Source of the DNA: Hyphomicrobiales bacterium
Lineage (GTDB): Bacteria; Pseudomonadota; Alphaproteobacteria; Rhizobiales; OSC116
Reading direction: 5' to 3'
NCBI GenBank assembly: GCA_013214705.1
Contig: JABSRZ010000003.1
Span: 248,001 to 312,000 of the forward strand
DNA: 64,000 bases
Under the pieces are notes generated by a model that ran no database searches, was not told the origin of the DNA, and worked only from the letters and a program-made list of their open reading frames with translations. The number at the start of each line of letters is the position of its first letter. Position 1 is the first letter of the stretch. Below, piece after piece: positions 1 to 64,000 of this stretch. The position numbers and the translations under genes were made by a program.

Positions 1-751
1 CAGATATTATAAAATAGTAGTCAGTAGGTTCTTCAAGAAGAATGACTCTATCCCGATATGATTTGATGATGTGGGTCACATCCCATTTCTCAGAATCATC
101 TTTTATCGCCAAAGCATATTGCACAAAATCTTCTGATAGGTCAGGACTTTCGACACCAGAAACATAATGTCCAAGAATCGCGGCTTCCGACAAGCCATTG
201 ATTTTCTTATCATTCGCATTAACTAGATACGCACGAAACTCCAAATATTCTGAAAATTCCGCAAGCGTAATTAAACGGCTTACAACCTCGATATAATCAT
301 TAAATTGAAATATATGAATTATTCCGGCCGTAGAGCTCCTATGATACTTTACTTCTCTCAGGCTATTTTCTAAATCTTCATTTGGTTTATGGACTATGAT
401 TTTGTGCAATTGGGACATGTCAGCAGTTGATACATCAACAGAATGCCCCTGATTATTAGACAATCTAATTTCAGGATAGTCGGACATATATACAATAGTT
501 TCTCGGATCTGTTTTGTTGCCTTGCCCAGAACCTTGTCTTTAAACCATTTATCTTCTTTTTCTAGAGTTGTTGCCCCAGAAACATTGCGTTCTTTCAATT
601 GATATATGAACGATTTTCCACCCAAAAATACAATACTATCTGCAATTTCAATCTCTTGCCCATCTGGGTTCTTAAATCTGTTTTGAGAATAGGTGAATTC
701 TTTAAAGAAAAAAAATTCATTCAGATTATCAATATCATTTTCAAGTGTCAT
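1..751 (-). CDS. Hypothetical protein, possible PD-(D/E)XK nuclease-like N-terminus (3' end outside window)
   Basis: I translated this frame by hand: it opens with ATG at 751 and stays open for 250 codons to the window edge, so the C-terminus is missing. An AAGGA Shine-Dalgarno lies 8 bases upstream of the ATG, and the start is 11 bases beyond the stop of the upstream membrane gene, so they may be co-transcribed. Residues 30-53 hold a pattern compatible with a PD-(D/E)XK nuclease core: acidic residues E33, E35 and D38, a hydrophobic strand, then Q51-L-K53. The rest shows no motif I recognise. The reading frame looks more AT-rich than its neighbours and uses AGA, AGG and ATA codons freely, which suggests acquired DNA. 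The nuclease assignment is an inference from a short motif; function and name are unknown. Confidence 0.6.
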   Translation of the reverse strand, partial: MTLENDIDNLNEFFFFKEFTYSQNRFKNPDGQEIEIADSIVFLGGKSFIYQLKERNVSGATTLEKEDKWFKDKVLGKATKQIRETIVYMSDYPEIRLSNNQGHSVDVSTADMSQLHKIIVHKPNEDLENSLREVKYHRSSTAGIIHIFQFNDYIEVVSRLITLAEFSEYLEFRAYLVNANDKKINGLSEAAILGHYVSGVESPDLSEDFVQYALAIKDDSEKWDVTHIIKSYRDRVILLEEPTDYYFIIS

Positions 752-762
752 CCCCGAAGTCC

Positions 763-1365
763 TTATTTTTCACTCAAACTCATCGACATTTTTTGCAATT
801 TTGTTGTGCCCAATTTTCCTAGTCTGCCCAGCAATACATAGCCATATTTGCCATCATGCCATGAGGCTATTTTCCACTTTTGAGTTTGTGATATCACCAC
901 TTCGCCATCTGACTCAGATTTTGCTCGCGCCATATAATAGGCAACGCGCTCATCATCATCATTAATATATAATAAATAAGCCGCGGGCTTGCCCTCGGCA
1001 GCGCTTAGCCGTGCGCCCATAAATTCATAATTAAATTTTTGCATATCCGGCACTTTAAAATCGGTTTTAATGCTGTCATTAAACCAATTTTCTATGGTCA
1101 ACTTGTCAAACGCTTCAAGTTCTATCGGTCTAAATTCTTGACCGCCATAGACTTCATGCGCCTGCACCGCCAATTCGGCTATGTTATAAGTGGTTTTGCC
1201 AAAGGTATTTTCGACCATTCTGTTGGCCGAATAACCAATTAACCCACCGACCACCAACAGCAAAAACATAGCGGTTTTTTGCGACGATGGTAATTTAGGG
1301 CTTTTTTCGCGCTTTCTTAGCGGGCGGGTATAATTTCCACGCTTTTTAGGGGGCTGTGTGGCCAT
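763..1365 (-). CDS. Membrane protein with RsiW-type anti-sigma periplasmic domain, no zinc-finger domain
   Basis: The 200-residue protein has a short basic cytoplasmic N-terminus (residues 1-30), one membrane segment (about 31-48) and a periplasmic domain. That domain follows the pattern I know from alphaproteobacterial transmembrane anti-sigma factors: an A-H-x-V-Y block at 69-73 with a following R-P-I-E, a G-A-R-L at 117-120 followed by G-K-P-A-A, an aromatic strand, and a final W-H-D-G-K-Y-G-Y-V-L near 169-178. Classical members carry an N-terminal zinc-binding anti-sigma domain that grips an ECF sigma factor; here there is no such domain and no cysteine. No sigma-factor gene is adjacent. 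It may be a degenerate or repurposed sensor. The family resemblance is by eye; a function is not claimed. Confidence 0.6.
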   Translation of the reverse strand: MATQPPKKRGNYTRPLRKREKSPKLPSSQKTAMFLLLVVGGLIGYSANRMVENTFGKTTYNIAELAVQAHEVYGGQEFRPIELEAFDKLTIENWFNDSIKTDFKVPDMQKFNYEFMGARLSAAEGKPAAYLLYINDDDERVAYYMARAKSESDGEVVISQTQKWKIASWHDGKYGYVLLGRLGKLGTTKLQKMSMSLSEK

Positions 1366-1457
1366 ATTTCAATTCCAAAACATCGAATCACTATTATTAT
1401 ACTTATAATATAAGGATTGGACTGGCGTTTTAAAACAGTTTCGGCTAATAAACCCAC

Positions 1458-3374
1458 ATGTTAAATATTCTTGATCTCACATACCGCATCGAAGGCCGCC
1501 TGTTGTTCGAAAATGCGACCGCAAATATACCCTCTGGCCACAAAGTTGGCCTTGTCGGGCGTAATGGTGTCGGCAAAACCACATTGCTTAAAATTTTAAA
1601 TAAAGAAATACACGCCGAGGGTGGGCATATCACCACTTCGCGTGGGGCCAAAATAGGCATGGTGAGCCAAGAAGCTCCCGGCGGGCCGGAAAGCTTAATA
1701 AGCTGGGTTTTAAGCCAGCATACCGAAATGAACGAATTATTTGCCGAGGCCGAAACTTGTACCGACCCCGAGCGGATATCGGACATTCAGTTACGCTTGG
1801 TAGATATTGATGCCCATACCGCCAAATCTCGCGCGGCAACCATATTGTCTGGTTTGGGGTTTGATGATGAAGCCCAACAACGCGCTTGTGCCGATTTTTC
1901 TGGTGGCTGGCGCATGCGTTTGGCCTTGGGAGCGATTTTATTTTTAGAGCCAGATATTTTAATGCTCGACGAGCCGACCAATTATCTCGATCTTGAAGGC
2001 ACAATGTGGCTAGAAGCCTATTTGAAAACTTACCCCTATACTGTGCTCATTGTTAGCCATGATCGGGATTTGCTGAATAAATCGGTCACCCATATTTTAA
2101 ACCTCGAAGATAAACGCCTGCAATTATATCGGGGTGGCTATGACGAGTTCGAAAAACGCCGCCGCCAACATATTGAGCAGCAACAATCGGCTAAGAAAAA
2201 ACAAGACGAGCAGCGTAAACATATGCAAGCCTTTGTCGATAGGTTTAAGGCCAAGGCCAGCAAAGCCAAACAAGCGCAAAGCCGGATGAAAATGATCGAA
2301 AAGTTAAAGCCGATCGCCGCCATGTCCGAAAATGATGTCGCGCCGTTTAACTTTCCATCGCCCGAACGCACCTTTAACCCGCCAATGATGCGGTTTGAAA
2401 ATACCGCCGTGGGTTATGAAGAAGGCAAGCCTATACTGAAAAATATTAATTTGCGCATGGACCCGGATGACCGGATTGCGCTTTTGGGGGCAAACGGCAA
2501 CGGCAAATCGACCTTCGCAAAATTATTAGCCCATAAGTTGCAAAAAATGGATGGCGAGTTTTTCCATCATAAAAAAGTGGTCATTGGCTATTTTGCCCAA
2601 CATCAAATGGATGAGCTAGACGGCAGCGAAACCCCCTATCAGGTGATTAAAGGCCTGATGACCACCGCCACTGAAGCCCAAGTGCGCGCCCGTGTGGCGC
2701 AAATCGGCTTTGATTTGGACCGCGCCAATACCAAATGTGACAATTTATCGGGTGGTGAAAAAGCCCGCATGCTATTCGCTCTGGCAACGTTTCACAAACC
2801 CAACTTGTTGATATTGGACGAGCCGACCAACCATTTAGATGTCGATAGCCGCCAAGCGCTTATAATGGCGTTAAATGATTATGAAGGTGCGGTTATTCTG
2901 ATTAGCCATGACCGGCATTTGGTCGAAGCCAGCGCCGATATATTGTGGCTGGTAAATAATGGCACAGTGGAGACTTACGACGGCGATATGAATGATTATC
3001 GCAATCTATTGCTCGCCAGCCGAAAAACCGAAAAGTCGGCCAAAAAAGTTAAAATTAAAGTCGAAAACAAAACCGATACGCTTAAAGATAAACGCAAAAA
3101 ACTAGCCCAAGTGCGGGCTAAGTTAGCGCCACTAAAACAAAATATTGCCACCAGTGAGGCCAATGTTGCCAAACTTGAACGCAAGCTTAAAAAAATCACC
3201 AAAGCGTTGGCAGACCCTAAATTATTCACTGACTTTCCGCCCAAAAAAGCCGCTGACATCAGCCGTTTGCATGGCGAAACCAAAGTGTTGTTGAGCGAGT
3301 GGGAAGCCAAATGGCTGGTGTTTTTAGACGAATATGAAAAAGCTCAGCAATTTTTGGCAGCAAATTCCGACTAA
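1458..3374 (+). CDS. ABC-F family ATPase (Uup/YheS-like)
   Basis: This 638-residue protein has two ABC ATPase domains and no membrane segment, the layout of ABC-F ribosome-associated ATPases. The first domain shows Walker A GRNGVGKTT at residues 34-42, signature FSGGWRMR and Walker B ILMLDEPTNYLD; the second shows GANGNGKST, LSGGEKARM and LLILDEPTNHLD. The charged linker between domains (around residues 225-280) and a Lys-rich coiled coil at the C-terminus (about 545-625) are typical. ABC-F proteins act on the ribosomal E site during translation; which subgroup this one belongs to cannot be decided by eye. No clear Shine-Dalgarno precedes the ATG. The stop codon overlaps the convergent rsmA stop by 4 bases. 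Confidence 0.9.
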   Translation: MLNILDLTYRIEGRLLFENATANIPSGHKVGLVGRNGVGKTTLLKILNKEIHAEGGHITTSRGAKIGMVSQEAPGGPESLISWVLSQHTEMNELFAEAETCTDPERISDIQLRLVDIDAHTAKSRAATILSGLGFDDEAQQRACADFSGGWRMRLALGAILFLEPDILMLDEPTNYLDLEGTMWLEAYLKTYPYTVLIVSHDRDLLNKSVTHILNLEDKRLQLYRGGYDEFEKRRRQHIEQQQSAKKKQDEQRKHMQAFVDRFKAKASKAKQAQSRMKMIEKLKPIAAMSENDVAPFNFPSPERTFNPPMMRFENTAVGYEEGKPILKNINLRMDPDDRIALLGANGNGKSTFAKLLAHKLQKMDGEFFHHKKVVIGYFAQHQMDELDGSETPYQVIKGLMTTATEAQVRARVAQIGFDLDRANTKCDNLSGGEKARMLFALATFHKPNLLILDEPTNHLDVDSRQALIMALNDYEGAVILISHDRHLVEASADILWLVNNGTVETYDGDMNDYRNLLLASRKTEKSAKKVKIKVENKTDTLKDKRKKLAQVRAKLAPLKQNIATSEANVAKLERKLKKITKALADPKLFTDFPPKKAADISRLHGETKVLLSEWEAKWLVFLDEYEKAQQFLAANSD

Positions 3375-4228
3375 GCTTCTAATTGTTCAAACTTTTTGGC
3401 GATGCGCAAATAGTCATCGACACCCAGCGCATCGGCGCGCAAAGTTGGGTCTATATCCAACGCGGTTAAAAACTCTATGGCATTGGGTAAGGTTTTTTTA
3501 AGGCTAGCGCGCAACATTTTGCGCCGTTGGTTAAACGCTGCCAAGGTGATGGCCGAGAGTGATTTTAAACTTGGCGCATCGGCGGCCAACGGCTTGGGCA
3601 CCAAATGCACAATAGATGAGGTCACTTTGGGCGGCGGCATAAAATTAGCCCGGTCGACATTAAAGGCAATTTGGCACTCGCACCGCCATTGGCATATCAC
3701 GCTTAAACGGCCATAGGCTTTACTGTTCGGCCGTGCCACTATGCGTTCGGCAACTTCTTTTTGGAACATTAAAGTCAGGCTCTCAAACCATGCCGGCCAC
3801 GGGTCATGCTCTAGCCAGTTTAGCAATAATATGGTGGCAACATTATACGGCAAATTGGCGATAACTTTAACCCTACCACTCAGCTGGCTGGCAATGTCGA
3901 CTTTAAGCGCATCGCCTAATATATAATCTAATTTACCATCATAATGGTCGGAAATTTCTTTCAATGCCGGTAGCGCGCGGGGGTCCATCTCCACTGCCAA
4001 AACTCGTTTTGCGCCTTCAAACAATAATGCACGGGTCAAGCCGCCGGGGCCGGGGCCAATTTCGAGCACCGTAACGCCGTCTAGTGCGCCAGCATAGCGG
4101 GCAATGCGTGAGGTTAGATTTAAATCACATAAGAAATTTTGCCCGAGCGATTTTTTGGCCGCCAATTCATGTTTGGCAATCACTTCGCGCAATGGCGGCA
4201 AGCCATCCATGGCAAGTTTTTCACTCAT
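3371..4228 (-). CDS. rsmA: 16S rRNA dimethyladenosine transferase RsmA
   Basis: RsmA (KsgA) dimethylates two adjacent adenines in the 3' hairpin of 16S rRNA late in 30S assembly, using S-adenosylmethionine. The GQNFL block, the SAM-binding EIGPGPGGLT and the catalytic NLPYN motif are all present, followed by the usual C-terminal half. I chose the ATG at 4228, giving M-S-E-K, because it matches the usual N-terminus of alphaproteobacterial RsmA. Upstream alternatives are an ATG at 4243 and a GTG at 4264 that would overlap the pdxA stop as GTGA. It is last in surA-pdxA-rsmA and converges on the ABC-F gene with overlapping stops. Confidence 0.93.
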   Translation of the reverse strand: MSEKLAMDGLPPLREVIAKHELAAKKSLGQNFLCDLNLTSRIARYAGALDGVTVLEIGPGPGGLTRALLFEGAKRVLAVEMDPRALPALKEISDHYDGKLDYILGDALKVDIASQLSGRVKVIANLPYNVATILLLNWLEHDPWPAWFESLTLMFQKEVAERIVARPNSKAYGRLSVICQWRCECQIAFNVDRANFMPPPKVTSSIVHLVPKPLAADAPSLKSLSAITLAAFNQRRKMLRASLKKTLPNAIEFLTALDIDPTLRADALGVDDYLRIAKKFEQLEA

Positions 4229-4260
4229 AATTTTATCATCCATAACACCTGGTAAGTTTA

Positions 4261-5310
4261 TCACCCATAAGACCGGGCACTCATTTTATTATTTGCCATT
4301 TTATGGGCTATCTTTAAGGCAGCAATTAAAGAGTTGGGGCTAGCGATGCCCTGCCCCGCTATGTCAAACGCCGTGCCATGGTCTGGCGATGTGCGTATAA
4401 ACGGCAGGCCTAAGGTCACATTCACCCCATTGTCAAAATCTAAGGTTTTTATGGGTATTAACACTTGGTCATGATACATGCCGAGTGCCACGTCATATTG
4501 GGTGCGGGCAGTTTTATGAAACATCGTATCCGCTGGCATGGGGCCTGCAACGTCATATCCATCGGCTTCTAGGCGCTCGACGGCAAGGGCAACAATGTCT
4601 TTGTCCTCTGTGCCCATTGCGCCATCCTCGCCAGCATGCGGGTTTAGCCCGGCAATCGCCAGTTTAGGTTTCATAATGCCATAATATAATTGCAAATCCC
4701 GCACCACTATTTTAGCCGTGTCATAAATTAAATCGGCAGTTAGTTTTGCACCAACTTCCATAAGCGGAATGTGAATGGTAACCGGCACAACCCGCAGTAA
4801 ATTTGAAACCAACATCATGACCGATTTGTGGGTTTCACCACTTGTCCGGTTGGCCAAATGCTCTAAAAATTCGGTATGACCGGGGTATTTAAACCCAACT
4901 TGATAGAGGATATTTTTGGCAATGGCGTTTGTAGTCAGCGCGCGGCATTTGCCGGTTTGCACCCATTCAACCGCAGTTTCGATGGATTTTATTACGCTTT
5001 TTGCATTGTTAGATGTTGGCGCGCCAAACACCGGTTGCTCGGCCAATTCCTGGTGCAATACAGGTAAATATTCATCAAATATTTCAACCGCTTGTTCGGG
5101 TTTGTTGATTCTCCGAATCGGCACATTTAATTGCAATATTTCGGCTGTATTTTGCAGATGATTGGCATCACCAATGTAAATAAACGGCGCAATGCCTTTT
5201 TGATAGCGCGCGCGCCAAGCTTTGAGGGTTAACTCGCTGCCAATAGAGGCAGGGTCGCCGCAAGTTAGCGCCAAAGGCGGTGTGTTTTTTGTTGGCATTG
5301 GGTTGGGCAT
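4261..5310 (-). CDS. pdxA: 4-hydroxythreonine-4-phosphate dehydrogenase PdxA
   Basis: PdxA oxidises 4-phosphohydroxy-L-threonine in the DXP-dependent route to pyridoxal 5'-phosphate. The 349-residue product shows the N-terminal GDPASIG block (usually GDPaGIG), the LNPHAGEDG motif, and the metal-ligand region YDVALGMYHDQVLIPIK followed by the substrate loop RTSPDHGTAFDIAG. The length is normal for the family. It sits between surA and rsmA, an arrangement common in Proteobacteria, and its stop lies very close to the rsmA start, so translation may be coupled. The small Gly to Ser change within the first motif is not expected to abolish function. Confidence 0.95.
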   Translation of the reverse strand: MPNPMPTKNTPPLALTCGDPASIGSELTLKAWRARYQKGIAPFIYIGDANHLQNTAEILQLNVPIRRINKPEQAVEIFDEYLPVLHQELAEQPVFGAPTSNNAKSVIKSIETAVEWVQTGKCRALTTNAIAKNILYQVGFKYPGHTEFLEHLANRTSGETHKSVMMLVSNLLRVVPVTIHIPLMEVGAKLTADLIYDTAKIVVRDLQLYYGIMKPKLAIAGLNPHAGEDGAMGTEDKDIVALAVERLEADGYDVAGPMPADTMFHKTARTQYDVALGMYHDQVLIPIKTLDFDNGVNVTLGLPFIRTSPDHGTAFDIAGQGIASPNSLIAALKIAHKMANNKMSARSYG

Positions 5311-5363
5311 TTATAACCTTACAAATTGAATGAAGCCCTATATAGCCTAGCTATACAATGAGC

Positions 5364-6302
5364 CTATCTATAAATGATTTTAGCATTAGACATTATTTTT
5401 TTCAAATAACTGACGCCAAAATTTGCAAACGCTTTTTGCAATAGCTTATTTTTGGCATTTGCACGGGCTTTATTGCTATAGGCTTGGGTTTTTTTGCACA
5501 CCGCAAACATTTCAATGCCTTTGCTCAAAATGCGATAATGCGAAATAGTGCCAACTTTAGCACCTTTGACCAATTTACGTTGGCCCGGTGTTAGCGCGCT
5601 CAAGCTAGTTGCCGGGCGCGATTTAATTTCAACCCGGCCAAGGCTGGCGGTTAAGGTGCGTATGCGGCTGCATTTTGAAAATTCGGCTTGCACTTGTTTG
5701 GCTTGAGCTACTCTGGCATTGCGCTTGCTTGGGCTAGAGTTAGAGGGCATTTGCAGGGTGATTTGTTGCAAATCATAGACCGTCACCTTGCCGCCTTTTT
5801 TGGTCTCGGCTTCTATAGCTTGGTCGCTAATTTTTACGCTGCTGCCAAATTGTTTGCGCAATAAATTGCCCCACACTTGGTTAACTTTTTGGATGTTTCT
5901 CATGGTGTTAATGTGGCTGCCATTGTCCAACAAATATTGTTCTAACTGTTTAACGGTTAGTTTTGCGCCTTTGGCTATGGCCGCAATGCGTTTTTTAACT
6001 TCGCCATTGGATGGTTTAAAACCAGCCTTAGCGCCAGCCTGCAGCATCACTTGCTCTTCAATTAACTTGTTTATTACGGTTTTACGAATGTTAGCGTGAG
6101 CTTTTGCGGTTTGTTTTTGCGATTTTGAAATCAGCGTCAAACTAGAGCGGATTTTAATGTCATTCTCGTTGATAGATTTACCATCGACCGTAACCACCAC
6201 CCGGCTTGCCGCTAAGCTGGGAGAGATCAACATGGCTTGAGCAAAAATCACCATAGCCGCCACAGCGCCCAACAATTTAAACGATTTAGATATGAATTGC
6301 AT
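5364..6302 (-). CDS. SurA-like periplasmic chaperone with N-terminal SurA domain
   Basis: The product resembles SurA, the periplasmic chaperone that escorts outer-membrane beta-barrel proteins. I start it at the ATG at 6302, preceded by GAGGTGGTT; a longer frame to 6335 lacks a ribosome site. The N-terminus is a clear signal peptide, with a hydrophobic core and an A-x-A type cleavage site near residue 32. A helical SurA-type N-terminal domain follows (N-E-N-D-I-K-I-R-S, then paired helices). The C-terminal part keeps only faint parvulin features, such as V-G-T-I-S near a terminal F-A-V-C-K, so isomerase activity is doubtful. Proteobacterial surA often follows lptD; here no lptD precedes it. 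Position ahead of pdxA-rsmA supports the call. Confidence 0.78.
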   Translation of the reverse strand: MQFISKSFKLLGAVAAMVIFAQAMLISPSLAASRVVVTVDGKSINENDIKIRSSLTLISKSQKQTAKAHANIRKTVINKLIEEQVMLQAGAKAGFKPSNGEVKKRIAAIAKGAKLTVKQLEQYLLDNGSHINTMRNIQKVNQVWGNLLRKQFGSSVKISDQAIEAETKKGGKVTVYDLQQITLQMPSNSSPSKRNARVAQAKQVQAEFSKCSRIRTLTASLGRVEIKSRPATSLSALTPGQRKLVKGAKVGTISHYRILSKGIEMFAVCKKTQAYSNKARANAKNKLLQKAFANFGVSYLKKIMSNAKIIYR

Positions 6303-6462
6303 AACCACCTCAGAATAACATTTATTATCTATCAAAAGGCCTCGATAGATCTAGCCTTCTAATCTATCAATAAGGCTGCATTGCGACAAAGTCGAATCTA
6401 AACGCTTCATTAACCCAAAAGTTGATGGTTTATTCAGCAAAATAGTTAATTTTCGTGGCTGT

Positions 6463-6490
6463 TTGAACAAATTTAGCCATCAAATAATAT
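6463..6490 (+). promoter_or_regulatory. Candidate sigma-70 promoter for pepA-holC
   Basis: A -35-like TTGAAC (6463-6468) and a -10-like TAATAT (6485-6490) are separated by 16 bases in the 260-base gap between the divergent surA and pepA genes. Transcription would begin near 6497 and give a leader of about 65 bases before the pepA start at 6563. This is a motif match only. Confidence 0.4.
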
Positions 6491-6562
6491 CACTTGTATT
6501 CAGCCTGATATAGAGCCATGTTCAACATCAGCACATTTTTAAGAATCGTATGGAGACAATAT

Positions 6563-8038
6563 ATGAAATATGGGTTTAATGACTTATCTGACCTTCCAAA
6601 AGCCGGCACATCGGTATATTTCGCCTATCAAGATGATGCCGATAAAGCTGTGTTAGATGGCCCGGCAGAACTGGCCGATAAAGCCACTGATGGGCAAATA
6701 TCACGCGCCATTAACATTGCCAAATTTAAAGCCGAACCAGCCACCACATTAGAGATTATCGCCCCTAATGGTTTGGCTGTAGACGCCATCATCATTGTTG
6801 GCCTTGGTAAATTGCCGGATGTGTGTGAAGAAAGTTTAATGGACACCGGCGCTAACGCTTTTGGTGTGGCGCAAAAAATATCCGATATAGTCAATTATAT
6901 TTATGAGCACAAAAAAATAGCCATAGAAAATATTTTAATGGGCGCTGAATTGCGCGGCTATAAGTGGGATAAATACCAAACCGTTAAAAAAGATGAAACT
7001 GGCCGGGCTAGCACGATAAACGTTTATTCCGCAAATAAAACCCAAGATGCGAAAACCTGGGATAGCAAACAACATGTGGCCGCCGGGGTGTTATATGCGC
7101 GCGATTTGATTAACGAACCGTCCAATAAATTAAACCCCGAAACCTATGCAGAACGGCTAAAAGAATTTAGCAAAATTGGCATAAAGGTCGAAGTTTTGGG
7201 CGAAAAACAATTAACCAAACTGGGTTTTGGTTCGCTATTGTCTGTCGGTCAAGGCAGCGCCTATGAAAGCCATGTGGTGGTGATGCAATATAATGGCGGC
7301 GCAAAAAATGATGCTCCCATCGCCTTGGTGGGCAAAGGGGTTACCTTTGATACCGGCGGCATTTCGCTAAAACCATCTCCCGATATGGACGCCATGAAAG
7401 GCGATATGGGCGGCAGTGCTGCCGTGGTTGGCGCCATCCGCGCTTTGGCGGCGCGCAAAGCCAAAGTAAACGTAGTTTGTGTTGTCGGCCTGGTCGAAAA
7501 TATGCCGAGCCACATGGCGATGAAGCCGGGTGACGTGGTCACCTCACTGTCTGGCCAAACCATCGAAAACCTGAATACAGATGCCGAGGGCCGCTTGGTA
7601 TTGGCGGATATTTTATGGTATACGCAAGATCGGTTTAACCCTAAAGTTATGCTAAATGCCGCCACCCTAACTGGGGCTATTGTTGTGGCTTTGGGCACGC
7701 ATTATGGTGGTTTTTTCACCAATGATGAAAGCTTGGTAGCGCCGATGAAAATAGCTGGCGACCAAGTGGGTGAGCCGATTTGGCAAATGCCGCTGCATAA
7801 ATTTTATGACAAAAAAATCGACACTCCAAATGCTGATGTCAAAAATATGGCAGACCGTTGGGGCGGAGCTATTTATGCCGCAGCCTTTTTGCAGCGCTTT
7901 GTAAATGACACACCTTGGGTGCATGTCGATTTGGCAGGTACTATATTTGGCGCGGGCAAAACCCCCACCAACCAAGGGTGGTCGTCAGGTTATGGCGTGC
8001 GTTTGTTCGAACGGTTTATCAGCAAATATGAGTCATAG
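6563..8038 (+). CDS. pepA: Leucyl aminopeptidase PepA
   Basis: This is an M17 family cytosolic aminopeptidase, a two-metal hexameric enzyme that removes N-terminal residues from peptides. The C-terminal catalytic half shows the metal and substrate motifs GKGVTFDTGGISLKP and NTDAEGRLVLAD, together with the conserved stretch TLTGAIVVALG. I start it at the ATG at 6563, which has GGAG seven bases upstream and gives 491 residues, instead of the longer frame from 6518. The gene for the DNA polymerase III chi subunit follows after two bases; pepA-holC is a frequent pair in Proteobacteria and explains the operon. Confidence 0.94.
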   Translation: MKYGFNDLSDLPKAGTSVYFAYQDDADKAVLDGPAELADKATDGQISRAINIAKFKAEPATTLEIIAPNGLAVDAIIIVGLGKLPDVCEESLMDTGANAFGVAQKISDIVNYIYEHKKIAIENILMGAELRGYKWDKYQTVKKDETGRASTINVYSANKTQDAKTWDSKQHVAAGVLYARDLINEPSNKLNPETYAERLKEFSKIGIKVEVLGEKQLTKLGFGSLLSVGQGSAYESHVVVMQYNGGAKNDAPIALVGKGVTFDTGGISLKPSPDMDAMKGDMGGSAAVVGAIRALAARKAKVNVVCVVGLVENMPSHMAMKPGDVVTSLSGQTIENLNTDAEGRLVLADILWYTQDRFNPKVMLNAATLTGAIVVALGTHYGGFFTNDESLVAPMKIAGDQVGEPIWQMPLHKFYDKKIDTPNADVKNMADRWGGAIYAAAFLQRFVNDTPWVHVDLAGTIFGAGKTPTNQGWSSGYGVRLFERFISKYES

Positions 8039-8040
8039 GC

Positions 8041-8541
8041 ATGACTGAGGTTTCATTTTATCATCTCGAGACTAAGCCGCTAGATTTAGTGCTGCCTGAG
8101 TTGATAGAAAAATGTTATGAGCGCGATTGGAAAACCTATATCCAATGCGCTGATAAAGTGATGGCTCAACATATTGACAAATTATTATGGTCGTTTAAGC
8201 CAGATAGTTTTGTGCCGCATGGGTTAGATGAAGCGCCACAAGCCCAACGCAAAAATTTCGACAAGCAACAATATGCAGCGCAACAACCGATTTTAATCGG
8301 CACCCAAGCCCATAACCCCAATGGCGCAAGTGTGCGGTTTTTATTGGCTGGGTGCGATATTGTTGCCGATGATATTTCCAACTATCAGCGTATAATTGTT
8401 ATGTTTGATGGCACTGATGAGTCGGCAGTTAACGCCGCCCGCGACCAATGGAAAACCTATAAATCGCTACCTGCCAACGCCATATCTGCCATAACTTATT
8501 GGCAACAAGATATGGCGGGCAAGTGGCAAAAGAAAGCCTAG
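8041..8541 (+). CDS. holC: DNA polymerase III chi subunit HolC
   Basis: HolC binds the psi subunit and single-stranded-DNA-binding protein, linking the clamp loader to SSB-coated DNA. The 166-residue sequence has the expected N-terminal strand (EVSFYHL), the W-K-T-Y-I-Q core, the conserved W-S-F-K-P-D-S-F-V-P-H-G region and the P-I-L-I-G-T strand. It starts two bases after the pepA stop, so translation is probably coupled. The 3' end converges on the DUF4344 gene with only four bases between stops, leaving no room for a terminator. Confidence 0.9.
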   Translation: MTEVSFYHLETKPLDLVLPELIEKCYERDWKTYIQCADKVMAQHIDKLLWSFKPDSFVPHGLDEAPQAQRKNFDKQQYAAQQPILIGTQAHNPNGASVRFLLAGCDIVADDISNYQRIIVMFDGTDESAVNAARDQWKTYKSLPANAISAITYWQQDMAGKWQKKA

Positions 8542-8545
8542 GCGG

Positions 8546-9382
8546 TTAGGAATTACCCGCCGCTTCCTCTGCAATGGCTTGTTCAATATCAAACATAAAC
8601 AGCCGTTCAAATTCGGCCAACAATTCATAACACATTATAACTTGCTTGGTTTGTGGGTCCCAATATGCGTTGGGCGTGTCACAAACTTGCGCTTCTAGCG
8701 AAATTGGCTCAGGCAGCTTAAAGTTAACCGCAATATATTGCTGTATTTGTTCTAAAATTTGGTTACTTTGCATAAACGCTTGATAGCCCTGCAATGCTGG
8801 GGTTGCCTCATGGTAAACAATGCTTATTTCCTGATTCACATCGCCTTCTTGCATCGCAAAGCCGCTGATGACTTTAAGCCAGTTGGTATAAGTAACCGAA
8901 AAATCATAACCACAATTGGCTAAGCGTTCTTCAGGCATCTGCATCAGTGTGGCAAATTTTTCAAATTTTTCTGGCGATGCTCCATATAAGAAACAAACGA
9001 TCTGGAATGCACGCTGTTGGTCCAGACTGTGCTCATCAGCAAAATTCAGCTCTTCACCCGATTTGGCGGCAAATTCATCCATCAAAAACCAGACATAGGC
9101 AGATTCTTTTAGATATTCGTTGAATTGTTCGCTCTCTTCGACCAGCATTATGATGGTGGCTAAATTGTCTACGGCGTCTTCTTCTTTGGCTAATATGGGT
9201 ATCTCATGCAGCGTAACTAATGCATGGCCGGTCTCATGAAACATGGTCCAGATCACATTGCCATTTACAAATTGCACCAGTTGCTCATACTCTTCGTCGG
9301 TCAGGACAATGTCTTCGGCGGCCTGGCTTGGCTGCACAAACATAAAACTGGCGATTAAAATTGCGATAAATTTTTTAAACAT
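8546..9382 (-). CDS. DUF4344 family secreted putative metallopeptidase
   Basis: The product has a signal peptide (hydrophobic residues 5-16, Q-A-A cleavage region near 20-22) and a zincin motif HETGH followed by an acidic E-E-D-A-V-D-N segment about 18 residues later. This matches the DUF4344 family of putative metallopeptidases. The HExxH pair would bind zinc and the glutamate would be catalytic; the substrate is unknown. The start is the ATG at 9382, preceded by GGGGAGAAG; a longer frame to 9412 would bury the signal peptide. It lies downstream of the gmk-DUF1737 pair on the same strand but with an 83-base gap. Family assignment is good; activity is inferred. Confidence 0.82.
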   Translation of the reverse strand: MFKKFIAILIASFMFVQPSQAAEDIVLTDEEYEQLVQFVNGNVIWTMFHETGHALVTLHEIPILAKEEDAVDNLATIIMLVEESEQFNEYLKESAYVWFLMDEFAAKSGEELNFADEHSLDQQRAFQIVCFLYGASPEKFEKFATLMQMPEERLANCGYDFSVTYTNWLKVISGFAMQEGDVNQEISIVYHEATPALQGYQAFMQSNQILEQIQQYIAVNFKLPEPISLEAQVCDTPNAYWDPQTKQVIMCYELLAEFERLFMFDIEQAIAEEAAGNS

Positions 9383-9465
9383 AATCTTCTCCCCAAAATT
9401 ATAGGCTACCACAATTTAGGTCAATTACGCTGGAAATTTAATTTTGCTGTGATTTCTGGGTGCGA

Positions 9466-9648
9466 TCAGAGTTTCTCTTTTAGTACCACCGCCTGCGCGC
9501 AAATGGTTTTTTTGCCATCATTGGCAAGCTTGGGTTCGCCATATAATACATAGCCATTGTCCAACGCGTCACTCACCCGTTGGCAAAAGTCATCATCATC
9601 TGTGCCGGTGATGAAGCGGTAATTTTTTTTCACTTTAACGTCTGTCAT
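9466..9648 (-). CDS. DUF1737 domain small protein
   Basis: This 60-residue protein carries the compact DUF1737 pattern: Y-R-F-I-T-G-T-D-D near residues 10-18, then F-C-x-R-V-x-x-A-L-x-x-G-Y and a Y-G-E-P turn, ending in an A-x-A-V-V strand. The family is small, widespread and without known function. The start lies two bases after the gmk stop and its GAGGAAT ribosome site overlaps the end of gmk, so it is almost certainly co-translated with guanylate kinase. No membrane segment or signal is visible. Confidence 0.8.
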   Translation of the reverse strand: MTDVKVKKNYRFITGTDDDDFCQRVSDALDNGYVLYGEPKLANDGKKTICAQAVVLKEKL

Positions 9649-9650
9649 GT

Positions 9651-10322
9651 CTATTCCTCAAATTTTGTCCGCAGTTCAATTTGCATATCACGCACAAATT
9701 CAACCAAACCGGTTTGCCGCATTCTTTTTTGTTTCTCAGAAAATAATATGGCTTTTAATTTTTTTTCAGATGCCTTTAAATCATCGTTAATGATGATGTA
9801 ATCATATTCAGCCCAATGCTCTAGCTCACGCGATGCGCCTTTCATGCGGCTATTGATAACCTCTATGCTATCTTGGGCGCGGCTGTGCAAGCGCTGTTCT
9901 AACGCGGTGGCGGTGGGTGGTAAAATAAACACCCGCACAAGTTCGGCTTTGGCGGTGGCATGCAATTGTTGAGTGCCCTGCCAATCAATGTCAAACAGCA
10001 CATCCTTGCCGGCTTTTAGAGCTTCATACACCGGGGTTCTGGGCGTGCCATATAGGTTGCCAAACACTTCTGCCCATTCGAGCATTTCACCGTTGTCAAT
10101 TTTTGCCCTAAAATCTTCTATCGATAAAAAAAAGTAATCTTCGCCATCCACTTCGCCCGGCCTCGGCGTGCGTGTGGTTGCCGAAATAGACAATTTTATG
10201 TTTTTATCGTCATGTAGCAGCAATTTAGACAATGTCGATTTGCCAGCGCCAGACGGGGATGATAATACAAACATCACCCCTCTATTGGTTAGCGTAGTTT
10301 GGCTCTGGCTATCACTGGTCAT
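9651..10322 (-). CDS. gmk: Guanylate kinase Gmk
   Basis: Guanylate kinase phosphorylates GMP to GDP with ATP in purine nucleotide synthesis. The P-loop SPSGAGKS lies near the N-terminus, followed by the GMP-binding block (S-A-T-T-R-T-P-R-P-G-E, then G-x-D-Y-x-F) and the lid region. I chose the ATG at 10322, preceded by GGAA at suitable spacing, giving 223 residues; an ATG four codons earlier (10334) lacks a ribosome site, and a later one at residue 17 is also conceivable. It follows mltG on the same strand and is tightly followed by DUF1737. Confidence 0.95.
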   Translation of the reverse strand: MTSDSQSQTTLTNRGVMFVLSSPSGAGKSTLSKLLLHDDKNIKLSISATTRTPRPGEVDGEDYFFLSIEDFRAKIDNGEMLEWAEVFGNLYGTPRTPVYEALKAGKDVLFDIDWQGTQQLHATAKAELVRVFILPPTATALEQRLHSRAQDSIEVINSRMKGASRELEHWAEYDYIIINDDLKASEKKLKAILFSEKQKRMRQTGLVEFVRDMQIELRTKFEE

Positions 10323-10358
10323 GTTAATTTCCATTATTTCTGGTCATGTCAATTCCCA

Positions 10359-11684
10359 CTATTTATTGGCTTTTTCAAGCGCTCTTAACTTCTTAACATT
10401 TTTCTGGTGCTGTTTATAGGTTTTGGCAAAAACATGGCCACCCGTGCCATCGGCCACAAAATATAAAAAATCTACATCAGCTGGGTTAAGCACTGCCAAT
10501 ATAGCTTGTTTGCCGGGGTTGGCAATTGGGGTTGGCGGCAAGCCGTTAATGACATAGGTATTATAAGCGGTTTTGGCCTTAATTTCACTTTTGCGTAACT
10601 GCCGGTCCAATATATACGCGCCTTTGGTGATGCCGTAAATAATCGTCGGGTCAGATTGTAGGCGCATTTTTTGCAAAATACGGTTTACGAACACCGCTGC
10701 CACTTGTGGCCGCTCGCGCGCTACGCCGGTTTCTTTTTCAACAATCGACGCCAATATCACCACTTCTTCCATAGATTTTAGTGGCAAATCTTTGGCCCGC
10801 GTGTCCCACAAATCGGCCAAAAAGCGTTTTTGCGATTTTTCCATCTCGGCCAATATGGCGGTGCGGCTAGAGCCATTTTCAAATAAATAGGTTTCTGGCA
10901 TCAAACTGCCTTCGGCCGGGGTGTATTTGATTTCGCCGGTCAATAAGGGGGCTATTTTTAATTTATCTAAAATTTGTTGGGTGGTTAAGCCCTCGGCAAA
11001 AGTTATTTTATGCTGAATGGACTGGCCACCGACAAAAATATTCATAATGTCGCGCATGGTGGCATTGGGCGGAATGATATATTCACCGGCCTTTAAACGG
11101 GTGTCATTGCCCTCCCATGAGACCAAAAATTTATACAGGTCTTGGCTGGAAATCAGCTTTTGTTGTTCTAAACGTTGTGATATTTTGGTCAAATTATCGC
11201 CCGAGCGTACCAAGAACAGGCTTTCGGCTGGCTGGTCGTTTTTCACTTCGAACAATTGGATGGTGGCCAACCACACACCTGCCACAATCAATACCAGCAC
11301 CACAATCATGGTGATAAAACTACTTAACGCCCCCCAAACGCCCCCGCCTTTTTTAGCTTTGGAGGCTGGTTTGGCGGCTTTTGGGGTTTTGGGCGGTTTG
11401 GTTTTTATTTTGAGTTGGCGCTTCATTTTATAATTTGCAAAAATACCCGGCCTTTCGTGCAGTTCATCGGCATTAGCTTGCGCGCTAAAATGGCCATCCG
11501 GGCTAAATTGGCCATTATCTGCCACAGCACTAGAATTTTCATCAGTTGGGTTCACTGACTCTTCATCTATATGCGTTGGCAAAACAGCGGCGAATTCACG
11601 CCGGGCGTTAAACCCATTTGCAACTGGTTGTTCAGTGGTTTGGTTTTCCACATTTGAGTTTTCAGGTGGCTGGTTTTCTGGCAT
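10359..11684 (-). CDS. mltG: Endolytic transglycosylase MltG
   Basis: MltG (YceG) cleaves nascent peptidoglycan and is thought to set glycan strand length. The protein has an unusually long, disordered, Asn/Glu-rich cytoplasmic N-terminus and a Lys/Pro-rich stretch up to residue 115, one membrane helix at about 118-141, a LysM-like region with SGDNLTKISQRL, and the YceG catalytic domain. The catalytic glutamate is E316 in LASIVEKETG, and the S-D-P-T-I-x-Y-G and L-P-P-T-P-I-A-N-P-G motifs follow. Its start lies 21 bases after the fabF stop. The mltG-gmk neighbourhood downstream of fab genes is usual in alphaproteobacteria. Confidence 0.93.
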   Translation of the reverse strand: MPENQPPENSNVENQTTEQPVANGFNARREFAAVLPTHIDEESVNPTDENSSAVADNGQFSPDGHFSAQANADELHERPGIFANYKMKRQLKIKTKPPKTPKAAKPASKAKKGGGVWGALSSFITMIVVLVLIVAGVWLATIQLFEVKNDQPAESLFLVRSGDNLTKISQRLEQQKLISSQDLYKFLVSWEGNDTRLKAGEYIIPPNATMRDIMNIFVGGQSIQHKITFAEGLTTQQILDKLKIAPLLTGEIKYTPAEGSLMPETYLFENGSSRTAILAEMEKSQKRFLADLWDTRAKDLPLKSMEEVVILASIVEKETGVARERPQVAAVFVNRILQKMRLQSDPTIIYGITKGAYILDRQLRKSEIKAKTAYNTYVINGLPPTPIANPGKQAILAVLNPADVDFLYFVADGTGGHVFAKTYKQHQKNVKKLRALEKANK

Positions 11685-11704
11685 CTAGCGCTCTTTACAT
11701 AAAT

Positions 11705-12976
11705 TTATTCGGCATTAAAACGTCTAATAAGCAATGAGGCATTGGTTCCGCCAAAGCCAAAACTATTCGACAAGCCAATGTCTATTTGTTTGTGTTGCTT
11801 CACATTAGGCACTAAATCGACTTTTGTATCCATCGAAGGTGAATCAAGGTTAAGAGTGGGCGGCACCACGTTATCACGAATCGCCAAAGTTACAAATATA
11901 GCCTCAATTGCGCCTGCGCCGCCTAACAAATGCCCGGTTGCCGACTTGGTTGAACTCATAGTCAGGCCAGCGCCTTCATTGCCAAATAATCTTTCGACCG
12001 CCCGCAGCTCTATTTCATCACCCATCGGGGTGGATGTGCCGTGAGCATTTACATAATCAATTTCACTGGGGTCAACTCCGGCGCGTTTCACACAGGCTTG
12101 CATGGCTCTGAAGCCACCATCGCCATCCGGTGCGGGCGATGTAATGTGGTAAGCATCGCCTGATAAGCCATAGCCGGTTATTTCGCCATATATTTTAGCG
12201 CCGCGCGCTTGGGCATGTTCTAAACTTTCCAGCACCATAATGCCTGCGCCCTCGCCCATCACAAACCCATCTCGGTCTTTGTCATATGGGCGTGATGCCT
12301 TAGTTGGTTCATCATTATAACCGGTCGACAAGGCTTTGCAGGCGGCAAAACCGGCTATGCCTATTCGGCAAATTGGGCTTTCGGCACCACCGGCTATCAT
12401 CACATCGGCATCATCTAGCGCGATGAGCCGCGCGGCATCGCCAATGGCGTGTGCGCCGGTAGAGCAAGCGGTTACAACGCTGTGGTTAGGGCCTTTAAAG
12501 CCGTATTTAATCGAAACATGGCCAGATATTAAATTAATCAACCGACCGGGTATGAAAAACGGGCTGACCCGGCGCGGGCCACGTTTTTCCATATTCACCG
12601 CGGCATCGGCAATGCCACTTAACCCGCCAATGCCAGAGCCAATAAGCACACCGGTGCGGCATTGGGCTTCATAATCTTGCGGTTTCCAATCTGCATCTTC
12701 TACCGCTTGTTGCGCGGCGGCCATGCCATATATAATAAAATCATCGACCTTTTTTTGGTCTTTAGGCGGCATATAATCATCGGGGTTAAAAGTGCCATTT
12801 GTGCCATCGCCTCGGGGTATTGTGCCGGCAATTTTTGCTGTCAGGTCAGATGTGTCGAATTGTTCGATTTTTGAAATGCCCGATTGTCCGTCAATTAATC
12901 GGCTCCAAGTTTGTTCAACGCCGTTGGCCAATGGGGTTACCATACCTAGCCCAGTTATCACTACCCGTTTTAACAT
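11705..12976 (-). CDS. fabF: Beta-ketoacyl-ACP synthase II FabF
   Basis: FabF condenses malonyl-ACP with growing acyl-ACP chains in type II fatty acid synthesis. The thiolase fold carries the full Cys-His-His triad: C171 in VTACSTGAHA, the histidine of HGTSTPMGD, and the histidine of TGHLLGGAG. I start at the ATG at 12976, which has AAGGTG seven bases upstream, giving 423 residues; an extra M-R-I lies in frame upstream. A strong terminator separates acpP from fabF, so fabF is probably read mainly from its own promoter in the 13.0-13.1 kb gap. Confidence 0.96.
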   Translation of the reverse strand: MLKRVVITGLGMVTPLANGVEQTWSRLIDGQSGISKIEQFDTSDLTAKIAGTIPRGDGTNGTFNPDDYMPPKDQKKVDDFIIYGMAAAQQAVEDADWKPQDYEAQCRTGVLIGSGIGGLSGIADAAVNMEKRGPRRVSPFFIPGRLINLISGHVSIKYGFKGPNHSVVTACSTGAHAIGDAARLIALDDADVMIAGGAESPICRIGIAGFAACKALSTGYNDEPTKASRPYDKDRDGFVMGEGAGIMVLESLEHAQARGAKIYGEITGYGLSGDAYHITSPAPDGDGGFRAMQACVKRAGVDPSEIDYVNAHGTSTPMGDEIELRAVERLFGNEGAGLTMSSTKSATGHLLGGAGAIEAIFVTLAIRDNVVPPTLNLDSPSMDTKVDLVPNVKQHKQIDIGLSNSFGFGGTNASLLIRRFNAE

Positions 12977-13120
12977 AATCCGCACCTTGCTTAATTTAAT
13001 GGCATTCTAAATTTGTGAACTTAATTTAAAATAAGTGATTTACAAAAATGTTGCAATTAAGATCGAACATTATGGTGTAATTTTATCCACATTTGGTCAA
13101 ATGTTTATAAATCACAAAAA

Positions 13121-13146
13121 AACAGCCCACCAAATGGCGGGCTGTT
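13121..13146 (-). terminator. Intrinsic terminator downstream of acpP
   Basis: On the minus strand an 11-bp stem (AACAGCCCGCC with GGTGGGCTGTT, one G-U pair) with an ATTT loop is followed by a run of T. It starts 24 bases after the acpP stop and would end most acpP transcripts before fabF. Confidence 0.88.
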
Positions 13147-13169
13147 TGCATAAAATTCAATGAAGAAGA

Positions 13170-13403
13170 TTATTTATTTTCTGTGATAAATTTTACCGCA
13201 TCACCTACAGTAGAAATATGTTCGGCGGCATCATCAGGAATTTCCACTGAAAATTCATCTTCGAATGCCATTACCAATTCAACTGTGTCCAGGCTGTCAG
13301 CGCCCAAATCGTCAATAAAGCTAGACGCTTCTTTAACTTTATCGGCATCAACACCTAAATGTTCGATAACAATTTTTTTTACGCGCTCTGCTACATCACT
13401 CAT
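13170..13403 (-). CDS. acpP: Acyl carrier protein AcpP
   Basis: The 77-residue acidic protein is the acyl carrier of type II fatty acid synthesis. The DSLDTVEL motif carries S37, the site of 4'-phosphopantetheine attachment. Helices 1-4 and the high Asp/Glu content match the family closely. AGGAAATACA precedes the ATG. It is flanked by fabG upstream (248-base gap with hairpins) and a terminator downstream, so it is likely transcribed both alone and with the cluster, in keeping with its very high demand. Confidence 0.97.
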
Positions 13404-13494
13404 TGTATTTCCTTCATAAAACAGCGTTAAAGCTTGATGCCCTAACCCATATATAATCGATTTTTGAGGCTTAGCCCAACAACCACTAACGTTT

Positions 13495-13536
13495 GGGGCA
13501 AATGCTTTCCTAAAAATGCTTGCCCTCTGTTGCCCC
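13495..13536 (-). other. Competing hairpins in the fabG-acpP gap
   Basis: GGGGCAA at 13495-13501 can pair with TTGCCC at 13520-13525 or with TTGCCCC at 13530-13536, giving two mutually exclusive stems between fabG and acpP. An A-rich/T-rich weak stem near 13545-13575 may act as the fabG terminator. Role unproven. Confidence 0.3.
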
Positions 13537-13651
13537 TATTTGCAAAAAAAATCAAGTTAAGATTTTAATTGTGAGCAAAAAAAACGTAAATACTGCCAAA
13601 TAAGCTTAATTTTGTCAAAGTAACGCACAGGCTGCGCCACTCAAATTCTGT

Positions 13652-14389
13652 TTATATCATCGCCATGCCACCATTTACATGTATTGTTTGGCCGGTAATG
13701 TAGGCAGCTTCAGCTGAAGCTAAAAACACTGCCGCGGCTGCAATTTCTGCCGCTGTGCCTAAGCGTTTGGTCGGGATGCTGGCCAAAATAGCCTCGGTTT
13801 GTTTTTCATTCAGCTCATCTGTCATTGGCGTGGCGATAAACCCTGGGGCGATGGCATTTACAGTGATGCCGCGGTTGCCAACTTCTTGTGCCAGTGATTT
13901 GCCCATGCCAATGATGGCGGCTTTAGAGGCCACATAATTGGCTTGGCCGGGGTTGCCAGCCACACCCACGACCGACGATATATTGATAATGCGGCCATTG
14001 CGGGCTTTCATCATGCCGCGCATTACCGCGCGCGATAAACGCATGGCGGCGGTTAAGTTAACCGCAATCACATCATCCCAATCGGCATCTTTCATCCGCA
14101 TAAATAAGCCATCACGGGTGATGCCGGCATTGTTAACCAAAATATCAACGCTGCCCATAGCTTCTATTGCCGATGGCACCAGCGCCTCGACACTGGCTTT
14201 ATCGGATAAATTACACGCCGCAACATGCGCCCGCTCGCCCAAACTATCGGCCAATTCCTTAAGCACATTTTCGCGCGTGCCAGAAAGGGTTACGGTTGCG
14301 CCTTGGGCGTGGAACGCCACAGCTATTGCGCGGCCGATGCCGCCGGTTGCGCCGGTGATGAGTGCGTTTTTACCTGTTAAATCAAACAT
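13652..14389 (-). CDS. fabG: 3-oxoacyl-ACP reductase FabG
   Basis: FabG reduces beta-ketoacyl-ACP with NADPH. This 245-residue short-chain dehydrogenase shows the cofactor motif TGATGGIG (residues 12-19), NNAG at 86-89 and the catalytic triad S139, Y152 and K156 (YVASK), plus the usual C-terminal GQTIHVNGG. AAAGGCAACTA precedes the ATG. Its place between a GGCT-fold gene, fabD and acpP identifies it as the fatty-acid enzyme, unlike the more divergent SDR at 24.4 kb. Confidence 0.96.
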   Translation of the reverse strand: MFDLTGKNALITGATGGIGRAIAVAFHAQGATVTLSGTRENVLKELADSLGERAHVAACNLSDKASVEALVPSAIEAMGSVDILVNNAGITRDGLFMRMKDADWDDVIAVNLTAAMRLSRAVMRGMMKARNGRIINISSVVGVAGNPGQANYVASKAAIIGMGKSLAQEVGNRGITVNAIAPGFIATPMTDELNEKQTEAILASIPTKRLGTAAEIAAAAVFLASAEAAYITGQTIHVNGGMAMI

Positions 14390-14452
14390 TAGTTGCCTTT
14401 TTTTGTCATTACTTATTTAAATATAGTTTATCTAATTCTAGTTTCAATGAAT

Positions 14453-14938
14453 TTATTTATTTTGCACCCTATTTTGCCGACCTTGCCGGGTCAACAGGGC
14501 TTGCAACTGGTTGATATATTGTGGGTCCAACCCATGTTGTTTGGCACCAGCGAGGCAAAAATCTCGATACCAATCAAACGGCAACAAGCCTATTTCACAA
14601 TATTTTTCGGCAGCTATATAGGTGGTGACATTTATGGTTTTCTGCTCAAAATCCACCTCAAAATTGTCGTCACGGGTGTAATTGCGCTCAACCTCATCTA
14701 ACGCCGCCACATCGCTTTCGGCTAATTTAAATAACACACCCTGCACAATGGCATCATCGCTGGTAGCTTTAACCAATGTAGCTTTGCCCGAACCATCTGC
14801 GCCTTTTTTGGCAAACGACAACTCATAGCCGTTGGCGGTGGCTATGCCCAACGGCACGGCGCTGGGGCAGCGCTCAGCCAACCGTTCGGTTAGCATGTTA
14901 GAGCCATAGGCAAAATAAAATATGCTATTTTTAGCCAA
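14453..14938 (-). CDS. Gamma-glutamylcyclotransferase-fold protein
   Basis: The 161-residue protein has the GGCT (AIG2-like) fold signature: Y-F-A-Y-G-S-N-M at residues 8-15, the F-K-L-A-E-S-D strand and a conserved L-D-E-V-E-R-N where the glutamate is the usual catalytic acid. Family members convert gamma-glutamyl peptides to 5-oxoproline or act on gamma-glutamylamines; the substrate here is unknown. The only start that keeps the YGSN motif is a TTG at 14938; the first ATG comes after it. It lies inside the fab cluster between fabD and fabG but has no evident link to lipid synthesis. Confidence 0.83.
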   Translation of the reverse strand: MAKNSIFYFAYGSNMLTERLAERCPSAVPLGIATANGYELSFAKKGADGSGKATLVKATSDDAIVQGVLFKLAESDVAALDEVERNYTRDDNFEVDFEQKTINVTTYIAAEKYCEIGLLPFDWYRDFCLAGAKQHGLDPQYINQLQALLTRQGRQNRVQNK

Positions 14939-14979
14939 TATTCTCTCAATTCACTCTATAATCTTCTCAATTCTCTGCT

Positions 14980-15927
14980 TTATTTCAGCAATTCAACTAC
15001 AGCCGCAATTTCATCGGCTGTGCCGCAAGCCATGCCGGTAATGTTGCGGTCTATGCGCCGCACCATGCCGGTAAGCACTTTACCATTGCCGACTTCGACA
15101 CAGGTTTCAATGCCGTTTTGCCCCATAAAACCAACCGATTCACGCCATCTCACCGTGCCGGTCACTTGCTCTACCAGTTGGCGGCGTATCACTTCAATAT
15201 CCGATGTCGGCGCAGCACTTACATTGGCTATCAGCGGCACGCTTGGTGCGTTCATAACCACATTGGCCAAAGCGTCTTGCATGGCATCGGCGGCAGGTTG
15301 CATTAAGCTGCAATGAAATGGCGCACTCACGGGCAATATGATGGCGCGTTTAGCGCCTTTGGCTTTGGCAATGTCCAGCGCCCGCTCAACCGCCGCTTTG
15401 TCGCCAGATATAACCACTTGGCCGTTGGCATTGTCATTAGCAGCTTGGCACACATCATTGGTATCGCCCACAGCTTCGCTGGCCACTATTGTGGCGGTTT
15501 CAAAATCTAGCCCGATTAACGCCGCCATGGCACCCTGCCCAACCGGGCAAGCTTTTTGCATGGCGCGGCCACGTATTTGCAACAATTTCGAGGTGTCACT
15601 AAGTGAAAACACCCCCGCAGCGGTCAGTGCCGAATATTCACCAAGCGAATGGCCGGCAATATATTTCACATCAGTTGCTAAGTTTACGCCTTCACTTTCC
15701 AATATCCGCATAACCGCCATACTCACCGCCATCAGCGCCGGTTGGGCGTTTTCAGTCAAGGTTAGTTCATCTTCCGGGCCGTTAAACATCAGATTGGATA
15801 GGTTGATGCCAAGCGCGTCATTCACCTCTTCAAAAGTCTGGCGCGCAATGTCAAATTGGTTAGCCAGCTCTTGGCCCATACCTACTTTTTGGCTGCCTTG
15901 GCCGGGGAATGTAAATGCAATTGTCAT
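14980..15927 (-). CDS. fabD: Malonyl-CoA-ACP transacylase FabD
   Basis: FabD moves malonyl groups from CoA to ACP. The FPGQGSQ oxyanion-hole motif at residues 7-13 and the nucleophile S94 in GHSLGEYS are clear, with the catalytic histidine in S-A-P-F-H-C-S-L-M. The length of 315 residues is normal. AGGTATATAT precedes the ATG at 15927. It is the first gene of the minus-strand fatty-acid cluster and is divergent from rpsF across a 346-base gap. Confidence 0.96.
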   Translation of the reverse strand: MTIAFTFPGQGSQKVGMGQELANQFDIARQTFEEVNDALGINLSNLMFNGPEDELTLTENAQPALMAVSMAVMRILESEGVNLATDVKYIAGHSLGEYSALTAAGVFSLSDTSKLLQIRGRAMQKACPVGQGAMAALIGLDFETATIVASEAVGDTNDVCQAANDNANGQVVISGDKAAVERALDIAKAKGAKRAIILPVSAPFHCSLMQPAADAMQDALANVVMNAPSVPLIANVSAAPTSDIEVIRRQLVEQVTGTVRWRESVGFMGQNGIETCVEVGNGKVLTGMVRRIDRNITGMACGTADEIAAVVELLK

Positions 15928-16041
15928 ATATATACCTGTAAATTGTGCGATTCGATGTTTCTAAATTAACAACTAACCTAAGCAGAACAAACTGTTAAAT
16001 TATAATCAGCCAAAAAATATGGCTAAAAAGCGCTTTAACGC

Positions 16042-16069
16042 TTGCATTCACCCTATAAACGGGTATAAA
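16042..16069 (+). promoter_or_regulatory. Candidate promoter of rpsF-rpsR-rplI
   Basis: TTGCAT (16042-16047) and TATAAA (16064-16069) are separated by 16 bases. Initiation near 16076 would give a leader of nearly 200 bases, consistent with an autoregulated ribosomal protein operon. Confidence 0.5.
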
Positions 16070-16199
16070 ACGCCTGTTATGAAGCTCTAGTTGAGGGCTG
16101 AACGGAAGCTTGTAACTTGACTCTATTGTTTAGGTTATAAGTAAAAACATATGATTTGATTCTGGTTTTTAACTTCCCGTGTCCTCGCTCTTTTGACTT

Positions 16200-16235
16200 C
16201 CTCTTGAGTCTTTCCGAAATTAGGCTCAAAAGGGG
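16200..16235 (+). promoter_or_regulatory. Candidate S6:S18-type rpsF leader stem-loop
   Basis: CCTCTTGAG (16200-16208) can pair with CTCAA-AA-GGGG (16225-16235), with a two-base bulge and one G-U pair. The enclosed loop contains CCG at 16214-16216. Bacterial rpsF leaders often carry a bulged or looped CCG bound by the S6:S18 complex for feedback control. The match is loose and needs a covariance-model search. Confidence 0.35.
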
Positions 16236-16273
16236 CTATGCGCTAGAGATAAATTTATTAGGAAAGGCTAATC

Positions 16274-16618
16274 ATGCCCAAATACGAACATATTGTTCTT
16301 GCTCGCCAAGACATATCTACTGCTCAAGTGGAAACACTGATTGAAGATTTCACTAAAGTTATTGAAACTGGTGAAGGTAGTGTCCAAAAGGTTGAAAGCT
16401 GGGGTTTGCGTAACATTGCTTACCGCATCAAGAAAAACCGCAAAGCTCATTATACCTTAATGAATATTGAATGCACGCCCGCTGCTATGGCAGAATTAGA
16501 GCGCCAACAATCTATCAACGAAGATATATTGCGCATCATGACCATTAAAGTTGAGTCATTCGAAGAAGGCCAAAGTGCTGTTCTTGTTAATAAAAATGAA
16601 AAGAAAACCCGCCGCTAA
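16274..16618 (+). CDS. rpsF: 30S ribosomal protein bS6
   Basis: bS6 binds the central domain of 16S rRNA with bS18. The 114-residue protein has the typical P-K-Y-E-H-I-V-L start, the R-Q-D-I-S helix, the W-G-L-R-N-I-A-Y-R-I strand and Y-x-L-M-N-I-E-C. A short Lys/Arg tail ends it. It is the first gene of rpsF-rpsR-rplI and its long leader suggests translational feedback. AGGAAAGG precedes the ATG. Confidence 0.97.
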   Translation: MPKYEHIVLARQDISTAQVETLIEDFTKVIETGEGSVQKVESWGLRNIAYRIKKNRKAHYTLMNIECTPAAMAELERQQSINEDILRIMTIKVESFEEGQSAVLVNKNEKKTRR

Positions 16619-16647
16619 TCCGCAGCCTATCTATAAGGAAATAAATT

Positions 16648-16890
16648 ATGTCTAGTCAAGGTGGATCTCGTCGTCCTTTCTTCCGTCGTAAAAAAACATG
16701 CCCATTCTCTGGTGATAATGCACCTAAGATTGATTATAAAGATGTGAAACTTCTTCAGCGCTTTATGTCAGAACGTGGCAAAATTGTACCAAGCCGCATC
16801 ACGGCTGTGTCAGCTAAAAAACAACGCGAGCTTGCAAAAGCCATCAAACGCGCTCGTTTCTTGGGCTTGCTACCTTACGTTATTAAATAA
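16648..16890 (+). CDS. rpsR: 30S ribosomal protein bS18
   Basis: The 80-residue basic protein has the [14 protein letters not shown]-terminus, the [12 protein letters not shown] helix and the [10 protein letters not shown] end typical of bS18, partner of bS6 on the 30S platform. It lies 29 bases after rpsF with a good AAGGAAAT ribosome site. Confidence 0.97.
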
Positions 16891-17030
16891 TAAATTAGCG
16901 GCATGTTTAATTTTTAACCATGCCGTTTTGGTTGGGATTTTATATCTCTAACCGCACACCACGCGGGACAGCTGAGGGTAATACCTCTTTCCGCTCAATC
17001 ACACATGAATATTCATGTAAAGGAGCAAAA

Positions 17031-17633
17031 ATGAAAGTTATTCTACTCGAGAGAATCGCTAAGCTTGGTAAAATGGGCGAAATCGTGAATGTAAAACCTG
17101 GTTTTGCACGTAATTTTTTACTACCACAAACCAAAGCCCTTCGGGCTAATGATGCCAATATGGCAAAATATGAAGCTGAAAAAGAACAATTAATCGCGCT
17201 TAATGCCGATTTGATGACATCAGCCGAAGCCACATCTGAGCAAATGCAAAATTACTCTGTAGTGGCCATTCGCGCTGCCTCAGAATCTGGCCAATTATAT
17301 GGTTCAGTTTCTACACGCGACATTGCAAAATTGGTTACTGAAGCAGGCATTAGCATTAAGCGTAGCCAAGTTTCACTTACGTCGCCGATTAAAGCCGTGG
17401 GTATTTCTACAGCGATGGTGGCTCTGCATCCAGAAGTGATGATTGAAATTAGCGTCAATGTAGCTCGTTCTACAGATGAAGCTGAACGCCAAGCTGCTGG
17501 TGAAGACATCACAGTTGAAACCTTCGAAGACGAATATGAATTCGAAGCGTTTGACGAAGATGCAGATGATATCCTTGGTGATATTGTTGAAACAGTAAAT
17601 GCAGACGAAGATGAAGATAAAAAATCAGATTAA
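17031..17633 (+). CDS. rplI: 50S ribosomal protein bL9 with acidic C-terminal tail
   Basis: bL9 spans the 50S L1 stalk base and helps keep frame. The ATG at 17031 is preceded by AAAGGAGCAAAA and gives the canonical M-K-V-I-L-L-E-R start; a longer frame from 16920 is spurious. The N-terminal domain (V-K-P-G-F-A-R-N-F-L-L-P) and the central helix and C-terminal RNA-binding domain (L-Y-G-S-V-S) are intact. After about residue 150 the protein continues with a roughly 50-residue tail rich in Asp and Glu; longer acidic tails are known in alphaproteobacterial L9. It closes the operon and is followed by a terminator. Confidence 0.96.
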   Translation: MKVILLERIAKLGKMGEIVNVKPGFARNFLLPQTKALRANDANMAKYEAEKEQLIALNADLMTSAEATSEQMQNYSVVAIRAASESGQLYGSVSTRDIAKLVTEAGISIKRSQVSLTSPIKAVGISTAMVALHPEVMIEISVNVARSTDEAERQAAGEDITVETFEDEYEFEAFDEDADDILGDIVETVNADEDEDKKSD

Positions 17634-17656
17634 TCTGATCGATAAATTAATGATTA

Positions 17657-17679
17657 AAGAGGGCTTTTTAAGCTCTCTT
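17657..17679 (+). terminator. Intrinsic terminator of rpsF-rpsR-rplI
   Basis: AAGAGGGCTT pairs with AAGCTCTCTT (10 bp with one G-U) around a TTT loop, followed by T to 17684, 24 bases after the rplI stop. Confidence 0.9.
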
Positions 17680-17817
17680 TTTTTATGCCAATTTATGCCC
17701 GCAATGTAATGTTTTAAAACAACGCGTTAACCTGCTGTTAACCATAATATATTTGTAGTTATCTTTATTATTCACACCCGCTTGATAAATAAATAAATTA
17801 TATTTTTTTACCCATTA

Positions 17818-17846
17818 TTGACTCCTCATTTTGTAAAAATTCTATA
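17818..17846 (+). promoter_or_regulatory. Candidate dnaB promoter
   Basis: TTGACT (17818-17823) and TCTATA (17841-17846) are spaced by 17 bases, with the dnaB ATG about 46 bases downstream. The gap from the L9 terminator to dnaB (17685-17891) has no gene. Confidence 0.4.
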
Positions 17847-17891
17847 GGGTGGCTTTCAACACAGCCAATATTATTTAAAGTTTTATATAAG

Positions 17892-19400
17892 ATGAACAAT
17901 ACAGTAGCGCTCAACTCCTTGGTTAAAGACCAATTAAATCAAAGAGATGAAATTGAGTTCAGAAATTTACCTAATAATATAGAGGCCGAGCAAGGCCTGT
18001 TAGGCGCTATACTCATTAACAATGATGCCTATGATAAAGTTTCTAGTTTTTTACGCGAAGAACATTTTTTTGAAGCGCTGCATGGCCGCATTTATGACAC
18101 CGCATCTCAGCTGATTGCGATGGGCAAAAACGCCTCGCCGGTGACTTTAAAGACCCATTTCGAAAATGACCCGGTGATACAAGAAATTGGCGGCACAAAA
18201 TATTTGGCGCGGTTGGCCGCCGACGCGACCAGCGTTATTAATGCCAAAGATTATGGCCAAACCATTTATGACTTAGCGGTTAGGCGTGGGCTTATTAATG
18301 TTGGCGAAGACATTGTCAATAACGCCTATGAAGCCGATGTAAATAGCCAACCGCAACAACAGATCGAAATTGCCGAGCAAGAATTGTATAAATTGGCCGA
18401 AACCGATAAATATGGCGGAGGGTTTCAGAGCTTTTCGACCGCGCTGACCGAAGTGGTGATTATGGCGGAAGCCGCCTATAAGCGCGATGGCAACTTATCA
18501 GGCATTTCGACCGGTCTGCATGATTTGGATAAAATGATGGGCGGGTTGCAAAAATCTGACCTGATTATTTTGGCGGGTCGGCCGTCGATGGGCAAAACCG
18601 CTTTGGCGACCAATATTGCGTTTAACATTGCCAAGGCCTACCGCCAAGATGTAACCCCAGACGGCAGCTTAACCGCTTCTAACGGCGGGGTTGTGGCATT
18701 TTTCAGTTTGGAAATGTCGGCCGAACAATTGGCAACACGTATCATTGCCGAGCAGGCTGAAATCAGTTCGTCCAACATCAGACGTGGTGACATTAATGAG
18801 GAACAATTCGTAAAACTGGTCGAAACCACCAAAATATTAGAAGAAAAACCCTTATTTATCGATGACACTGGCGGCCTGACCATCGGCCAAGTGGCAGCGC
18901 GGGCGCGGCGTTTAAAACGCCAACATGGGTTAGATTTAATCATTTTGGACTATATTCAACTATTGGCAGGTAGTGGCAAAGCCAATGCCAACCGGGTGCA
19001 AGAAGTCACCGAAATCACCATGGGTTTAAAATCACTGGCCAAAGAGTTAGAAGTCCCGATCATCGCCCTTTCCCAACTTAACCGTGGCGTTGAGCAGCGC
19101 GATGACAAGCGCCCGATGCTGTCTGATTTGCGCGAATCGGGTTCTATCGAGCAAGATGCCGACGTGGTGGCATTTGTATATAGAGAAGAATATTATCACG
19201 AACGAAGCCAGCCCAAAGAAGGCACGCCAGAACATGCTGAATGGCAAGTTAAAGGCGAAGACGTATATGGCAAAGCCGAGGTGATTATTGCCAAGCAGCG
19301 CCATGGCCCGGTTGGACATGTAACTCTGCAATTTGAAGGGCAATTTACCCGTTTTTCAGATTTACAAAAAGACGACTTCTCGCCAATGCGTTATGAATAG
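17892..19400 (+). CDS. dnaB: Replicative DNA helicase DnaB
   Basis: DnaB is the hexameric helicase at the replication fork. The 502-residue product has the N-terminal primase-interaction domain (P-N-N-I-E-A-E-Q-G-L-L-G from residue 27) and the RecA-like domain with Walker A GRPSMGKT at 229-236, Walker B L-I-I-L-D-Y-I-Q-L-L and the R-E-S-G-S-I-E-Q-D-A-D motif. No intein is present. The ribosome site is weak (only AT-rich sequence before the ATG). The order rplI-dnaB-alr-radA is conserved in many alphaproteobacteria. Confidence 0.97.
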   Translation: MNNTVALNSLVKDQLNQRDEIEFRNLPNNIEAEQGLLGAILINNDAYDKVSSFLREEHFFEALHGRIYDTASQLIAMGKNASPVTLKTHFENDPVIQEIGGTKYLARLAADATSVINAKDYGQTIYDLAVRRGLINVGEDIVNNAYEADVNSQPQQQIEIAEQELYKLAETDKYGGGFQSFSTALTEVVIMAEAAYKRDGNLSGISTGLHDLDKMMGGLQKSDLIILAGRPSMGKTALATNIAFNIAKAYRQDVTPDGSLTASNGGVVAFFSLEMSAEQLATRIIAEQAEISSSNIRRGDINEEQFVKLVETTKILEEKPLFIDDTGGLTIGQVAARARRLKRQHGLDLIILDYIQLLAGSGKANANRVQEVTEITMGLKSLAKELEVPIIALSQLNRGVEQRDDKRPMLSDLRESGSIEQDADVVAFVYREEYYHERSQPKEGTPEHAEWQVKGEDVYGKAEVIIAKQRHGPVGHVTLQFEGQFTRFSDLQKDDFSPMRYE

Positions 19401-19499
19401 AGCTTTGTGAATGGTGCGATTCGTAAAATGTTCTTATTTTGTTCTGGATAACTTACGTCTTCTATTGCAAAATTCGGCTCGTTTTGGCAGCATGGGTTT

Positions 19500-20639
19500 A
19501 TGAACGACATGAATGAAGCCACCACAACCGGAATTTTGACCATTGACTTGCAAGCCCTGCAACAAAATTACCAGAATATTCGCGACTATTGCCTGAATTT
19601 TGACTCAAATATAGCGGTCTCGGCGGTGGTTAAAGCCAATGGTTACGGCCTTGGCATGGCCGAAGTTTCAACCGCGCTTTATAAGGCCGGTTGCCGTTTA
19701 TTTTATGTCGCCACCCCAGATGAAGGTATGGCGCTGCGTAAAACATTAGCCGATATAGACATTTTTATATTAGATGGGCTGTTTATCGACGCGGAAAAAA
19801 TATATCAAACTCACAATCTCATCCCCTGTTTGTCTAGCCAAGCTCAAATTTCAAATTGGTATAGTTATGGCCAGTCTATTGGCACACAATTGCCGTGTGT
19901 ACTGCATTTAAACACTGGCATTAACCGGCTGGGGCTGAATTTGGCTGGGTTTAAAGCCATGCCAACCACAATCACTCAAAGCCTTAATATTCACCATGTT
20001 ATGAGCCATTTTGCCAGCGCCGATGTGCCTGATGATGCACAAAATTTGACGCAAATAGCTGAAATTAAACAGATTGTCGATTTTTCGCCGCAGCTCGACT
20101 ACAGCTTTGGCAATAGCCCCGGCATCGCCTATGAGCCGTTGCAGAATATGGATTTTTTAAATACCCATATTATGCGGCCGGGTGTGGCTTTATGCGGGGT
20201 TAAAACCACGGATAATTACCCGATTGAACTGAAACCGGTCGTTTCGTTATTTGTCCGCGTGTTGCAAACCTCTAGCCTTGAAGTTGGCGACATGGTCGGC
20301 TATGGGCATCAATTTACCGCCACAAAACCGATGCGCACCGCCATTGTTGCGGCGGGCTATGCCGACGGCATGTTTAGAAGTTTAGCCACATCTACCGAAA
20401 ATAGTGGCTATTTTGAGTTTAAAGGCCATAAATTGCCTATTCTTGGCCGGGTGTCGATGGATATGATGGTGCTCGACATCAGCCAAGTGCCAGATGGCGC
20501 GCTTAATGAAGGTGACTTTGTCGAAATATTTGGCCAAAATATCAGCCTGGCGCAAGTTGCAAATTGGGCTGGCACGATAGAATATGAAATTTTAACCAGC
20601 CTCGGCCCACGTTTTTTACGGAATTATATAAATGGCTAA
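19500..20639 (+). CDS. alr: Alanine racemase Alr
   Basis: Alr is a PLP enzyme that makes D-alanine for peptidoglycan. The PLP lysine is K45 in AVVKANGYGLG, and the second catalytic residue is the tyrosine of G-Y-G-H-Q-F. The H-x-x-L-N-T-G-I-N-R-L-G and R-P-G-V-A-L-C-G motifs are present. Length is 379 residues. The start may be at M1 or at M4; both lie near the same position. The 3' end overlaps radA by eight bases, so the two are translationally coupled. Confidence 0.94.
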   Translation: MNDMNEATTTGILTIDLQALQQNYQNIRDYCLNFDSNIAVSAVVKANGYGLGMAEVSTALYKAGCRLFYVATPDEGMALRKTLADIDIFILDGLFIDAEKIYQTHNLIPCLSSQAQISNWYSYGQSIGTQLPCVLHLNTGINRLGLNLAGFKAMPTTITQSLNIHHVMSHFASADVPDDAQNLTQIAEIKQIVDFSPQLDYSFGNSPGIAYEPLQNMDFLNTHIMRPGVALCGVKTTDNYPIELKPVVSLFVRVLQTSSLEVGDMVGYGHQFTATKPMRTAIVAAGYADGMFRSLATSTENSGYFEFKGHKLPILGRVSMDMMVLDISQVPDGALNEGDFVEIFGQNISLAQVANWAGTIEYEILTSLGPRFLRNYING

Positions 20640-22065
20640 AACCAGAACCAGTTATGTTTGCAATCAATGTCGCACCAGCTACAACAAATGGGCGGGCAGA
20701 TGCGACAATTGCGGCGAGTGGAATAGCCTCGAAGAACAATCTGAGGGCAGCGGCATTGGCGCAACACCCATCAAAGGCGCTAGCAAAGGCCGTAGAATCG
20801 AGCTGGTGCCGTTGCATGGTGATATCGTTGAAGCGCCACGCTATAAAACCGGCATATCCGAATTTGACCGTGTGGCAGGTGGTGGCATTGTGCCGGGTTC
20901 GGCGTTATTGGTCGGTGGTGACCCAGGCATTGGCAAATCGACCTTATTGCTGCAAGTGGCGGCAAAATTGGCTGATTCGGGCAAACGAGTGGTTTACATT
21001 TCGGGCGAAGAAGCCATTGCCCAAGTGCGTATGCGGGCCGAGCGGCTTAAAATTCAGAATAGCGCAGTAGAATTGGGCGCTGAAACCAATTTATCCAACA
21101 TTATTGCCACGTTAGATGACCCGACAAAACCCAAACCAGCATTGGTGATTATTGATTCGATTCAAACCATGTGGTCGGATAATCTAGACAGCCCCCCGGG
21201 TACGGTTTCGCAAGTGCGCACCTCTAGCCAGACTTTAATTCGCTATGCCAAAGCCCATAATGTGGCGGTTATATTGGTCGGGCATGTGACCAAAGATGGC
21301 CAAATAGCTGGGCCGCGGGTCATCGAACACATGGTCGATGCGGTGTTATATTTTGAAGGTGAACGCGGCCATCAATATCGAATATTGCGCGGGGTTAAAA
21401 ACCGTTTTGGCGCGACCGATGAAATTGGGGTGTTTGAAATGACTGGTTTAGGGCTTGCCGAAGTTACCAACCCGTCTGAATTGTTTTTAGGCGATAGAGA
21501 CGGCCAAACGCCGGGCGCAGCGGTGTTTGCCGGTATGGAAGGCACACGGCCATTATTGGTCGAAATTCAGGCATTGGTGGCCGAAACTTCTTTGGCCACA
21601 CCGCGCCGCGCTGTTGTGGGGTGGGATTCATCACGCTTGGCGATGATATTAGCGGTGCTAGACGCCCATTGCGGGTTAGGACTTTCTAAGCATGATGTTT
21701 ATTTAAATGTCGCCGGGGGCCTAAAAATTAAAGAGCCTGCGGCCGATATGGCGGTGGCGGCGGCGTTAATTTCATCCATCAGCCAAAAACCGTTGCCAAA
21801 AGGCACAATTATATTTGGCGAAATAGCTTTAAGTGGCGCCACGCGCAACCCGAGCCAAAGCGCAGCGCGGTTAAAAGAAGCCGAAAAATTGGGTTTTAGC
21901 CAAGCCATCATTGCAAATTTGCACCAAAAAAAGCCAAAAAACGAGCAAAAAGGCGCTAAAAACGGGCAAAAAACTGCAGAAAACGAGCAAAAAATGGGCT
22001 TAAAAGTGGCCGAAGTTAATCATTTAATGGACTTAGTTGCCAAATTAGCAGCAAATATGACCTGA
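20632..22065 (+). CDS. radA: DNA repair protein RadA
   Basis: RadA (Sms) is a RecA-like, DnaB-type motor for branch migration during recombination. It has the four-cysteine zinc finger (C10, C13, C24, C27), Walker A GGDPGIGKST at 95-104, the diagnostic KNRFG motif near residue 255 and a C-terminal Lon-protease-like domain. An odd Lys/Asn/Glu-rich segment at about 433-454 repeats an N-E-Q-K/N-G-Q-K theme before the final helix. The start overlaps the alr end. The low-complexity insert is unlikely to disrupt the core. Confidence 0.96.
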   Translation: MAKTRTSYVCNQCRTSYNKWAGRCDNCGEWNSLEEQSEGSGIGATPIKGASKGRRIELVPLHGDIVEAPRYKTGISEFDRVAGGGIVPGSALLVGGDPGIGKSTLLLQVAAKLADSGKRVVYISGEEAIAQVRMRAERLKIQNSAVELGAETNLSNIIATLDDPTKPKPALVIIDSIQTMWSDNLDSPPGTVSQVRTSSQTLIRYAKAHNVAVILVGHVTKDGQIAGPRVIEHMVDAVLYFEGERGHQYRILRGVKNRFGATDEIGVFEMTGLGLAEVTNPSELFLGDRDGQTPGAAVFAGMEGTRPLLVEIQALVAETSLATPRRAVVGWDSSRLAMILAVLDAHCGLGLSKHDVYLNVAGGLKIKEPAADMAVAAALISSISQKPLPKGTIIFGEIALSGATRNPSQSAARLKEAEKLGFSQAIIANLHQKKPKNEQKGAKNGQKTAENEQKMGLKVAEVNHLMDLVAKLAANMT

Positions 22066-22164
22066 GTAATTCATTATATATGTATCAATTGACATAATTT
22101 AATAGAATTTTGTGTCGTTTTGCATTATCAATATCTGCAAAATACATCATATTATGAGGAATAT

Positions 22165-22797
22165 ATGGACGCACCGTTTACTATCTTAGATATCGCCTTA
22201 TTCTTTATTGTGATTATTTCCGGTTTACTTGCGATGACACGAGGGTTTTTAAGAGAGTTTTTTAGCATTGTGTCTTGGGCAGCGGCGGTTATAGCCGTGG
22301 TAGTGCTTTATTTCCCGCTCGAAGCAAAAGCCATGGATTTAATCACCAATGACACGGTGGCCAAGATCGCTTTGGCAGCCACATTGTTTTTGGGCACATT
22401 AATTGCCGTTTCTATAGTCAGCTATATCATTACCGACAAAATTTTAGACAGTAAAATTGGCGCTTTGGATAGAACTCTAGGCTTTATATTTGGTGCGGTG
22501 CGCGGGTTTTTATTGGTTGTGGCTTGTTATTTGCTGTTATTATTGTTCGAAAGCGATGAACGAAAACATTTTGATGAAATTACCGGCGCGCGCTCGATTG
22601 GCCTGATTAAAGATTCTAGCGATATATTGCTTGATGCCTTGCCGGACAAACCGGGTAATTTTGTTTCTGACTTTTTGGGTAAGATTAAAAACGCCCGTAG
22701 AGACAATAGCCAATCGGTGCAGATACAAAGCCCCGCAATAACCGATCAACCGGATACTGGCATTCTCGACGATGCAACGAACGCCTTACCAGAATAA
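22165..22797 (+). CDS. cvpA: CvpA family membrane protein
   Basis: CvpA-family proteins are inner-membrane proteins, originally tied to colicin V production in E. coli and often found next to purF. The ATG at 22165 has GAGG upstream and gives 210 residues; the frame from 22120 is longer but lacks a site. Four membrane segments are visible at about residues 5-27, 30-48, 66-89 and 104-126, with the G-x-x-R-G-F-L-R-E-F loop typical of the family. The C-terminus is soluble and polar. A terminator separates it from purF. Confidence 0.9.
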   Translation: MDAPFTILDIALFFIVIISGLLAMTRGFLREFFSIVSWAAAVIAVVVLYFPLEAKAMDLITNDTVAKIALAATLFLGTLIAVSIVSYIITDKILDSKIGALDRTLGFIFGAVRGFLLVVACYLLLLLFESDERKHFDEITGARSIGLIKDSSDILLDALPDKPGNFVSDFLGKIKNARRDNSQSVQIQSPAITDQPDTGILDDATNALPE

Positions 22798-22801
22798 TTA
22801 T

Positions 22802-22828
22802 ATAAAGCTGCATTTATTGCAGCTTTAT
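22802..22828 (+). terminator. Intrinsic terminator downstream of cvpA
   Basis: ATAAAGCTGCA pairs perfectly with TGCAGCTTTAT (11 bp) around TTTAT, followed by TTTT. It lies four bases after the cvpA stop and just 35 bases before purF, so purF either has a promoter here or depends on read-through. Confidence 0.88.
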
Positions 22829-22863
22829 TTTTGTACACACACTTCTCTTAAGGGGATGCCATA

Positions 22864-24399
22864 ATGACAGATTTGTTTGACGATGTTGAAAATATCGGCG
22901 CAGATATGCATGAGCCATTGTTTCAACCAAATGATGACGGCACAATTATAGATGTTGATGATGACAAACTTCACGAGGAATGTGGAATTTTTGGGGTGTT
23001 TAGGCACACTGATGCGCCTGCCCTTACCGCGCTTGGTTTGCATGCTTTGCAACATAGAGGCCAAGAAGCCGCTGGCATAGTTTCGTTTAATGGCCGGGTG
23101 TTTAAAAGCCAAAAACGCAACGGCTTGGTCGGCGATTATTTTACCAAGAAAAGTGTGTTGGAAAAACTTGAAGGCCATACCGCCATTGGCCATGCCAGAT
23201 ATTCGACCACAGGTGATGGCGCGATGCGAAACCTACAACCGCTTTATGCCGATTTAAAATCGGGCGGGTTTGCCTGTTGCCATAATGGCAATTTTACCAA
23301 TGGTTTGACTTTGCGTAAAGAATTGGTCGCCGCGGGCGCTATATATCAATCTAACAGCGATAGCGAAGCGTTGTTACATTTGGTGGCACGCAGCCAAAAA
23401 ACCAAATTGACCGATAAATTTATCGATGCCATCAAAATTTTGGAGGGTGGTTTTGCGTTGTTGGCAATGACCAAGCACAAACTCATTGGCGCGCGTGACC
23501 GGTTTGGCATACGGCCCTTGGTTTTGGGTAAGTTGGATGGGTCTTACATTTTATGCTCGGAAACTTGTGCATTAGACATCATTGGCGCAGAATTTGTCCG
23601 TGAAGTTAAAAATGGCGAAGTGGTGGTGATTACCACCGATGGGATTGAATCATTTTTCCCATTTGGGCAAGTTGATGCCCGCCCATGCATATTTGAATAT
23701 ATATATTTTGCCCGGCCAGACAGTGTTTTTGACGGCAAAACAGTTTACGAAGTGCGCAAAGATTTTGGCCGTGAGTTGGCCAAAGAATGCCCAGCCGATA
23801 TTGACATGGTGGTGCCAGTGCCAGACAGCGGTGTGCCCGCTGCCATTGGTTACGCGCAAGAGAGCGGCGTGCCTTTTGAACTTGCCATCATCCGCAACCA
23901 TTATGTCGGGCGGACATTTATTGAACCCACCCAAGCCATTAGAGAATTGGGGGTGAAACTAAAATTAAACCCGATTCGCAGCCTGGTGAAGGGCAAAAAA
24001 GTTATGCTGATTGATGACAGTGTGGTGCGCGGCACGACCAGTGTAAAAATTGTGAAAATGATGTTTGAGGCGGGCGCAAAAGAAGTGCATATGCGCGTGG
24101 CCTGCCCGCCGATTAAATACCCTGATTATTATGGCATTGACATGCCTACCCAAAAATCATTATTAGCTGCCACCCATAATTTGGAACAAATGCGCGACTT
24201 TATGGGCGCGACCAGCCTTGGTTTTATGTCTATAGATGGGGTTTATCGGGCTTTGGGCCATGATGGCCGTAACAATGACAAACCGGCCTATACTGACCAT
24301 TATTTTACTGGGGATTACCCAACAAATTTGCAGGATGTCAATGACCGTATGGCCGGCAGTCAGCTATCATTCTTGGAAACAGACCCAAGCGAGGAATAA
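22864..24399 (+). CDS. purF: Amidophosphoribosyltransferase PurF
   Basis: PurF catalyses the first committed step of purine synthesis, replacing pyrophosphate of PRPP by an amine from glutamine. The N-terminal nucleophile is C40 in E-E-C-G-I-F-G-V, so a 39-residue leader must be removed. The glutamine-amidotransferase domain spans 40-270; the PRPP motif V-M-L-I-D-D-S-V-V-R-G-T-T lies at 380-392. The cleavable acidic leader is like that of the Bacillus-type enzymes. It follows cvpA, as often seen. Confidence 0.95.
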   Translation: MTDLFDDVENIGADMHEPLFQPNDDGTIIDVDDDKLHEECGIFGVFRHTDAPALTALGLHALQHRGQEAAGIVSFNGRVFKSQKRNGLVGDYFTKKSVLEKLEGHTAIGHARYSTTGDGAMRNLQPLYADLKSGGFACCHNGNFTNGLTLRKELVAAGAIYQSNSDSEALLHLVARSQKTKLTDKFIDAIKILEGGFALLAMTKHKLIGARDRFGIRPLVLGKLDGSYILCSETCALDIIGAEFVREVKNGEVVVITTDGIESFFPFGQVDARPCIFEYIYFARPDSVFDGKTVYEVRKDFGRELAKECPADIDMVVPVPDSGVPAAIGYAQESGVPFELAIIRNHYVGRTFIEPTQAIRELGVKLKLNPIRSLVKGKKVMLIDDSVVRGTTSVKIVKMMFEAGAKEVHMRVACPPIKYPDYYGIDMPTQKSLLAATHNLEQMRDFMGATSLGFMSIDGVYRALGHDGRNNDKPAYTDHYFTGDYPTNLQDVNDRMAGSQLSFLETDPSEE

Positions 24400-24425
24400 C
24401 CCAATATTTGGGTTTAAAAATATTT

Positions 24426-25175
24426 ATGACCAAAACCGAAAAATGTTTAGATGGGCGCATCGCCCTGATTGTTGGCGCAACCCGCGGCATTGGCTACCAA
24501 GTGGCGTTAGAATATGCCCGCTGCGGCGCGCATGTAATCGCCACCGCACGCACAGTTGGCGGGCTAGAAGATTTAAATGATGCGATTGACGAAATTGGCG
24601 GCACGGTGACCTGTGTGCCCGTTGATGTAACTGACTATGAGGCGATTGACCGTTTGGGCGGCATTATACATGAACGTTATGGCAGGCTGGATATATTGGT
24701 TTCTTTGCCAGCGTTTAGGGGCGCCACTAGCCCGGTATCGCACATATCTATTAAAGATTTTGAAGACAGCATGGCGATAAATGTGACCGCCAATTTTAGG
24801 CTTTTGCGCTCGGTAGATGCGTTGTTGCGCCAGAGTGATGCCGGCCGGGTGGTGATGGCAACCGCAGCAGAAAGAGATGGAGAAAAGCCATATTGGGCCA
24901 GCTATGCAGCCGGTAAAGCTGGCTTACATGCTCTGGTAAAAACCTATGCGGCTGAGCTGGAAAATATGGCGGTTAATGTGAATATGGTCGACCCGACCAA
25001 AGTCAACACCGGGCTATTTGCCAAAGCCTATCCCGGGGTAGACAAAACCACCATTCCCAAAGCCAAAGATGTGGTATCGGCATTTGTCAAACTTGGCCGT
25101 GCCGATTGTTTCTACCACAATAATTTGCTGACTTTTGACCCTGATACCAAACAATTCGATTTAAGCCAGCTTTAA
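24426..25175 (+). CDS. Short-chain dehydrogenase/reductase
   Basis: This SDR has the cofactor motif VGATRGIG (about residues 16-23 from the chosen ATG at 24426) and the Y-A-A-G-K active site in WASYAAGKAGLH. The usual NNAG is replaced (L-V-S-L-P-A-F), and the catalytic serine region reads V-M-A-T-A-A, so the catalytic serine is not obvious. It follows purF by 26 bases with no terminator; the frame from 24408 uses TTG and is less likely. Substrate is unknown. SDR genes after purF are common in alphaproteobacteria. Confidence 0.82.
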   Translation: MTKTEKCLDGRIALIVGATRGIGYQVALEYARCGAHVIATARTVGGLEDLNDAIDEIGGTVTCVPVDVTDYEAIDRLGGIIHERYGRLDILVSLPAFRGATSPVSHISIKDFEDSMAINVTANFRLLRSVDALLRQSDAGRVVMATAAERDGEKPYWASYAAGKAGLHALVKTYAAELENMAVNVNMVDPTKVNTGLFAKAYPGVDKTTIPKAKDVVSAFVKLGRADCFYHNNLLTFDPDTKQFDLSQL

Positions 25176-25184
25176 CTGGCTTAA
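25161..25184. terminator. Possible bidirectional terminator between SDR and der
   Basis: TTAAGCCAG pairs with CTGGCTTAA (9 bp) across the SDR stop codon. A clean T-run is missing, so termination strength is doubtful; the two genes converge here. Confidence 0.4.
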
Positions 25185-25225
25185 ATATTTAGATGGTTTA
25201 AAACTTTAAATGGCCGAATTTTGGG

Positions 25226-26722
25226 CTATTTATATTTCTTTTTCTTGCTGATGGACACCACGGTGCGTTTTTTCTTTTTATCCGCATAGGGGTTTTCGCC
25301 AGCGCGCATTTGGAAACGAATCGGCACGCCCGGCAAATCAAAATCGCGACGTAAATTATTGACCAAATAACGGGTGTAGCTGGTCGGTAAATCATCTGGC
25401 CGCGAACAAAATAATACAAATGTTGGCGGGCGCGATTTCACTTGTGTCATATAACGTAGGCGAATGCGACGGCCACCGGGAGCTGGCGGGGTATGTTCTT
25501 CGACCATATGCGCGAGCCAGCGGTTTAATGGCGAGGTGCCAAAACGTTTGTTCCACACATCATAGGTTTTAAAAATAGCTGGCATGAGACGATCGACCGC
25601 TTTACCGGTAAGGCCTGACATGGTGATCATGGTGATGCCACGCATATGCGGAAATTGCAGCTCTAGCAAATCGTTGATTTCTTTGCGTTTTGCGGTTTTG
25701 TCTTCGACCAAATCCCACTTATTGACGATAAGCACAAGCGCGCGGCCTTCGCGCTCGACCAAGCTGGCAATGGCCAGATCTTGTTTTTCGAACGGAATAG
25801 TCGCGTCTAATATCAGCGCCACAACTTCGGCAAACCTAATGGCGCGGAGGCCATCTGCTACCGAAAGTTTTTCGAGCTTGGCTTTCACTTTGGCGCGGCG
25901 TCTTATACCCGCAGTGTCAAATAATTTTATTTTTTTGCCTTGCCACTCCCAGCCAACCGCGATGCTATCACGGGTGATGCCAGGTTCTGGCCCGGTCAGC
26001 ATTCTATCCTCGCCAATCAATTGATTGATAAGGGTGGATTTGCCAGCGTTGGGGCGGCCAACAATGGCCACACGCAATGGCCGATCTATGCCGACTTGGA
26101 AATCTTCGCTGTCTTCATCGACATCCGATTCGGTAATTGAAGCTAGGATTTTGGCATCTATTTTGGCGTTTTCGGCCAAAACTTCTTTATAATATGGCTC
26201 TAAGGCATCTGACAAATCGCCTATGCCTTCGCCATGGGCGGCGCTGATGGCAATGGGGTCGCCAAGGCCAAGTGAATAGGATTCATATTGACCATATTTG
26301 CCGGCTTTGCCTTCGGCCTTGTTGCACAATAAAATGCACGGGGTTTTGCTGCGGCGCATTAAATCGGCGAAATGTTCATCGAGCGGGGTGACGCCAGCCC
26401 GGGCATCTATCATAAACAAAGCCACATCGGCCTCTTCGATGGCGCGTTCGGTTTGCATGCGCATCCGGCCTTCTAGTTTATGATCGTCTGCATCTTCTAA
26501 GCCAGCAGTGTCAGTGATGATGAAATTCATATCGCCGATGGAGGCGTCGCCATGGCGGCGATCGCGTGTGACGCCCGGCAGATCATCTACCAAGGCTAAT
26601 TTTTTGCCAACCAAACGGTTGAATAATGAAGATTTACCAACATTCGGGCGGCCGACAATGACCACATGTAGATCTTCAGCCGCGCTAAATGAACCGCTGG
26701 CGTTTAAATTTTCGTCTGACAT
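25226..26722 (-). CDS. der: Ribosome biogenesis GTPase Der (EngA)
   Basis: Der is an essential tandem-GTPase needed for 50S assembly. Two G domains are present: first P-loop GRPNVGKSS with D-T-A-G-L, second GRPNAGKST with D-T-A-G-I, each with an N-K-x-(E/D) type G4 motif (NKAEG and NKWDL). A KH-like domain and a very basic Lys-rich tail close the protein. The 498-residue length is normal. TAAGGTAATCTA precedes the ATG. It is downstream of the YfgM-like gene, as usual, but bamB is not here. Confidence 0.96.
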   Translation of the reverse strand: MSDENLNASGSFSAAEDLHVVIVGRPNVGKSSLFNRLVGKKLALVDDLPGVTRDRRHGDASIGDMNFIITDTAGLEDADDHKLEGRMRMQTERAIEEADVALFMIDARAGVTPLDEHFADLMRRSKTPCILLCNKAEGKAGKYGQYESYSLGLGDPIAISAAHGEGIGDLSDALEPYYKEVLAENAKIDAKILASITESDVDEDSEDFQVGIDRPLRVAIVGRPNAGKSTLINQLIGEDRMLTGPEPGITRDSIAVGWEWQGKKIKLFDTAGIRRRAKVKAKLEKLSVADGLRAIRFAEVVALILDATIPFEKQDLAIASLVEREGRALVLIVNKWDLVEDKTAKRKEINDLLELQFPHMRGITMITMSGLTGKAVDRLMPAIFKTYDVWNKRFGTSPLNRWLAHMVEEHTPPAPGGRRIRLRYMTQVKSRPPTFVLFCSRPDDLPTSYTRYLVNNLRRDFDLPGVPIRFQMRAGENPYADKKKKRTVVSISKKKKYK

Positions 26723-26747
26723 TAGATTACCTTATAATCTGCGTGGT

Positions 26748-27404
26748 TTATAGTTTAGAAACCAATAATGCTACAATTTGATTGGCACGAGCGCGAATGC
26801 TATCGGGCGTTTGGGCATTTTGAGACAATTCTAAAAATGTATCACTCGAAAGTTTAAAATCGCCGGCTCTGAAGGCACTTAAACCAATTTGTTCACGCGC
26901 TTGAAAGCGGAAAGCGTTTTCAACCACATTTATAGTTTCGACATGTTTAATGACGTCTTGCAGGCTGGCGGTATCGACCAATAAATAACCTGCCAAAACA
27001 GTTGCGATGTCGCGATTGTTTTGCGACAGCGAAGTGTTTGCGGCCACAAGATCGTATAATATAACCGCTCGGGCGGTACTATTATTTGCCGCCAAAGCGC
27101 TGGCCTTGGACATTTGGCTTAAATAAATATAACCGGTATGGCCAGAATCTTGAACAGCTTTAAACTCAGTTTGGCCTTTATCTGATGCATTGCCCTCGGC
27201 ATTTAACGCGCTGACATATTCGATATAAGCGTTGCTGGCGTTAACCGCTTTTGACAATTGATAGCTTTCAAAGGCTTTGCTGCCGCCAACTATGGCAACC
27301 ACCAATACGCATAAAGCGATGACCCATGGGCCATATTTTTTCCAAAGTTTTTCCATGTTTTCACGGCGTAGATCGTCGTTTACTTCTTCAAATACATCAC
27401 TCAT
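26748..27404 (-). CDS. YfgM-like tetratricopeptide membrane protein
   Basis: The product has a charged N-terminus (E-V-N-D-D-L-R-R-E-N), a membrane helix at about residues 26-45 (starting W-K-K-Y-G-P-W), and a soluble TPR-like helical domain. This is the TPR_21/YfgM layout, an inner-membrane protein associated with the SecYEG translocon and periplasmic chaperones in E. coli. The L-R-R-E-N-x-x-K-L-W-K-K-Y-G motif is characteristic. AAGGAG precedes the ATG at 27404. It is one short gap upstream of der. Confidence 0.85.
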   Translation of the reverse strand: MSDVFEEVNDDLRRENMEKLWKKYGPWVIALCVLVVAIVGGSKAFESYQLSKAVNASNAYIEYVSALNAEGNASDKGQTEFKAVQDSGHTGYIYLSQMSKASALAANNSTARAVILYDLVAANTSLSQNNRDIATVLAGYLLVDTASLQDVIKHVETINVVENAFRFQAREQIGLSAFRAGDFKLSSDTFLELSQNAQTPDSIRARANQIVALLVSKL

Positions 27405-27503
27405 GGATATACTCCTTTGTTTCTAATTACCTGCAAAATAGCCTGTTTTTAAGGGCTTGGCAATCTTGCTATTTATTTACAATGTTTAGGCTTAATTTCG
27501 GGG

Positions 27504-29051
27504 TTATTCCCACTCAATCGTGCCGGGTGGTTTTGAGGTTATATCATAGGTGACGCGGTTGATGCCGTTCACCTCGTTAATGATGCGGGTGGCGGTTTTG
27601 CCCAAAAATTCATGCTCGAACGGATAATAATCGGCGGTCATGCCATCGGTCGATGTGACAGCGCGCAACGCACAGACATAATCGTATGTACGGCTATCGC
27701 CCATCACGCCAACGGTGCGCACGGGTAACAAGACTGCAAAAGCTTGCCATATAGTGTCGTAAAGGCCAGCTTTGCGAATTTCATCGAGATAGATTTTATC
27801 GGCTTTGCGTAAAATTTCTAACCGTGCGGTGGTAATCTCGCCGGGCATGCGAATGGCAAGGCCTGGGCCAGGAAATGGGTGGCGACCGACAAATTGATGA
27901 CTCAGGCCAAGTTCACGGCCAAGGTCGCGCACTTCATCTTTGAACAATTCGCGCAATGGTTCGACCAGTTGCATATTCATCCGTGCGGGCAAACCGCCGA
28001 CATTATGATGGCTTTTAATGGTGACGCTGGGGCCGCCGGTAAAGCTCACGCTTTCAATAACATCTGGGTAGAGCGTGCCTTGTGCCAGGAATTCTGCGCC
28101 GCCAATTTTTTTGGCTTCCGCGTCAAATACATCGATGAAGGTCGCGCCAATAATTTTACGCTTCTGCTCAGGGTCTGATATGCCTTTTAGCTTACCTAAA
28201 AATAATTCTGCTGCGTTAACATGGGTAAGGGCTAGGTTGTAATTGTCGCGAAACATTGAGACCACTTCGGCCGCTTCGTTATGGCGCAACATGCCGGTAT
28301 CGACAAATACGCATTGCAGCTGATCGCCAATGGCTTCGTGCAACAGCATGGCCACCACTGAGCTATCGACACCACCTGAAAGGGCGCAAATAACTTTTTT
28401 ATCGCCAACTTGGGCGCGGATGTTTTTGATGGCTTCGGTTTTATAATGTGCCATTGTCCAACCGCCCGTGCAGCCGGCAATGTCGATAATAAAGTTGCGA
28501 ATAAGCTTAGCGCCACAAGCTGTGTGCACAACTTCGGGGTGGAATTGCACGCCATAATAATTGCGGCTTTCATCGGCTACGGCGGCGTACGGTGCGTTTG
28601 GCGAAGTGGCGATGATTTCAAAACCACTGGGTAGTTTGGAAACCCTGTCGCCATGGCTCATCCACACTATTTGGGTATCGCCTTGGTCAATCACGCCATC
28701 AAACAGGCGGTTAGATTTGGTAACGGTTAAGTCGGCACGGCCATATTCATGCTCATCGGATTTTTCGACAGCGCCGCCTAGTTGGGCGCACATGGTTTGT
28801 TGGCCATAACAAATGCCCAGCACAGGAACGCCCATTTCGAACACTTTTTGCGGCGCGCGGGCTGAGCCCTCGTCGGCCACCGATTGTGGGCCACCTGATA
28901 GGATGATGGCTTTAATGCCGGTCATTTCATCCAAGGCGGTTTCGGCCAAATGAAACGGTACAATTTCGGAATATACGCCAGCTTCGCGCACCCGGCGGGC
29001 GATGAGCTGAGTCACTTGGCTGCCGAAATCTATAATGAGGATTTTTTGCAT
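27504..29051 (-). CDS. guaA: GMP synthase (glutamine-hydrolysing) GuaA
   Basis: GuaA aminates XMP to GMP. The glutamine amidotransferase triad is C81 (GICYGQQ), H171 and E173 (FHPEVVH); the ATP pyrophosphatase P-loop SGGVDSS is at 225-231, followed by the C-terminal dimerisation domain ending K-P-P-G-T-I-E-W-E. Length is 515 residues. AAAGGAATAAA precedes the ATG. In many alphaproteobacteria an RsmB-like gene lies next to guaA; here it is 6 kb away at 35.0 kb, with azoreductase and reductase genes between. Confidence 0.97.
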
Positions 29052-29182
29052 TTTATTCCTTTAAACGCTTTTCGCAATGCCGATTAAAACACCCTGTTTT
29101 AAACCTAGTTGCGATGTGGGTCTAACATGCAGTTCTCTTAGCCTATGAGAGCATTTGGGTAAAGCAAAATATAGCATTAGGT

Positions 29183-29767
29183 TTATAATTTTAGCTCGGC
29201 GATTTGGGTTTGCGCTTTATCTAAGTTTTTTTGCCTATCATAGGCCAAATTATCGGCATAAATATAGGTTTGATCGACAATGCCGAGGCCATTTAGAAAC
29301 AAGCGGGTGAGTTTTTTTAGCAAATAATCGGCACTTGTATGCGCCACGCCGCCGGTGGTGGTGATGATATAGGCTTTTTTGCCATTCAAAAGCCCTTTGA
29401 TGCCGGTGGCGTGGGTTTTAAAGGTTTGACCTTCGCGCATGACCAAATCTTGCCAAATTTTAAGACTAGCGGGTATGTTGAAATTATACATTGGCAGGGT
29501 GAGGATGAGGGCATCGCAATTTTTTAACTCTTGCACCAGAATATCTGACATTTTGAGTTTTAAAACTTGGCTTGGTGAGCGGTCATGTGACGGCAAATAA
29601 GCGGCTTGTAAAAATTCATCATCTAGAATATGCAAGTCATTATTTAAATCGCGTTGGCAAATATTGGCCACGCCCGATTGTTGAAATTTATCGACCAGTT
29701 GCGCGCCTAATGCTCGGCTGTCTGAACCTTGCTGGCGCGCGCTTGAATTTACCCATAAAATATTCAT
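29183..29767 (-). CDS. FMN-dependent NADH azoreductase-like flavoprotein (paralog 1)
   Basis: The 194-residue flavodoxin-like protein belongs to the AzoR/NAD(P)H dehydrogenase family, reducing quinones or azo compounds through FMN. It shows the N-terminal phosphate loop (V-N-S-S-A-R-Q-Q-G-S-D-S-R), the P-M-Y-N-F-N-I-P motif typical of AzoR, and T-T-G-G-V. It is a diverged paralog of the next gene. Its ribosome site AGGAG is part of the hairpin at 29774-29799, so expression is probably limited by that structure. The physiological substrate is unknown. Confidence 0.85.
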   Translation of the reverse strand: MNILWVNSSARQQGSDSRALGAQLVDKFQQSGVANICQRDLNNDLHILDDEFLQAAYLPSHDRSPSQVLKLKMSDILVQELKNCDALILTLPMYNFNIPASLKIWQDLVMREGQTFKTHATGIKGLLNGKKAYIITTTGGVAHTSADYLLKKLTRLFLNGLGIVDQTYIYADNLAYDRQKNLDKAQTQIAELKL

Positions 29768-29773
29768 AAAAAA

Positions 29774-29799
29774 GCTCCTAAACCAACATATTTAGGAGC
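29774..29799 (-). terminator. Hairpin with T-run that includes the ribosome site of the next gene
   Basis: On the minus strand GCTCCTAAA pairs with TTTAGGAGC (9 bp, 8-base loop) and is followed by TTTTTT and then the ATG of the downstream azoreductase gene. It has terminator form for the upstream paralog, yet its 3' arm holds AGGAG, the only ribosome site for the downstream gene, so it can also hide that site. Confidence 0.8.
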
Positions 29800-29821
29800 A
29801 TTAACATTGTCAATTCATGAA

Positions 29822-30400
29822 TTATGCAGCTAAATTTTCTATTTCGCTAAACGCGGTTGCAAGTTTAACCTCCGGATCGACCGCCAAGCCGTCTGCACCA
29901 ATAATGGTTTGGTCGGTCAGGCCTAAAAAACCAAAGTAGGATTTTAGTGAGGGCGATACATAGTCCATTTCTGAGCCGATGGGCACGCCGCCGGTGGTGA
30001 GCGCAAAATATATTTTCTTGCCTTCTATAAGCCCTTTTGGCCCGGTTTCGGTATAGACAAATGTTTCGCCCACACGCGCCACCAAGTCTTGATATAATTT
30101 TAAACTGCCGGGGATGTTGAAATTATACATTGGCACGCCAATGACGATAACATCATGTTCGAACAATTCTTTTACCAATTCATCAGATTGAGCGAGCAGT
30201 ATATTTTGGGCATCATTTCTATCATCTTTAGGCGTGTAGAAGGCCGCAATATGCGCCTCGCTAATGACTGACAGGTTGCTGGTTGCTAAATCTCGATAAG
30301 TTACATCGCCTCCCAATTTTGCCACAATGGCGGCGGAAAGTTTGCGCGAATTAGAACTGGTGGTGTTTGAACTTGAGTCAATGTGTAGAATTTTAGTCAT
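29822..30400 (-). CDS. azoR: FMN-dependent NADH azoreductase AzoR (paralog 2)
   Basis: The product is a standard AzoR: phosphate-binding loop H-I-D-S-S-S-N-T-T-S-S-N-S-R near the N-terminus, F-Y-T-P-K-D-D-R, the P-M-Y-N-F-N-I-P-G-S-L-K active-site segment, and T-T-G-G-V-P. I start it at the ATG at 30400 with AAGGA seven bases upstream; an extension to 30427 lacks a site. AzoR reduces quinones and azo or thiol-stressing compounds. Together with pirin and the divergent LysR regulator it forms a likely electrophile or quinone response locus. Confidence 0.88.
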   Translation of the reverse strand: MTKILHIDSSSNTTSSNSRKLSAAIVAKLGGDVTYRDLATSNLSVISEAHIAAFYTPKDDRNDAQNILLAQSDELVKELFEHDVIVIGVPMYNFNIPGSLKLYQDLVARVGETFVYTETGPKGLIEGKKIYFALTTGGVPIGSEMDYVSPSLKSYFGFLGLTDQTIIGADGLAVDPEVKLATAFSEIENLAA

Positions 30401-30477
30401 GGGATTTCCTTCGGTGAAATGATTCACTTTTCGATTAAGATTGAGTTATTGGTTGGGTTAAATTTTAGCTTGTATGA

Positions 30478-31185
30478 TTAGCCACGTGGCGGCACATCAA
30501 GTATCAGAATTTCGGCATCGCTAAGCGCTTTCACACTGATTGATGATTGTTTGGTTATCTCTGCACCATCTCCTTTGGTTAGTTTTTTGCCTTCTATTTC
30601 GACCTCGCCTTCGGAGATTAAAATATAGGCTTGGTGTTTGATTTTATTGGTAACAATGGTGGATTTGTTGATTTTACCGCCATATATGGCCGCGTCTTGA
30701 TGGATGAATAACACCCCATGGCGTTGGTCGGCATTGCGGCCAGAAACCAAAACTGGCAATTCACCTGTCACCGGTTCACTCGGGAATTTTTCTTGATCCC
30801 ACCTTGGTTTCACGCCTTTTTCATTGGGCATTATCCAGATTTGATAGAGCGATACCTGTTCATCTGTATTGTTATATTCGGAATGATATACGCCCGTACC
30901 GGCACTCATAACCTGCACATCACCAGCTTTGGTGACGCCTTTATTGCCCATATTGTCCTTATGGCTTATCGCGCCGCTCCGGACATAGGTGATGATTTCC
31001 ATATTTTGGTGCGGGTGGGTGTCAAAACCCATATGCGGGCTTATGAGGTCATCATTAATCACCCTTAATTGGCCAAAATTCATATTGTCGCGGCTGAAAT
31101 AATCGGCGAAACTAAAATGAAAATTTGATTTTAACCAACCATGGTCGCCTTTGCCAAGTTGATTTAATTTGCGAATGTTTATCAT
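30478..31185 (-). CDS. Pirin family protein (YhhW-like)
   Basis: The 235-residue bicupin has the metal-binding motif F-D-T-H-P-H-Q-N-M-E-I, with further ligands S-G-x-I-S-H and the E at Y-H-S-E-Y-N, as in YhhW-type pirins with quercetinase activity. No membrane segment. It lies upstream of azoR on the same strand and is divergent from a LysR regulator across 105 bases. Pirin-azoR-LysR grouping is common in Proteobacteria and suggests shared induction by aromatic or quinone-like compounds; the native substrate is unknown. Confidence 0.88.
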   Translation of the reverse strand: MINIRKLNQLGKGDHGWLKSNFHFSFADYFSRDNMNFGQLRVINDDLISPHMGFDTHPHQNMEIITYVRSGAISHKDNMGNKGVTKAGDVQVMSAGTGVYHSEYNNTDEQVSLYQIWIMPNEKGVKPRWDQEKFPSEPVTGELPVLVSGRNADQRHGVLFIHQDAAIYGGKINKSTIVTNKIKHQAYILISEGEVEIEGKKLTKGDGAEITKQSSISVKALSDAEILILDVPPRG

Positions 31186-31290
31186 TATTTTGCTTTCGTT
31201 TACTGATTCTGAATATAATATCTATTTTTAATTTGATAATATGGTATTTTGGAATTACATTAAGTCCATAAAGTTGACAATAGGTGGATT

Positions 31291-32232
31291 ATGGATAATT
31301 TTTCTAGAATTGAGATATTTCTTTCGGTTGCTGATGCGGGCAGCTTTACGGCGGCGGGTAAAAAATTAAATATGACCGGCTCGGGCATAAGCAAACAAAT
31401 TCAAAACCTTGAAGACCGTTTGAAATCTAAGCTTTTTTACCGCACAACACGCAAGGTGACTCTAACAGAAGCCGGCGAGTTATACTATAAGCGGGCAAAT
31501 AATGCGATCTCCAACATTAGAGAGGTGGAAAGTGAATTAATTGATTTGCAAGCCACACCCACTGGCGCGTTAAAAGTAAATTTGCCATTATCGTTTGGGA
31601 TAAGCCATTTGGCGGCCGACATTGCCAAATTTGCCGCGACCTACCCAGATATAAAACTTGACCTTAGCTTTAGCGACAGCCGTGTAGATGTGGTTGCCGG
31701 TGGTTTTGACGTGGTGGTGCGCATTGGGGCAGCACCTGACAGTGTGTTTAAAGCCCGCAAGCTGGTCAGTTGCCCGATAATTGTTTGCGCCAGCCAAGAT
31801 TATTTAGATAAGCACGGCACGCCCGACAACCCACAAGATTTGGCCGACCATCAGATGATTATATATACCGGCAAAGACAACCAAAATAATTGGACCTACC
31901 AGAATGAAGATAGAAGCATCGGCCATGTTAATTTTTCGTCTATTTTGAAATCGGACAATGGCGAGATGAATAACCAAGCCACCTTGCAGGGCATTGGCAT
32001 AGCCATTCAGCCGTTGTTTATTGTCATAGACCAATTGAAATCTGGCGCTTTGCAATGGATTTTGCAAGATTATCATTCCTACCCGGTTTGGGATATTTAT
32101 GCGTTATACCCCGCCGACCGGTTTTTAACCCGCAAGGCACGGTTGTTTATTGATATGCTGGTAGAGGCATGCAAAAAAATGGAAATTGGCGATGAATGTC
32201 GGGGTAAAACCGAATGTAGAGAGCGGATATGA
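31291..32232 (+). CDS. LysR family transcriptional regulator
   Basis: The 313-residue protein has the N-terminal winged helix-turn-helix (residues 1-60: F-S-R-I-E-I-F-L, A-G-S-F-T-A-A-G-K-K-L, S-G-I-S-K-Q-I) and the LysR substrate-binding domain from about residue 90. AGGTGG precedes the ATG. Divergent placement relative to pirin-azoR implies it controls those genes and itself from the 105-base gap, as is usual for LysR proteins. The 3' end overlaps the next gene by four bases (ATGA). The effector cannot be predicted. Confidence 0.9.
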   Translation: MDNFSRIEIFLSVADAGSFTAAGKKLNMTGSGISKQIQNLEDRLKSKLFYRTTRKVTLTEAGELYYKRANNAISNIREVESELIDLQATPTGALKVNLPLSFGISHLAADIAKFAATYPDIKLDLSFSDSRVDVVAGGFDVVVRIGAAPDSVFKARKLVSCPIIVCASQDYLDKHGTPDNPQDLADHQMIIYTGKDNQNNWTYQNEDRSIGHVNFSSILKSDNGEMNNQATLQGIGIAIQPLFIVIDQLKSGALQWILQDYHSYPVWDIYALYPADRFLTRKARLFIDMLVEACKKMEIGDECRGKTECRERI

Positions 32233-32723
32233 GTGCCGAATTTAGAAAGTTATGTGCAGCAGATTTGGCTGAATTTAAGGCCTTGAGGCTATACGCCCTG
32301 GCCACCAGCCCCGAAAGTTTTGGTAGCAATTATGCGCGGGAGGCCGCCTATAGTGATGATAAATTTGTTCATTTGATGCAGGCGGACGAGGCTCGATTTA
32401 TTTTGGGCGGGTTTAAGCAAGGCAATTTGGTGGCGATGATGGGCATTATGAAATTAGACCAAATTAGCGCCCAGATTTGGGGAGTTTTTGCCCGGCCCGA
32501 AATAAGAGGCCAAGGTATTGCCAAGTCATTATTGAAGCGAATCATCGCAACGGCACATGAAAATAGCAAAACCAAATATATTAGGCTTGGTGTGACGCCG
32601 CGAAGCCCTGCTGCGATTGGCCTTTATGAAAAAATGGGCTTTGAACGATATGAAGTTGAAGCCGGAAATGATACGGATTGTGGCGCAATTGAATGCGAAA
32701 TATTGATGAAAATTAGCCTCTGA
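32229..32723 (+). CDS. GNAT family N-acetyltransferase
   Basis: The 164-residue protein shows the GNAT fold: a central W-G-V-F-A-R-P-E-I-R-G-Q-G-I-A-K-S-L-L acetyl-CoA loop (R/Q-x-x-G-x-A pattern) and a C-terminal A-I-G-L-Y-E-K-M-G-F-E-R-Y. The substrate is unknown; small-molecule or protein amines are both possible. The start overlaps the LysR stop, so they are co-translated. Confidence 0.87.
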   Translation: MSAEFRKLCAADLAEFKALRLYALATSPESFGSNYAREAAYSDDKFVHLMQADEARFILGGFKQGNLVAMMGIMKLDQISAQIWGVFARPEIRGQGIAKSLLKRIIATAHENSKTKYIRLGVTPRSPAAIGLYEKMGFERYEVEAGNDTDCGAIECEILMKISL

Positions 32724-32735
32724 TTTTGGTGCCTC

Positions 32736-32780
32736 TTGACAATTGACCGATGGTCATTATATATAACTGACCAACAGTCA
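32736..32780 (+). promoter_or_regulatory. Promoter with twin palindromic operators for the reductase-TetR operon
   Basis: A consensus TTGACA (32736-32741) and TATATA (32758-32763 or 32760-32765) form the promoter. Two 13-base imperfect palindromes lie around the -10: TGACCGATGGTCA (32744-32756, perfect arms) and TGACCAACAGTCA (32768-32780), with centres 24 bases apart. A TetR gene is second in the downstream operon, so these are good candidates for its own operators. Confidence 0.68.
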
Positions 32781-32803
32781 TTAACATATAGTGGGAAATT
32801 AAA

Positions 32804-33814
32804 ATGGATAAAATTGTGGTAACGGGCGCGAATGGCCATGTCGGCATTACGATTGTAAAACAACTTGTGGAAGCCGGATACCAAGTGCGCGCCACGGTGC
32901 GAAATAAAAATGACGAGTTTAAAACCAAACGATTAAGCGCATTGGGTGTGGAAATAGTTGAAGCTGACCTGTTAGATAGCGCATCACTGGCCAAGGCATT
33001 TGCCGGTTGTGATGGGCTGTTTCAGGTTGCGGCTGGATATAAATTAGCCAGCAAAGACCCTGAACGCGACATAATACGCCCGGCTATTGAAGGTGCGGAA
33101 AACACCCTGCGGGCGGCCAAGCAAGCGGGCATCAAAAAAGTGATCTTCACCTCTAGCGTTGCGGCTATCGGCACAACCACAGGCGACAAACCGCTCGATG
33201 AGACTGCATGGAATGATGGTGCAAAAGAGACCTATACAATTTCAAAAAACCGGGCGGAACGTTTGGCGTGGAAGTTGGCAGATGAACTGGATTTAAATTT
33301 AGTGACCATTTTGCCATGTGCAATTATTGGCCCAAATTTTATGACCCATACACCCTCTACATTTTTGTTTCAGAAAATTGCGGATGGAAAATTGCCAATT
33401 ATACCACCGATCGAACTGTCGTTTGTTGATGTGAGAGATGTGGCAGCGGCGCATATACTTGCCTATGAAAATGCAGATGCCAAAGGCCGTTACATTGTGA
33501 GCCAAGGCAATTATTCATTTGCCGATATCATTGCTAAAATTGGCAAATTTGCGCCAAAATTAAAGTTGCCATCAGTGCATGCGCCACGTTTTATCATCCC
33601 CATATTGCCGTTATTTGATTGGCTAGAACATAAATTTACCGGGTCTATGCGGGTGATGACACGCGGGATTTTGAAGGAATATATGGGCGATGAGAAACAG
33701 CTGCTCAGCGCGCAAAAAGCCATGAATGAATTGGGCTGGAAACCCAGAGCCGTTGAGATCACGCTGGCCGACACGTTAGAGTGGATACAAAATAACCCCG
33801 TGAAGAATGGATAA
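32804..33814 (+). CDS. NAD-dependent epimerase/dihydroflavonol-reductase-like aldehyde reductase
   Basis: The extended short-chain dehydrogenase has the cofactor motif T-G-A-N-G-H-V-G at residues 6-13, then R-A-T-V-R-N, the F-T-S-S-V-A-A-I-G strand and a catalytic Y-x-x-x-K in E-T-Y-T-I-S-K. It is of the class annotated as dihydroflavonol-4-reductase or aldehyde reductase in bacteria; bacterial members mostly reduce aldehydes or ketones. The real substrate is unknown. It is the first gene of an operon with a TetR repressor and its promoter carries twin palindromes. Confidence 0.85.
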   Translation: MDKIVVTGANGHVGITIVKQLVEAGYQVRATVRNKNDEFKTKRLSALGVEIVEADLLDSASLAKAFAGCDGLFQVAAGYKLASKDPERDIIRPAIEGAENTLRAAKQAGIKKVIFTSSVAAIGTTTGDKPLDETAWNDGAKETYTISKNRAERLAWKLADELDLNLVTILPCAIIGPNFMTHTPSTFLFQKIADGKLPIIPPIELSFVDVRDVAAAHILAYENADAKGRYIVSQGNYSFADIIAKIGKFAPKLKLPSVHAPRFIIPILPLFDWLEHKFTGSMRVMTRGILKEYMGDEKQLLSAQKAMNELGWKPRAVEITLADTLEWIQNNPVKNG

Positions 33815-33817
33815 ATA

Positions 33818-34459
33818 GTGGTTGGAAAACGCGCTTATTCGGATGTTGAAAAACAAGCCAAACGCCAAAAAATTATTGATGCGGCGGAATCACTCCTCGT
33901 TAAGGGGGTTTTTCCGCTGCCATCGGTAAACCAAATAATTGCCAAAGCTGGCGTGGCAAAAGGCACTGTATATCTGTATTTTGGCAGCAAAGAAGAGATT
34001 TATCTGGCTTTGTTGGCGCAATATTTCGAGGTGTTTAACCAGGAGTTTATGCAGGTGATAATAGCTTCGGACAAAAATAATTTGATTGACAATTTTGCGG
34101 CTATATTTATCGGATTTGCAAAAAATACGCCCAAAGCGGTTTATTTGGCGTCTATAGTGCCGCTCATTTTGGAAAATAATGTAGCTGATGATTATTTGCT
34201 CGGCTTTAAAAAATCATTATTTGGGGTTTCAAAATCTATCAGCCAAGCCATGGCCAAAGTGGCAAATGGCCATGATAAGGCAGAGTTTTTGGTGCGGTTT
34301 TTACTGAGCTATAACCAATTTTTGGCGCTGTGGCAGCATTGCAACCCGCCTGAAAAAGTAGAAAATTTGATGAAACAAAACGGATTGTCTGAGTTAGTCT
34401 ATGATTTTGACCAACAATTTGGCGCCCAAATGCAACGCACATGGGCTGATTTAATATAG
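33818..34459 (+). CDS. TetR/AcrR family regulator
   Basis: The N-terminal TetR helix-turn-helix is clear (Q-K-I-I-D-A-A-E-S-L-L, then V-N-Q-I-I-A-K-A-G-V-A-K-G-T-V-Y-L-Y-F-G-S-K-E-E). The ligand domain has no informative motif. The start is a GTG three bases after the reductase stop, so the gene is co-translated and probably represses its own operon through the palindromes at 32744-32780. The protein is 213 residues. Confidence 0.88.
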   Translation: MVGKRAYSDVEKQAKRQKIIDAAESLLVKGVFPLPSVNQIIAKAGVAKGTVYLYFGSKEEIYLALLAQYFEVFNQEFMQVIIASDKNNLIDNFAAIFIGFAKNTPKAVYLASIVPLILENNVADDYLLGFKKSLFGVSKSISQAMAKVANGHDKAEFLVRFLLSYNQFLALWQHCNPPEKVENLMKQNGLSELVYDFDQQFGAQMQRTWADLI

Positions 34460-34524
34460 GTTTTTTTAGATTATACAAATTTTGCCAATGGGTTATAGTT
34501 AGTGAAATTATAAGAGGTGAATAT

Positions 34525-35058
34525 ATGGCGGTTAAATCCACAAAAAATCAATATGGGTCGGCTGTAGTGATTTTTCACTGGCTAACGGCCTTGCTTATTT
34601 TAAGCCTGATACCGCTGGGCATATTTATGCATGAACAAACAAATGTGGCCATTAAGGCAGGGTTATTTAAGGCACATATCGCCATCGGCTTGACCGTTTT
34701 TATAGTGACGATAGCGAGACTTATTTGGAAACATAAAGACAGTAAAGTGGCTGACTTGACCAAAACGCCAAAAATTCAGCGTTTAATGAGCAAAAGTATC
34801 CGGCATTTGTCAATTACAGTGTTGTTGCTTATACCTATATCTGGCTTGACCTATATCATCAGCAGCGGATTGGCGGCGCAACTGATTTTTGCCGAAAGCA
34901 TAAATTGGCCAAGCCCGGGAGATTATGCCACCGCCACAGCGCATTGGGTATTAGCCATTTTGTTGGTTGCGCTGCTCATTTTGCATATAGCAGAGGCTGT
35001 CTACCACCAGTTTTTTATAAAAGACGCTATTTTTGAGCGCATTTGGTTTAAGAAATAG
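34525..35058 (+). CDS. Cytochrome b561 family protein
   Basis: This 177-residue membrane protein has four hydrophobic helices at about residues 14-33, 46-66, 88-108 and 137-158. Helix-borne histidines in V-I-F-H-W-L-T, K-A-H-I-A-I-G, H-W-V-L-A and L-H-I-A-E-A-V-Y-H would ligate two b hemes. Family members pass electrons from quinol to oxidants or superoxide. GAGGTGAATAT precedes the ATG. It converges on the RsmB-type gene with an 11-base overlap. Confidence 0.9.
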   Translation: MAVKSTKNQYGSAVVIFHWLTALLILSLIPLGIFMHEQTNVAIKAGLFKAHIAIGLTVFIVTIARLIWKHKDSKVADLTKTPKIQRLMSKSIRHLSITVLLLIPISGLTYIISSGLAAQLIFAESINWPSPGDYATATAHWVLAILLVALLILHIAEAVYHQFFIKDAIFERIWFKK

Positions 35059-36352
35059 GCAGATTTTTTCGCTGCATAACCGCCACAAAAAAACCATCGG
35101 TATTATGCTGGTTTGGGGTGAGCAGCAATGTACCTTCTAAACTAGAGGCCGACTGTGGCACTGGTGTTTTGAGGTGGATTTCCCACTCTTGGGCGAAAGG
35201 CAACAGCTCGAACTCGGCATTATTGGCCAAGAATTTGCTGACCTGATTCTCATTTTCTGCTGAGAATAATGAGCAAGTTGCATAGACTAATTTACCACCA
35301 TTTTTGACTAATTTACTAGCTGATTCAAGGATATGCGACTGTCTTTGAACAAGTTGATTCAACATATCTTCGGTTAAATTAAACCTTGCATCGGGGGCGC
35401 GGCGCCATGTGCCGGTGCCACTGCAAGGCGCATCGACAAAGGTGATGTCGACATTGCCGGCTAGCTCATACATGAGTTGGTTGGTTTTTTCTGAACCTAG
35501 TTTATGAGTTTGAACATTGTGCAGCTTGGCACGGTCAATGCGGGGTTTGATGGCTTTAAGCCGCGCTTGATCGATGTCTAGTGCATAGACTTGGCCTTTA
35601 TTTTGCATTTGTGCTGCTAATGCCAATGTTTTGCCACCGCCACCGGCGCAATAATCGACAATGCTCATTTTTGGTTTTGCGCCGGCGAGCAGGCTGGCCA
35701 CTTGGGCGGCTTCATCTTGAATTTCGACCGCGCCATAGCGATATGATGGCGATTGGGTGAGTTGTGTGGTTGGTTCTAAGCGCAAACCAATGGGCGACAG
35801 GCTGGTGGCGACCGATTCCAGACCTTGTTTGCTGAGGGCTTTTTGCGCGTCTTCGATATTTGTTTGGGCGGTATTAACCCGCACATCTAACGAGGCTTGC
35901 TGGTTAAGCGCTTCTAGTTCTGATTCTGTATTATCGCCGAACTGGTTGTTAAATTGGGCATATTGCCAATCGGCAACATTTTGCAGCACCGCCTTAGAGG
36001 CATCTTTTAAATTTTTGGCATTGGCTATGGCGGTTACTTCATCATCCGATAAGTTGGCCGCGGCGTATTTTTCGCCATTGAATTTTTGGCCAATTGTTTC
36101 CGCATCATCGCCCTGCCCTAGCAAATATGCCATGACCAAGCTACGTGGTTGGGCGCTGCCAATGACAAATTCATATTGGCGTAAATGGCGATAAATATCG
36201 TAAACAATGGTGCGAATGGCGCGTTTGTCTTTGCTACCGGCATAACGGTTGGCTTTGAAATAGCCATCTAGATATTTGTCGGTCGGCCGAGCGGTTTCGA
36301 ACAATGTTGATAAGATTTCGATGGTGGCGGCTAAGTGGGCTTCAGGTCTCAT
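35048..36352 (-). CDS. RsmB/NOP2-type RNA (cytosine-5) methyltransferase
   Basis: The 434-residue protein has the RsmB (Sun) layout: an N-terminal NusB-like helical region, the SAM motif V-D-Y-C-A-G-G-G-G-K-T-L, the catalytic D-A-P-C-S-G-T-G-T-W-R-R and a second cysteine in Y-A-T-C-S-L-F-S-A-E-N-E. RsmB methylates C967 of E. coli 16S rRNA; whether this paralog hits the same base cannot be told. It is divergent from the ArsR gene and overlaps the cytochrome b561 3' end by 11 bases. Confidence 0.9.
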   Translation of the reverse strand: MRPEAHLAATIEILSTLFETARPTDKYLDGYFKANRYAGSKDKRAIRTIVYDIYRHLRQYEFVIGSAQPRSLVMAYLLGQGDDAETIGQKFNGEKYAAANLSDDEVTAIANAKNLKDASKAVLQNVADWQYAQFNNQFGDNTESELEALNQQASLDVRVNTAQTNIEDAQKALSKQGLESVATSLSPIGLRLEPTTQLTQSPSYRYGAVEIQDEAAQVASLLAGAKPKMSIVDYCAGGGGKTLALAAQMQNKGQVYALDIDQARLKAIKPRIDRAKLHNVQTHKLGSEKTNQLMYELAGNVDITFVDAPCSGTGTWRRAPDARFNLTEDMLNQLVQRQSHILESASKLVKNGGKLVYATCSLFSAENENQVSKFLANNAEFELLPFAQEWEIHLKTPVPQSASSLEGTLLLTPNQHNTDGFFVAVMQRKNLPIS

Positions 36353-36434
36353 AATATGCGGCTTTCCGGCTGTATTTAAAAATTTGAACTAGCCTATAGG
36401 CCTGTTTGAGGGCGAGTGCAAGATGAAATATATG

Positions 36435-36464
36435 TTTACATGTTACCATATAGTCACCTATAAG
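36435..36464 (+). promoter_or_regulatory. Candidate ArsR-operon promoter giving a leaderless mRNA
   Basis: TTTACA (36435-36440) and TATAAG (36459-36464) are 18 bases apart and the ArsR ATG begins only 6 bases after the -10. No Shine-Dalgarno precedes the ATG. A start at the A of ATG would make a leaderless message. Confidence 0.35.
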
Positions 36465-36469
36465 CATTT

Positions 36470-36832
36470 ATGGATGAAATATTTAAAGCCCTAGCAGATG
36501 CAAACCGCAGAAAATTATTGGATAGTTTGGCCGTGGAAAATGGCCAAACCTTGCAACAAATGGCCGCTGCATTGCCGGACATGACCCGCTTTGGGGTGAT
36601 GAAACATTTAAAGCTGCTGGAGGCGGCTAACCTTGTTTCGACACGCAAAATGGGGCGTTTTAAGTATCATTATCTCAACCCTGTGCCGATTGCAGAAATA
36701 TCAAACAGGTGGATAGACAAGTTTACCAAACACACGGCAACCGGCATGAATTTATTAAAACACCAGTTAGAAGCCAAAAACTCAAGACACCCCAATATAT
36801 CAACCAACCAGAGTAAGGATGAAAAACCATGA
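36470..36832 (+). CDS. ArsR-type winged-helix regulator
   Basis: The 120-residue protein has the ArsR fold: I-F-K-A-L-A-D-A-N-R-R-K-L-L-D near the start, L-Q-Q-M-A-A as the first helix of the HTH, F-G-V-M-K-H-L-K-L-L recognition helix, and a beta-wing. No metal-binding cysteines are visible. It overlaps the following START-domain gene by four bases (ATGA). Such ArsR-SRPBCC pairs are frequent in bacteria, where the SRPBCC protein may bind a ligand, but the signal is unknown. Confidence 0.9.
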   Translation: MDEIFKALADANRRKLLDSLAVENGQTLQQMAAALPDMTRFGVMKHLKLLEAANLVSTRKMGRFKYHYLNPVPIAEISNRWIDKFTKHTATGMNLLKHQLEAKNSRHPNISTNQSKDEKP

Positions 36833-37263
36833 AACCACAACAAGTGTATGTAACTTATATTCAGACCGATATAGACAGCCTTTGGGCGGCGTTGACCGAA
36901 CCTGATAAAACCGAAAAGTATTTTTTTGGCACCAAAATAGCCTCGGGCATGAAAAAAGGCGACGATATTACCTTTGACATGGAAGATGGCAGTGCCGCCA
37001 TTCAGGGCGAAATATTGGAAAATACGCCCAAAAGCAAATTTGCCTACACTTTTAAAGGCAACAAAACCGAAGACGGCACTATTGAACCCTATAGCCGGGT
37101 GACATATGAGTTAGAAGAGACTGAAAATGCGGTTAAATTCACCATCATACATGATGAGTTTGAAACCGAGAATGAAACATTTACCAGCGTGGGTGGCGGA
37201 TGGCCGATCATAATATCTGGTCTAAAAACTTACCTTGAAACCGGTAAATCTATCGAAATATAA
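36829..37263 (+). CDS. SRPBCC (AHSA1-like) domain protein
   Basis: The 144-residue product is a START-like hydrophobic-cavity fold: Y-V-T-Y-I-Q-T-D strand, the W-A-A-L-T-E-P-D helix with K-Y-F-F-G, and the C-terminal W-P-I-I-I-S-G-L-K-T-Y-L-E-T-G helix typical of the Activator of Hsp90 ATPase 1 C-terminal family. It is co-translated with the ArsR regulator. The bound ligand is not predictable. The gene ends a few bases before a hairpin that acts on the opposite strand. Confidence 0.87.
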   Translation: MKPQQVYVTYIQTDIDSLWAALTEPDKTEKYFFGTKIASGMKKGDDITFDMEDGSAAIQGEILENTPKSKFAYTFKGNKTEDGTIEPYSRVTYELEETENAVKFTIIHDEFETENETFTSVGGGWPIIISGLKTYLETGKSIEI

Positions 37264-37270
37264 AAAAATT

Positions 37271-37295
37271 GGCCGCCTCAAATGCTGAGACGGCC
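37271..37295 (-). terminator. Terminator of the valine-degradation operon
   Basis: Minus strand GGCCGTCTCA pairs with TGAGGCGGCC (10 bp with a G-U pair) and is followed by AATTTTTTT. It begins seven bases after the enoyl-CoA hydratase stop. On the plus strand there is no T-run, so it mainly stops leftward transcription. Confidence 0.83.
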
Positions 37296-37301
37296 TATGA
37301 T

Positions 37302-38078
37302 TTACTTATGCTTCCATTGTGCGGGGCGTTTGTCTAGAAACGCTTGCATGCCTTCTGTTCTATCTTCGGTGGCAAAGCTGCCATAAAACAGGCGCTGCTC
37401 GGCTAGCAGGCCTTCTTGCAATGTGGTTTCGAACGCCCGGTTGACAGCTTCTTTAACTCTTATGGTGGCGATGAGTGATTTGCTGGCCACTTCTTGCGCG
37501 ACGCCCAAAGCGTCCTCGGCAAAAGTTTCACTATCAAATACCCGGCTGACAAAGCCCATATCCATAGCTTCTTGGGCGGTAATCATCCGGCCTGTTAGGC
37601 ATAAATCCATGGTTAATTGTTTGCCAATGCTGCGGGCTAAGCGTTGTGAGCCGCCCATGCCGGGCAATGTGCCTAGGTTAATTTCTGGCTGGCCAAATTT
37701 GGCGCGGTTAGACGCGATGATCATATCGCACATTAACGCCAGTTCGCAGCCGCCGCCCAAAGCAAATCCATTAACCGCGGCAATGGTTGGCTTGCGAATG
37801 TCGGCAATCACATCATGGGTGCCGGTGAAATAATTGCTGTCATAAACGTCGTTAAATGACAGTTTGACCATTTCGGAAATGTCAGCGCCAGCGACGAAGG
37901 CTTTGCCTGCGCCCGTAAGCATAATGACGCCTATGTCTGCATCTGCATCGAACGCGCGGGCGGCATGAGCCAATTCGCTGGCAATGTCATCGCCCAAAGC
38001 GTTAAGCGTTTTGGGTTTGTTAAACCGAATGAGGCCAACACGGCCATGAGTTTCGACCTCAATGACATTATAATCCAT
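37302..38078 (-). CDS. Enoyl-CoA hydratase
   Basis: The 258-residue crotonase has the oxyanion-hole motifs A-G-A-D-I-S-E and N-G-F-A-L-G-G-G-C-E-L, with the two catalytic glutamates in the expected places (G-G-C-E and Q-P-E-I-N-L-G). As the last gene of the valine operon it would hydrate methacrylyl-CoA to 3-hydroxyisobutyryl-CoA. Such enzymes are broad in specificity. AAGGAAATTTAAC precedes the ATG, which is one base beyond the previous stop. Confidence 0.92.
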   Translation of the reverse strand: MDYNVIEVETHGRVGLIRFNKPKTLNALGDDIASELAHAARAFDADADIGVIMLTGAGKAFVAGADISEMVKLSFNDVYDSNYFTGTHDVIADIRKPTIAAVNGFALGGGCELALMCDMIIASNRAKFGQPEINLGTLPGMGGSQRLARSIGKQLTMDLCLTGRMITAQEAMDMGFVSRVFDSETFAEDALGVAQEVASKSLIATIRVKEAVNRAFETTLQEGLLAEQRLFYGSFATEDRTEGMQAFLDKRPAQWKHK

Positions 38079-38079
38079 G

Positions 38080-38982
38080 TTAAATTTCCTTATTTTTATT
38101 TTTAGTTAGAAATTCAAAATAGCCCGAAAAATCCATAGCGTCCATACCTTGTAGGCTCATGGCCTCATAAAGCTGTTTAGCTTTTTGGCCAATTTGGGTA
38201 TCGACCCCCATAGCCTCGGCGGCATCGGCAGCTAGGCGTAAATCTTTAAGCATCATCGCCACGGCAAAACCCGGTTTATAGTCATTATTTGCCGGGGTGG
38301 TGGGGATGATGTCTGGCACTGGGCAATAGGTGGTGAGAGACCAACATTGGCCAGAGGCTGCTGATGAAATGTCGAATAATTTCTGCCGCTCTAAGCCCAA
38401 AGCGTCCGCCATAGCAAAGGCTTCGCAGACCGAGATCATCTGAATGCCGAGCATCATATTATTGCAGATTTTGGCCGCCTGCCCGGTGCCGCTTTTGCCC
38501 GCGTGGATGATGTTGCCGCCGACAATATCTAATGCTGTTTTGGCTTTTGCAAACGCTTCATCTGCGCCGCCACACATGAATGTTAATGTGCCCGCCGCTG
38601 CTGCTGCCACGCCGCCAGAGACGGGTGTGTCCATCATCAGCATGCCAGCATCGGTGGCAATTTGGGTGACTTTGCGCGCCGTATCGACATCTATGGTGGA
38701 GCTGTCTAAAAATAATGTGCCGGGTTTGGCGGCTTGGATGAGGCCATCAGCGCCGCAATATACCGCCTCGACATGTTTGCCAGCTGGCAACATGGTGATG
38801 ACGATGTCGGCATCTATAACCGCGTCTATCGCCGAGCTGGCGGCAATGCCGCCGCTGGCCGCAAATGATGTTAAGGCGGCAGCGGATAAATCAAACCCCG
38901 AAACCTGATGGCCCGCGGCGACCAAATTTGTCGCCATTGGCAAACCCATGTTGCCAAGGCCAATAAAACCGATATGTGTCAT
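38080..38982 (-). CDS. mmsB: 3-hydroxyisobutyrate dehydrogenase
   Basis: The 300-residue protein has the NAD-binding G-F-I-G-L-G-N-M-G at residues 5-13, the D-T-P-V-S-G-G substrate motif and the catalytic lysine in G-x-G-Q-A-A-K-I-C-N-N. It oxidises 3-hydroxyisobutyrate to methylmalonate semialdehyde in valine breakdown. AGGAGCGCTTT precedes the ATG. The methylmalonate-semialdehyde dehydrogenase (mmsA) needed next is not in this window. Confidence 0.93.
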   Translation of the reverse strand: MTHIGFIGLGNMGLPMATNLVAAGHQVSGFDLSAAALTSFAASGGIAASSAIDAVIDADIVITMLPAGKHVEAVYCGADGLIQAAKPGTLFLDSSTIDVDTARKVTQIATDAGMLMMDTPVSGGVAAAAAGTLTFMCGGADEAFAKAKTALDIVGGNIIHAGKSGTGQAAKICNNMMLGIQMISVCEAFAMADALGLERQKLFDISSAASGQCWSLTTYCPVPDIIPTTPANNDYKPGFAVAMMLKDLRLAADAAEAMGVDTQIGQKAKQLYEAMSLQGMDAMDFSGYFEFLTKNKNKEI

Positions 38983-39032
38983 AAAGCGCTCCTGTTATAA
39001 AACTCTTGTTTAACCCTCTAGAAATTTCCTAG

Positions 39033-40112
39033 TTAGCCCGAGTAACTTACTGGTTTGTCCCAATCGAAAAACAACTCATTATCGATCGGGTTGAAATAAT
39101 TTTGCACCATATCTGGGGTTATAACTGCCAATTGATCTGGTTGCCAATGCGGTGTTTTGTCTTTATCGACCAACAATGCCCGCACCCCCTCGGTAAAATC
39201 TGGTTGCTGCATCATATGCCACGCCATGCGCATTTCGGTTTGCATAACTTGGTCGAAATTCATCGCTTTGCCGGTTTTAATTTGCTCAAATGTAACCGCC
39301 AAACTTGTTGGCGACATTTTTGCCAATGTGGATAATATCCTGTCGGCAAATTGGCTGTTGTCATCGGTTAAGTTTTGCATTAATTGCGTTAAACTGTCGG
39401 CGCTAAATAACCTATCCACTTGGTCGGTAATGGCAGCCAATTTGCCAGCATCTGGCTGGCTGCAATATTGGTTTAAAATTTGCTCAACGGTGGCAAAGGC
39501 ATCGGCAGAATAATCGGCAGTTGCCAGTTTTTGTTCTAACTCTGCTAATTTGGTGGAATGAATATAATGGGTGGCAATGCCCAATTGCAACAGATCGGCA
39601 GCGTATACGCGGTGGCCAGTGAGACCCAAAAACATGCCCATATTGTTGGGCAAGCGCGATAAAAAATAGGTGCCGCCAACATCGGGGAAAAAACCTATCA
39701 TGGTTTCGGGCATGGCCAGCATGGTGCGTTCGGTGGCGATGCGGTAATGTCCATGCACAGAAACGCCGACCCCGCCGCCCATTACAATGCCATCGATAAA
39801 GGCGATATATGGTTTACTTAAATTTTTTACCCGCCAATTTGTGCGATATTCTGACCAGAAAAACTCACAGGCTTTTTGAATGTCGGTTTTGCCCTGCTCA
39901 CACACGCCGACAACGTCGCCACCAGCGCAAAACGCTTTTTCGCCAGCGCCGGTTATCAACACAGCTTTAACCGATTTATCTTGCTGCCATTGACCTAAGG
40001 CATTGCCCAACAGGTTGCACATATCCAAATCTAATGCATTGAGTTTTTTGGGTGCATTGAGGGTGATTTTTGCCAAGGTGGCGGTGTTTAGTATAACTTT
40101 TTTATCGGTCAT
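39033..40112 (-). CDS. 3-hydroxyisobutyryl-CoA hydrolase
   Basis: This longer crotonase-family protein (359 residues) has the F-C-A-G-G-D-V and D-G-I-V-M-G-G-G-V-G-V-S motifs with the P-E-T-M-I-G-F-F-P-D-V-G block that is diagnostic of 3-hydroxyisobutyryl-CoA hydrolases. It releases CoA from the reactive valine intermediate. It lies 28 bases after the acyl-CoA dehydrogenase stop and 50 bases before mmsB, fitting one operon. Confidence 0.92.
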   Translation of the reverse strand: MTDKKVILNTATLAKITLNAPKKLNALDLDMCNLLGNALGQWQQDKSVKAVLITGAGEKAFCAGGDVVGVCEQGKTDIQKACEFFWSEYRTNWRVKNLSKPYIAFIDGIVMGGGVGVSVHGHYRIATERTMLAMPETMIGFFPDVGGTYFLSRLPNNMGMFLGLTGHRVYAADLLQLGIATHYIHSTKLAELEQKLATADYSADAFATVEQILNQYCSQPDAGKLAAITDQVDRLFSADSLTQLMQNLTDDNSQFADRILSTLAKMSPTSLAVTFEQIKTGKAMNFDQVMQTEMRMAWHMMQQPDFTEGVRALLVDKDKTPHWQPDQLAVITPDMVQNYFNPIDNELFFDWDKPVSYSG

Positions 40113-40140
40113 TTATATTCTATTCCCGGTTATTTAATTC

Positions 40141-41310
40141 TCATTCAAAAGGTTTACCATGGGCAATGTCTTGGCTAAATTTACGGCCGATGATCAGCCG
40201 CATAATTTCATTTGTACCTTCTAATATTCGGTGCACGCGTAAATCACGCAATATTCTTTCGATGCCGAATTCCTTCATATAGCCGTAGCCGCCATGCAAT
40301 TGTAGCGCATCATCGACAATATTATAACAGGCATCGGTGGCGAAAAGCTTGGCTTGGGCGCAGGTTTCGGTCTTATTTGGTGCATTGATGTCGAGGCTAT
40401 GGGCGGCATTATAGACCATTAACCGTGCGGCATTTAGCTGGGTGAGCATGTCGGCAAGTTTAAACTGTAGCGCCTGAAACTGGTTTAGTTTTTTACCAAA
40501 TTGCTCGCGCTGCTGCATATAATTGGCGGCTTGATTGAGCGCCGTTTGAGCGCCGCCCAGTGAACAAGCGGCAATGTTAACTCGGCCGCCATCTAAGCCG
40601 GCCATGGCGATCTTAAAACCCTCGCCTTCTTTGCCCAACAGGTTGGCTTTGCGCACGCGGACATTGTCGAAAACAACCTCGGCAGTGGGTTGGCTGTTCC
40701 AGCCCATTTTTTGTTCTTTGGCACCAAAGCTCAGGCCATCTAGCCCATTTTCGACGATGAGTGCCGACATGGCTTTTGCGCCTTGTTCCACTTTGCCGGT
40801 TTTTAGCATAACCAGATAGATATCTGATGTGCCGCCACCTGAAATAAAGGATTTTGTGCCATTTATGACATAATGGTCGCCATCCAAGCGTGCGGTGACT
40901 TTGCCTGAAGCGGCATCGCTGCCCGCGCCGGCTTCGGTTAAACAATAAGATGCCATAAAATCCATGCTGGCCAAATTTGGAATATATTGTTGTCGCTGCG
41001 CCTCGGTGCCAAACTTATCGATCATCCATGTCACCATATTGTGGATGGAAAGATAGGCCGTGGTTGAGGGGCAACCGGTGGCCAAAGCTTCAAATATCAA
41101 CGCCGCGTCTTGCCGCTTCAAGCCAGTGCCGCCATAGGTTTCGGAAGTGTAAATGGCGCCAAAGCCCAGCGAAGCGGCTTGTTTTAGGGTTGCGACCGGA
41201 AATGTGCAGGTTTGATCCCACTCGTTGGCGTGCGGGGCGAATTGCTCATCGGCAAAGGTTTTGGCCAATTGCTTAAAGGCCAACTGATCTGGCGTTAGGT
41301 TAAAATCCAT
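40141..41310 (-). CDS. Acyl-CoA dehydrogenase, probably isobutyryl-CoA dehydrogenase
   Basis: The product has the acyl-CoA dehydrogenase fold: N-terminal helical domain, the C-L-T-E-A-G-A-G-S-D FAD/substrate motif, the Q-x-H-G-G-Y-G-Y segment and a catalytic-type E in the L-E-G-T-N-E-I-M-R-L loop. By context it would oxidise isobutyryl-CoA to methacrylyl-CoA. I start it at the ATG at 41310 (389 residues); a longer frame begins with TTG at 41334. No Shine-Dalgarno is seen, because five 13-base repeats abut the ATG. First gene of the valine operon, divergent from a TetR regulator. Confidence 0.93.
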   Translation of the reverse strand: MDFNLTPDQLAFKQLAKTFADEQFAPHANEWDQTCTFPVATLKQAASLGFGAIYTSETYGGTGLKRQDAALIFEALATGCPSTTAYLSIHNMVTWMIDKFGTEAQRQQYIPNLASMDFMASYCLTEAGAGSDAASGKVTARLDGDHYVINGTKSFISGGGTSDIYLVMLKTGKVEQGAKAMSALIVENGLDGLSFGAKEQKMGWNSQPTAEVVFDNVRVRKANLLGKEGEGFKIAMAGLDGGRVNIAACSLGGAQTALNQAANYMQQREQFGKKLNQFQALQFKLADMLTQLNAARLMVYNAAHSLDINAPNKTETCAQAKLFATDACYNIVDDALQLHGGYGYMKEFGIERILRDLRVHRILEGTNEIMRLIIGRKFSQDIAHGKPFE

Positions 41311-41311
41311 T

Positions 41312-41376
41312 ATTTTCACAATCAAGTTAGACAATCTAGTTAGACAATCTGTTTTGGCAATCTATTTTGGCAATAT
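41312..41376 (-). repeat. Five tandem 13-base units abutting the valine-operon start codon
   Basis: Read on the minus strand the units are ATATTGCCAAAAT, AGATTGCCAAAAC, AGATTGTCTAACT (twice, identical) and TGATTGTGAAAAT, ending one base before the ATG at 41310. The shared core is ATTG. The array replaces a normal ribosome site and overlaps the -35 of the TetR gene at its left-hand end. Confidence 0.85.
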
Positions 41377-41420
41377 TTACATAAGCAATGCTATGCTATA
41401 AGAATGTAAATGGATGGTCA

Positions 41421-41434
41421 ATACGCAACCGTAT
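41421..41434. promoter_or_regulatory. Palindrome, candidate TetR operator
   Basis: ATACG-CAAC-CGTAT lies 15 bases before the GTG start of the TetR gene and downstream of a weak TTTACA/TATAAG promoter (41376-41402). Its position suits autorepression and control of the divergent valine operon. Confidence 0.4.
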
Positions 41435-41448
41435 GGAAGATGTAAAAA

Positions 41449-42027
41449 GTGGCAAACAGCTCGAAAAATAAAAAATTAAACCGAGATGATTGGGTGCTGG
41501 CGGCCTTTACCACGCTTAGCGAAAGCGGTGTAAACGCCGTGCGGGTGGAGGTGCTGGCCAAATTATTAGGTGTAACCAAGGGCAGTTTTTATTGGCATTT
41601 TAAAAGCCGACAAGAATTGTTAGCGGCTATATTGGAAAAATGGCGGGTTGAACAACGGGTTATTGAAAGAGTTGAAGTATTGGGCGGAGACGCCAAAACC
41701 AAAATGATAAACCTGTTAGACAGTGTACCACGCACTGCCCCGCGCAACAATAGCGGCGCGACTGAATTGGCGGTGAGAAGCTGGGCGAAAAATGATGAAT
41801 TGGCCGCCAAAACGCTTGCCCAAGTGGATAAAGATAGAATTGAGTGGGTGAAAAAGCATTTTGTGCAAATGGGTTATGATGACCAACAAGCGGAGTCGCG
41901 GGCGTTTTTAACCTATGGCTATATTATGGTGCAGGGTATATTTTCGATAGAAAACATGCCCGGCATATTAGAGCGCATCCATGCTGATACGCTCGGCCTG
42001 TTATTTAGTGATGCGCCAAAAGTTTAA
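41449..42027 (+). CDS. TetR/AcrR family regulator, divergent to valine operon
   Basis: The 192-residue protein has the TetR HTH: W-V-L-A-A-F-T-T-L, then R-V-E-V-L-A-K-L-L-G-V-T-K-G-S-F-Y-W-H-F-K-S-R. The start is a GTG with GGAAG upstream; a very Lys-rich stretch opens the protein. It is divergent from the isobutyryl-CoA dehydrogenase gene across 138 bases, so regulation of valine catabolism is the obvious hypothesis. The ligand is unknown; acyl-CoA intermediates are plausible. Confidence 0.9.
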   Translation: MANSSKNKKLNRDDWVLAAFTTLSESGVNAVRVEVLAKLLGVTKGSFYWHFKSRQELLAAILEKWRVEQRVIERVEVLGGDAKTKMINLLDSVPRTAPRNNSGATELAVRSWAKNDELAAKTLAQVDKDRIEWVKKHFVQMGYDDQQAESRAFLTYGYIMVQGIFSIENMPGILERIHADTLGLLFSDAPKV

Positions 42028-42042
42028 TTACATTTTTGCCAA

Positions 42043-43497
42043 TTACATTTTAGTGGGATAATTTGGCGCTTCGCGGGTGATGGTGACATCATGGGTGTGG
42101 CTTTCGCGCAATGACGCGCTGGTGATGCGAACAAATTCGGCTTTGGCTTGGAAATGTTTGATATTGTGACCGCCTACATAACCCATGGATGCGCGCAGAC
42201 CACCAACCATTTGGTGCAATACGCTTTCGACACTGCCTTTAAACGCCACTTGGCCTTCGATGCCTTCGGGCACTAATTTATGCGTATCTGACACTTCTTG
42301 TTGGAAATAACGGTCGGCAGAGCCGCCAGCCATAGCGCCCACGCTGCCCATGCCACGATAACTTTTATAGGTACGGCCTTGATATAGGAAGGTTTCGCCC
42401 GGGCTTTCGGTGGTGCCAGCCAGCATAGAGCCGACCATAACACAAGCTGCGCCAGCGGCGATGGCTTTGGCGAAATCGCCACTATATTTAATGCCGCCAT
42501 CGGCAATAATTGTCGCACCAGTTTTATTGGCTTCTTCGACACAATCCATAATGGCGGTAAGTTGCGGCACACCGACGCCGGCGACAATGCGGGTGGTGCA
42601 AATTGAACCGGGGCCAATGCCGACTTTTACCGCATCTGCACCGGCGGCGATTAAGGCTTGGGTGGCTGAAGCTGTGGCCACATTGCCAGCCACCAATTTA
42701 ACCCGGTTGGATAGGTTGCGAATTTGCTCGACTGATTTTATAACCCCGGCACTATGGCCATGGGCGGTGTCTATCACCAACATGTCGACCCCAGCGTCAA
42801 TAAGTGCTTGGGCATAATATAGGCCTTTATCGCCAACTGTGGTGGCCGCGCCAACCCGCAACCTACCGAGTTCATCTTTACACGCATTGGGGTAGTTTTT
42901 GGCTTTGTCCATATCTTTAACGGTGATTAGGCCAACACATTTATAATCATTATCCACCACAACTAATTTTTCAATACGGCTTTTGTGGAACAGGCGTTTG
43001 GCTTCTTCTTGCGACACGCCTTCTTTGACGGTGACCAAATTATCTTTGGTCATTAGTTCATAAATAGGTTGGTCAGGATTGGTGGCAAAACGCACGTCGC
43101 GGTTGGTCAATATGCCAACTAATTTGCCATTATCTTCGATGACCGGCAGGCCTGAAATTTTACGATCTGCCATCACTTGTTTGGCTTCGGCCAACGAAAC
43201 ATTAGGGTGAACCGTAACTGGGTCGATGACCATGCCGCTTTCGAATTTTTTTACTTTTTCGACGTTACGGGCTTGTTGTTCGGCGGTCATGTTACGGTGT
43301 AAGATGCCCATGCCGCCGCTTTGCGCCATTGAAATGGCCAACCTTGCCTCGGTGACTGTATCCATCGCAGCGCTTAAAATAGGGATACCCAGATTAAGGT
43401 TGCCACATATTATGGTGCTGGTATCAACTTGCGCAGGCAAAATGTCTGAAGCGGCTGGTTGCAGCAATACGTCATCAAATGTAAGGGCTTGTTTCAT
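42043..43497 (-). CDS. guaB: IMP dehydrogenase GuaB
   Basis: GuaB oxidises IMP to XMP, the first step toward GMP. It has the T-F-D-D-V-L-L-Q-P start, two CBS domains (about residues 92-205), the catalytic cysteine in G-P-G-S-I-C-T-T-R, and the A-D-G-G-I-K-Y and Y-R-G-M-G-S motifs. The ATG at 43497 has GAGG seven bases upstream; the in-frame TTG two codons earlier is less likely. The 484-residue length is normal. It is 15 bases from the convergent TetR end. Confidence 0.96.
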
Positions 43498-43589
43498 GGT
43501 CAACCTCGTTTAAAATTGGAGTGTTGACACAGGTAAATAGTCCCAAAAGGGCTAGCATGTAAAGACTTTTTTGCTAGATATACCTATTT

Positions 43590-44093
43590 TTAATCAAATT
43601 TATATTCGAGATATACCACATCATAATAGTTACCAAACTTACGCCCGACCTCGGTTAAATGCGCGGTTTGGCTGAAGCCTAGACTTTTATGCAGGCCTAT
43701 TGACGCATCATTTGGCAAGGCAATACAGGCAAAAACGCGGTGCACATCTTGCGTGGCCAAAATAGCCAACAAATGCTGGCCGAGCTGTTTGCCAAGGCCT
43801 TTGCCAGCGGCATTCTGAGTTAAATAAACCGTGATTTCGACACTGGTGCTATAGGCTGGTTTTGGCCGAAATGCCTGTGACATGGCAAAGCCAACCAGCT
43901 CGCCATTTGACAACGCCACAAAGGCTTGATGGCGGCTATTTTGAGCGAATTGTTGCAACCATTTTTGCATATATTCATCATCATACGGCGTGGTTTCGAA
44001 ATTTATATGTGTGGTGGCTATATAATGATTATATATGTCTTTAATGGCTAACAAATGTCCTGAAGCGGCAGGTATGATGTCAATTTTTGGCAT
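43590..44093 (-). CDS. GNAT acetyltransferase (phosphinothricin-acetyltransferase-like)
   Basis: The 167-residue protein begins with the I-P-A-A-S-G-H-L-L-A-I-K-D-I-Y-N-H-Y motif of the Pat/Bar subgroup, followed by the acetyl-CoA loop A-A-G-K-G-L-G-K-Q-L and the S-I-G-L-H-K-S-L-G-F end. It would N-acetylate a small amine or amino acid such as methionine sulfoximine; the natural substrate is unknown. It lies between rlmE and guaB on the same strand. Confidence 0.87.
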   Translation of the reverse strand: MPKIDIIPAASGHLLAIKDIYNHYIATTHINFETTPYDDEYMQKWLQQFAQNSRHQAFVALSNGELVGFAMSQAFRPKPAYSTSVEITVYLTQNAAGKGLGKQLGQHLLAILATQDVHRVFACIALPNDASIGLHKSLGFSQTAHLTEVGRKFGNYYDVVYLEYKFD

Positions 44094-44136
44094 TATACGG
44101 CTCTTTCGGAATGGCGTCTAACTTCCAGAACTTTCA

Positions 44137-44838
44137 TTAATTCTCGCCTCTGAAGCCTGTCGCCAGAACGAACATTTCGGAGCTATCTTTGCGGCTGGCA
44201 TTGGGTTTTACGTGGCGTACGACTTTAAAATCTTTACGCAAATCGTTCAGAATTTCGCGCTCTGTGCCGCCTTGGAGCACTTTGGCCAAAAATATGCCTT
44301 CGGGGTTCAACACTTGGCGGGCAAACCACAATGCTGCCTCGCATAGGCCAACGATTTTAAGATGGTCGGTCTGTTTATGGCCGGTTGATGACGCCGCCAT
44401 GTCCGACATGACCATATCCACGCGGCCATTGGGGATGTGCTGCTTTAACTTATCCATCATTTCTTGTTCTAAAAAATCGCCTTGGATGATGGTGCAACCA
44501 CTAACCGGCTCGACCTCTTGCAAATCGATGCCAATTAACATGCCCTTGCCTTTGTCGATGCCAATTTTAGCGCTGGCATATTGCAACCAACCGCCAGGCG
44601 CACAGCCAAGGTCGATAATGTGCATGTCTTTTTTAAGCAGGTTATATTTCTCGTTAATTTCGGATAATTTAAACGTGGCGCGGCTGCGATAGCCCTCTTT
44701 TTTGGCTTTTAGCACATAAGGGTCGTTCAATTGGCGCTCTAACCAAAGTTTAGACGATATCCTACGGCCCTTTGCGGTTTTGACTCTCACATGTAATTCA
44801 CGTGAGCCTTTAGCTGATGAAGATTTTTTTTTGGCCAT
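44137..44838 (-). CDS. rlmE: 23S rRNA (uridine-2'-O-)-methyltransferase RlmE
   Basis: RlmE (FtsJ/RrmJ) methylates U2552 in the A-loop of 23S rRNA. The N-terminal R-S-R-A-T-F-K-L-S-E-I catalytic lysine region, the SAM motif D-L-G-C-A-P-G-G-W-L-Q-Y, M-S-D-M-A and K-V-L-Q-G-G are all present. The N-terminus has an extra 20-residue Lys/Ser-rich stretch. It follows the Ppx/GppA gene by eight bases; this pair is common in alphaproteobacteria. Confidence 0.95.
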   Translation of the reverse strand: MAKKKSSSAKGSRELHVRVKTAKGRRISSKLWLERQLNDPYVLKAKKEGYRSRATFKLSEINEKYNLLKKDMHIIDLGCAPGGWLQYASAKIGIDKGKGMLIGIDLQEVEPVSGCTIIQGDFLEQEMMDKLKQHIPNGRVDMVMSDMAASSTGHKQTDHLKIVGLCEAALWFARQVLNPEGIFLAKVLQGGTEREILNDLRKDFKVVRHVKPNASRKDSSEMFVLATGFRGEN

Positions 44839-44846
44839 TGGAATAC

Positions 44847-46391
44847 CTATTCAGTTTTATTCTGTTGGGCTAAATCGCTGCTCATTAGATTGGTTAAAAT
44901 GCCCTCGCGTAAGCCACGGTCGGCCACTCTGGTGCGTTCGGCCGGCCAGCGTTTATAGATTGCGTTGAAAATAGCGCAACCGGCAAGGACTAAATCGGCT
45001 CGTTCTATGCCAATACACGGGTGTTTGGAGCGACCCTCGTATTGCATATCGATAAGTTTTTCGGATATGCCGATGGAAAGCGCACTTTCTAGCCAAAAGC
45101 CATCTATACGCCGTCTATCATATTGTTCAAGCTCTAAATGAATGCCAGCGACTGTGGTGACCGTGCCAGACGTGCCCAATAGATGAATTTTCTCGGTTGA
45201 TATTTTTTGGGTGATGTTATGTTTGGCTTCGAACGGGGCTAATAATTTATCTACATAATCCATCATATCTTGCATGATACTGTGGGTTACATCTTTGCCG
45301 CCAAATTTTTCGGACAAGGTGACCACACCAATTGGCAGGCTGGTCCAATCGACAATGCGGTAATTGGGATGGAATTGAGATTTGCGGATCTGATTGGGGT
45401 TATTGGGGTCTGATTTGGGTGAAATTTCGACCAATATAAGTTCGGAACTGCCGCCGCCAATGTCAAACACCAAGGCGTAATTGCTGCGTTCATCGAGCAA
45501 AGCTGCACAACCTGCAACCGCCAGATTGGCCTCGGTTTCTTGTTCTATAATCTCGAGTTTAAGCCCGGTTTCGGCATGCACCCGGTGGATAAATTCAGCG
45601 CCATTTTCGGCACGGCGACAGGCCTCGGTGGCGATTAATCTTGAACGATGCACGCCGCGATAAGCCATTTTTTCGGAACAGATTTTTAACGCGTCAATGG
45701 TTCTATCCATCGCTTCATCGGATAATTTATTGCTATTGCCAATGCCCTCGCCCAAGCGGATGATGCGTGAAAAGCTATCGACAACCCTAAAGCCGCGCCG
45801 TTGTGGGCGCGCCAATAATAGGCGGCAATTATTTGTGCCCAAATCTAACGCTCCATAAATGGGTGTGCGCTGGCCAGTTTGATGCCGGTTGCCGCGTAGA
45901 TGTGCCGCGTTATAATTGCGTTTTTGTGGGTCAGATGGGTTTTTATCGGACTTAATTTTGTGGCGTGCGGCTTTTTGTTCTAAAAAACCACGGTTTTTGC
46001 GCACACGGCCTGACGGCCTGGCCTCATCTTGCGAACGAGCCGGTGACGTAGAGTTTTTATTATGTGTTGCTTCACTAAATTTGTTAGATTTGTCGGTTGA
46101 AAATTCGGTTTTTACATAGGGTTTTTCAGCTGATTTAGCTGAATGTCGCTTGGCTTGATGTTGCGGTTTATATGAACCACTCTTTGCGCCAGAGCGTTGT
46201 TTTTTATGTAAGTTTTGGTTTTCTGAATCCTCTCGTTGGGCTTGATTATCTAACTTATTTATATCACCTGCAAAATGAGACTTAGTGTGTGGCCTATCTG
46301 TTTGCTTATGGCTATCATTGTGACGTACAACACCTTGGGGTTTACCACCCCGATAGGTATTTTTACTCAACTTATGTCCTTTCATGGGCAT
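44847..46391 (-). CDS. Ppx/GppA phosphatase with long basic N-terminal extension
   Basis: The C-terminal domain (from about residue 178) is an exopolyphosphatase/pppGpp phosphatase: phosphate-1 loop A-L-D-L-G-T-N-N-C-R-L-L, the T-E-A-C-R-R-A-E-N-G segment with a likely catalytic glutamate, and phosphate-2 F-D-I-G-G-G-S-S-E-L. It would cut polyphosphate or pppGpp. The first ~177 residues are low-complexity, rich in Lys, His, Asn, Ser and Gln, and look disordered and nucleic-acid-like. Start is M1 or M3. It is immediately upstream of rlmE, so RNA contact is plausible but unproven. Confidence 0.9.
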   Translation of the reverse strand: MPMKGHKLSKNTYRGGKPQGVVRHNDSHKQTDRPHTKSHFAGDINKLDNQAQREDSENQNLHKKQRSGAKSGSYKPQHQAKRHSAKSAEKPYVKTEFSTDKSNKFSEATHNKNSTSPARSQDEARPSGRVRKNRGFLEQKAARHKIKSDKNPSDPQKRNYNAAHLRGNRHQTGQRTPIYGALDLGTNNCRLLLARPQRRGFRVVDSFSRIIRLGEGIGNSNKLSDEAMDRTIDALKICSEKMAYRGVHRSRLIATEACRRAENGAEFIHRVHAETGLKLEIIEQETEANLAVAGCAALLDERSNYALVFDIGGGSSELILVEISPKSDPNNPNQIRKSQFHPNYRIVDWTSLPIGVVTLSEKFGGKDVTHSIMQDMMDYVDKLLAPFEAKHNITQKISTEKIHLLGTSGTVTTVAGIHLELEQYDRRRIDGFWLESALSIGISEKLIDMQYEGRSKHPCIGIERADLVLAGCAIFNAIYKRWPAERTRVADRGLREGILTNLMSSDLAQQNKTE

Positions 46392-46503
46392 TTATCTGCC
46401 CTAGTTGCTGCCAAACTAACACATGCATCGAAAGATTAAAATTCAAATGTAATTTTTTTTTAAGATATTTAATTTATTGTGTATTTGTAACTTTGGAGTG
46501 AGT

Positions 46504-46707
46504 ATGCAAATATCGCCATTAACCGCCGCATATGCGATGAGTGTGCAGGGTCAAACCCAGCAGATAATGTCGGCCAGCTTGATGAAAGCTGCGCTCGCGT
46601 CTGAACTGGCGGTGGCCGATATGGTGCAACAGGCCACTGACATGGTGAAAACTCGACAAGCGCCGCCGCCCGCGGGCATGGGCGCAAATGTTGATAAAAT
46701 GGCCTGA
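46504..46707 (+). CDS. Small YjfB-like protein
   Basis: The ATG at 46504 has GGAGTGAGT upstream and gives 67 residues. The sequence (Q-I-S-P-L-T-A-A-Y-A-M-S-V-Q-G-Q-T, A-L-A-S-E-L-A, then a Q-Q-A-T-D-M-V helix) resembles YjfB-family putative motility proteins, small helical proteins of unknown role. A Pro-rich loop and Gly-Met end follow. It is an isolated gene between two minus-strand operons. Similarity is by eye only; no function is claimed. Confidence 0.6.
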   Translation: MQISPLTAAYAMSVQGQTQQIMSASLMKAALASELAVADMVQQATDMVKTRQAPPPAGMGANVDKMA

Positions 46708-46779
46708 AAAAATAGCTTAAAAAAATGGCTAAAAAAATGGCTAAAAAAATGGCTAAAAAAATGGCTAAAAAAAATGGCT
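46707..46779 (-). repeat. 12-base tandem repeat next to the DAHP synthase terminator
   Basis: AAAAAAATGGCT is repeated perfectly four times (46719-46766), flanked by a decayed copy (46707-46718) and a 13-base copy merging into the terminator stem (46767-46779). On the minus strand the unit reads AGCCATTTTTTT, i.e. the end of the terminator's 3' arm plus its T-run. Confidence 0.92.
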
Positions 46780-46795
46780 CGGAAAACCGAGCCAT
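46774..46795 (-). terminator. Intrinsic terminator of the DAHP synthase gene
   Basis: ATGGCTCGG pairs perfectly with CCGAGCCAT (9 bp) around a four-base loop. On the minus strand it is followed by TTTTTTTT. It starts 28 bases after the stop at 46824. Confidence 0.9.
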
Positions 46796-46823
46796 CTCAA
46801 CATTTCATAGATATTCTGGCGCT

Positions 46824-48182
46824 TTAGCCACCATTGCGTTCATGGGCGATGCGCTCGGCCATGAGGAATGAGAGTTCTAAAGATTGATCGGCATTTAAGC
46901 GTGGGTCACAATGGGTGTGATAACGATCTGACAATGCTTCATCCGAAACCAGATTTGTGCCACCAGTACATTCGGTGACGTTTTTACCGGTCATTTCGAA
47001 ATGGACACCGCCGGCAATTGAGCCTTCGGCTTTATGCACATCAAAGAAGCGGTTAACTTCGCTCAAAATGCTATCGAACGGGCGGGTTTTATAGCCACTG
47101 GCAGAGGTGATTGTGTTGCCATGCATAGGATCGCACGACCAAACCACTGTGCGGCCAGCGCCCTCGACCTTGCGCACCAAAGCGGGCAAGTGTTTTTCGA
47201 CATTATCGGCGCCATAACGACAAATCAACACGATGCGGCCAGCTTCATTATTGGGGTTTAGTATGTCTAGCAATTGTAGCAATTCATCGGGGTCTAAACT
47301 TGGGCCACATTTAATGCCAATTGGGTTTTGAACCCCCCGGCAGAATTCCACATGCGCATGATCCGGCTGGCGGGTTCTATCGCCGATCCACAACATATGG
47401 CCAGAAGTGGCATAATATTGTTTGGTTATGCTGTCGGTGCGGGTTAGCGCTTGTTCATAGCCAAGCAATAAGGCTTCGTGACTGGTGTAAAAATCGGTAG
47501 TGCGCAGGGTGTGGGTATTATCTGATGTGATGCCGCAAGCGCGCATGAATAGGATGGATTCTTCGATGCGGTCGGTCATTTTTTTATAACGTGCGCCGGC
47601 TTCTGTGCCTTCTAAAAAGCCTAAATTCCACCTATGTGACTGCTCGATATCGGCAAAGCCACCAGAGGCAAAAGCCCGCAATAAGTTTAGCGTTGCGGCA
47701 GATTGACGATAGGCTTTGACTTGGCGTTCAGGGTCTGGAATGCGTTGTTCGGCAGTGAATTCGATGCCATTTACCACATCGCCTTTATAGGAAGGTAGCT
47801 CAACGCCATCTTTGGTTTCCATGGCTGAAGAGCGCGGTTTTGCAAATTGACCGGCGATGCGGCCGATTTTAACCACCGGTTTTGAACCACCAAAGGTGAG
47901 CACCAATGACATTTGCAGCATAACCCGGAAGAAATCACGAATGTTATCGCCACTATGTTCAGCAAAACTTTCTGCACAATCGCCACCTTGCAGCAAAAAG
48001 GCATTGCCTTTTGCAACTTGGGCTAATTCAGCTTTAAGATTGCGGGCTTCGCCGGCAAATACCAATGGCGGAAATTCACTTAATCTCTGTTCGGTTTTTG
48101 CTAACTCATCGGCATCTGGATATTCAGGGATCTGCAATGCAGGTTTGCTTCTCCAGCTACTTGGTGTCCATAATTCGCTCAT
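46824..48182 (-). CDS. 3-deoxy-7-phosphoheptulonate synthase, class II
   Basis: This 452-residue class II DAHP synthase condenses phosphoenolpyruvate and erythrose 4-phosphate, opening the shikimate pathway. The W-x-P-x-S-W-R start, the [12 protein letters not shown] motif with the metal cysteine, [14 protein letters not shown], and the W-S-C-D-P-M-H-G-N block are diagnostic of the plant-like type II enzyme that many alphaproteobacteria use. It is a single gene with its own terminator; the symbol aroF or aroG is used inconsistently, so none is given. Confidence 0.94.
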
Positions 48183-48318
48183 TTTTTTTGACCTTATACT
48201 CTACAAATCTTGATAATCTTAAGCCAAACCTAAGATATGTTTTGCACTTTATACGGCTTTTTGAAAATAACTAGCTTTAAAAGCTGGGTGACAGAATTTT
48301 CCACAATATAGTGTATTT

Positions 48319-48335
48319 ACGCAAGATTCTTGCGT
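48319..48335. promoter_or_regulatory. 17-base inverted repeat upstream of DAHP synthase
   Basis: ACGCAAG-ATT-CTTGCGT has perfect 7-base arms and lies 137 bases upstream of the DAHP synthase start, also 50 bases beyond the ATP-grasp stop. It lacks a T-run, so an operator is more likely than a terminator. Confidence 0.45.
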
Positions 48336-48384
48336 CAAAAACCCGATAAATTAACCAAGAATGTTCACTAATTGGCCAATATGG

Positions 48385-49404
48385 CTAGGCTGCAAGGGTA
48401 TTATTAGGAATTGTCTCGGTAGGATAGTCAGTGGGAGTTTGGTCGAATTTTATTCGGTTTAATGCCGATTCAATAAGTAAGAGTATCAAGTCATCATAAC
48501 CGAACATAGAGTAAAGATCATAGGATTTGGGGAAATAGCTGCTGTCTCTGGTCATACCTGGGGTTAAATTTGCTTCTAGAAAATAGCATTTATTTTGCGC
48601 GTCCATTTTAATGTCAATCCGGCCATAATCTGTTACGCCCAGAGCTTCAAAAGATGCTTTGGCAATTGCAGACACTTGTTTATATATTTCAGGATCGGTG
48701 ATTTTTTGGATAATCTCGGTATTGTCAGTTTTAGTTTTGGCGCTTAATATGCGAATGTTATTTTCTAGGGGCGCAACAATTTCAATCGGCGCGATTAGCA
48801 TGGTTTGTGCGGCGATGATGGCGACGGTAAATTCTCTACCCGCTAAAAACTGTTCAACCAGAATTGGTTGCTGATATATATCATATAGCTGTTTGACTTT
48901 GGCTTGAAAGCCAGCAAAATCTGTCACAAATGAATTTTCATCTATGCCTTCGCTATTGGCAGAATCTAACGGTTTTACAAATAAAGGAAAGTCAACTGGC
49001 AGCTCTTCTGAGGTTTTAAATTGATCTGGCGTGGCCATAAAAAACCGCGCTGTGTTGATGCCTGAAGCTATAATTTGCCGCTTGGAAGATGTCTTATCGA
49101 CATCATATTGCAACACTTTTTTGCTCGAACCAGTGTAATTGATATTATGAGCTGCAAAATATTCGGAAAGCCATATCTTTTGAGAATTATCCAGCATGAT
49201 CTTATTGGTTAAAACCACCAAATCTGGCTTTCTATCAACCACGGCCTGAAGGTCATTCAAATCATTACAAAGCGTCATTTTGGTGTTGGCATATTTTGCG
49301 GCTATGACGTTATAAATCCCTTCACAGGTTTTATATGAGCCAAAAGCGGTGTTCTTCAAGTTTTCGTTGGGAATTATAATGACTTCAATATTTGTCACAG
49401 ACAA
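48385..49404 (-). CDS. ATP-grasp ligase, D-alanine-D-alanine ligase-like
   Basis: The protein has the ATP-grasp architecture: F-P-L-F-V-K-P-L-D-S-A-N-S-E-G (P-loop-like lysine and glycine segment), L-V-E-Q-F-L-A-G-R-E-F-T-V-A-I-I and the metal-binding G-R-I-D-I-K ... F-L-E-A-N-L-T-P-G-M-T. This matches the Ddl family, which joins carboxylates and amines with ATP. I start it at a TTG at 49404 with AGGAG five bases upstream (340 codons); the frame from 49527 has an implausible N-terminus. It is not next to mur/fts genes, so it may be a non-peptidoglycan amide ligase. AT-rich composition suggests transfer. Confidence 0.78.
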   Translation of the reverse strand: MSVTNIEVIIIPNENLKNTAFGSYKTCEGIYNVIAAKYANTKMTLCNDLNDLQAVVDRKPDLVVLTNKIMLDNSQKIWLSEYFAAHNINYTGSSKKVLQYDVDKTSSKRQIIASGINTARFFMATPDQFKTSEELPVDFPLFVKPLDSANSEGIDENSFVTDFAGFQAKVKQLYDIYQQPILVEQFLAGREFTVAIIAAQTMLIAPIEIVAPLENNIRILSAKTKTDNTEIIQKITDPEIYKQVSAIAKASFEALGVTDYGRIDIKMDAQNKCYFLEANLTPGMTRDSSYFPKSYDLYSMFGYDDLILLLIESALNRIKFDQTPTDYPTETIPNNTLAA

Positions 49405-49797
49405 GACATCTCCTAATTTCAATAATATTTTGCATTTTAAAAAATTTAAACCAACAGCAAAAATAAAACTCCAAATTATATCGACATGCTGCTTAGATTT
49501 GGGAATTGACCCAAAAACACGAGGCAAACAAGTCGCGAATATAATATAGAATAATTTGAATTTAGCTGCGTAGGTAAACCCAGAGGCAATGCTGTTGTAT
49601 AAATGTCTTGTATCAGATGCAGATGAGGATGGCTAGGCCAGAGCCCCATAAATCTTAAATTAATTCTGATCGATGCCAATTAAGCCATTGTAAGATAGAT
49701 TTGGCCAAAATTTTGGCGCCAAAAATACATTTGGCGCCAAAAACTCATTAAGCTGCAATTTGGTTTTTAGGGCTAAGCCCGGGTTTTGGTTTCATAG
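49405..49797. other. Intergenic region upstream of the ATP-grasp gene
   Basis: These 393 bases show no convincing gene. They are AT-rich near the ATP-grasp start and contain a strong double palindrome at 49711-49742 at the gor side. No clear promoter stood out. Confidence 0.5.
49711..49742 (-). terminator. Double-palindrome hairpin downstream of gor
   Basis: TTTTGGCGCCAAA and TTTGGCGCCAAAA face each other across six bases, forming a 13-bp stem; each arm is itself palindromic around GGCGCC. A short TTTT follows on the minus strand. It lies 55 bases beyond the gor stop and probably ends that transcript. Confidence 0.6.
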
Positions 49798-51159
49798 CTA
49801 AGAACGCGTTGGCACTTTCATGGTTACCAATTCTTCGGCCGCCGTTGGGTGCACTGCCATTGTGGCATCGAAATCGGCCTTGGTTGCGCCCATCCGCATG
49901 GCGATTCCGACCATTTGAATCATCTCACCTGCCTCTGGCCCCATAATATGAACGCCTAACATTTTGTCGGTTTCGTGATCGACAATTAGTTTCATCATCA
50001 TTTTGCTATCGCTGCCAGCGAGGATGTTTTTCATCGGCCTAAAGCTAGATACATAAACGTCTATATGGTTATATTCGCGCCGCGCTTGATGCTCCGATAA
50101 GCCGATTGTGCCAATTTCTGGGCTGCTAAACACCGCGGTCGGAATGAGGGTATGATCGACCGACATCGGATTGTTGTTAAACAAAGTTTCGGCCACTGCA
50201 TTGCCTTCACGGATGGCGACTGGGGTTAGATTGGCGCGGTCGGTCACGTCGCCAACGGCATAAATATTATCGATACTGGTTTGCGATTGGGGAGTGACGA
50301 TGATTTCGCATTTAGACCCACATTGGATGCCAACCGCCTCTAAGCCTAAACCAGCTACATTTGGCACACGGCCGGTTGCATACATAACCGCGCCCGTCTT
50401 AAGCGTGCCACCAGTGTTTAAATGCAATAACACGCCATCGTCCAATTTTTCGATTTTGCTGATGTCGGTACATAACTGAACATCTATATTTGCCAACGCA
50501 AACTCGGCTGTTAAACTATCTTGCAAATCGCTATCAAAACCGCGCAAGATTTTTTCGCCTCGGTAAAGCAAATGCGTGTCCACACCCAAGCCATTAAAAA
50601 TACTGGCAAATTCAACAGCAATGTAACCACCGCCAACCACCACAATGTCGGCTGGCAACTGTTTTAAATTAAATGCCTCGTTAGAGCTAATGGCAAATTC
50701 TGCACCTTCAATGGGCGGAATGAACGGGGTGGCGCCGGTGGCGATGAGAATATATTTTGCCGTTACATCGCGGTTTTCATTAACCAGATGAATGGTATGC
50801 TTGTCTTTTATCACCGCGCGGGAGCGGATAACTTCGACATCACTATTGCCCAAATTGCGATCATAAATGGCTTCTAAACGGTCTATTTCGGCATCTTTAT
50901 TGGCGATGAGGGTTTGCCAATTAAAACTAGTTTCGCCAACATCCCAACCATAGCCCTTAGCGGCTTTAAAACTTTTTGCAAAATCGGCGGCATAGGTGAA
51001 TAGTTTTTTAGGCACGCAACCACGGATAACGCAAGTGCCACCAACCCGAAATTCTTCGGCCACGGCCACTTTAGCGCCATAGCTTGCCGCTATGCGGCTT
51101 GCCCGCACGCCACCAGAGCCTGCACCAATGGTAAACATATCATAATCATATTGGCTCAT
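49798..51159 (-). CDS. gor: Glutathione-disulfide reductase Gor
   Basis: Gor reduces glutathione disulfide with NADPH. The FAD motif G-A-G-S-G-G near residue 12, the redox-active pair C43 and C48 in GGTCVIRGCVPKK, the NADPH motif V-G-G-G-Y-I-A-V-E-F and the C-terminal V-H-P-T-A-A-E-E are all present. Length is 453 residues. Its place near rpiA matches many alphaproteobacteria. Confidence 0.95.
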   Translation of the reverse strand: MSQYDYDMFTIGAGSGGVRASRIAASYGAKVAVAEEFRVGGTCVIRGCVPKKLFTYAADFAKSFKAAKGYGWDVGETSFNWQTLIANKDAEIDRLEAIYDRNLGNSDVEVIRSRAVIKDKHTIHLVNENRDVTAKYILIATGATPFIPPIEGAEFAISSNEAFNLKQLPADIVVVGGGYIAVEFASIFNGLGVDTHLLYRGEKILRGFDSDLQDSLTAEFALANIDVQLCTDISKIEKLDDGVLLHLNTGGTLKTGAVMYATGRVPNVAGLGLEAVGIQCGSKCEIIVTPQSQTSIDNIYAVGDVTDRANLTPVAIREGNAVAETLFNNNPMSVDHTLIPTAVFSSPEIGTIGLSEHQARREYNHIDVYVSSFRPMKNILAGSDSKMMMKLIVDHETDKMLGVHIMGPEAGEMIQMVGIAMRMGATKADFDATMAVHPTAAEELVTMKVPTRS

Positions 51160-51238
51160 TTGTTTTCCTCATTAATATCTGAATATATTTTTATGTTTTA
51201 TAAGTATTGAGCAATTTTACCAATCACTAATTAGTTAT

Positions 51239-52129
51239 TTACACAAACAATAATGCACTGCCCACCACTGCCATGCCTGCCCCAACCCAAGCGCCGATGG
51301 CTGGCACTTCTTTGGTCTTGATCCATAACATGGGTAGCAACAGCGCTGGTGAGGTGGCCGAAAGCGTTGAAATAATGCCCACTTCGCCGCCTTCTAGCGC
51401 GAATAAGAATAATGTCATACCGACACCCATGCCATTAACCCCTGCAAACACGGTTAGCCACAATAATTTAGGGGTGAGTGGGTTGCGGCGTTTTACGGAT
51501 TTAATTGGCAAGCGCACTAAGATGGTGAGAAACATGGCCGAGGTGACCACGCGGATGACTGACGCGGCAACCGGATCTGCCCCCGCGGCCATGACTGGCC
51601 TGGCTAAAATTGACCCGACAGATTGGCACAATGCGGCGAAAACACCAATGGAAACCCCTATCCATAGCGGGCCTTTAATGGCTTCCCACTGATGTTGTTG
51701 GGCTTTGCGTTTGCCAAAAACAACGGCCAACACAACGCCTAGGCTGACGATTATAACACCGATAATTTGCAATAAGCTTAGATGCTCGCCCAGAAACATC
51801 CAGCCCAATATGACTGAAAACGGTGCGGCAAGTGAAAAAACAATGGCCGTACGCCGTGGGCCGAGCCGGTTAAGCGTCAGGAATAGCGACGAATCGCCTA
51901 AGAAAATACCGATAAAGCCAGACAGCACCAAGGGTTGATAATGCTCGGTCTGGATTGTGTCCCAAGTGCCGGCAATGAGCATATATATGGTTAGCATCAC
52001 ACCAATGATGACCATGCGGATGTGTACATAGGCCACAGCGCCCAACTCACGCGAAGGGGTGGCCGAAATCATCCCACCAAACGCCCATAATGTGGCGGCG
52101 GCGACAGCTGCGAGTTCATAAATTGTCAT
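51239..52129 (-). CDS. EamA/DMT family transporter
   Basis: The product has about ten hydrophobic helices arranged as two EamA repeats, with the internal symmetry typical of drug/metabolite transporters. I start it at the ATG at 52129 (M-T-I-Y-E-L-A-A-V-A-A-A-T-L-W-A-F-G-G), giving 297 codons; the frame extending to 52270 adds a non-hydrophobic segment with no support. The substrate is unknown. It sits between rpiA and gor. Confidence 0.85.
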   Translation of the reverse strand: MTIYELAAVAAATLWAFGGMISATPSRELGAVAYVHIRMVIIGVMLTIYMLIAGTWDTIQTEHYQPLVLSGFIGIFLGDSSLFLTLNRLGPRRTAIVFSLAAPFSVILGWMFLGEHLSLLQIIGVIIVSLGVVLAVVFGKRKAQQHQWEAIKGPLWIGVSIGVFAALCQSVGSILARPVMAAGADPVAASVIRVVTSAMFLTILVRLPIKSVKRRNPLTPKLLWLTVFAGVNGMGVGMTLFLFALEGGEVGIISTLSATSPALLLPMLWIKTKEVPAIGAWVGAGMAVVGSALLFV

Positions 52130-52360
52130 GTTGGCAATGCCTTTTTGTCCTGATTGCGCGGCCATATTATGTGGACAATATAATGACAACAAGCGAATAT
52201 ATTTGATGGATATAAACTGATTTAAAGCCAAAAATGGCTTGCGCATTGACAAGCCATTCAGCACATGCATTCAGTATATTTATGTGTCGGCAAAAATATC
52301 AATATATTTTGATGGATTGGCATAGAAATGCCGAGATGCCAAGAAAATATAGCTGGTCGG

Positions 52361-53056
52361 TTAGATTTCTATTTTTTGAATGCCAGTTTTGGTGGCCAAG
52401 ATGGCCACTTGAGCCAGACCAATGAACAGCCCATGCTCGACCACGCCGGGGATGACGTTTAAATTTAGTGCCAATTGTTTAGGGTTGGCAATGCTCCCCA
52501 ACGCGCAATCATATATATAATGGCCGCCATCGGTGATGAGCGGCGTGCCATCGGCATTGTTGCGCAATGTTACAGCGCCAGTTGAACCAGCGTCTTTTAT
52601 GGCTTTATGCATTAGCTCCACGGTTGCGGCTGCACCAAACGGAATGACCTCGACCGGCAATGGATATGCACCCAACGGTGCTACCAATTTGCTATCATCG
52701 GCAATGACCACCATTTTAGCTGAAGCGGCGGCGACAATTTTTTCGCGCAGTAGAGCCGCACCGCCACCTTTGATGAGATTCAATTCAGCATCCAACTCGT
52801 CAGCGCCATCGACCACCAAATCTAATTTTGGGGTTTCATCTAATGTGGTGAGCGGGATGTTGAGGCTTTTGGCCAATTCATGACTGGCGATGGAAGTCGG
52901 CACGCAAATGACATTAAGGCCGTTGGCGACCATTTCCCCCAAACCCTTGATGAAATAGACGGCGGTTGAGCCTGTGCCTAAACCCAATTTCATACCATCT
53001 TTTACATAGTCTAACGCGGCTTCGGCAGCTTGTTGTTTTAAGTGTTCGGCATTCAT
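52361..53056 (-). CDS. rpiA: Ribose-5-phosphate isomerase RpiA
   Basis: RpiA interconverts ribose 5-phosphate and ribulose 5-phosphate. The 231-residue protein has the G-L-G-T-G-S-T-A phosphate loop near residue 25, D-G-A-D-E with the conserved acidic pair, and [11 protein letters not shown] with the active-site lysine and glutamate. It is downstream of pyrC-pyrE on the same strand, separated from pyrE by 37 bases. Confidence 0.95.
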
Positions 53057-53093
53057 AATGTGGTTCTTTGCTTTAAGAGTTTATTCAAAATCT

Positions 53094-53627
53094 TCACTCA
53101 AAGTCTTCTCTGGAGAAAACATAATCTAATGTCAGACCTTCGGCGGCTAATCGGTCGATGCCGGCTTTATCGCGCAGCAATACGCAAATGACATGTTCGA
53201 CAATCGCGCCCGCTTCGCGCAGCATTTTTGTGCTTTCGATAATCTGCCCGCCTGTGGTGACCACATCTTCGATGATGACTAATTTTTTGCCCTTGAAATC
53301 TAGCCCTTCGGCAAATTGGCAAGTGCCATATTGTTTGGCTTTTTTGCGCACAAATAACGAAGGCATGCCATTTTGAATGCCAATGGCAGTGGCAAGCGGA
53401 ACGCCGCCAAGTTCTAAGCCAGCTAAGGCGAAGAATTCATCATCTATGGCTTCTATCTTTTCGGCCATGAGGGTGGCGATGGGCACTAGCAGATGCGGTT
53501 GGGATTCGAAACGATATTTATCAAAATAATCGGATGATATTTGGCCTGAACGCAATTTAAATTCGCCAGTTAGCCAGCAGGTTTCGCCGCATTGTTTTGC
53601 CAGTTGTTGTTTGTCAATCGCGGTCAT
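53094..53627 (-). CDS. pyrE: Orotate phosphoribosyltransferase PyrE
   Basis: PyrE makes orotidine 5'-phosphate from orotate and PRPP. It has F-x-L-R-S-G-Q-I-S-x-x-Y-F-D, the catalytic lysine region F-V-R-K-K-A-K-Q-Y-G, and the PRPP motif V-I-I-E-D-V-V-T-T-G-G-Q. The ATG at 53627 is preceded by AAAGGA and lies three bases beyond the pyrC stop, so they are coupled; the frame starting at 53648 lacks a site. Confidence 0.94.
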   Translation of the reverse strand: MTAIDKQQLAKQCGETCWLTGEFKLRSGQISSDYFDKYRFESQPHLLVPIATLMAEKIEAIDDEFFALAGLELGGVPLATAIGIQNGMPSLFVRKKAKQYGTCQFAEGLDFKGKKLVIIEDVVTTGGQIIESTKMLREAGAIVEHVICVLLRDKAGIDRLAAEGLTLDYVFSREDFE

Positions 53628-53629
53628 CT

Positions 53630-54679
53630 TCATTCCTTTATACGCCAAAATAGCGGGGTTAAGGGGTCAAAAACGGTTAGTGCGCCGTCTAACTGTTTAT
53701 ATTCTGCCGCTAGATTTAGGGCTTTGTCGGTTTTTACCAAGGTAATTTCGGCCTCATTAACCGGCAAGCCATAATATGTTGGCCCGTTTATGGATAAAAA
53801 ACCCTCAAGCTTATTAAGTGCATTTTGCTGCTCGAACAATGTGGCGCAGCAGATGATGGCGTTGGGGGCATTAAACACGCCAGCACAACCACAGGCTTGC
53901 AGTTTGGCTTCATCGCTATGCGGTGCGGAATCTGTACCTAAGAAAAAGCGTTTGTCGCCACTTACTGCGGCTACTACTAGCGCCAAACGATGGGACTCGC
54001 GTTTGACAATGGGCAAACAATAATAATGTGGTTTGATGCCACCAACCAACATCGCGTTGCGGTTTATCATTAAATGATGTGGGGTGATGGTTGCGGCTAA
54101 ATTGGCATCTTTGGAGCGGATATAATCGGCCGCGTCTTTGGTGGTGATATGCTCCATAACCACTTTTAACGCGGGGAATTTTTGCACGATTGGTTCGAGC
54201 ACTTTATCGATAAAAACCGCTTCTCTATCGAAAATATCTATATCGGCATCGACCACTTCACCATGCACCAATAGGGGCATGCCAATTTGCGCCATGCGCT
54301 CAAATACATGGTGCACTTTGCCAAAATCTTTGACGCCGCTTTCGCTATTTGTGGTTGCGCCCGCGGGGTATAATTTTACCGCTTGTATTGCGCCCGATTT
54401 ATAGCCTTGTTCGAGGTCATCTGGTTGGGTATCTTCGGTTAAATAAACCACCATTAACGGGGTGAAATTATGCCCATTTGGCAGGGCGGATAAAATGCGT
54501 TGTTTATAGGCCATCGCCTCTGCGGTTGTGCACACTGGCGGCACTAAGTTTGGCATGATAATGGCGCGGGCGAAATCTTTAGACGTATAGGGCAAAACCC
54601 GTTTTAGCATGTCGCCATCACGCAAATGCACGTGCCAATCATCTGGTTTTTTGAGGGTGATTGAATTTATTTCAGACAT
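53630..54679 (-). CDS. pyrC: Dihydroorotase PyrC
   Basis: PyrC closes the dihydroorotate ring. The 349-residue E. coli-type enzyme has the metal motif D-W-H-V-H-L-R-D-G, the carbamylated lysine region [14 protein letters not shown]-x-D, M-E-H-I-T-T, and D-S-A-P-H with the catalytic aspartate. It leads a pyrC-pyrE-rpiA run on the minus strand and is divergent from nnrS across 337 bases. Confidence 0.95.
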
Positions 54680-55016
54680 AGCGAGCCCCTAGACAAAATA
54701 ATATGCCTTTTAATATAACGTTGTGCGCCAACATGCCATCATTATTTAACATTTGTTAAGCCTTTACTTTAAGTCCCATAACGAAACCAAAATCTTGTTT
54801 GTTATCAATGTATTGGGATTTTTATTTTACAATCTGATTCACATTAAACCAGATTTTCGATTTATATAAACCGCCGTATATTTTGCAAATGATTTGAATC
54901 GCTTAGCTGCGAAAGCTCATTTTTTGATTCGAATAGCTTGCCTGCGTCAAAGTGACAAATTGATTGATTTGATGAAACCGCTAGATTTGTGAGACCACAA
55001 CCATATCGGGGTTCAA
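54680..55016. other. Divergent pyrC / nnrS intergenic region
   Basis: This 337-base gap has no gene. It includes an inverted repeat TTAAC-ATTT-GTTAA near 54746-54761 and a TTGTT-TGTT-ATCAA sequence at 54795-54808 that differs from the FNR/Anr consensus by one base. The latter is more than 200 bases from the nnrS start, so its link to nnrS is uncertain. Confidence 0.4.
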
Positions 55017-56189
55017 ATGGCACATTATAGACCTATTATTTTATCTGACGGTTTCCGACTGTTTTTTTTAAGCGCCGCCATTATCGCGATGGTTAACATG
55101 GCGATATGGATAGGCTACTTTGCCGGATATATCGAATTACACAGCCTGTTTAGCCCGGTAATTTGGCATTTTCATGAAATGATATATGGGTTTATTGGCG
55201 CGGTAATCGCCGGTTTTTTACTTACCGCAGTGCCCAATTGGACCAACCGCCCTGCCCTAAAGGGCAAGAATTTATTGGCATTATGGGCATTATGGGTTTT
55301 TGGCCGCGTGGTGACTTTTTACTCAGAATATACTGGCGTATATTTTGCCCTATTGGCCGACTTGCCATTCATTTTTATCTTAAGCCTTTATGTGTTTTGG
55401 CAAATAAGCCAACAAAATTCGAAACGCAATATGCCGGTTGTATTGGTATTATTGTTTTTGGGCGGCGCCAATACACTTATGTATGTTGAATATATTTTTG
55501 GCTTTTCGTTAAGCCAATATGGCTATCGGTTATCAATTGTTTTGGTAGCCACGCTTATTATGCTTATTGGTGGGCGCATCATACCTAATTTTACCCGCAA
55601 TTCGCTCCGCAATATGATGGGCAATGAACCGCAACAAAACCTACCTATATTGATGAATAAATTTGATATTTCGTGCATAATCATCAGTTTAATTGGGCTG
55701 CTATTATGGGTGGTTTTGCCGGATGAAAAACTGGTAGGAATGTTGTTAATGCTGGTGGGATTTTTGCATTTAATACGCCTTAGCCGCTGGCGGTTTCTTG
55801 CCATTTATAAAATTCCGATGTTATGCATATTGCATGTGGCCTATATGTGGTTGGCAGTTGGTTTCTTTTTGCTGGGGCTGTTTATTTATATGGACAGTGG
55901 CTATTACGCCGTGGCCATACATGTTATTACGGTTGGGGCATTTACCAACATGATATTGGGCGTGATGACCCGCGCTAGCCTTGGCCATACGGGGCGAGTT
56001 TTAACCGCCGCTAAAACCACAATATTGCTTTATATCGCCATTAACATTGCGGTTATTGCCCGGATGTTAGCCCCGTTTAGTGCCGACTTTGAACGGGAGT
56101 TATTATATCTGTCATCGGCTGGCTGGTTTGGGGCTTTTGGCTTGTTTATAATTGAATACACAGCTTATTTTTTCACAGCGCGTAAATAA
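55017..56189 (+). CDS. nnrS: NnrS family membrane protein
   Basis: NnrS proteins are heme- and copper-containing membrane proteins that protect against nitric oxide stress. The 390-residue product has about twelve membrane helices and the family signature W-H-F-H-E-M-I-Y-G-F-I-G-A-V-I-A-G-F (W50 region), with further conserved G-R-I-I-P-N-F-T-R and H-V-I-T-V-G-A-F-T-N-M-I-L-G-V. CGGGG precedes the ATG. It stands alone here, not beside a denitrification operon, as is common. Confidence 0.92.
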   Translation: MAHYRPIILSDGFRLFFLSAAIIAMVNMAIWIGYFAGYIELHSLFSPVIWHFHEMIYGFIGAVIAGFLLTAVPNWTNRPALKGKNLLALWALWVFGRVVTFYSEYTGVYFALLADLPFIFILSLYVFWQISQQNSKRNMPVVLVLLFLGGANTLMYVEYIFGFSLSQYGYRLSIVLVATLIMLIGGRIIPNFTRNSLRNMMGNEPQQNLPILMNKFDISCIIISLIGLLLWVVLPDEKLVGMLLMLVGFLHLIRLSRWRFLAIYKIPMLCILHVAYMWLAVGFFLLGLFIYMDSGYYAVAIHVITVGAFTNMILGVMTRASLGHTGRVLTAAKTTILLYIAINIAVIARMLAPFSADFERELLYLSSAGWFGAFGLFIIEYTAYFFTARK

Positions 56190-56257
56190 TATTAAATAGT
56201 GAAAGACGAGCGTTGGGTTTTGTGGCAATATATCCAAAAATATAGATGAGGTATGTA

Positions 56258-56908
56258 ATGACTGTAGTTGCCCACGAAATTGAAGGTGTTAACGTAATTG
56301 ATCATCCGCTGATCAAACACAAACTTACCATAATGCGGAAAAAAGACACACCATCGGTGGTGTTTAGGGCATTGATTAAAGAAATTAGCTTGTTATTGGG
56401 CTATGAAGTGACCCGGCATTTGCCAACCGAAATGATTGACATTGAAACCCCGGTTACCACAACTTCGGCACCAAAATTATCCGGCCGGAAATTATGCATA
56501 TTTTCGATATTGCGGGCGGGCGAAGGCCTGGCACAAGGTCTGCACGATTTAATACCATCTGCCCGCGTGGGGCATATCGGCTTATACCGTGACCATGACA
56601 GCTTAGAAGCCGTAGAATATTATTTTAAAGCCCCGAACCATTTGGATGAACGTTTTTGCTTGGTGGTAGACCCAATGTTGGCGACTGGAAACTCGGCTAT
56701 TGCGGCGCTTAACCAAATTAAAAAGCGCGATGCCAAAGACATTGTATTTTTATGCCTGCTTGCAGCACCAGAGGGCTTAAGAGCTTTGCGCAAAGCCCAC
56801 CCTGATGTGAAAATATTTACCGCTGCAGTGGATGAAAAACTAAATGAAATAGGCTATATTGTGCCGGGGCTAGGCGACGCTGGTGATAGAATATTTGGCA
56901 CGAAATAA
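56258..56908 (+). CDS. upp: Uracil phosphoribosyltransferase Upp
   Basis: Upp converts uracil and PRPP to UMP in salvage. It has the R-x-K-D-T early motif, [13 protein letters not shown], and the PRPP motif [11 protein letters not shown] followed by the uracil-binding G-L-G-D-A-G-D-R at the end. I start it at the ATG at 56258, with GAGG upstream; an ATG four codons earlier would overlap that site. A strong terminator follows. Confidence 0.94.
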
Positions 56909-56933
56909 GCCAACTTAAATTTAACAAATTCCG

Positions 56934-56962
56934 ACCATTCATCAAACTGTTTGATGGGTGGT
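56934..56962 (+). terminator. Intrinsic terminator downstream of upp
   Basis: ACCATTCATCAAA pairs with TTTGATGGGTGGT (13 bp with two G-U pairs) around CTG and is followed by TTTTTTT up to 56969. Confidence 0.92.
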
Positions 56963-57025
56963 TTTTTTTGATTTACAATTTTGATTTATTTGGCTAGTTT
57001 CCCGATATATTTTTAAGGAAATTTT

Positions 57026-57910
57026 ATGCCAAACAATCCGAGTTATAAGCTGGGTCTTATATACGCCACTTCAGCGTTTTTTTTATGGGGTGTGGCGGTG
57101 TTGTTTTTTAAACAAATCTCGCATGTGCCACCATTTGAAGTCATTGCCCATCGGAGCATTTGGTCGCTGGTATTGCTGGCGGTTATCATCACCTTCAGCA
57201 AAAAATGGCCGGTGATATTTGAAACCCTAAAAAGCCGAAAATTAATGCTGACTTTGGCGCTATCTTCGGTTTTGATTTTATTCAATTGGTCGGTATTCAT
57301 TTGGGCGATTTCAAATGGTTATATTATAGAAAGCTCACTCGGATATTTTATCAACCCGTTATTGAACGTATTAATCGGCGTTTTGGTGTTTAATGAAAAA
57401 CTAACCAAGGCGCAAACCGTCGCCATTGGTTTGGCGGCATTGGCGATTGTCATCCGCTTGGTATTGGCAGGCACATTTCCATGGATTGCGCTGTCAATTG
57501 CCACTAGTTTTGCCATATATGGTTACATACGCAAAACCGTAGCTGTGGGTGCGGCCGAGGGTCTATTTTTAGAATTGTTGATATTATTATTGCCAATGAT
57601 TGGATTTTTATATTATCTGCATATAAATTACGGTTTGAGCTTTTTTACCATTGATATGAGAACCGATATATTGCTGGTAGCGGCTGGCGCGGTGACGGCT
57701 GTGCCTTTGTTATTATTTTCGGCTGGTGCACGCATTATCCGCATGACCACACTTGGCCTGTTGCAATATATTGGGCCTAGTTTGCAATTTGCCATTGGCT
57801 TATATTATGGTGAGGCCTTTACGCCAATAGATGCCATTGTATTTGGCTTGATTTGGACCGGGTTGATTATTTATAGCACTAGTAGTTTTAGGCAAGCCAG
57901 ATTGGCATAA
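57026..57910 (+). CDS. rarD: RarD-type EamA transporter
   Basis: The 294-residue protein has ten hydrophobic helices in two EamA repeats and the RarD features G-x-x-x-A-x-S-A-F-F-L-W-G, P-P-F-E-V-I-A-H-R-S-I-W-S and G-Y-F-I-N-P-L-L-N-V-L-I-G. RarD proteins were linked to chloramphenicol sensitivity; the transported compound is unknown. AAGGAAATTTT precedes the ATG. Its 3' end is close to a tandem array. Confidence 0.88.
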   Translation: MPNNPSYKLGLIYATSAFFLWGVAVLFFKQISHVPPFEVIAHRSIWSLVLLAVIITFSKKWPVIFETLKSRKLMLTLALSSVLILFNWSVFIWAISNGYIIESSLGYFINPLLNVLIGVLVFNEKLTKAQTVAIGLAALAIVIRLVLAGTFPWIALSIATSFAIYGYIRKTVAVGAAEGLFLELLILLLPMIGFLYYLHINYGLSFFTIDMRTDILLVAAGAVTAVPLLLFSAGARIIRMTTLGLLQYIGPSLQFAIGLYYGEAFTPIDAIVFGLIWTGLIIYSTSSFRQARLA

Positions 57911-57927
57911 CATCATCGGCTTGCGTG

Positions 57928-58124
57928 AAAATACGTTAAGCCAGTAGTAGCGGGATGATTTTGTCTACTTTATCGGTTACCAAAAACTCAACTTCCATGG
58001 CATTTTTCGTTCGCCTGTGGCTCGCTGGTAACACTGCGTGCGCTTGCATCCGCAAGCTTGCCACGCCTAACGGCAACGCGCAGTCGCGCTGCTCACAAAT
58101 ATTTGTGAGCCAAGGCATTCAGTA
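57928..58124. repeat. Tandem 197-base unit, copy 1 (LOG tail plus 125-base element)
   Basis: Copy 1 has a 72-base segment (57928-57999) matching the last 20 codons and stop of the LOG gene at 58330, then a 125-base element (58000-58124). It differs from copy 2 at five bases in the 72-base part and one in the element. A 20-base palindrome lies at 58091-58110. Confidence 0.95.
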
Positions 58125-58321
58125 AAAATACGTTAAGCCAGTAGTAGCGGAATGATTTCGTCTACTTTATCGGTCACCAAAAACTCGACCTCCATGGCAT
58201 TTTTCGTTCGCCTGTGGCTCGCTGGTAACACTGCGTGCGCTTGCATCCGCAAGCTTGCCACGCCTAACGGCAACGCGCAGTCGCACTGCTCACAAATATT
58301 TGTGAGCCAAGGCATTCAGTA
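58125..58321. repeat. Tandem 197-base unit, copy 2
   Basis: Copy 2 repeats the pattern at exactly 197 bases from copy 1; its 72-base gene-tail part (58125-58196) is identical to the true LOG 3' end and its element spans 58197-58321. The palindrome recurs at 58288-58307. Confidence 0.95.
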
Positions 58322-58393
58322 AAAATACGTTAAGCCAGTAGTAGCGGAATGATTTCGTCTACTTTATCGGTCACCAAAAACTCGACCTCCATG
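58322..58393. repeat. Third occurrence of the 72-base tail (native LOG 3' end)
   Basis: These 72 bases are the native 3' end of the LOG gene, and similarity to the copies stops at 58393 within codon 165. The array therefore is tail-element-tail-element-tail. Confidence 0.95.
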
Positions 58394-58887
58394 CCTTGAC
58401 GAATAAAAGTTTCATCTTGCATCTGTTTTATAAGGCCAATTAACGGGTCCCAAAAGCCATTAATATTGGCTATGAGAACTTTTTTCTTATGTCTGCCCAA
58501 TTGCTTCCACGTCATCATTTCGACAAGTTCTTCGAGCGTGCCGATTCCGCCGGGCAGCGCGATGAAGGCATCTGACTTTTCGAAAAATAGCATTTTTCGC
58601 TCGTGCATATTATTGGTGATGATAAGCTCTGAACAATCTTTTAACATAACCTCGCGGGTTTGCAGAAATTTAGGAATAATGCCAGTAACATGCCCGCCAT
58701 GAGACAATGCCGAACTGGCCGCTGCGCCCATTAAGCCGGTGCTGCCGCCGCCATAAATCAAACCTATTTTATGTTGTGCAATTTGCGCGCCAATATCTAT
58801 GGCGGCTTGTTTATAAATGGGGGTGACGCCATCGCCAGAGCCGCAATAGATGCAAATGTTGCGTATTAAATTGTTATCTGTTGTCAT
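58330..58887 (-). CDS. LOG family nucleotide phosphoribohydrolase
   Basis: LOG-family proteins split nucleoside 5'-monophosphates of cytokinin type, or other purine nucleotides, to base plus ribose 5-phosphate. The Rossmann-like 185-residue protein has the diagnostic P-G-G-I-G-T-L-E-E at 112-120, an M-H-E-R-K motif near 94-98, and the early phosphate loop G-G-G-S-T-G-L-M. Bacterial members are widespread housekeeping proteins. The last 20 codons are duplicated twice downstream. Confidence 0.93.
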   Translation of the reverse strand: MTTDNNLIRNICIYCGSGDGVTPIYKQAAIDIGAQIAQHKIGLIYGGGSTGLMGAAASSALSHGGHVTGIIPKFLQTREVMLKDCSELIITNNMHERKMLFFEKSDAFIALPGGIGTLEELVEMMTWKQLGRHKKKVLIANINGFWDPLIGLIKQMQDETFIRQGMEVEFLVTDKVDEIIPLLLA

Positions 58888-59101
58888 GTGGTTTGATAAT
58901 TATCCTGAATTTTGGGCTAATTTATGCCCATTTAAGGCCAATATTGAGCGAATATCATACATAAACACCAGATAAATTAATAATGTAGCATAAAAATGGG
59001 TGATTTTGGCCGCCAGTTGGGCTAACTTGATTTAAATTATAGCCATGATGGTATGAATTGATTAATTATTGTCCATCTTTTGAAATTAAATTGAGTATCG
59101 C

Positions 59102-60814
59102 ATGAAAAAGTATATTTGGGGCGCTGTTGCAGCGGCTGTTGTAATTGTTGTGGTTTTGTTGAAATCTGATGCGGCATGTAGTTATTTCCCTAACCAAATA
59201 GGCTGGATAAACGAGTGTAAAACTGTGAATTCTCTTACCCCTGTTGCCAGTGATGAGACCAATAAACCGCTTGAAGTCACTCCCATCACCATCGAACCGG
59301 TTACTGAACAACCCGTTACAACGACAGACCAACCAATTATTGTCGATGAAGAACCGGTTTTAGGTGATGAAAATACAGCTGCGGACACAGTGGAAACGCC
59401 TGCAGTGGTGGCTAATGAAGCACCAGCCAATGACGCACCAGCCAATGACACGCCAACCAATGTCGAGCCAACAGATGAAAATTCAACCAGTGAAGACGTA
59501 ATTAAGCCAACATTTGACCTTGCGCGAGTTGAAGCCGATGGATCGGCGGTTGTGGCCGGCCGGGCGATACCCAATGCGACCATAATATTGAAAAATTCGG
59601 GCGAGATAATTGCCGAAACCACTACCAATGACAGAGGCGAATGGGTGGCCATTGTGGATGTGCCGGTGGAGGACAATGTGATTGTGCTAACTCTGGATAG
59701 CATTGCAAAAGACGGCGTGGTGACAACGTCTGACGAAGAAATAAAAATTGCCATGCGCAAAATTACGCCTGTGGAGACCAGCATTACCGAAACCCCCGTT
59801 ATTACGGCTGCAGAAGAGACTGTTGTTGTGGAAACGCCGGTTGTAGAAACTGAAATTGTAGAAACGCCAGTTGCGGAAACTGATGTGGCGCGGACTGAGA
59901 CAGTTGAAACGCCGGTTGTTGAGGATACGCAAACTGACCAAGCTAAAACTGAAATTAAAATTGCGGCTGTAAACACCAAAACAACATCAACAATTGTGAC
60001 CGAAGAAACACCTAATGCTGAAACAACGGTTGCTGAAACAGCTATTGCTGAAGCTATTGTTGCCGAAGCCAAAACGGATGAGCCAAAAACCGAAATAGTT
60101 GTGGCGGCGGTTGAAGCCAAAACAGAAGACGTTGTGACCGAAGAAAAAGCAGTTGAACCTACGCCGGAAGTGGACAATACCCCCTTGGTGGTGCTTACCA
60201 AAAAAGGTGAAGCGACCAAAGTATTGCAAGGCGCGGGTGTTGGCTCTGAAGGCAATGAAATGACCTTTAACAGCCTAGATTATAATGAAAAAGGCGAAGT
60301 TATATTCTCTGGTGATGCCAAGCCGAATGAATTTGTGCGAGTTTACATTAATAACCAATTTGTTGGCCAAACAAAATCTAACAGCAATGGTAGATGGTCG
60401 CTAGATGTCGGCTATGTGATGAAATCTGGTAAAAATGACATGCGTTTTGACCAAGTTGATGCCGCCGGCGTGGTTATATCTCGCCGGGTGACATCTATTA
60501 CCATGCCAAAATTGGAGCAGAAAACACCGCAAAACTCAGCCGTGGCCGACAACACGCCAAAAGACGCCACTCAAACTGACGAAACTCAAATAGCGATGGT
60601 AGAAAAACCCAGAAACACCCGGGCAATCATTGTGTGGGGTGACAGTTTGTGGAATATATCGCAAAAAGTATATGGTGACGGCGAGTTATATATCGCTATT
60701 TTTGAAGCCAATAAACGCCAAATTAGACACCCAGACCTTATATTCCCCGGGCAAGTGTTTATGCTACCTGATGACGCAGAAATTGAAGTTATTATGGCGC
60801 CTTTAAGAGACTAA
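59102..60814 (+). CDS. LysM and Ig-like domain envelope protein
   Basis: The 570-residue protein has a membrane anchor (residues 3-21), a Thr/Pro/Glu-rich linker, a bacterial Ig-like domain (about 138-218), a long acidic T-V-E-T-P-V-type low-complexity segment (about 221-365), a second Ig-like domain (about 385-468, V-x-V-Y-I-N-N-Q-F-V-G-Q-T) and a C-terminal LysM (about 509-556, W-G-D-S-L-W-N-I-S-Q-K-V-Y-G-D-G). It probably sits in the periplasm and binds peptidoglycan. Such LysM proteins are common in alphaproteobacteria; precise role unknown. Upstream of psd-pssA but separated by 82 bases. Confidence 0.85.
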   Translation: MKKYIWGAVAAAVVIVVVLLKSDAACSYFPNQIGWINECKTVNSLTPVASDETNKPLEVTPITIEPVTEQPVTTTDQPIIVDEEPVLGDENTAADTVETPAVVANEAPANDAPANDTPTNVEPTDENSTSEDVIKPTFDLARVEADGSAVVAGRAIPNATIILKNSGEIIAETTTNDRGEWVAIVDVPVEDNVIVLTLDSIAKDGVVTTSDEEIKIAMRKITPVETSITETPVITAAEETVVVETPVVETEIVETPVAETDVARTETVETPVVEDTQTDQAKTEIKIAAVNTKTTSTIVTEETPNAETTVAETAIAEAIVAEAKTDEPKTEIVVAAVEAKTEDVVTEEKAVEPTPEVDNTPLVVLTKKGEATKVLQGAGVGSEGNEMTFNSLDYNEKGEVIFSGDAKPNEFVRVYINNQFVGQTKSNSNGRWSLDVGYVMKSGKNDMRFDQVDAAGVVISRRVTSITMPKLEQKTPQNSAVADNTPKDATQTDETQIAMVEKPRNTRAIIVWGDSLWNISQKVYGDGELYIAIFEANKRQIRHPDLIFPGQVFMLPDDAEIEVIMAPLRD

Positions 60815-60896
60815 TTAACACACCACGACTTTAAATATTGATAATTGCCATTATATATATTAGGTAAAACACCATAATATTTATCAGGAAACCGAC

Positions 60897-61595
60897 ATGT
60901 TCGACTCAATAAAATCTGTTTTAGTGCCAATCCACCGTGAAGGGCATAAATTTGTGGCTATATTTGCCGCTGTCACTTTGATATTATTTCTATTTATCGC
61001 CGAGCCATTGGGCTGGATAGGGGTAGTTTTAACGCTGTGGTGTGCCTATTTCTTTAGAGACCCAGAACGGGTTGTGCCAACCGATGAAAACCTGATTGTT
61101 AGCCCTGCCGATGGCGTTGTGAACCTAATTAAAGTGGTTGTGCCGCCCAAAGAACTCGACCTTGGTGATGAAGAAATGTTACGCGTCACGGTGTTTATGA
61201 ACGTATTTAACGTGCATGTTAACCGCATGCCAATGAGTGGCCAAGTGTTGCACACAACCTATGTGCCGGGCAAATTTTTAAGTGCCGATTTAGACAAAGC
61301 CAGCGAAGAAAATGAACGCCAAGCCATTAAAATTGAAAATAAAGATGGCCTGCAAATAGGCATTGTGCAAATTGCCGGTTTGGTGGCACGCCGTATATTG
61401 TGCGAAGCGCGCGAAGGCGACATTTATGAAAAGGGTCATCGGTTTGGCCTGATTAGATTTGGCAGTCGGTTGGATATTTATGTGCCAACAAAATACAAAG
61501 CAAAAGTTGCACTTGGCCAATTAGCGATAGCTGGTGAAACCATTTTGTTTGACCTTGATGGTGAGCAAAATGACCTTGAAAGCCAGCTCATCTAA
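60897..61595 (+). CDS. psd: Phosphatidylserine decarboxylase Psd
   Basis: Psd makes phosphatidylethanolamine. The 232-residue short-type enzyme has the S-P-A-D-G-V motif, [10 protein letters not shown] and the self-cleavage site R-F-G-S-R-L-D, where the serine becomes the pyruvoyl cofactor. N-terminal hydrophobic helices anchor it in the inner membrane. It is followed after 18 bases by pssA, the previous enzyme of the path. Confidence 0.95.
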
Positions 61596-61613
61596 CCTTA
61601 AAGGCATCCCTTG

Positions 61614-62468
61614 ATGAGCAAAAAACTGTCGCATGACGACAAAGACTCGCCTGAAAAACGCGCGATGTTTAAAAAACTGAGGACGGTTTCAGTGCGTAAG
61701 CTGATACCCAACCTTATCACTATTGCGTCTATTTGCGCGGGCTTAACTGGCCTGCGTTACGCGTTTGAAAGCAATTTTGAAACCGCGGTGTTTATGGTGT
61801 TGTTGGCGGCATTGCTAGATGGTTTGGATGGCCGCATAGCGCGGCTGATTAAAGGCACATCGCAATTTGGTGCGGAATTAGATAGCTTTGCCGACTCGGG
61901 CAATTTTGGTTTAGTGCCAGCGCTAATGCTATATTTTTATGCGCTTAAAGACCTTGGCACATTAGGGTGGATTATTGTGCTTACCTTTGTTGTGGCCATG
62001 GTTTTGCGCTTGGTGCGGTTCAACATTTCGTTAGACGATGAGAATGCCCCAGCTTGGACAAAAAATTATTTCTATGGGGTGAGCGCGCCGTTTGGTGCGT
62101 TGCTGGTAATGCTGCCTATATATTTGGGCAATATTGGCATCAGCTTTTTCTCTGACATCCCCTATTTATTATGGGCCTATATGTTGCTCATCGCTTTATT
62201 GGTGGTCAGTCGCATTCCTACATTTTCGGGCAAACTTATACAAATTCGGATGCCCCGATCGATTATCCTGCCCTTGGTAATTTTGTTATTTGCCGTGGCG
62301 GCTCTGTTATTTAATTATATATGGTTGGCGCTTATCGCTTCATGTCTGATCTATTTAGGGCTTATACCGGTTAGTTCTTACTATTATTATTTGCGCCTAA
62401 AACAAGATAATATCCCGATTATTGACGATGATGATGTCATCATTATTGACAGTGATGACACCGAATAA
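61614..62468 (+). CDS. pssA: CDP-diacylglycerol-serine O-phosphatidyltransferase PssA
   Basis: PssA makes phosphatidylserine from CDP-diacylglycerol and serine. The CDP-alcohol phosphatidyltransferase motif D-G-L-D-G-R-I-A-R-x-x-x-x-x-x-x-F-G-A-E-L-D-S-F-x-D is present, with several membrane helices and an unusual Asp/Ile-rich tail. I start it at the ATG at 61614, just after a TTG that could extend the frame by one codon. It is in one operon with psd. Confidence 0.95.
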   Translation: MSKKLSHDDKDSPEKRAMFKKLRTVSVRKLIPNLITIASICAGLTGLRYAFESNFETAVFMVLLAALLDGLDGRIARLIKGTSQFGAELDSFADSGNFGLVPALMLYFYALKDLGTLGWIIVLTFVVAMVLRLVRFNISLDDENAPAWTKNYFYGVSAPFGALLVMLPIYLGNIGISFFSDIPYLLWAYMLLIALLVVSRIPTFSGKLIQIRMPRSIILPLVILLFAVAALLFNYIWLALIASCLIYLGLIPVSSYYYYLRLKQDNIPIIDDDDVIIIDSDDTE

Positions 62469-62474
62469 TTGGGT

Positions 62475-63068
62475 TTAAAAATTTATAAAATGATCTTTAT
62501 AAGTTGCGCGCGCTTTGGCTTTGGCAGTGTCGGCGCTTTTGCCAACCATTAAATAACCCATTGGCACCCACTCATTATCTAGCTGTAAAAAACTTTTAAA
62601 CTCAGCTTCTTTGCCTTTATGCATGCTGTTCCATTTGGCAGCAAAACCATAAGCGTAAAATAGGTTTAGCATATTTTGAATGGATGCGGCGACGCTCCAC
62701 TCTTGCTCATAAGGTTGAATTTTACCCGGCTGAATGGCAGCAAATGCCACGATGAACATGCCTACGCCGGCGAAATTTTTAGCATACTCGGCTTGTGACA
62801 AGGCAAAATTTGGGTTTGCGGCGGTTTTAACTTCATACATTTTATCTATATAGGCCGCAATTTTATCGCCTTTTATAACCACAAAACGTGCTGGATTCAG
62901 TTGGCCATGGTCGGCTACGGCCAATGCAGATTGAAATATATTTTCAAGTTCAGCATCGCTAGGGACAACCTGCCCCACCATTTTGGTTTGCAACACAGAA
63001 ACCCGGGCATTTATAATATGGCTCGCCGTGTCGGCTTGACTGGCTGAATAAGGGTATCTCGGACTCAT
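62475..63068 (-). CDS. Nitroreductase family protein
   Basis: The 197-residue FMN-binding fold has N-terminal R-V-S residues in the position of the FMN phosphate-binding arginine, the A-D-H-G-Q-L-N-P-A-R-F-V-V-I motif, and the S-V-A-A-S-I-Q-N-M-L helix typical of YdjA-like nitroreductases. The substrate is unknown. The 5' end overlaps the cimA stop by four bases, so it is co-translated with cimA. It converges on pssA with only six bases between. Confidence 0.87.
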   Translation of the reverse strand: MSPRYPYSASQADTASHIINARVSVLQTKMVGQVVPSDAELENIFQSALAVADHGQLNPARFVVIKGDKIAAYIDKMYEVKTAANPNFALSQAEYAKNFAGVGMFIVAFAAIQPGKIQPYEQEWSVAASIQNMLNLFYAYGFAAKWNSMHKGKEAEFKSFLQLDNEWVPMGYLMVGKSADTAKAKARATYKDHFINF

Positions 63069-64000
63069 GTGGTTTTTTCTTTCATCAATTTGTAGCGAAT
63101 GCTGTCGAGTAAGGCGTTAAATGACGCGTCTATCAGGTTTTCGGAAACGCCCACGGTGAACCAGCGCTCGCCGGTATCATCGCGGCTTTCGATAAGCACG
63201 CGGGTGGTGGCTTCTGTGCCGCCATTTAGAATACGAACTTTAAAATCGACCAGTTCCAAATCTTTTATGGCGTCTGAATATATGCCCAAATCTTTGCGCA
63301 AAGCTGCATCTAATGCGTTTACCGGGCCATTGCCCTCGCCGATCGACATATAGCGCACGCCGCCAACGTTAATTTTAACCGTGGCTTCGCTTTGGGTGAT
63401 GACATGGCCTTTGGCGTTAAAGCGGCGCTCGACAATGACGCGAAAGCTTTCGACTTTGAAAAAATCTGGCAATTCACCTAATAATTTTTTGGCCAAAATA
63501 TAGAATGATGCGTTAGCTGACTCGTAAGAATAACCTTCTGACTCGCGTTTTTTAACTTCGGCGATGAGCATATTTAGCTTGGGATGTTTGGCATCAACAT
63601 CAATATTCATGCGTTTAAATTCGGCCAAAAAGTTAGATTTTCCGGCTTGGTTAGACACCAATAAGCGGCGTTTATTGCCAACCAATTCTGGGGCTATATG
63701 CTCATAAGTTGCGGGGTTTTTAACAATTGCAGAGGCGTGAATGCCGGCTTTAGTGGTGAAGGCGTTTTCGCCAACATAGGGAGCGTTTTTATCTGATGGC
63801 ATATTTATCAGTTCATCTAACCGTCTGGATATGCTTAATAATTCTGGTAGCATATCATGTTTTATGGACAGGTTGAATTTATCAGTATAGGGCTTTTTTA
63901 ACAATAATGTGGGGATGAGCGACGTGAGGTTGGCATTGCCACAACGCTCGCCCAAGCCGTTTAACGTGCCTTGAACTTGGCGCACGCCCGCTGAGACAGC
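63065..64000 (-). CDS. cimA: Citramalate synthase CimA (5' end outside window)
   Basis: The fragment of 311 codons is open to the window edge and begins mid-protein at A-V-S-A-G-V-R-Q-V-Q-G-T-L-N-G-L-G-E-R-C-G-N, the zinc-binding end of the DRE-TIM catalytic barrel. The A-G-I-H-A-S-A-I motif of this family and the C-terminal LeuA dimer/regulatory domain (G-N-G-P-V-N-A-L-D-A-A-L) follow. CimA condenses pyruvate and acetyl-CoA for isoleucine. The GTG at 63985 is internal, not a start. A 2-isopropylmalate-synthase relative remains possible but the insert pattern fits CimA. Confidence 0.9.
   Translation of the reverse strand, partial: AVSAGVRQVQGTLNGLGERCGNANLTSLIPTLLLKKPYTDKFNLSIKHDMLPELLSISRRLDELINMPSDKNAPYVGENAFTTKAGIHASAIVKNPATYEHIAPELVGNKRRLLVSNQAGKSNFLAEFKRMNIDVDAKHPKLNMLIAEVKKRESEGYSYESANASFYILAKKLLGELPDFFKVESFRVIVERRFNAKGHVITQSEATVKINVGGVRYMSIGEGNGPVNALDAALRKDLGIYSDAIKDLELVDFKVRILNGGTEATTRVLIESRDDTGERWFTVGVSENLIDASFNALLDSIRYKLMKEKTT

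Follow-up and report, generated by a model that had tools for sequence, protein, structure and literature searches.

Tandem copies of a sequence arise by unequal exchange between direct repeats. Palindromic repeats of the REP/BIME kind, and the GTAG- and CGTC-tagged repeats treated with them, are short, hairpin-rich and restricted to particular lineages, and fall into many subtypes with differing stems (PMC3733652). In the sections of that work drawn on here, the reiteration of palindromic repeats in tandem, together with flanking DNA, has already been published, and the CGTC families are given as having no association with transposase genes. Arrays of displaced genes have been described for Vibrio T6SS immunity genes and for orphan Rhs 3′ regions, for which, in the portions of the account used here, homology-facilitated illegitimate recombination was proposed (PMC5361080). 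Here we describe an array in which copies of a dispersed palindromic repeat alternate with copies of the 3′ end of a LOG-like gene, and compare it with these systems.

Architecture of the array

The array occupies 57928-58393 of the window (the whole 64,000-nt stretch of DNA that was analysed), on contig C23 of a 3.5-Mb genome (G000). A sequence-only reading had described it as two full 197-base units and a partial third with an exact period, and Tandem Repeats Finder agrees, returning a period of 197, 2.4 copies, 97% matches and no indels. The two copies of a 197-nt direct repeat (57925-58121 and 58122-58318) are 96% alike, and a 75-nt repeat occurs three times at spacings of 197 and 197, consistent with the three copies of the last 20 codons and stop of a LOG gene claimed in that reading. 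Each unit comprises a 72-base copy of the 3′ end of the LOG-like gene (the tail, t) and an element (E) that fills the remaining 125 bases, the length originally assigned to it. The tail begins with the final base of codon 165, continues through codons 166-185 and the stop codon, and ends 8 bases past it. On the minus strand, the order is LOG-like gene body-t3-E2-t2-E1-t1 (Table 1). Both outer joints are native, the gene body running into t3 and t1 running into the flank. In both E1 and E2 the element's right end lies exactly at codon 165/166, and, judged by eye, the E-t joint shares only the bases of the tail itself, with no extra microhomology.

The gene was said to be left intact, and it is: the whole 185-aa open reading frame (ORF) encodes a protein that scores 173.8 bits against TIGR00730 (cut-off 96.35) and 135.2 bits against PF03641 (cut-off 27). 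It lies below the cut-off of the narrower cytokinin-activating LOG model NF058542 (134.6 versus 300), and 'LOG-like' is therefore the safer name. The stop codon of its convergent neighbour, rarD, is separated from the t1 stop codon by 25 bases.

Long-period arrays are rare here. Of the 19 Tandem Repeats Finder rows, the LOG-tail array is the only one with a period above 30, and a 400-kb comparison sample taken farther along this contig and divided into 20 stretches of 20 kb contains one other array with a period of at least 60. This 213-base (71-codon) tandem repeat lies inside a long open frame (L148 11594-12120, on C23 beyond the window) and presumably resembles the repeats of a phage tail-fibre-like protein. 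Shorter repeats also occur in the window: 15- and 30-base tandem repeats at 59414-60067, in a large ORF (59102-60814) adjoining the LOG-like gene, encode Thr/Glu/Ala-rich stretches, and the 12-base unit AAAATGGCTAAA is repeated 6.8 times at 46696-46779.

Table 1. Features of the LOG-tail array and its surroundings, in window positions
Feature	Positions	Strand	Basis or remark
rarD (EamA family), convergent neighbour	57026-57910	+	Family match and ORF
t1, distal tail, adjoining the native 3′ flank	57928-57999	-	5/72 differences from t3
60-codon ORF, E1 through t1	57936-58118	-	ORF list; probably not a gene
E1, 125-base element copy	58000-58124	-	1/125 difference from E2
t2, duplicate tail	58125-58196	-	0/72 differences from t3
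60-codon ORF, E2 through t2	58133-58315	-	ORF list; probably not a gene
E2, 125-base copy of the dispersed mosaic palindromic repeat	58197-58321	-	
20-base perfect palindrome, first hairpin of the element	58091-58110 (E1); 58288-58307 (E2)		Strand not applicable
t3, working 3′ tail of the LOG-like gene	58322-58393	-	Final base of codon 165 to 8 bases past the stop
LOG-like gene, intact, 185 aa	58330-58887	-	TIGR00730/PF03641 and ORF

A dispersed family of mosaic repeats

The description of the 125-base segment as an element was borne out when the genome was searched with it: E belongs to a dispersed family with 30 matches at an E value ≤0.01, the array included. At the same threshold, the five other genomes of the genus contain 42, 43, 33, 2 and 1 matches, the counts of G001 and G005 being lower bounds, with only 40 candidates scored in each. 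The core of the element matches 40 places in this genome, as against 0 for a reversed control, and the six genus genomes contain 40, 49, 43, 19, 2 and 2 core matches. Across 397 genomes of the order, the core was found in 6/6 genus genomes and, with one match each, in 6 of the 391 others, of which a larger number contained matches to the reversed control; the core pattern differed slightly between the two counts (CGTNGC in this genome, CGTRGC in the 397-genome survey). Viral contigs yielded 0 matches to a 31-base stretch of E. By this distribution, the family looks confined to the genus.

The subtype of E is unevenly distributed. Its GCGTGGC core is found in 4 of the 40 core matches in this genome, two of them being the array, and the GCGTGGC/GTGG subtype accounts for 23 of the 30 first-listed matches of G001, G002 and G005, subtype counts in the survey being taken from the first-listed places of each genome. 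The E subtype is not shared by the whole genus: the four core matches listed for G003 and G004 all belong to the GTAG subtype. The best match to E outside the array is in G001 (83% over 88 bases), where another match reaches 95% over 55 bases; the best in its own genome outside the array is 85% over 62 bases.

The copies are mosaics of small hairpins in which the stem sequence varies and the pairing is kept, with swapped stems such as GCTTGC/GCAAGC, GCACGC/GCGTGC, GCTTTC/GAAAGC and GCGAAC/GTTCGC. We aligned 63 copies with MAFFT, drawn from part of the loci fetched. Each had an exact core match and a length of 105 bases or more; identical copies were entered a single time, and copies with a changed core were left out. 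The second hairpin is formed by ten different stems of 6-7 pairs in 32 of the 63, and the best stem has 3-4 pairs in the other 31. Mean stem lengths of 5.3 and 4.7 exceed those of simple shuffles (4.3 and 3.3) modestly. Consensus folding of this alignment with RNAalifold recovered only the short CGTTAGG hairpin, which has 4 pairs and a covariation term close to nil; on visual inspection, the alignment leaves the variable hairpins out of register.

A rough ORF screen of 38 copies placed 24 outside any ORF of at least 70 codons and 14 inside one, and 13 of the 14 overlapping ORFs are shorter than 145 codons. By neighbourhood, 18 of the 38 lie between tandem ORFs and 6 between convergent ORFs. 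Some copies or relatives of the element stand in head-to-tail pairs of 94-102 bases, 83-91% alike, without duplicated gene DNA (L103, L109, L110 (G000 C45) and L094 (G000 C41)). A further recurrent module like ATGCARACTTCCAGAGC, also present as its reverse complement and often beside the element (L049, L047 and L007), may mark where a longer MITE-like repeat ends.

The family appears to share with REP/BIME and tagged palindromes its short, hairpin-rich, subtyped repeats and its restriction to one lineage, and differs from REP/BIME, as far as these are set out in the sections cited, in its length of ~90-125 bases, its several hairpins and the constancy of neither tag (PMC3733652). It shows some, not all, of the marks of REPs. 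GTAG stands at the hairpin foot in 36 of the 40 core matches in this genome; with GTGG in both array copies and predominant among the first-listed matches of G001, G002 and G005, GTAG is not constant, as it would be in the GTAG-tagged REPs. Nor is the CGTC of the CGTC-tagged (RPE-like) repeats constant here, CGTC preceding the core in one subtype only and the array copies having CGTT. The Y1 (RAYT) transposase family PF01797, detected in 5 of 14 control genomes, has no match in this genome and is present in one of the six genus genomes (G004). This absence is a weak argument against tagged palindromes, because CGTC families are listed without transposase genes in the part of the source consulted (PMC3733652). 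Rfam gave no match at an E value ≤1 in 57000-59400, and nine further loci of the element were likewise without a match at gathering score. An integron attC site, suggested by the GTTAGGC core, was discarded by eye. By our literature searches the repeat family appears undescribed; among the papers listed by that on OCS116 and repeats, none concerns such repeats by its title.

Orthologues and the order of events

The nearest named relatives of the LOG-like gene, in the assemblies NORP194 (labelled Alphaproteobacteria), NORP83 (OCS116 cluster) and BB6 (Hyphomicrobiales), encode proteins 80-82% identical to it. Four of the five other genus genomes contain an orthologue at 78-82% identity, and G001 contains a 40% relative only. 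The unit number and the empty site to which the sequence-only reading had pointed could both be read from these orthologues: all four have one tail, which in G002, G003 and G004 lies directly against rarD without E, the two stops overlapping by 23 bases in G002 and lying 15 apart in G003 and 7 apart in G004. In G005, a related element is located 260 bases beyond the stop, in other neighbouring sequence, and the 11.9-kb contig carrying the orthologue contains no rarD match. Most likely, then, one tail is the ancestral state, from which the array is derived.

The tails differ in divergence. The array is more than a plain copying of one unit, for 6 positions distinguish the two (E+t) units, five of them in t and one in E. 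The five differences between t1 and t3 are all transitions, 4 synonymous and 1 changing Glu to Lys. The contrast between t1/t3 (5/72) and the pooled E1/E2 and t2/t3 comparisons (1/197) is significant (Fisher p = 0.006). That t1 is far more diverged than t2 and t3 implies either that two or more events took place at different times or that one tail came from another allele. Either way, the array needs at least two steps, an older one that would have made t-E-t1 and a recent one that would have doubled t+E.

The codons of the orthologues conflict on the direction of change. The Lys codon of t1 is Glu in 4/4 orthologues, GAA of t1 at the first Glu codon is matched by 3/4 whereas t3 has GAG, and the ATC of t1 is uninformative, since neither ATC nor ATT occurs at that codon in any of the four. 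Thus, t1 may have come from another allele, or it may be a copy in decay. The four synonymous differences among five are as expected between working alleles; the bias is not significant (P = 0.085 for at least four synonymous among five random transitions), and these five tail differences do not establish selection on t1. With its Lys codon, t1 would fit an old copy decaying where it lies just as well, which weighs against the origin preferred below.

Origin of the array

We give about an even chance to the array being a recombination scar around one copy of a genus-specific hairpin-rich repeat, produced by one-ended joining or a template switch and then by duplication of the unit. In the first step, a near-complete E would have been joined between the full LOG 3′ end and a second 72-base tail, yielding body-t-E-t1-flank, most probably by illegitimate joining at one end, in one of two forms. 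In the first form, an incoming LOG gene with E already after its stop would have recombined by homology in the gene body, and the end of E would have been joined to the resident gene at codon 165/166, so that the old tail, t1, was displaced downstream. In the other, replication would have switched template into another copy of the element and then returned. In the second, recent step, the 197-base (t+E) unit would have been doubled, the 72-base direct repeats serving as the sites of unequal exchange or of slippage. The unequal exchange proposed in the sequence-only reading is thus retained as a fair source of the second unit, with slippage as the other; it does not cover t1, the divergence of which needs two events or another allele's tail. 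The E subtype is rare in this genome and frequent among the matches listed first for G001, G002 and G005, with the best outside match in G001, which favours incoming DNA carrying an E of foreign flavour. The donor allele, LOG directly followed by E, was not found in the five genus relatives. Counting against the proposed origin are the restriction of the E subtype to part of the genus, the lack of microhomology at the E-t joint and the ordinary similarity of the LOG-like gene to its relatives, which, judged against its neighbours, is not unusual for any of them.

An insertion of E at codon 165/166, followed by unequal exchange that built the array, was the sequence of events originally suggested. 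The exact abutment of E on that codon junction in both copies and the empty site in the orthologues fit it, but insertion alone would split the gene into body-E-tail and leave no tail upstream of E. The native sequence at both outer joints means that E is flanked by a complete tail on either side, so the tail was copied in the same or an earlier event; simple insertion is insufficient, whereas a one-ended joint or template switch suffices. Restoring body-t would require a further joint, of the t end to the left end of E, and the divergence of t1 from t2 and t3 would be left unexplained. As a first step this insertion is not supported, and we consider the route as a whole quite unlikely. Transposition of E into the gap after LOG by widely staggered cuts, with a 72-base target duplication and later doubling of the unit by unequal exchange, would give body-t-E-t-flank in one step. 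Inspected by eye, E also seems to be an almost complete copy: its right end (AAAAATG) agrees with those of other copies, its left end less clearly. A target duplication of 72 bases, however, far exceeds the usual length for bacterial insertion elements. Moreover, self-comparison of 59 element loci found gene DNA duplicated beside the element at the two array loci and at none of the 57 others (some overlapping), with three left-over repeats unassigned at L040 (82 bases, 75.6%), L046 (22 bases) and L086 (19/85 bases). Such a transposition seems unlikely.

The extra tails might instead be functional, the E-t ORFs being translated as short peptides of the LOG C terminus or the hairpins protecting the 3′ ends of the LOG and rarD mRNAs. 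Both ORFs start 14 bases past the preceding stop, the t1 differences are mostly synonymous and G005 also has an element beyond LOG. The two downstream mini-genes of the sequence-only reading do exist as ORFs of 60 aa each, but they match no Pfam or NCBIfam family at cut-off, the element frame is open in 10 of the 63 family copies (the two array copies included) and, by eye, no Shine-Dalgarno-like sequence precedes their ATG; they are probably not genes. The synonymous bias falls short of significance, a terminator and promoter scan found no excess over shuffles and the predicted fold of E1 has a z of only -1.38. A function for the extra tails is accordingly very improbable on these observations. 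An assembly artefact, the outcome that would have undone the earlier description, is suggested by the identity of t2 and t3 and the single difference between E1 and E2; it is countered by the 6 positions that separate the two (E+t) units and by the location of the array inside a 954-kb contig, and we think it most improbable. Under the preferred reading, a recombination scar, the LOG-like gene would keep its normal C terminus, and the extra copies would most likely just lengthen the 3′ untranslated region between the convergent genes, a harmless scar that leaves the gene intact.

Discussion

The array resembles tandems made by unequal exchange in its exact 197-base period and near-identical units, and differs from the usual ones in that the repeat permitting the exchange is a gene tail. 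The proposed tail displacement parallels the Vibrio T6SS and Rhs case, as far as the consulted parts of that account describe it, in its upstream homologous anchor, its downstream illegitimate joint and the resident 3′ sequence orphaned downstream; the LOG-tail array differs in the 72 bases displaced, in having no effector or immunity function and in that no donor was found (PMC5361080). We would venture, as a doubtful generalization, that mosaic repeats of this family swap hairpin stems, spread without a resident Y1 transposase and act at gene 3′ ends as joints that repeatedly capture and displace tails, in which case the array would be an ordered record of tail replacements, the oldest farthest from the gene.

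The LOG-tail array is one more case of palindromic-repeat reiteration; it differs from those in the cited sections in having a gene's 3′ end as the flanking segment, and what is new is the repeat family and the gene-tail content, reiteration of palindromes with flanking DNA being already known (PMC3733652). It indicates how a dispersed palindromic repeat can come to lie between two copies of a gene's end with the gene unharmed, and it draws attention to a family of repeats that looks restricted to a single genus of marine alphaproteobacteria. Apart from these two points, the locus represents ordinary genome wear.
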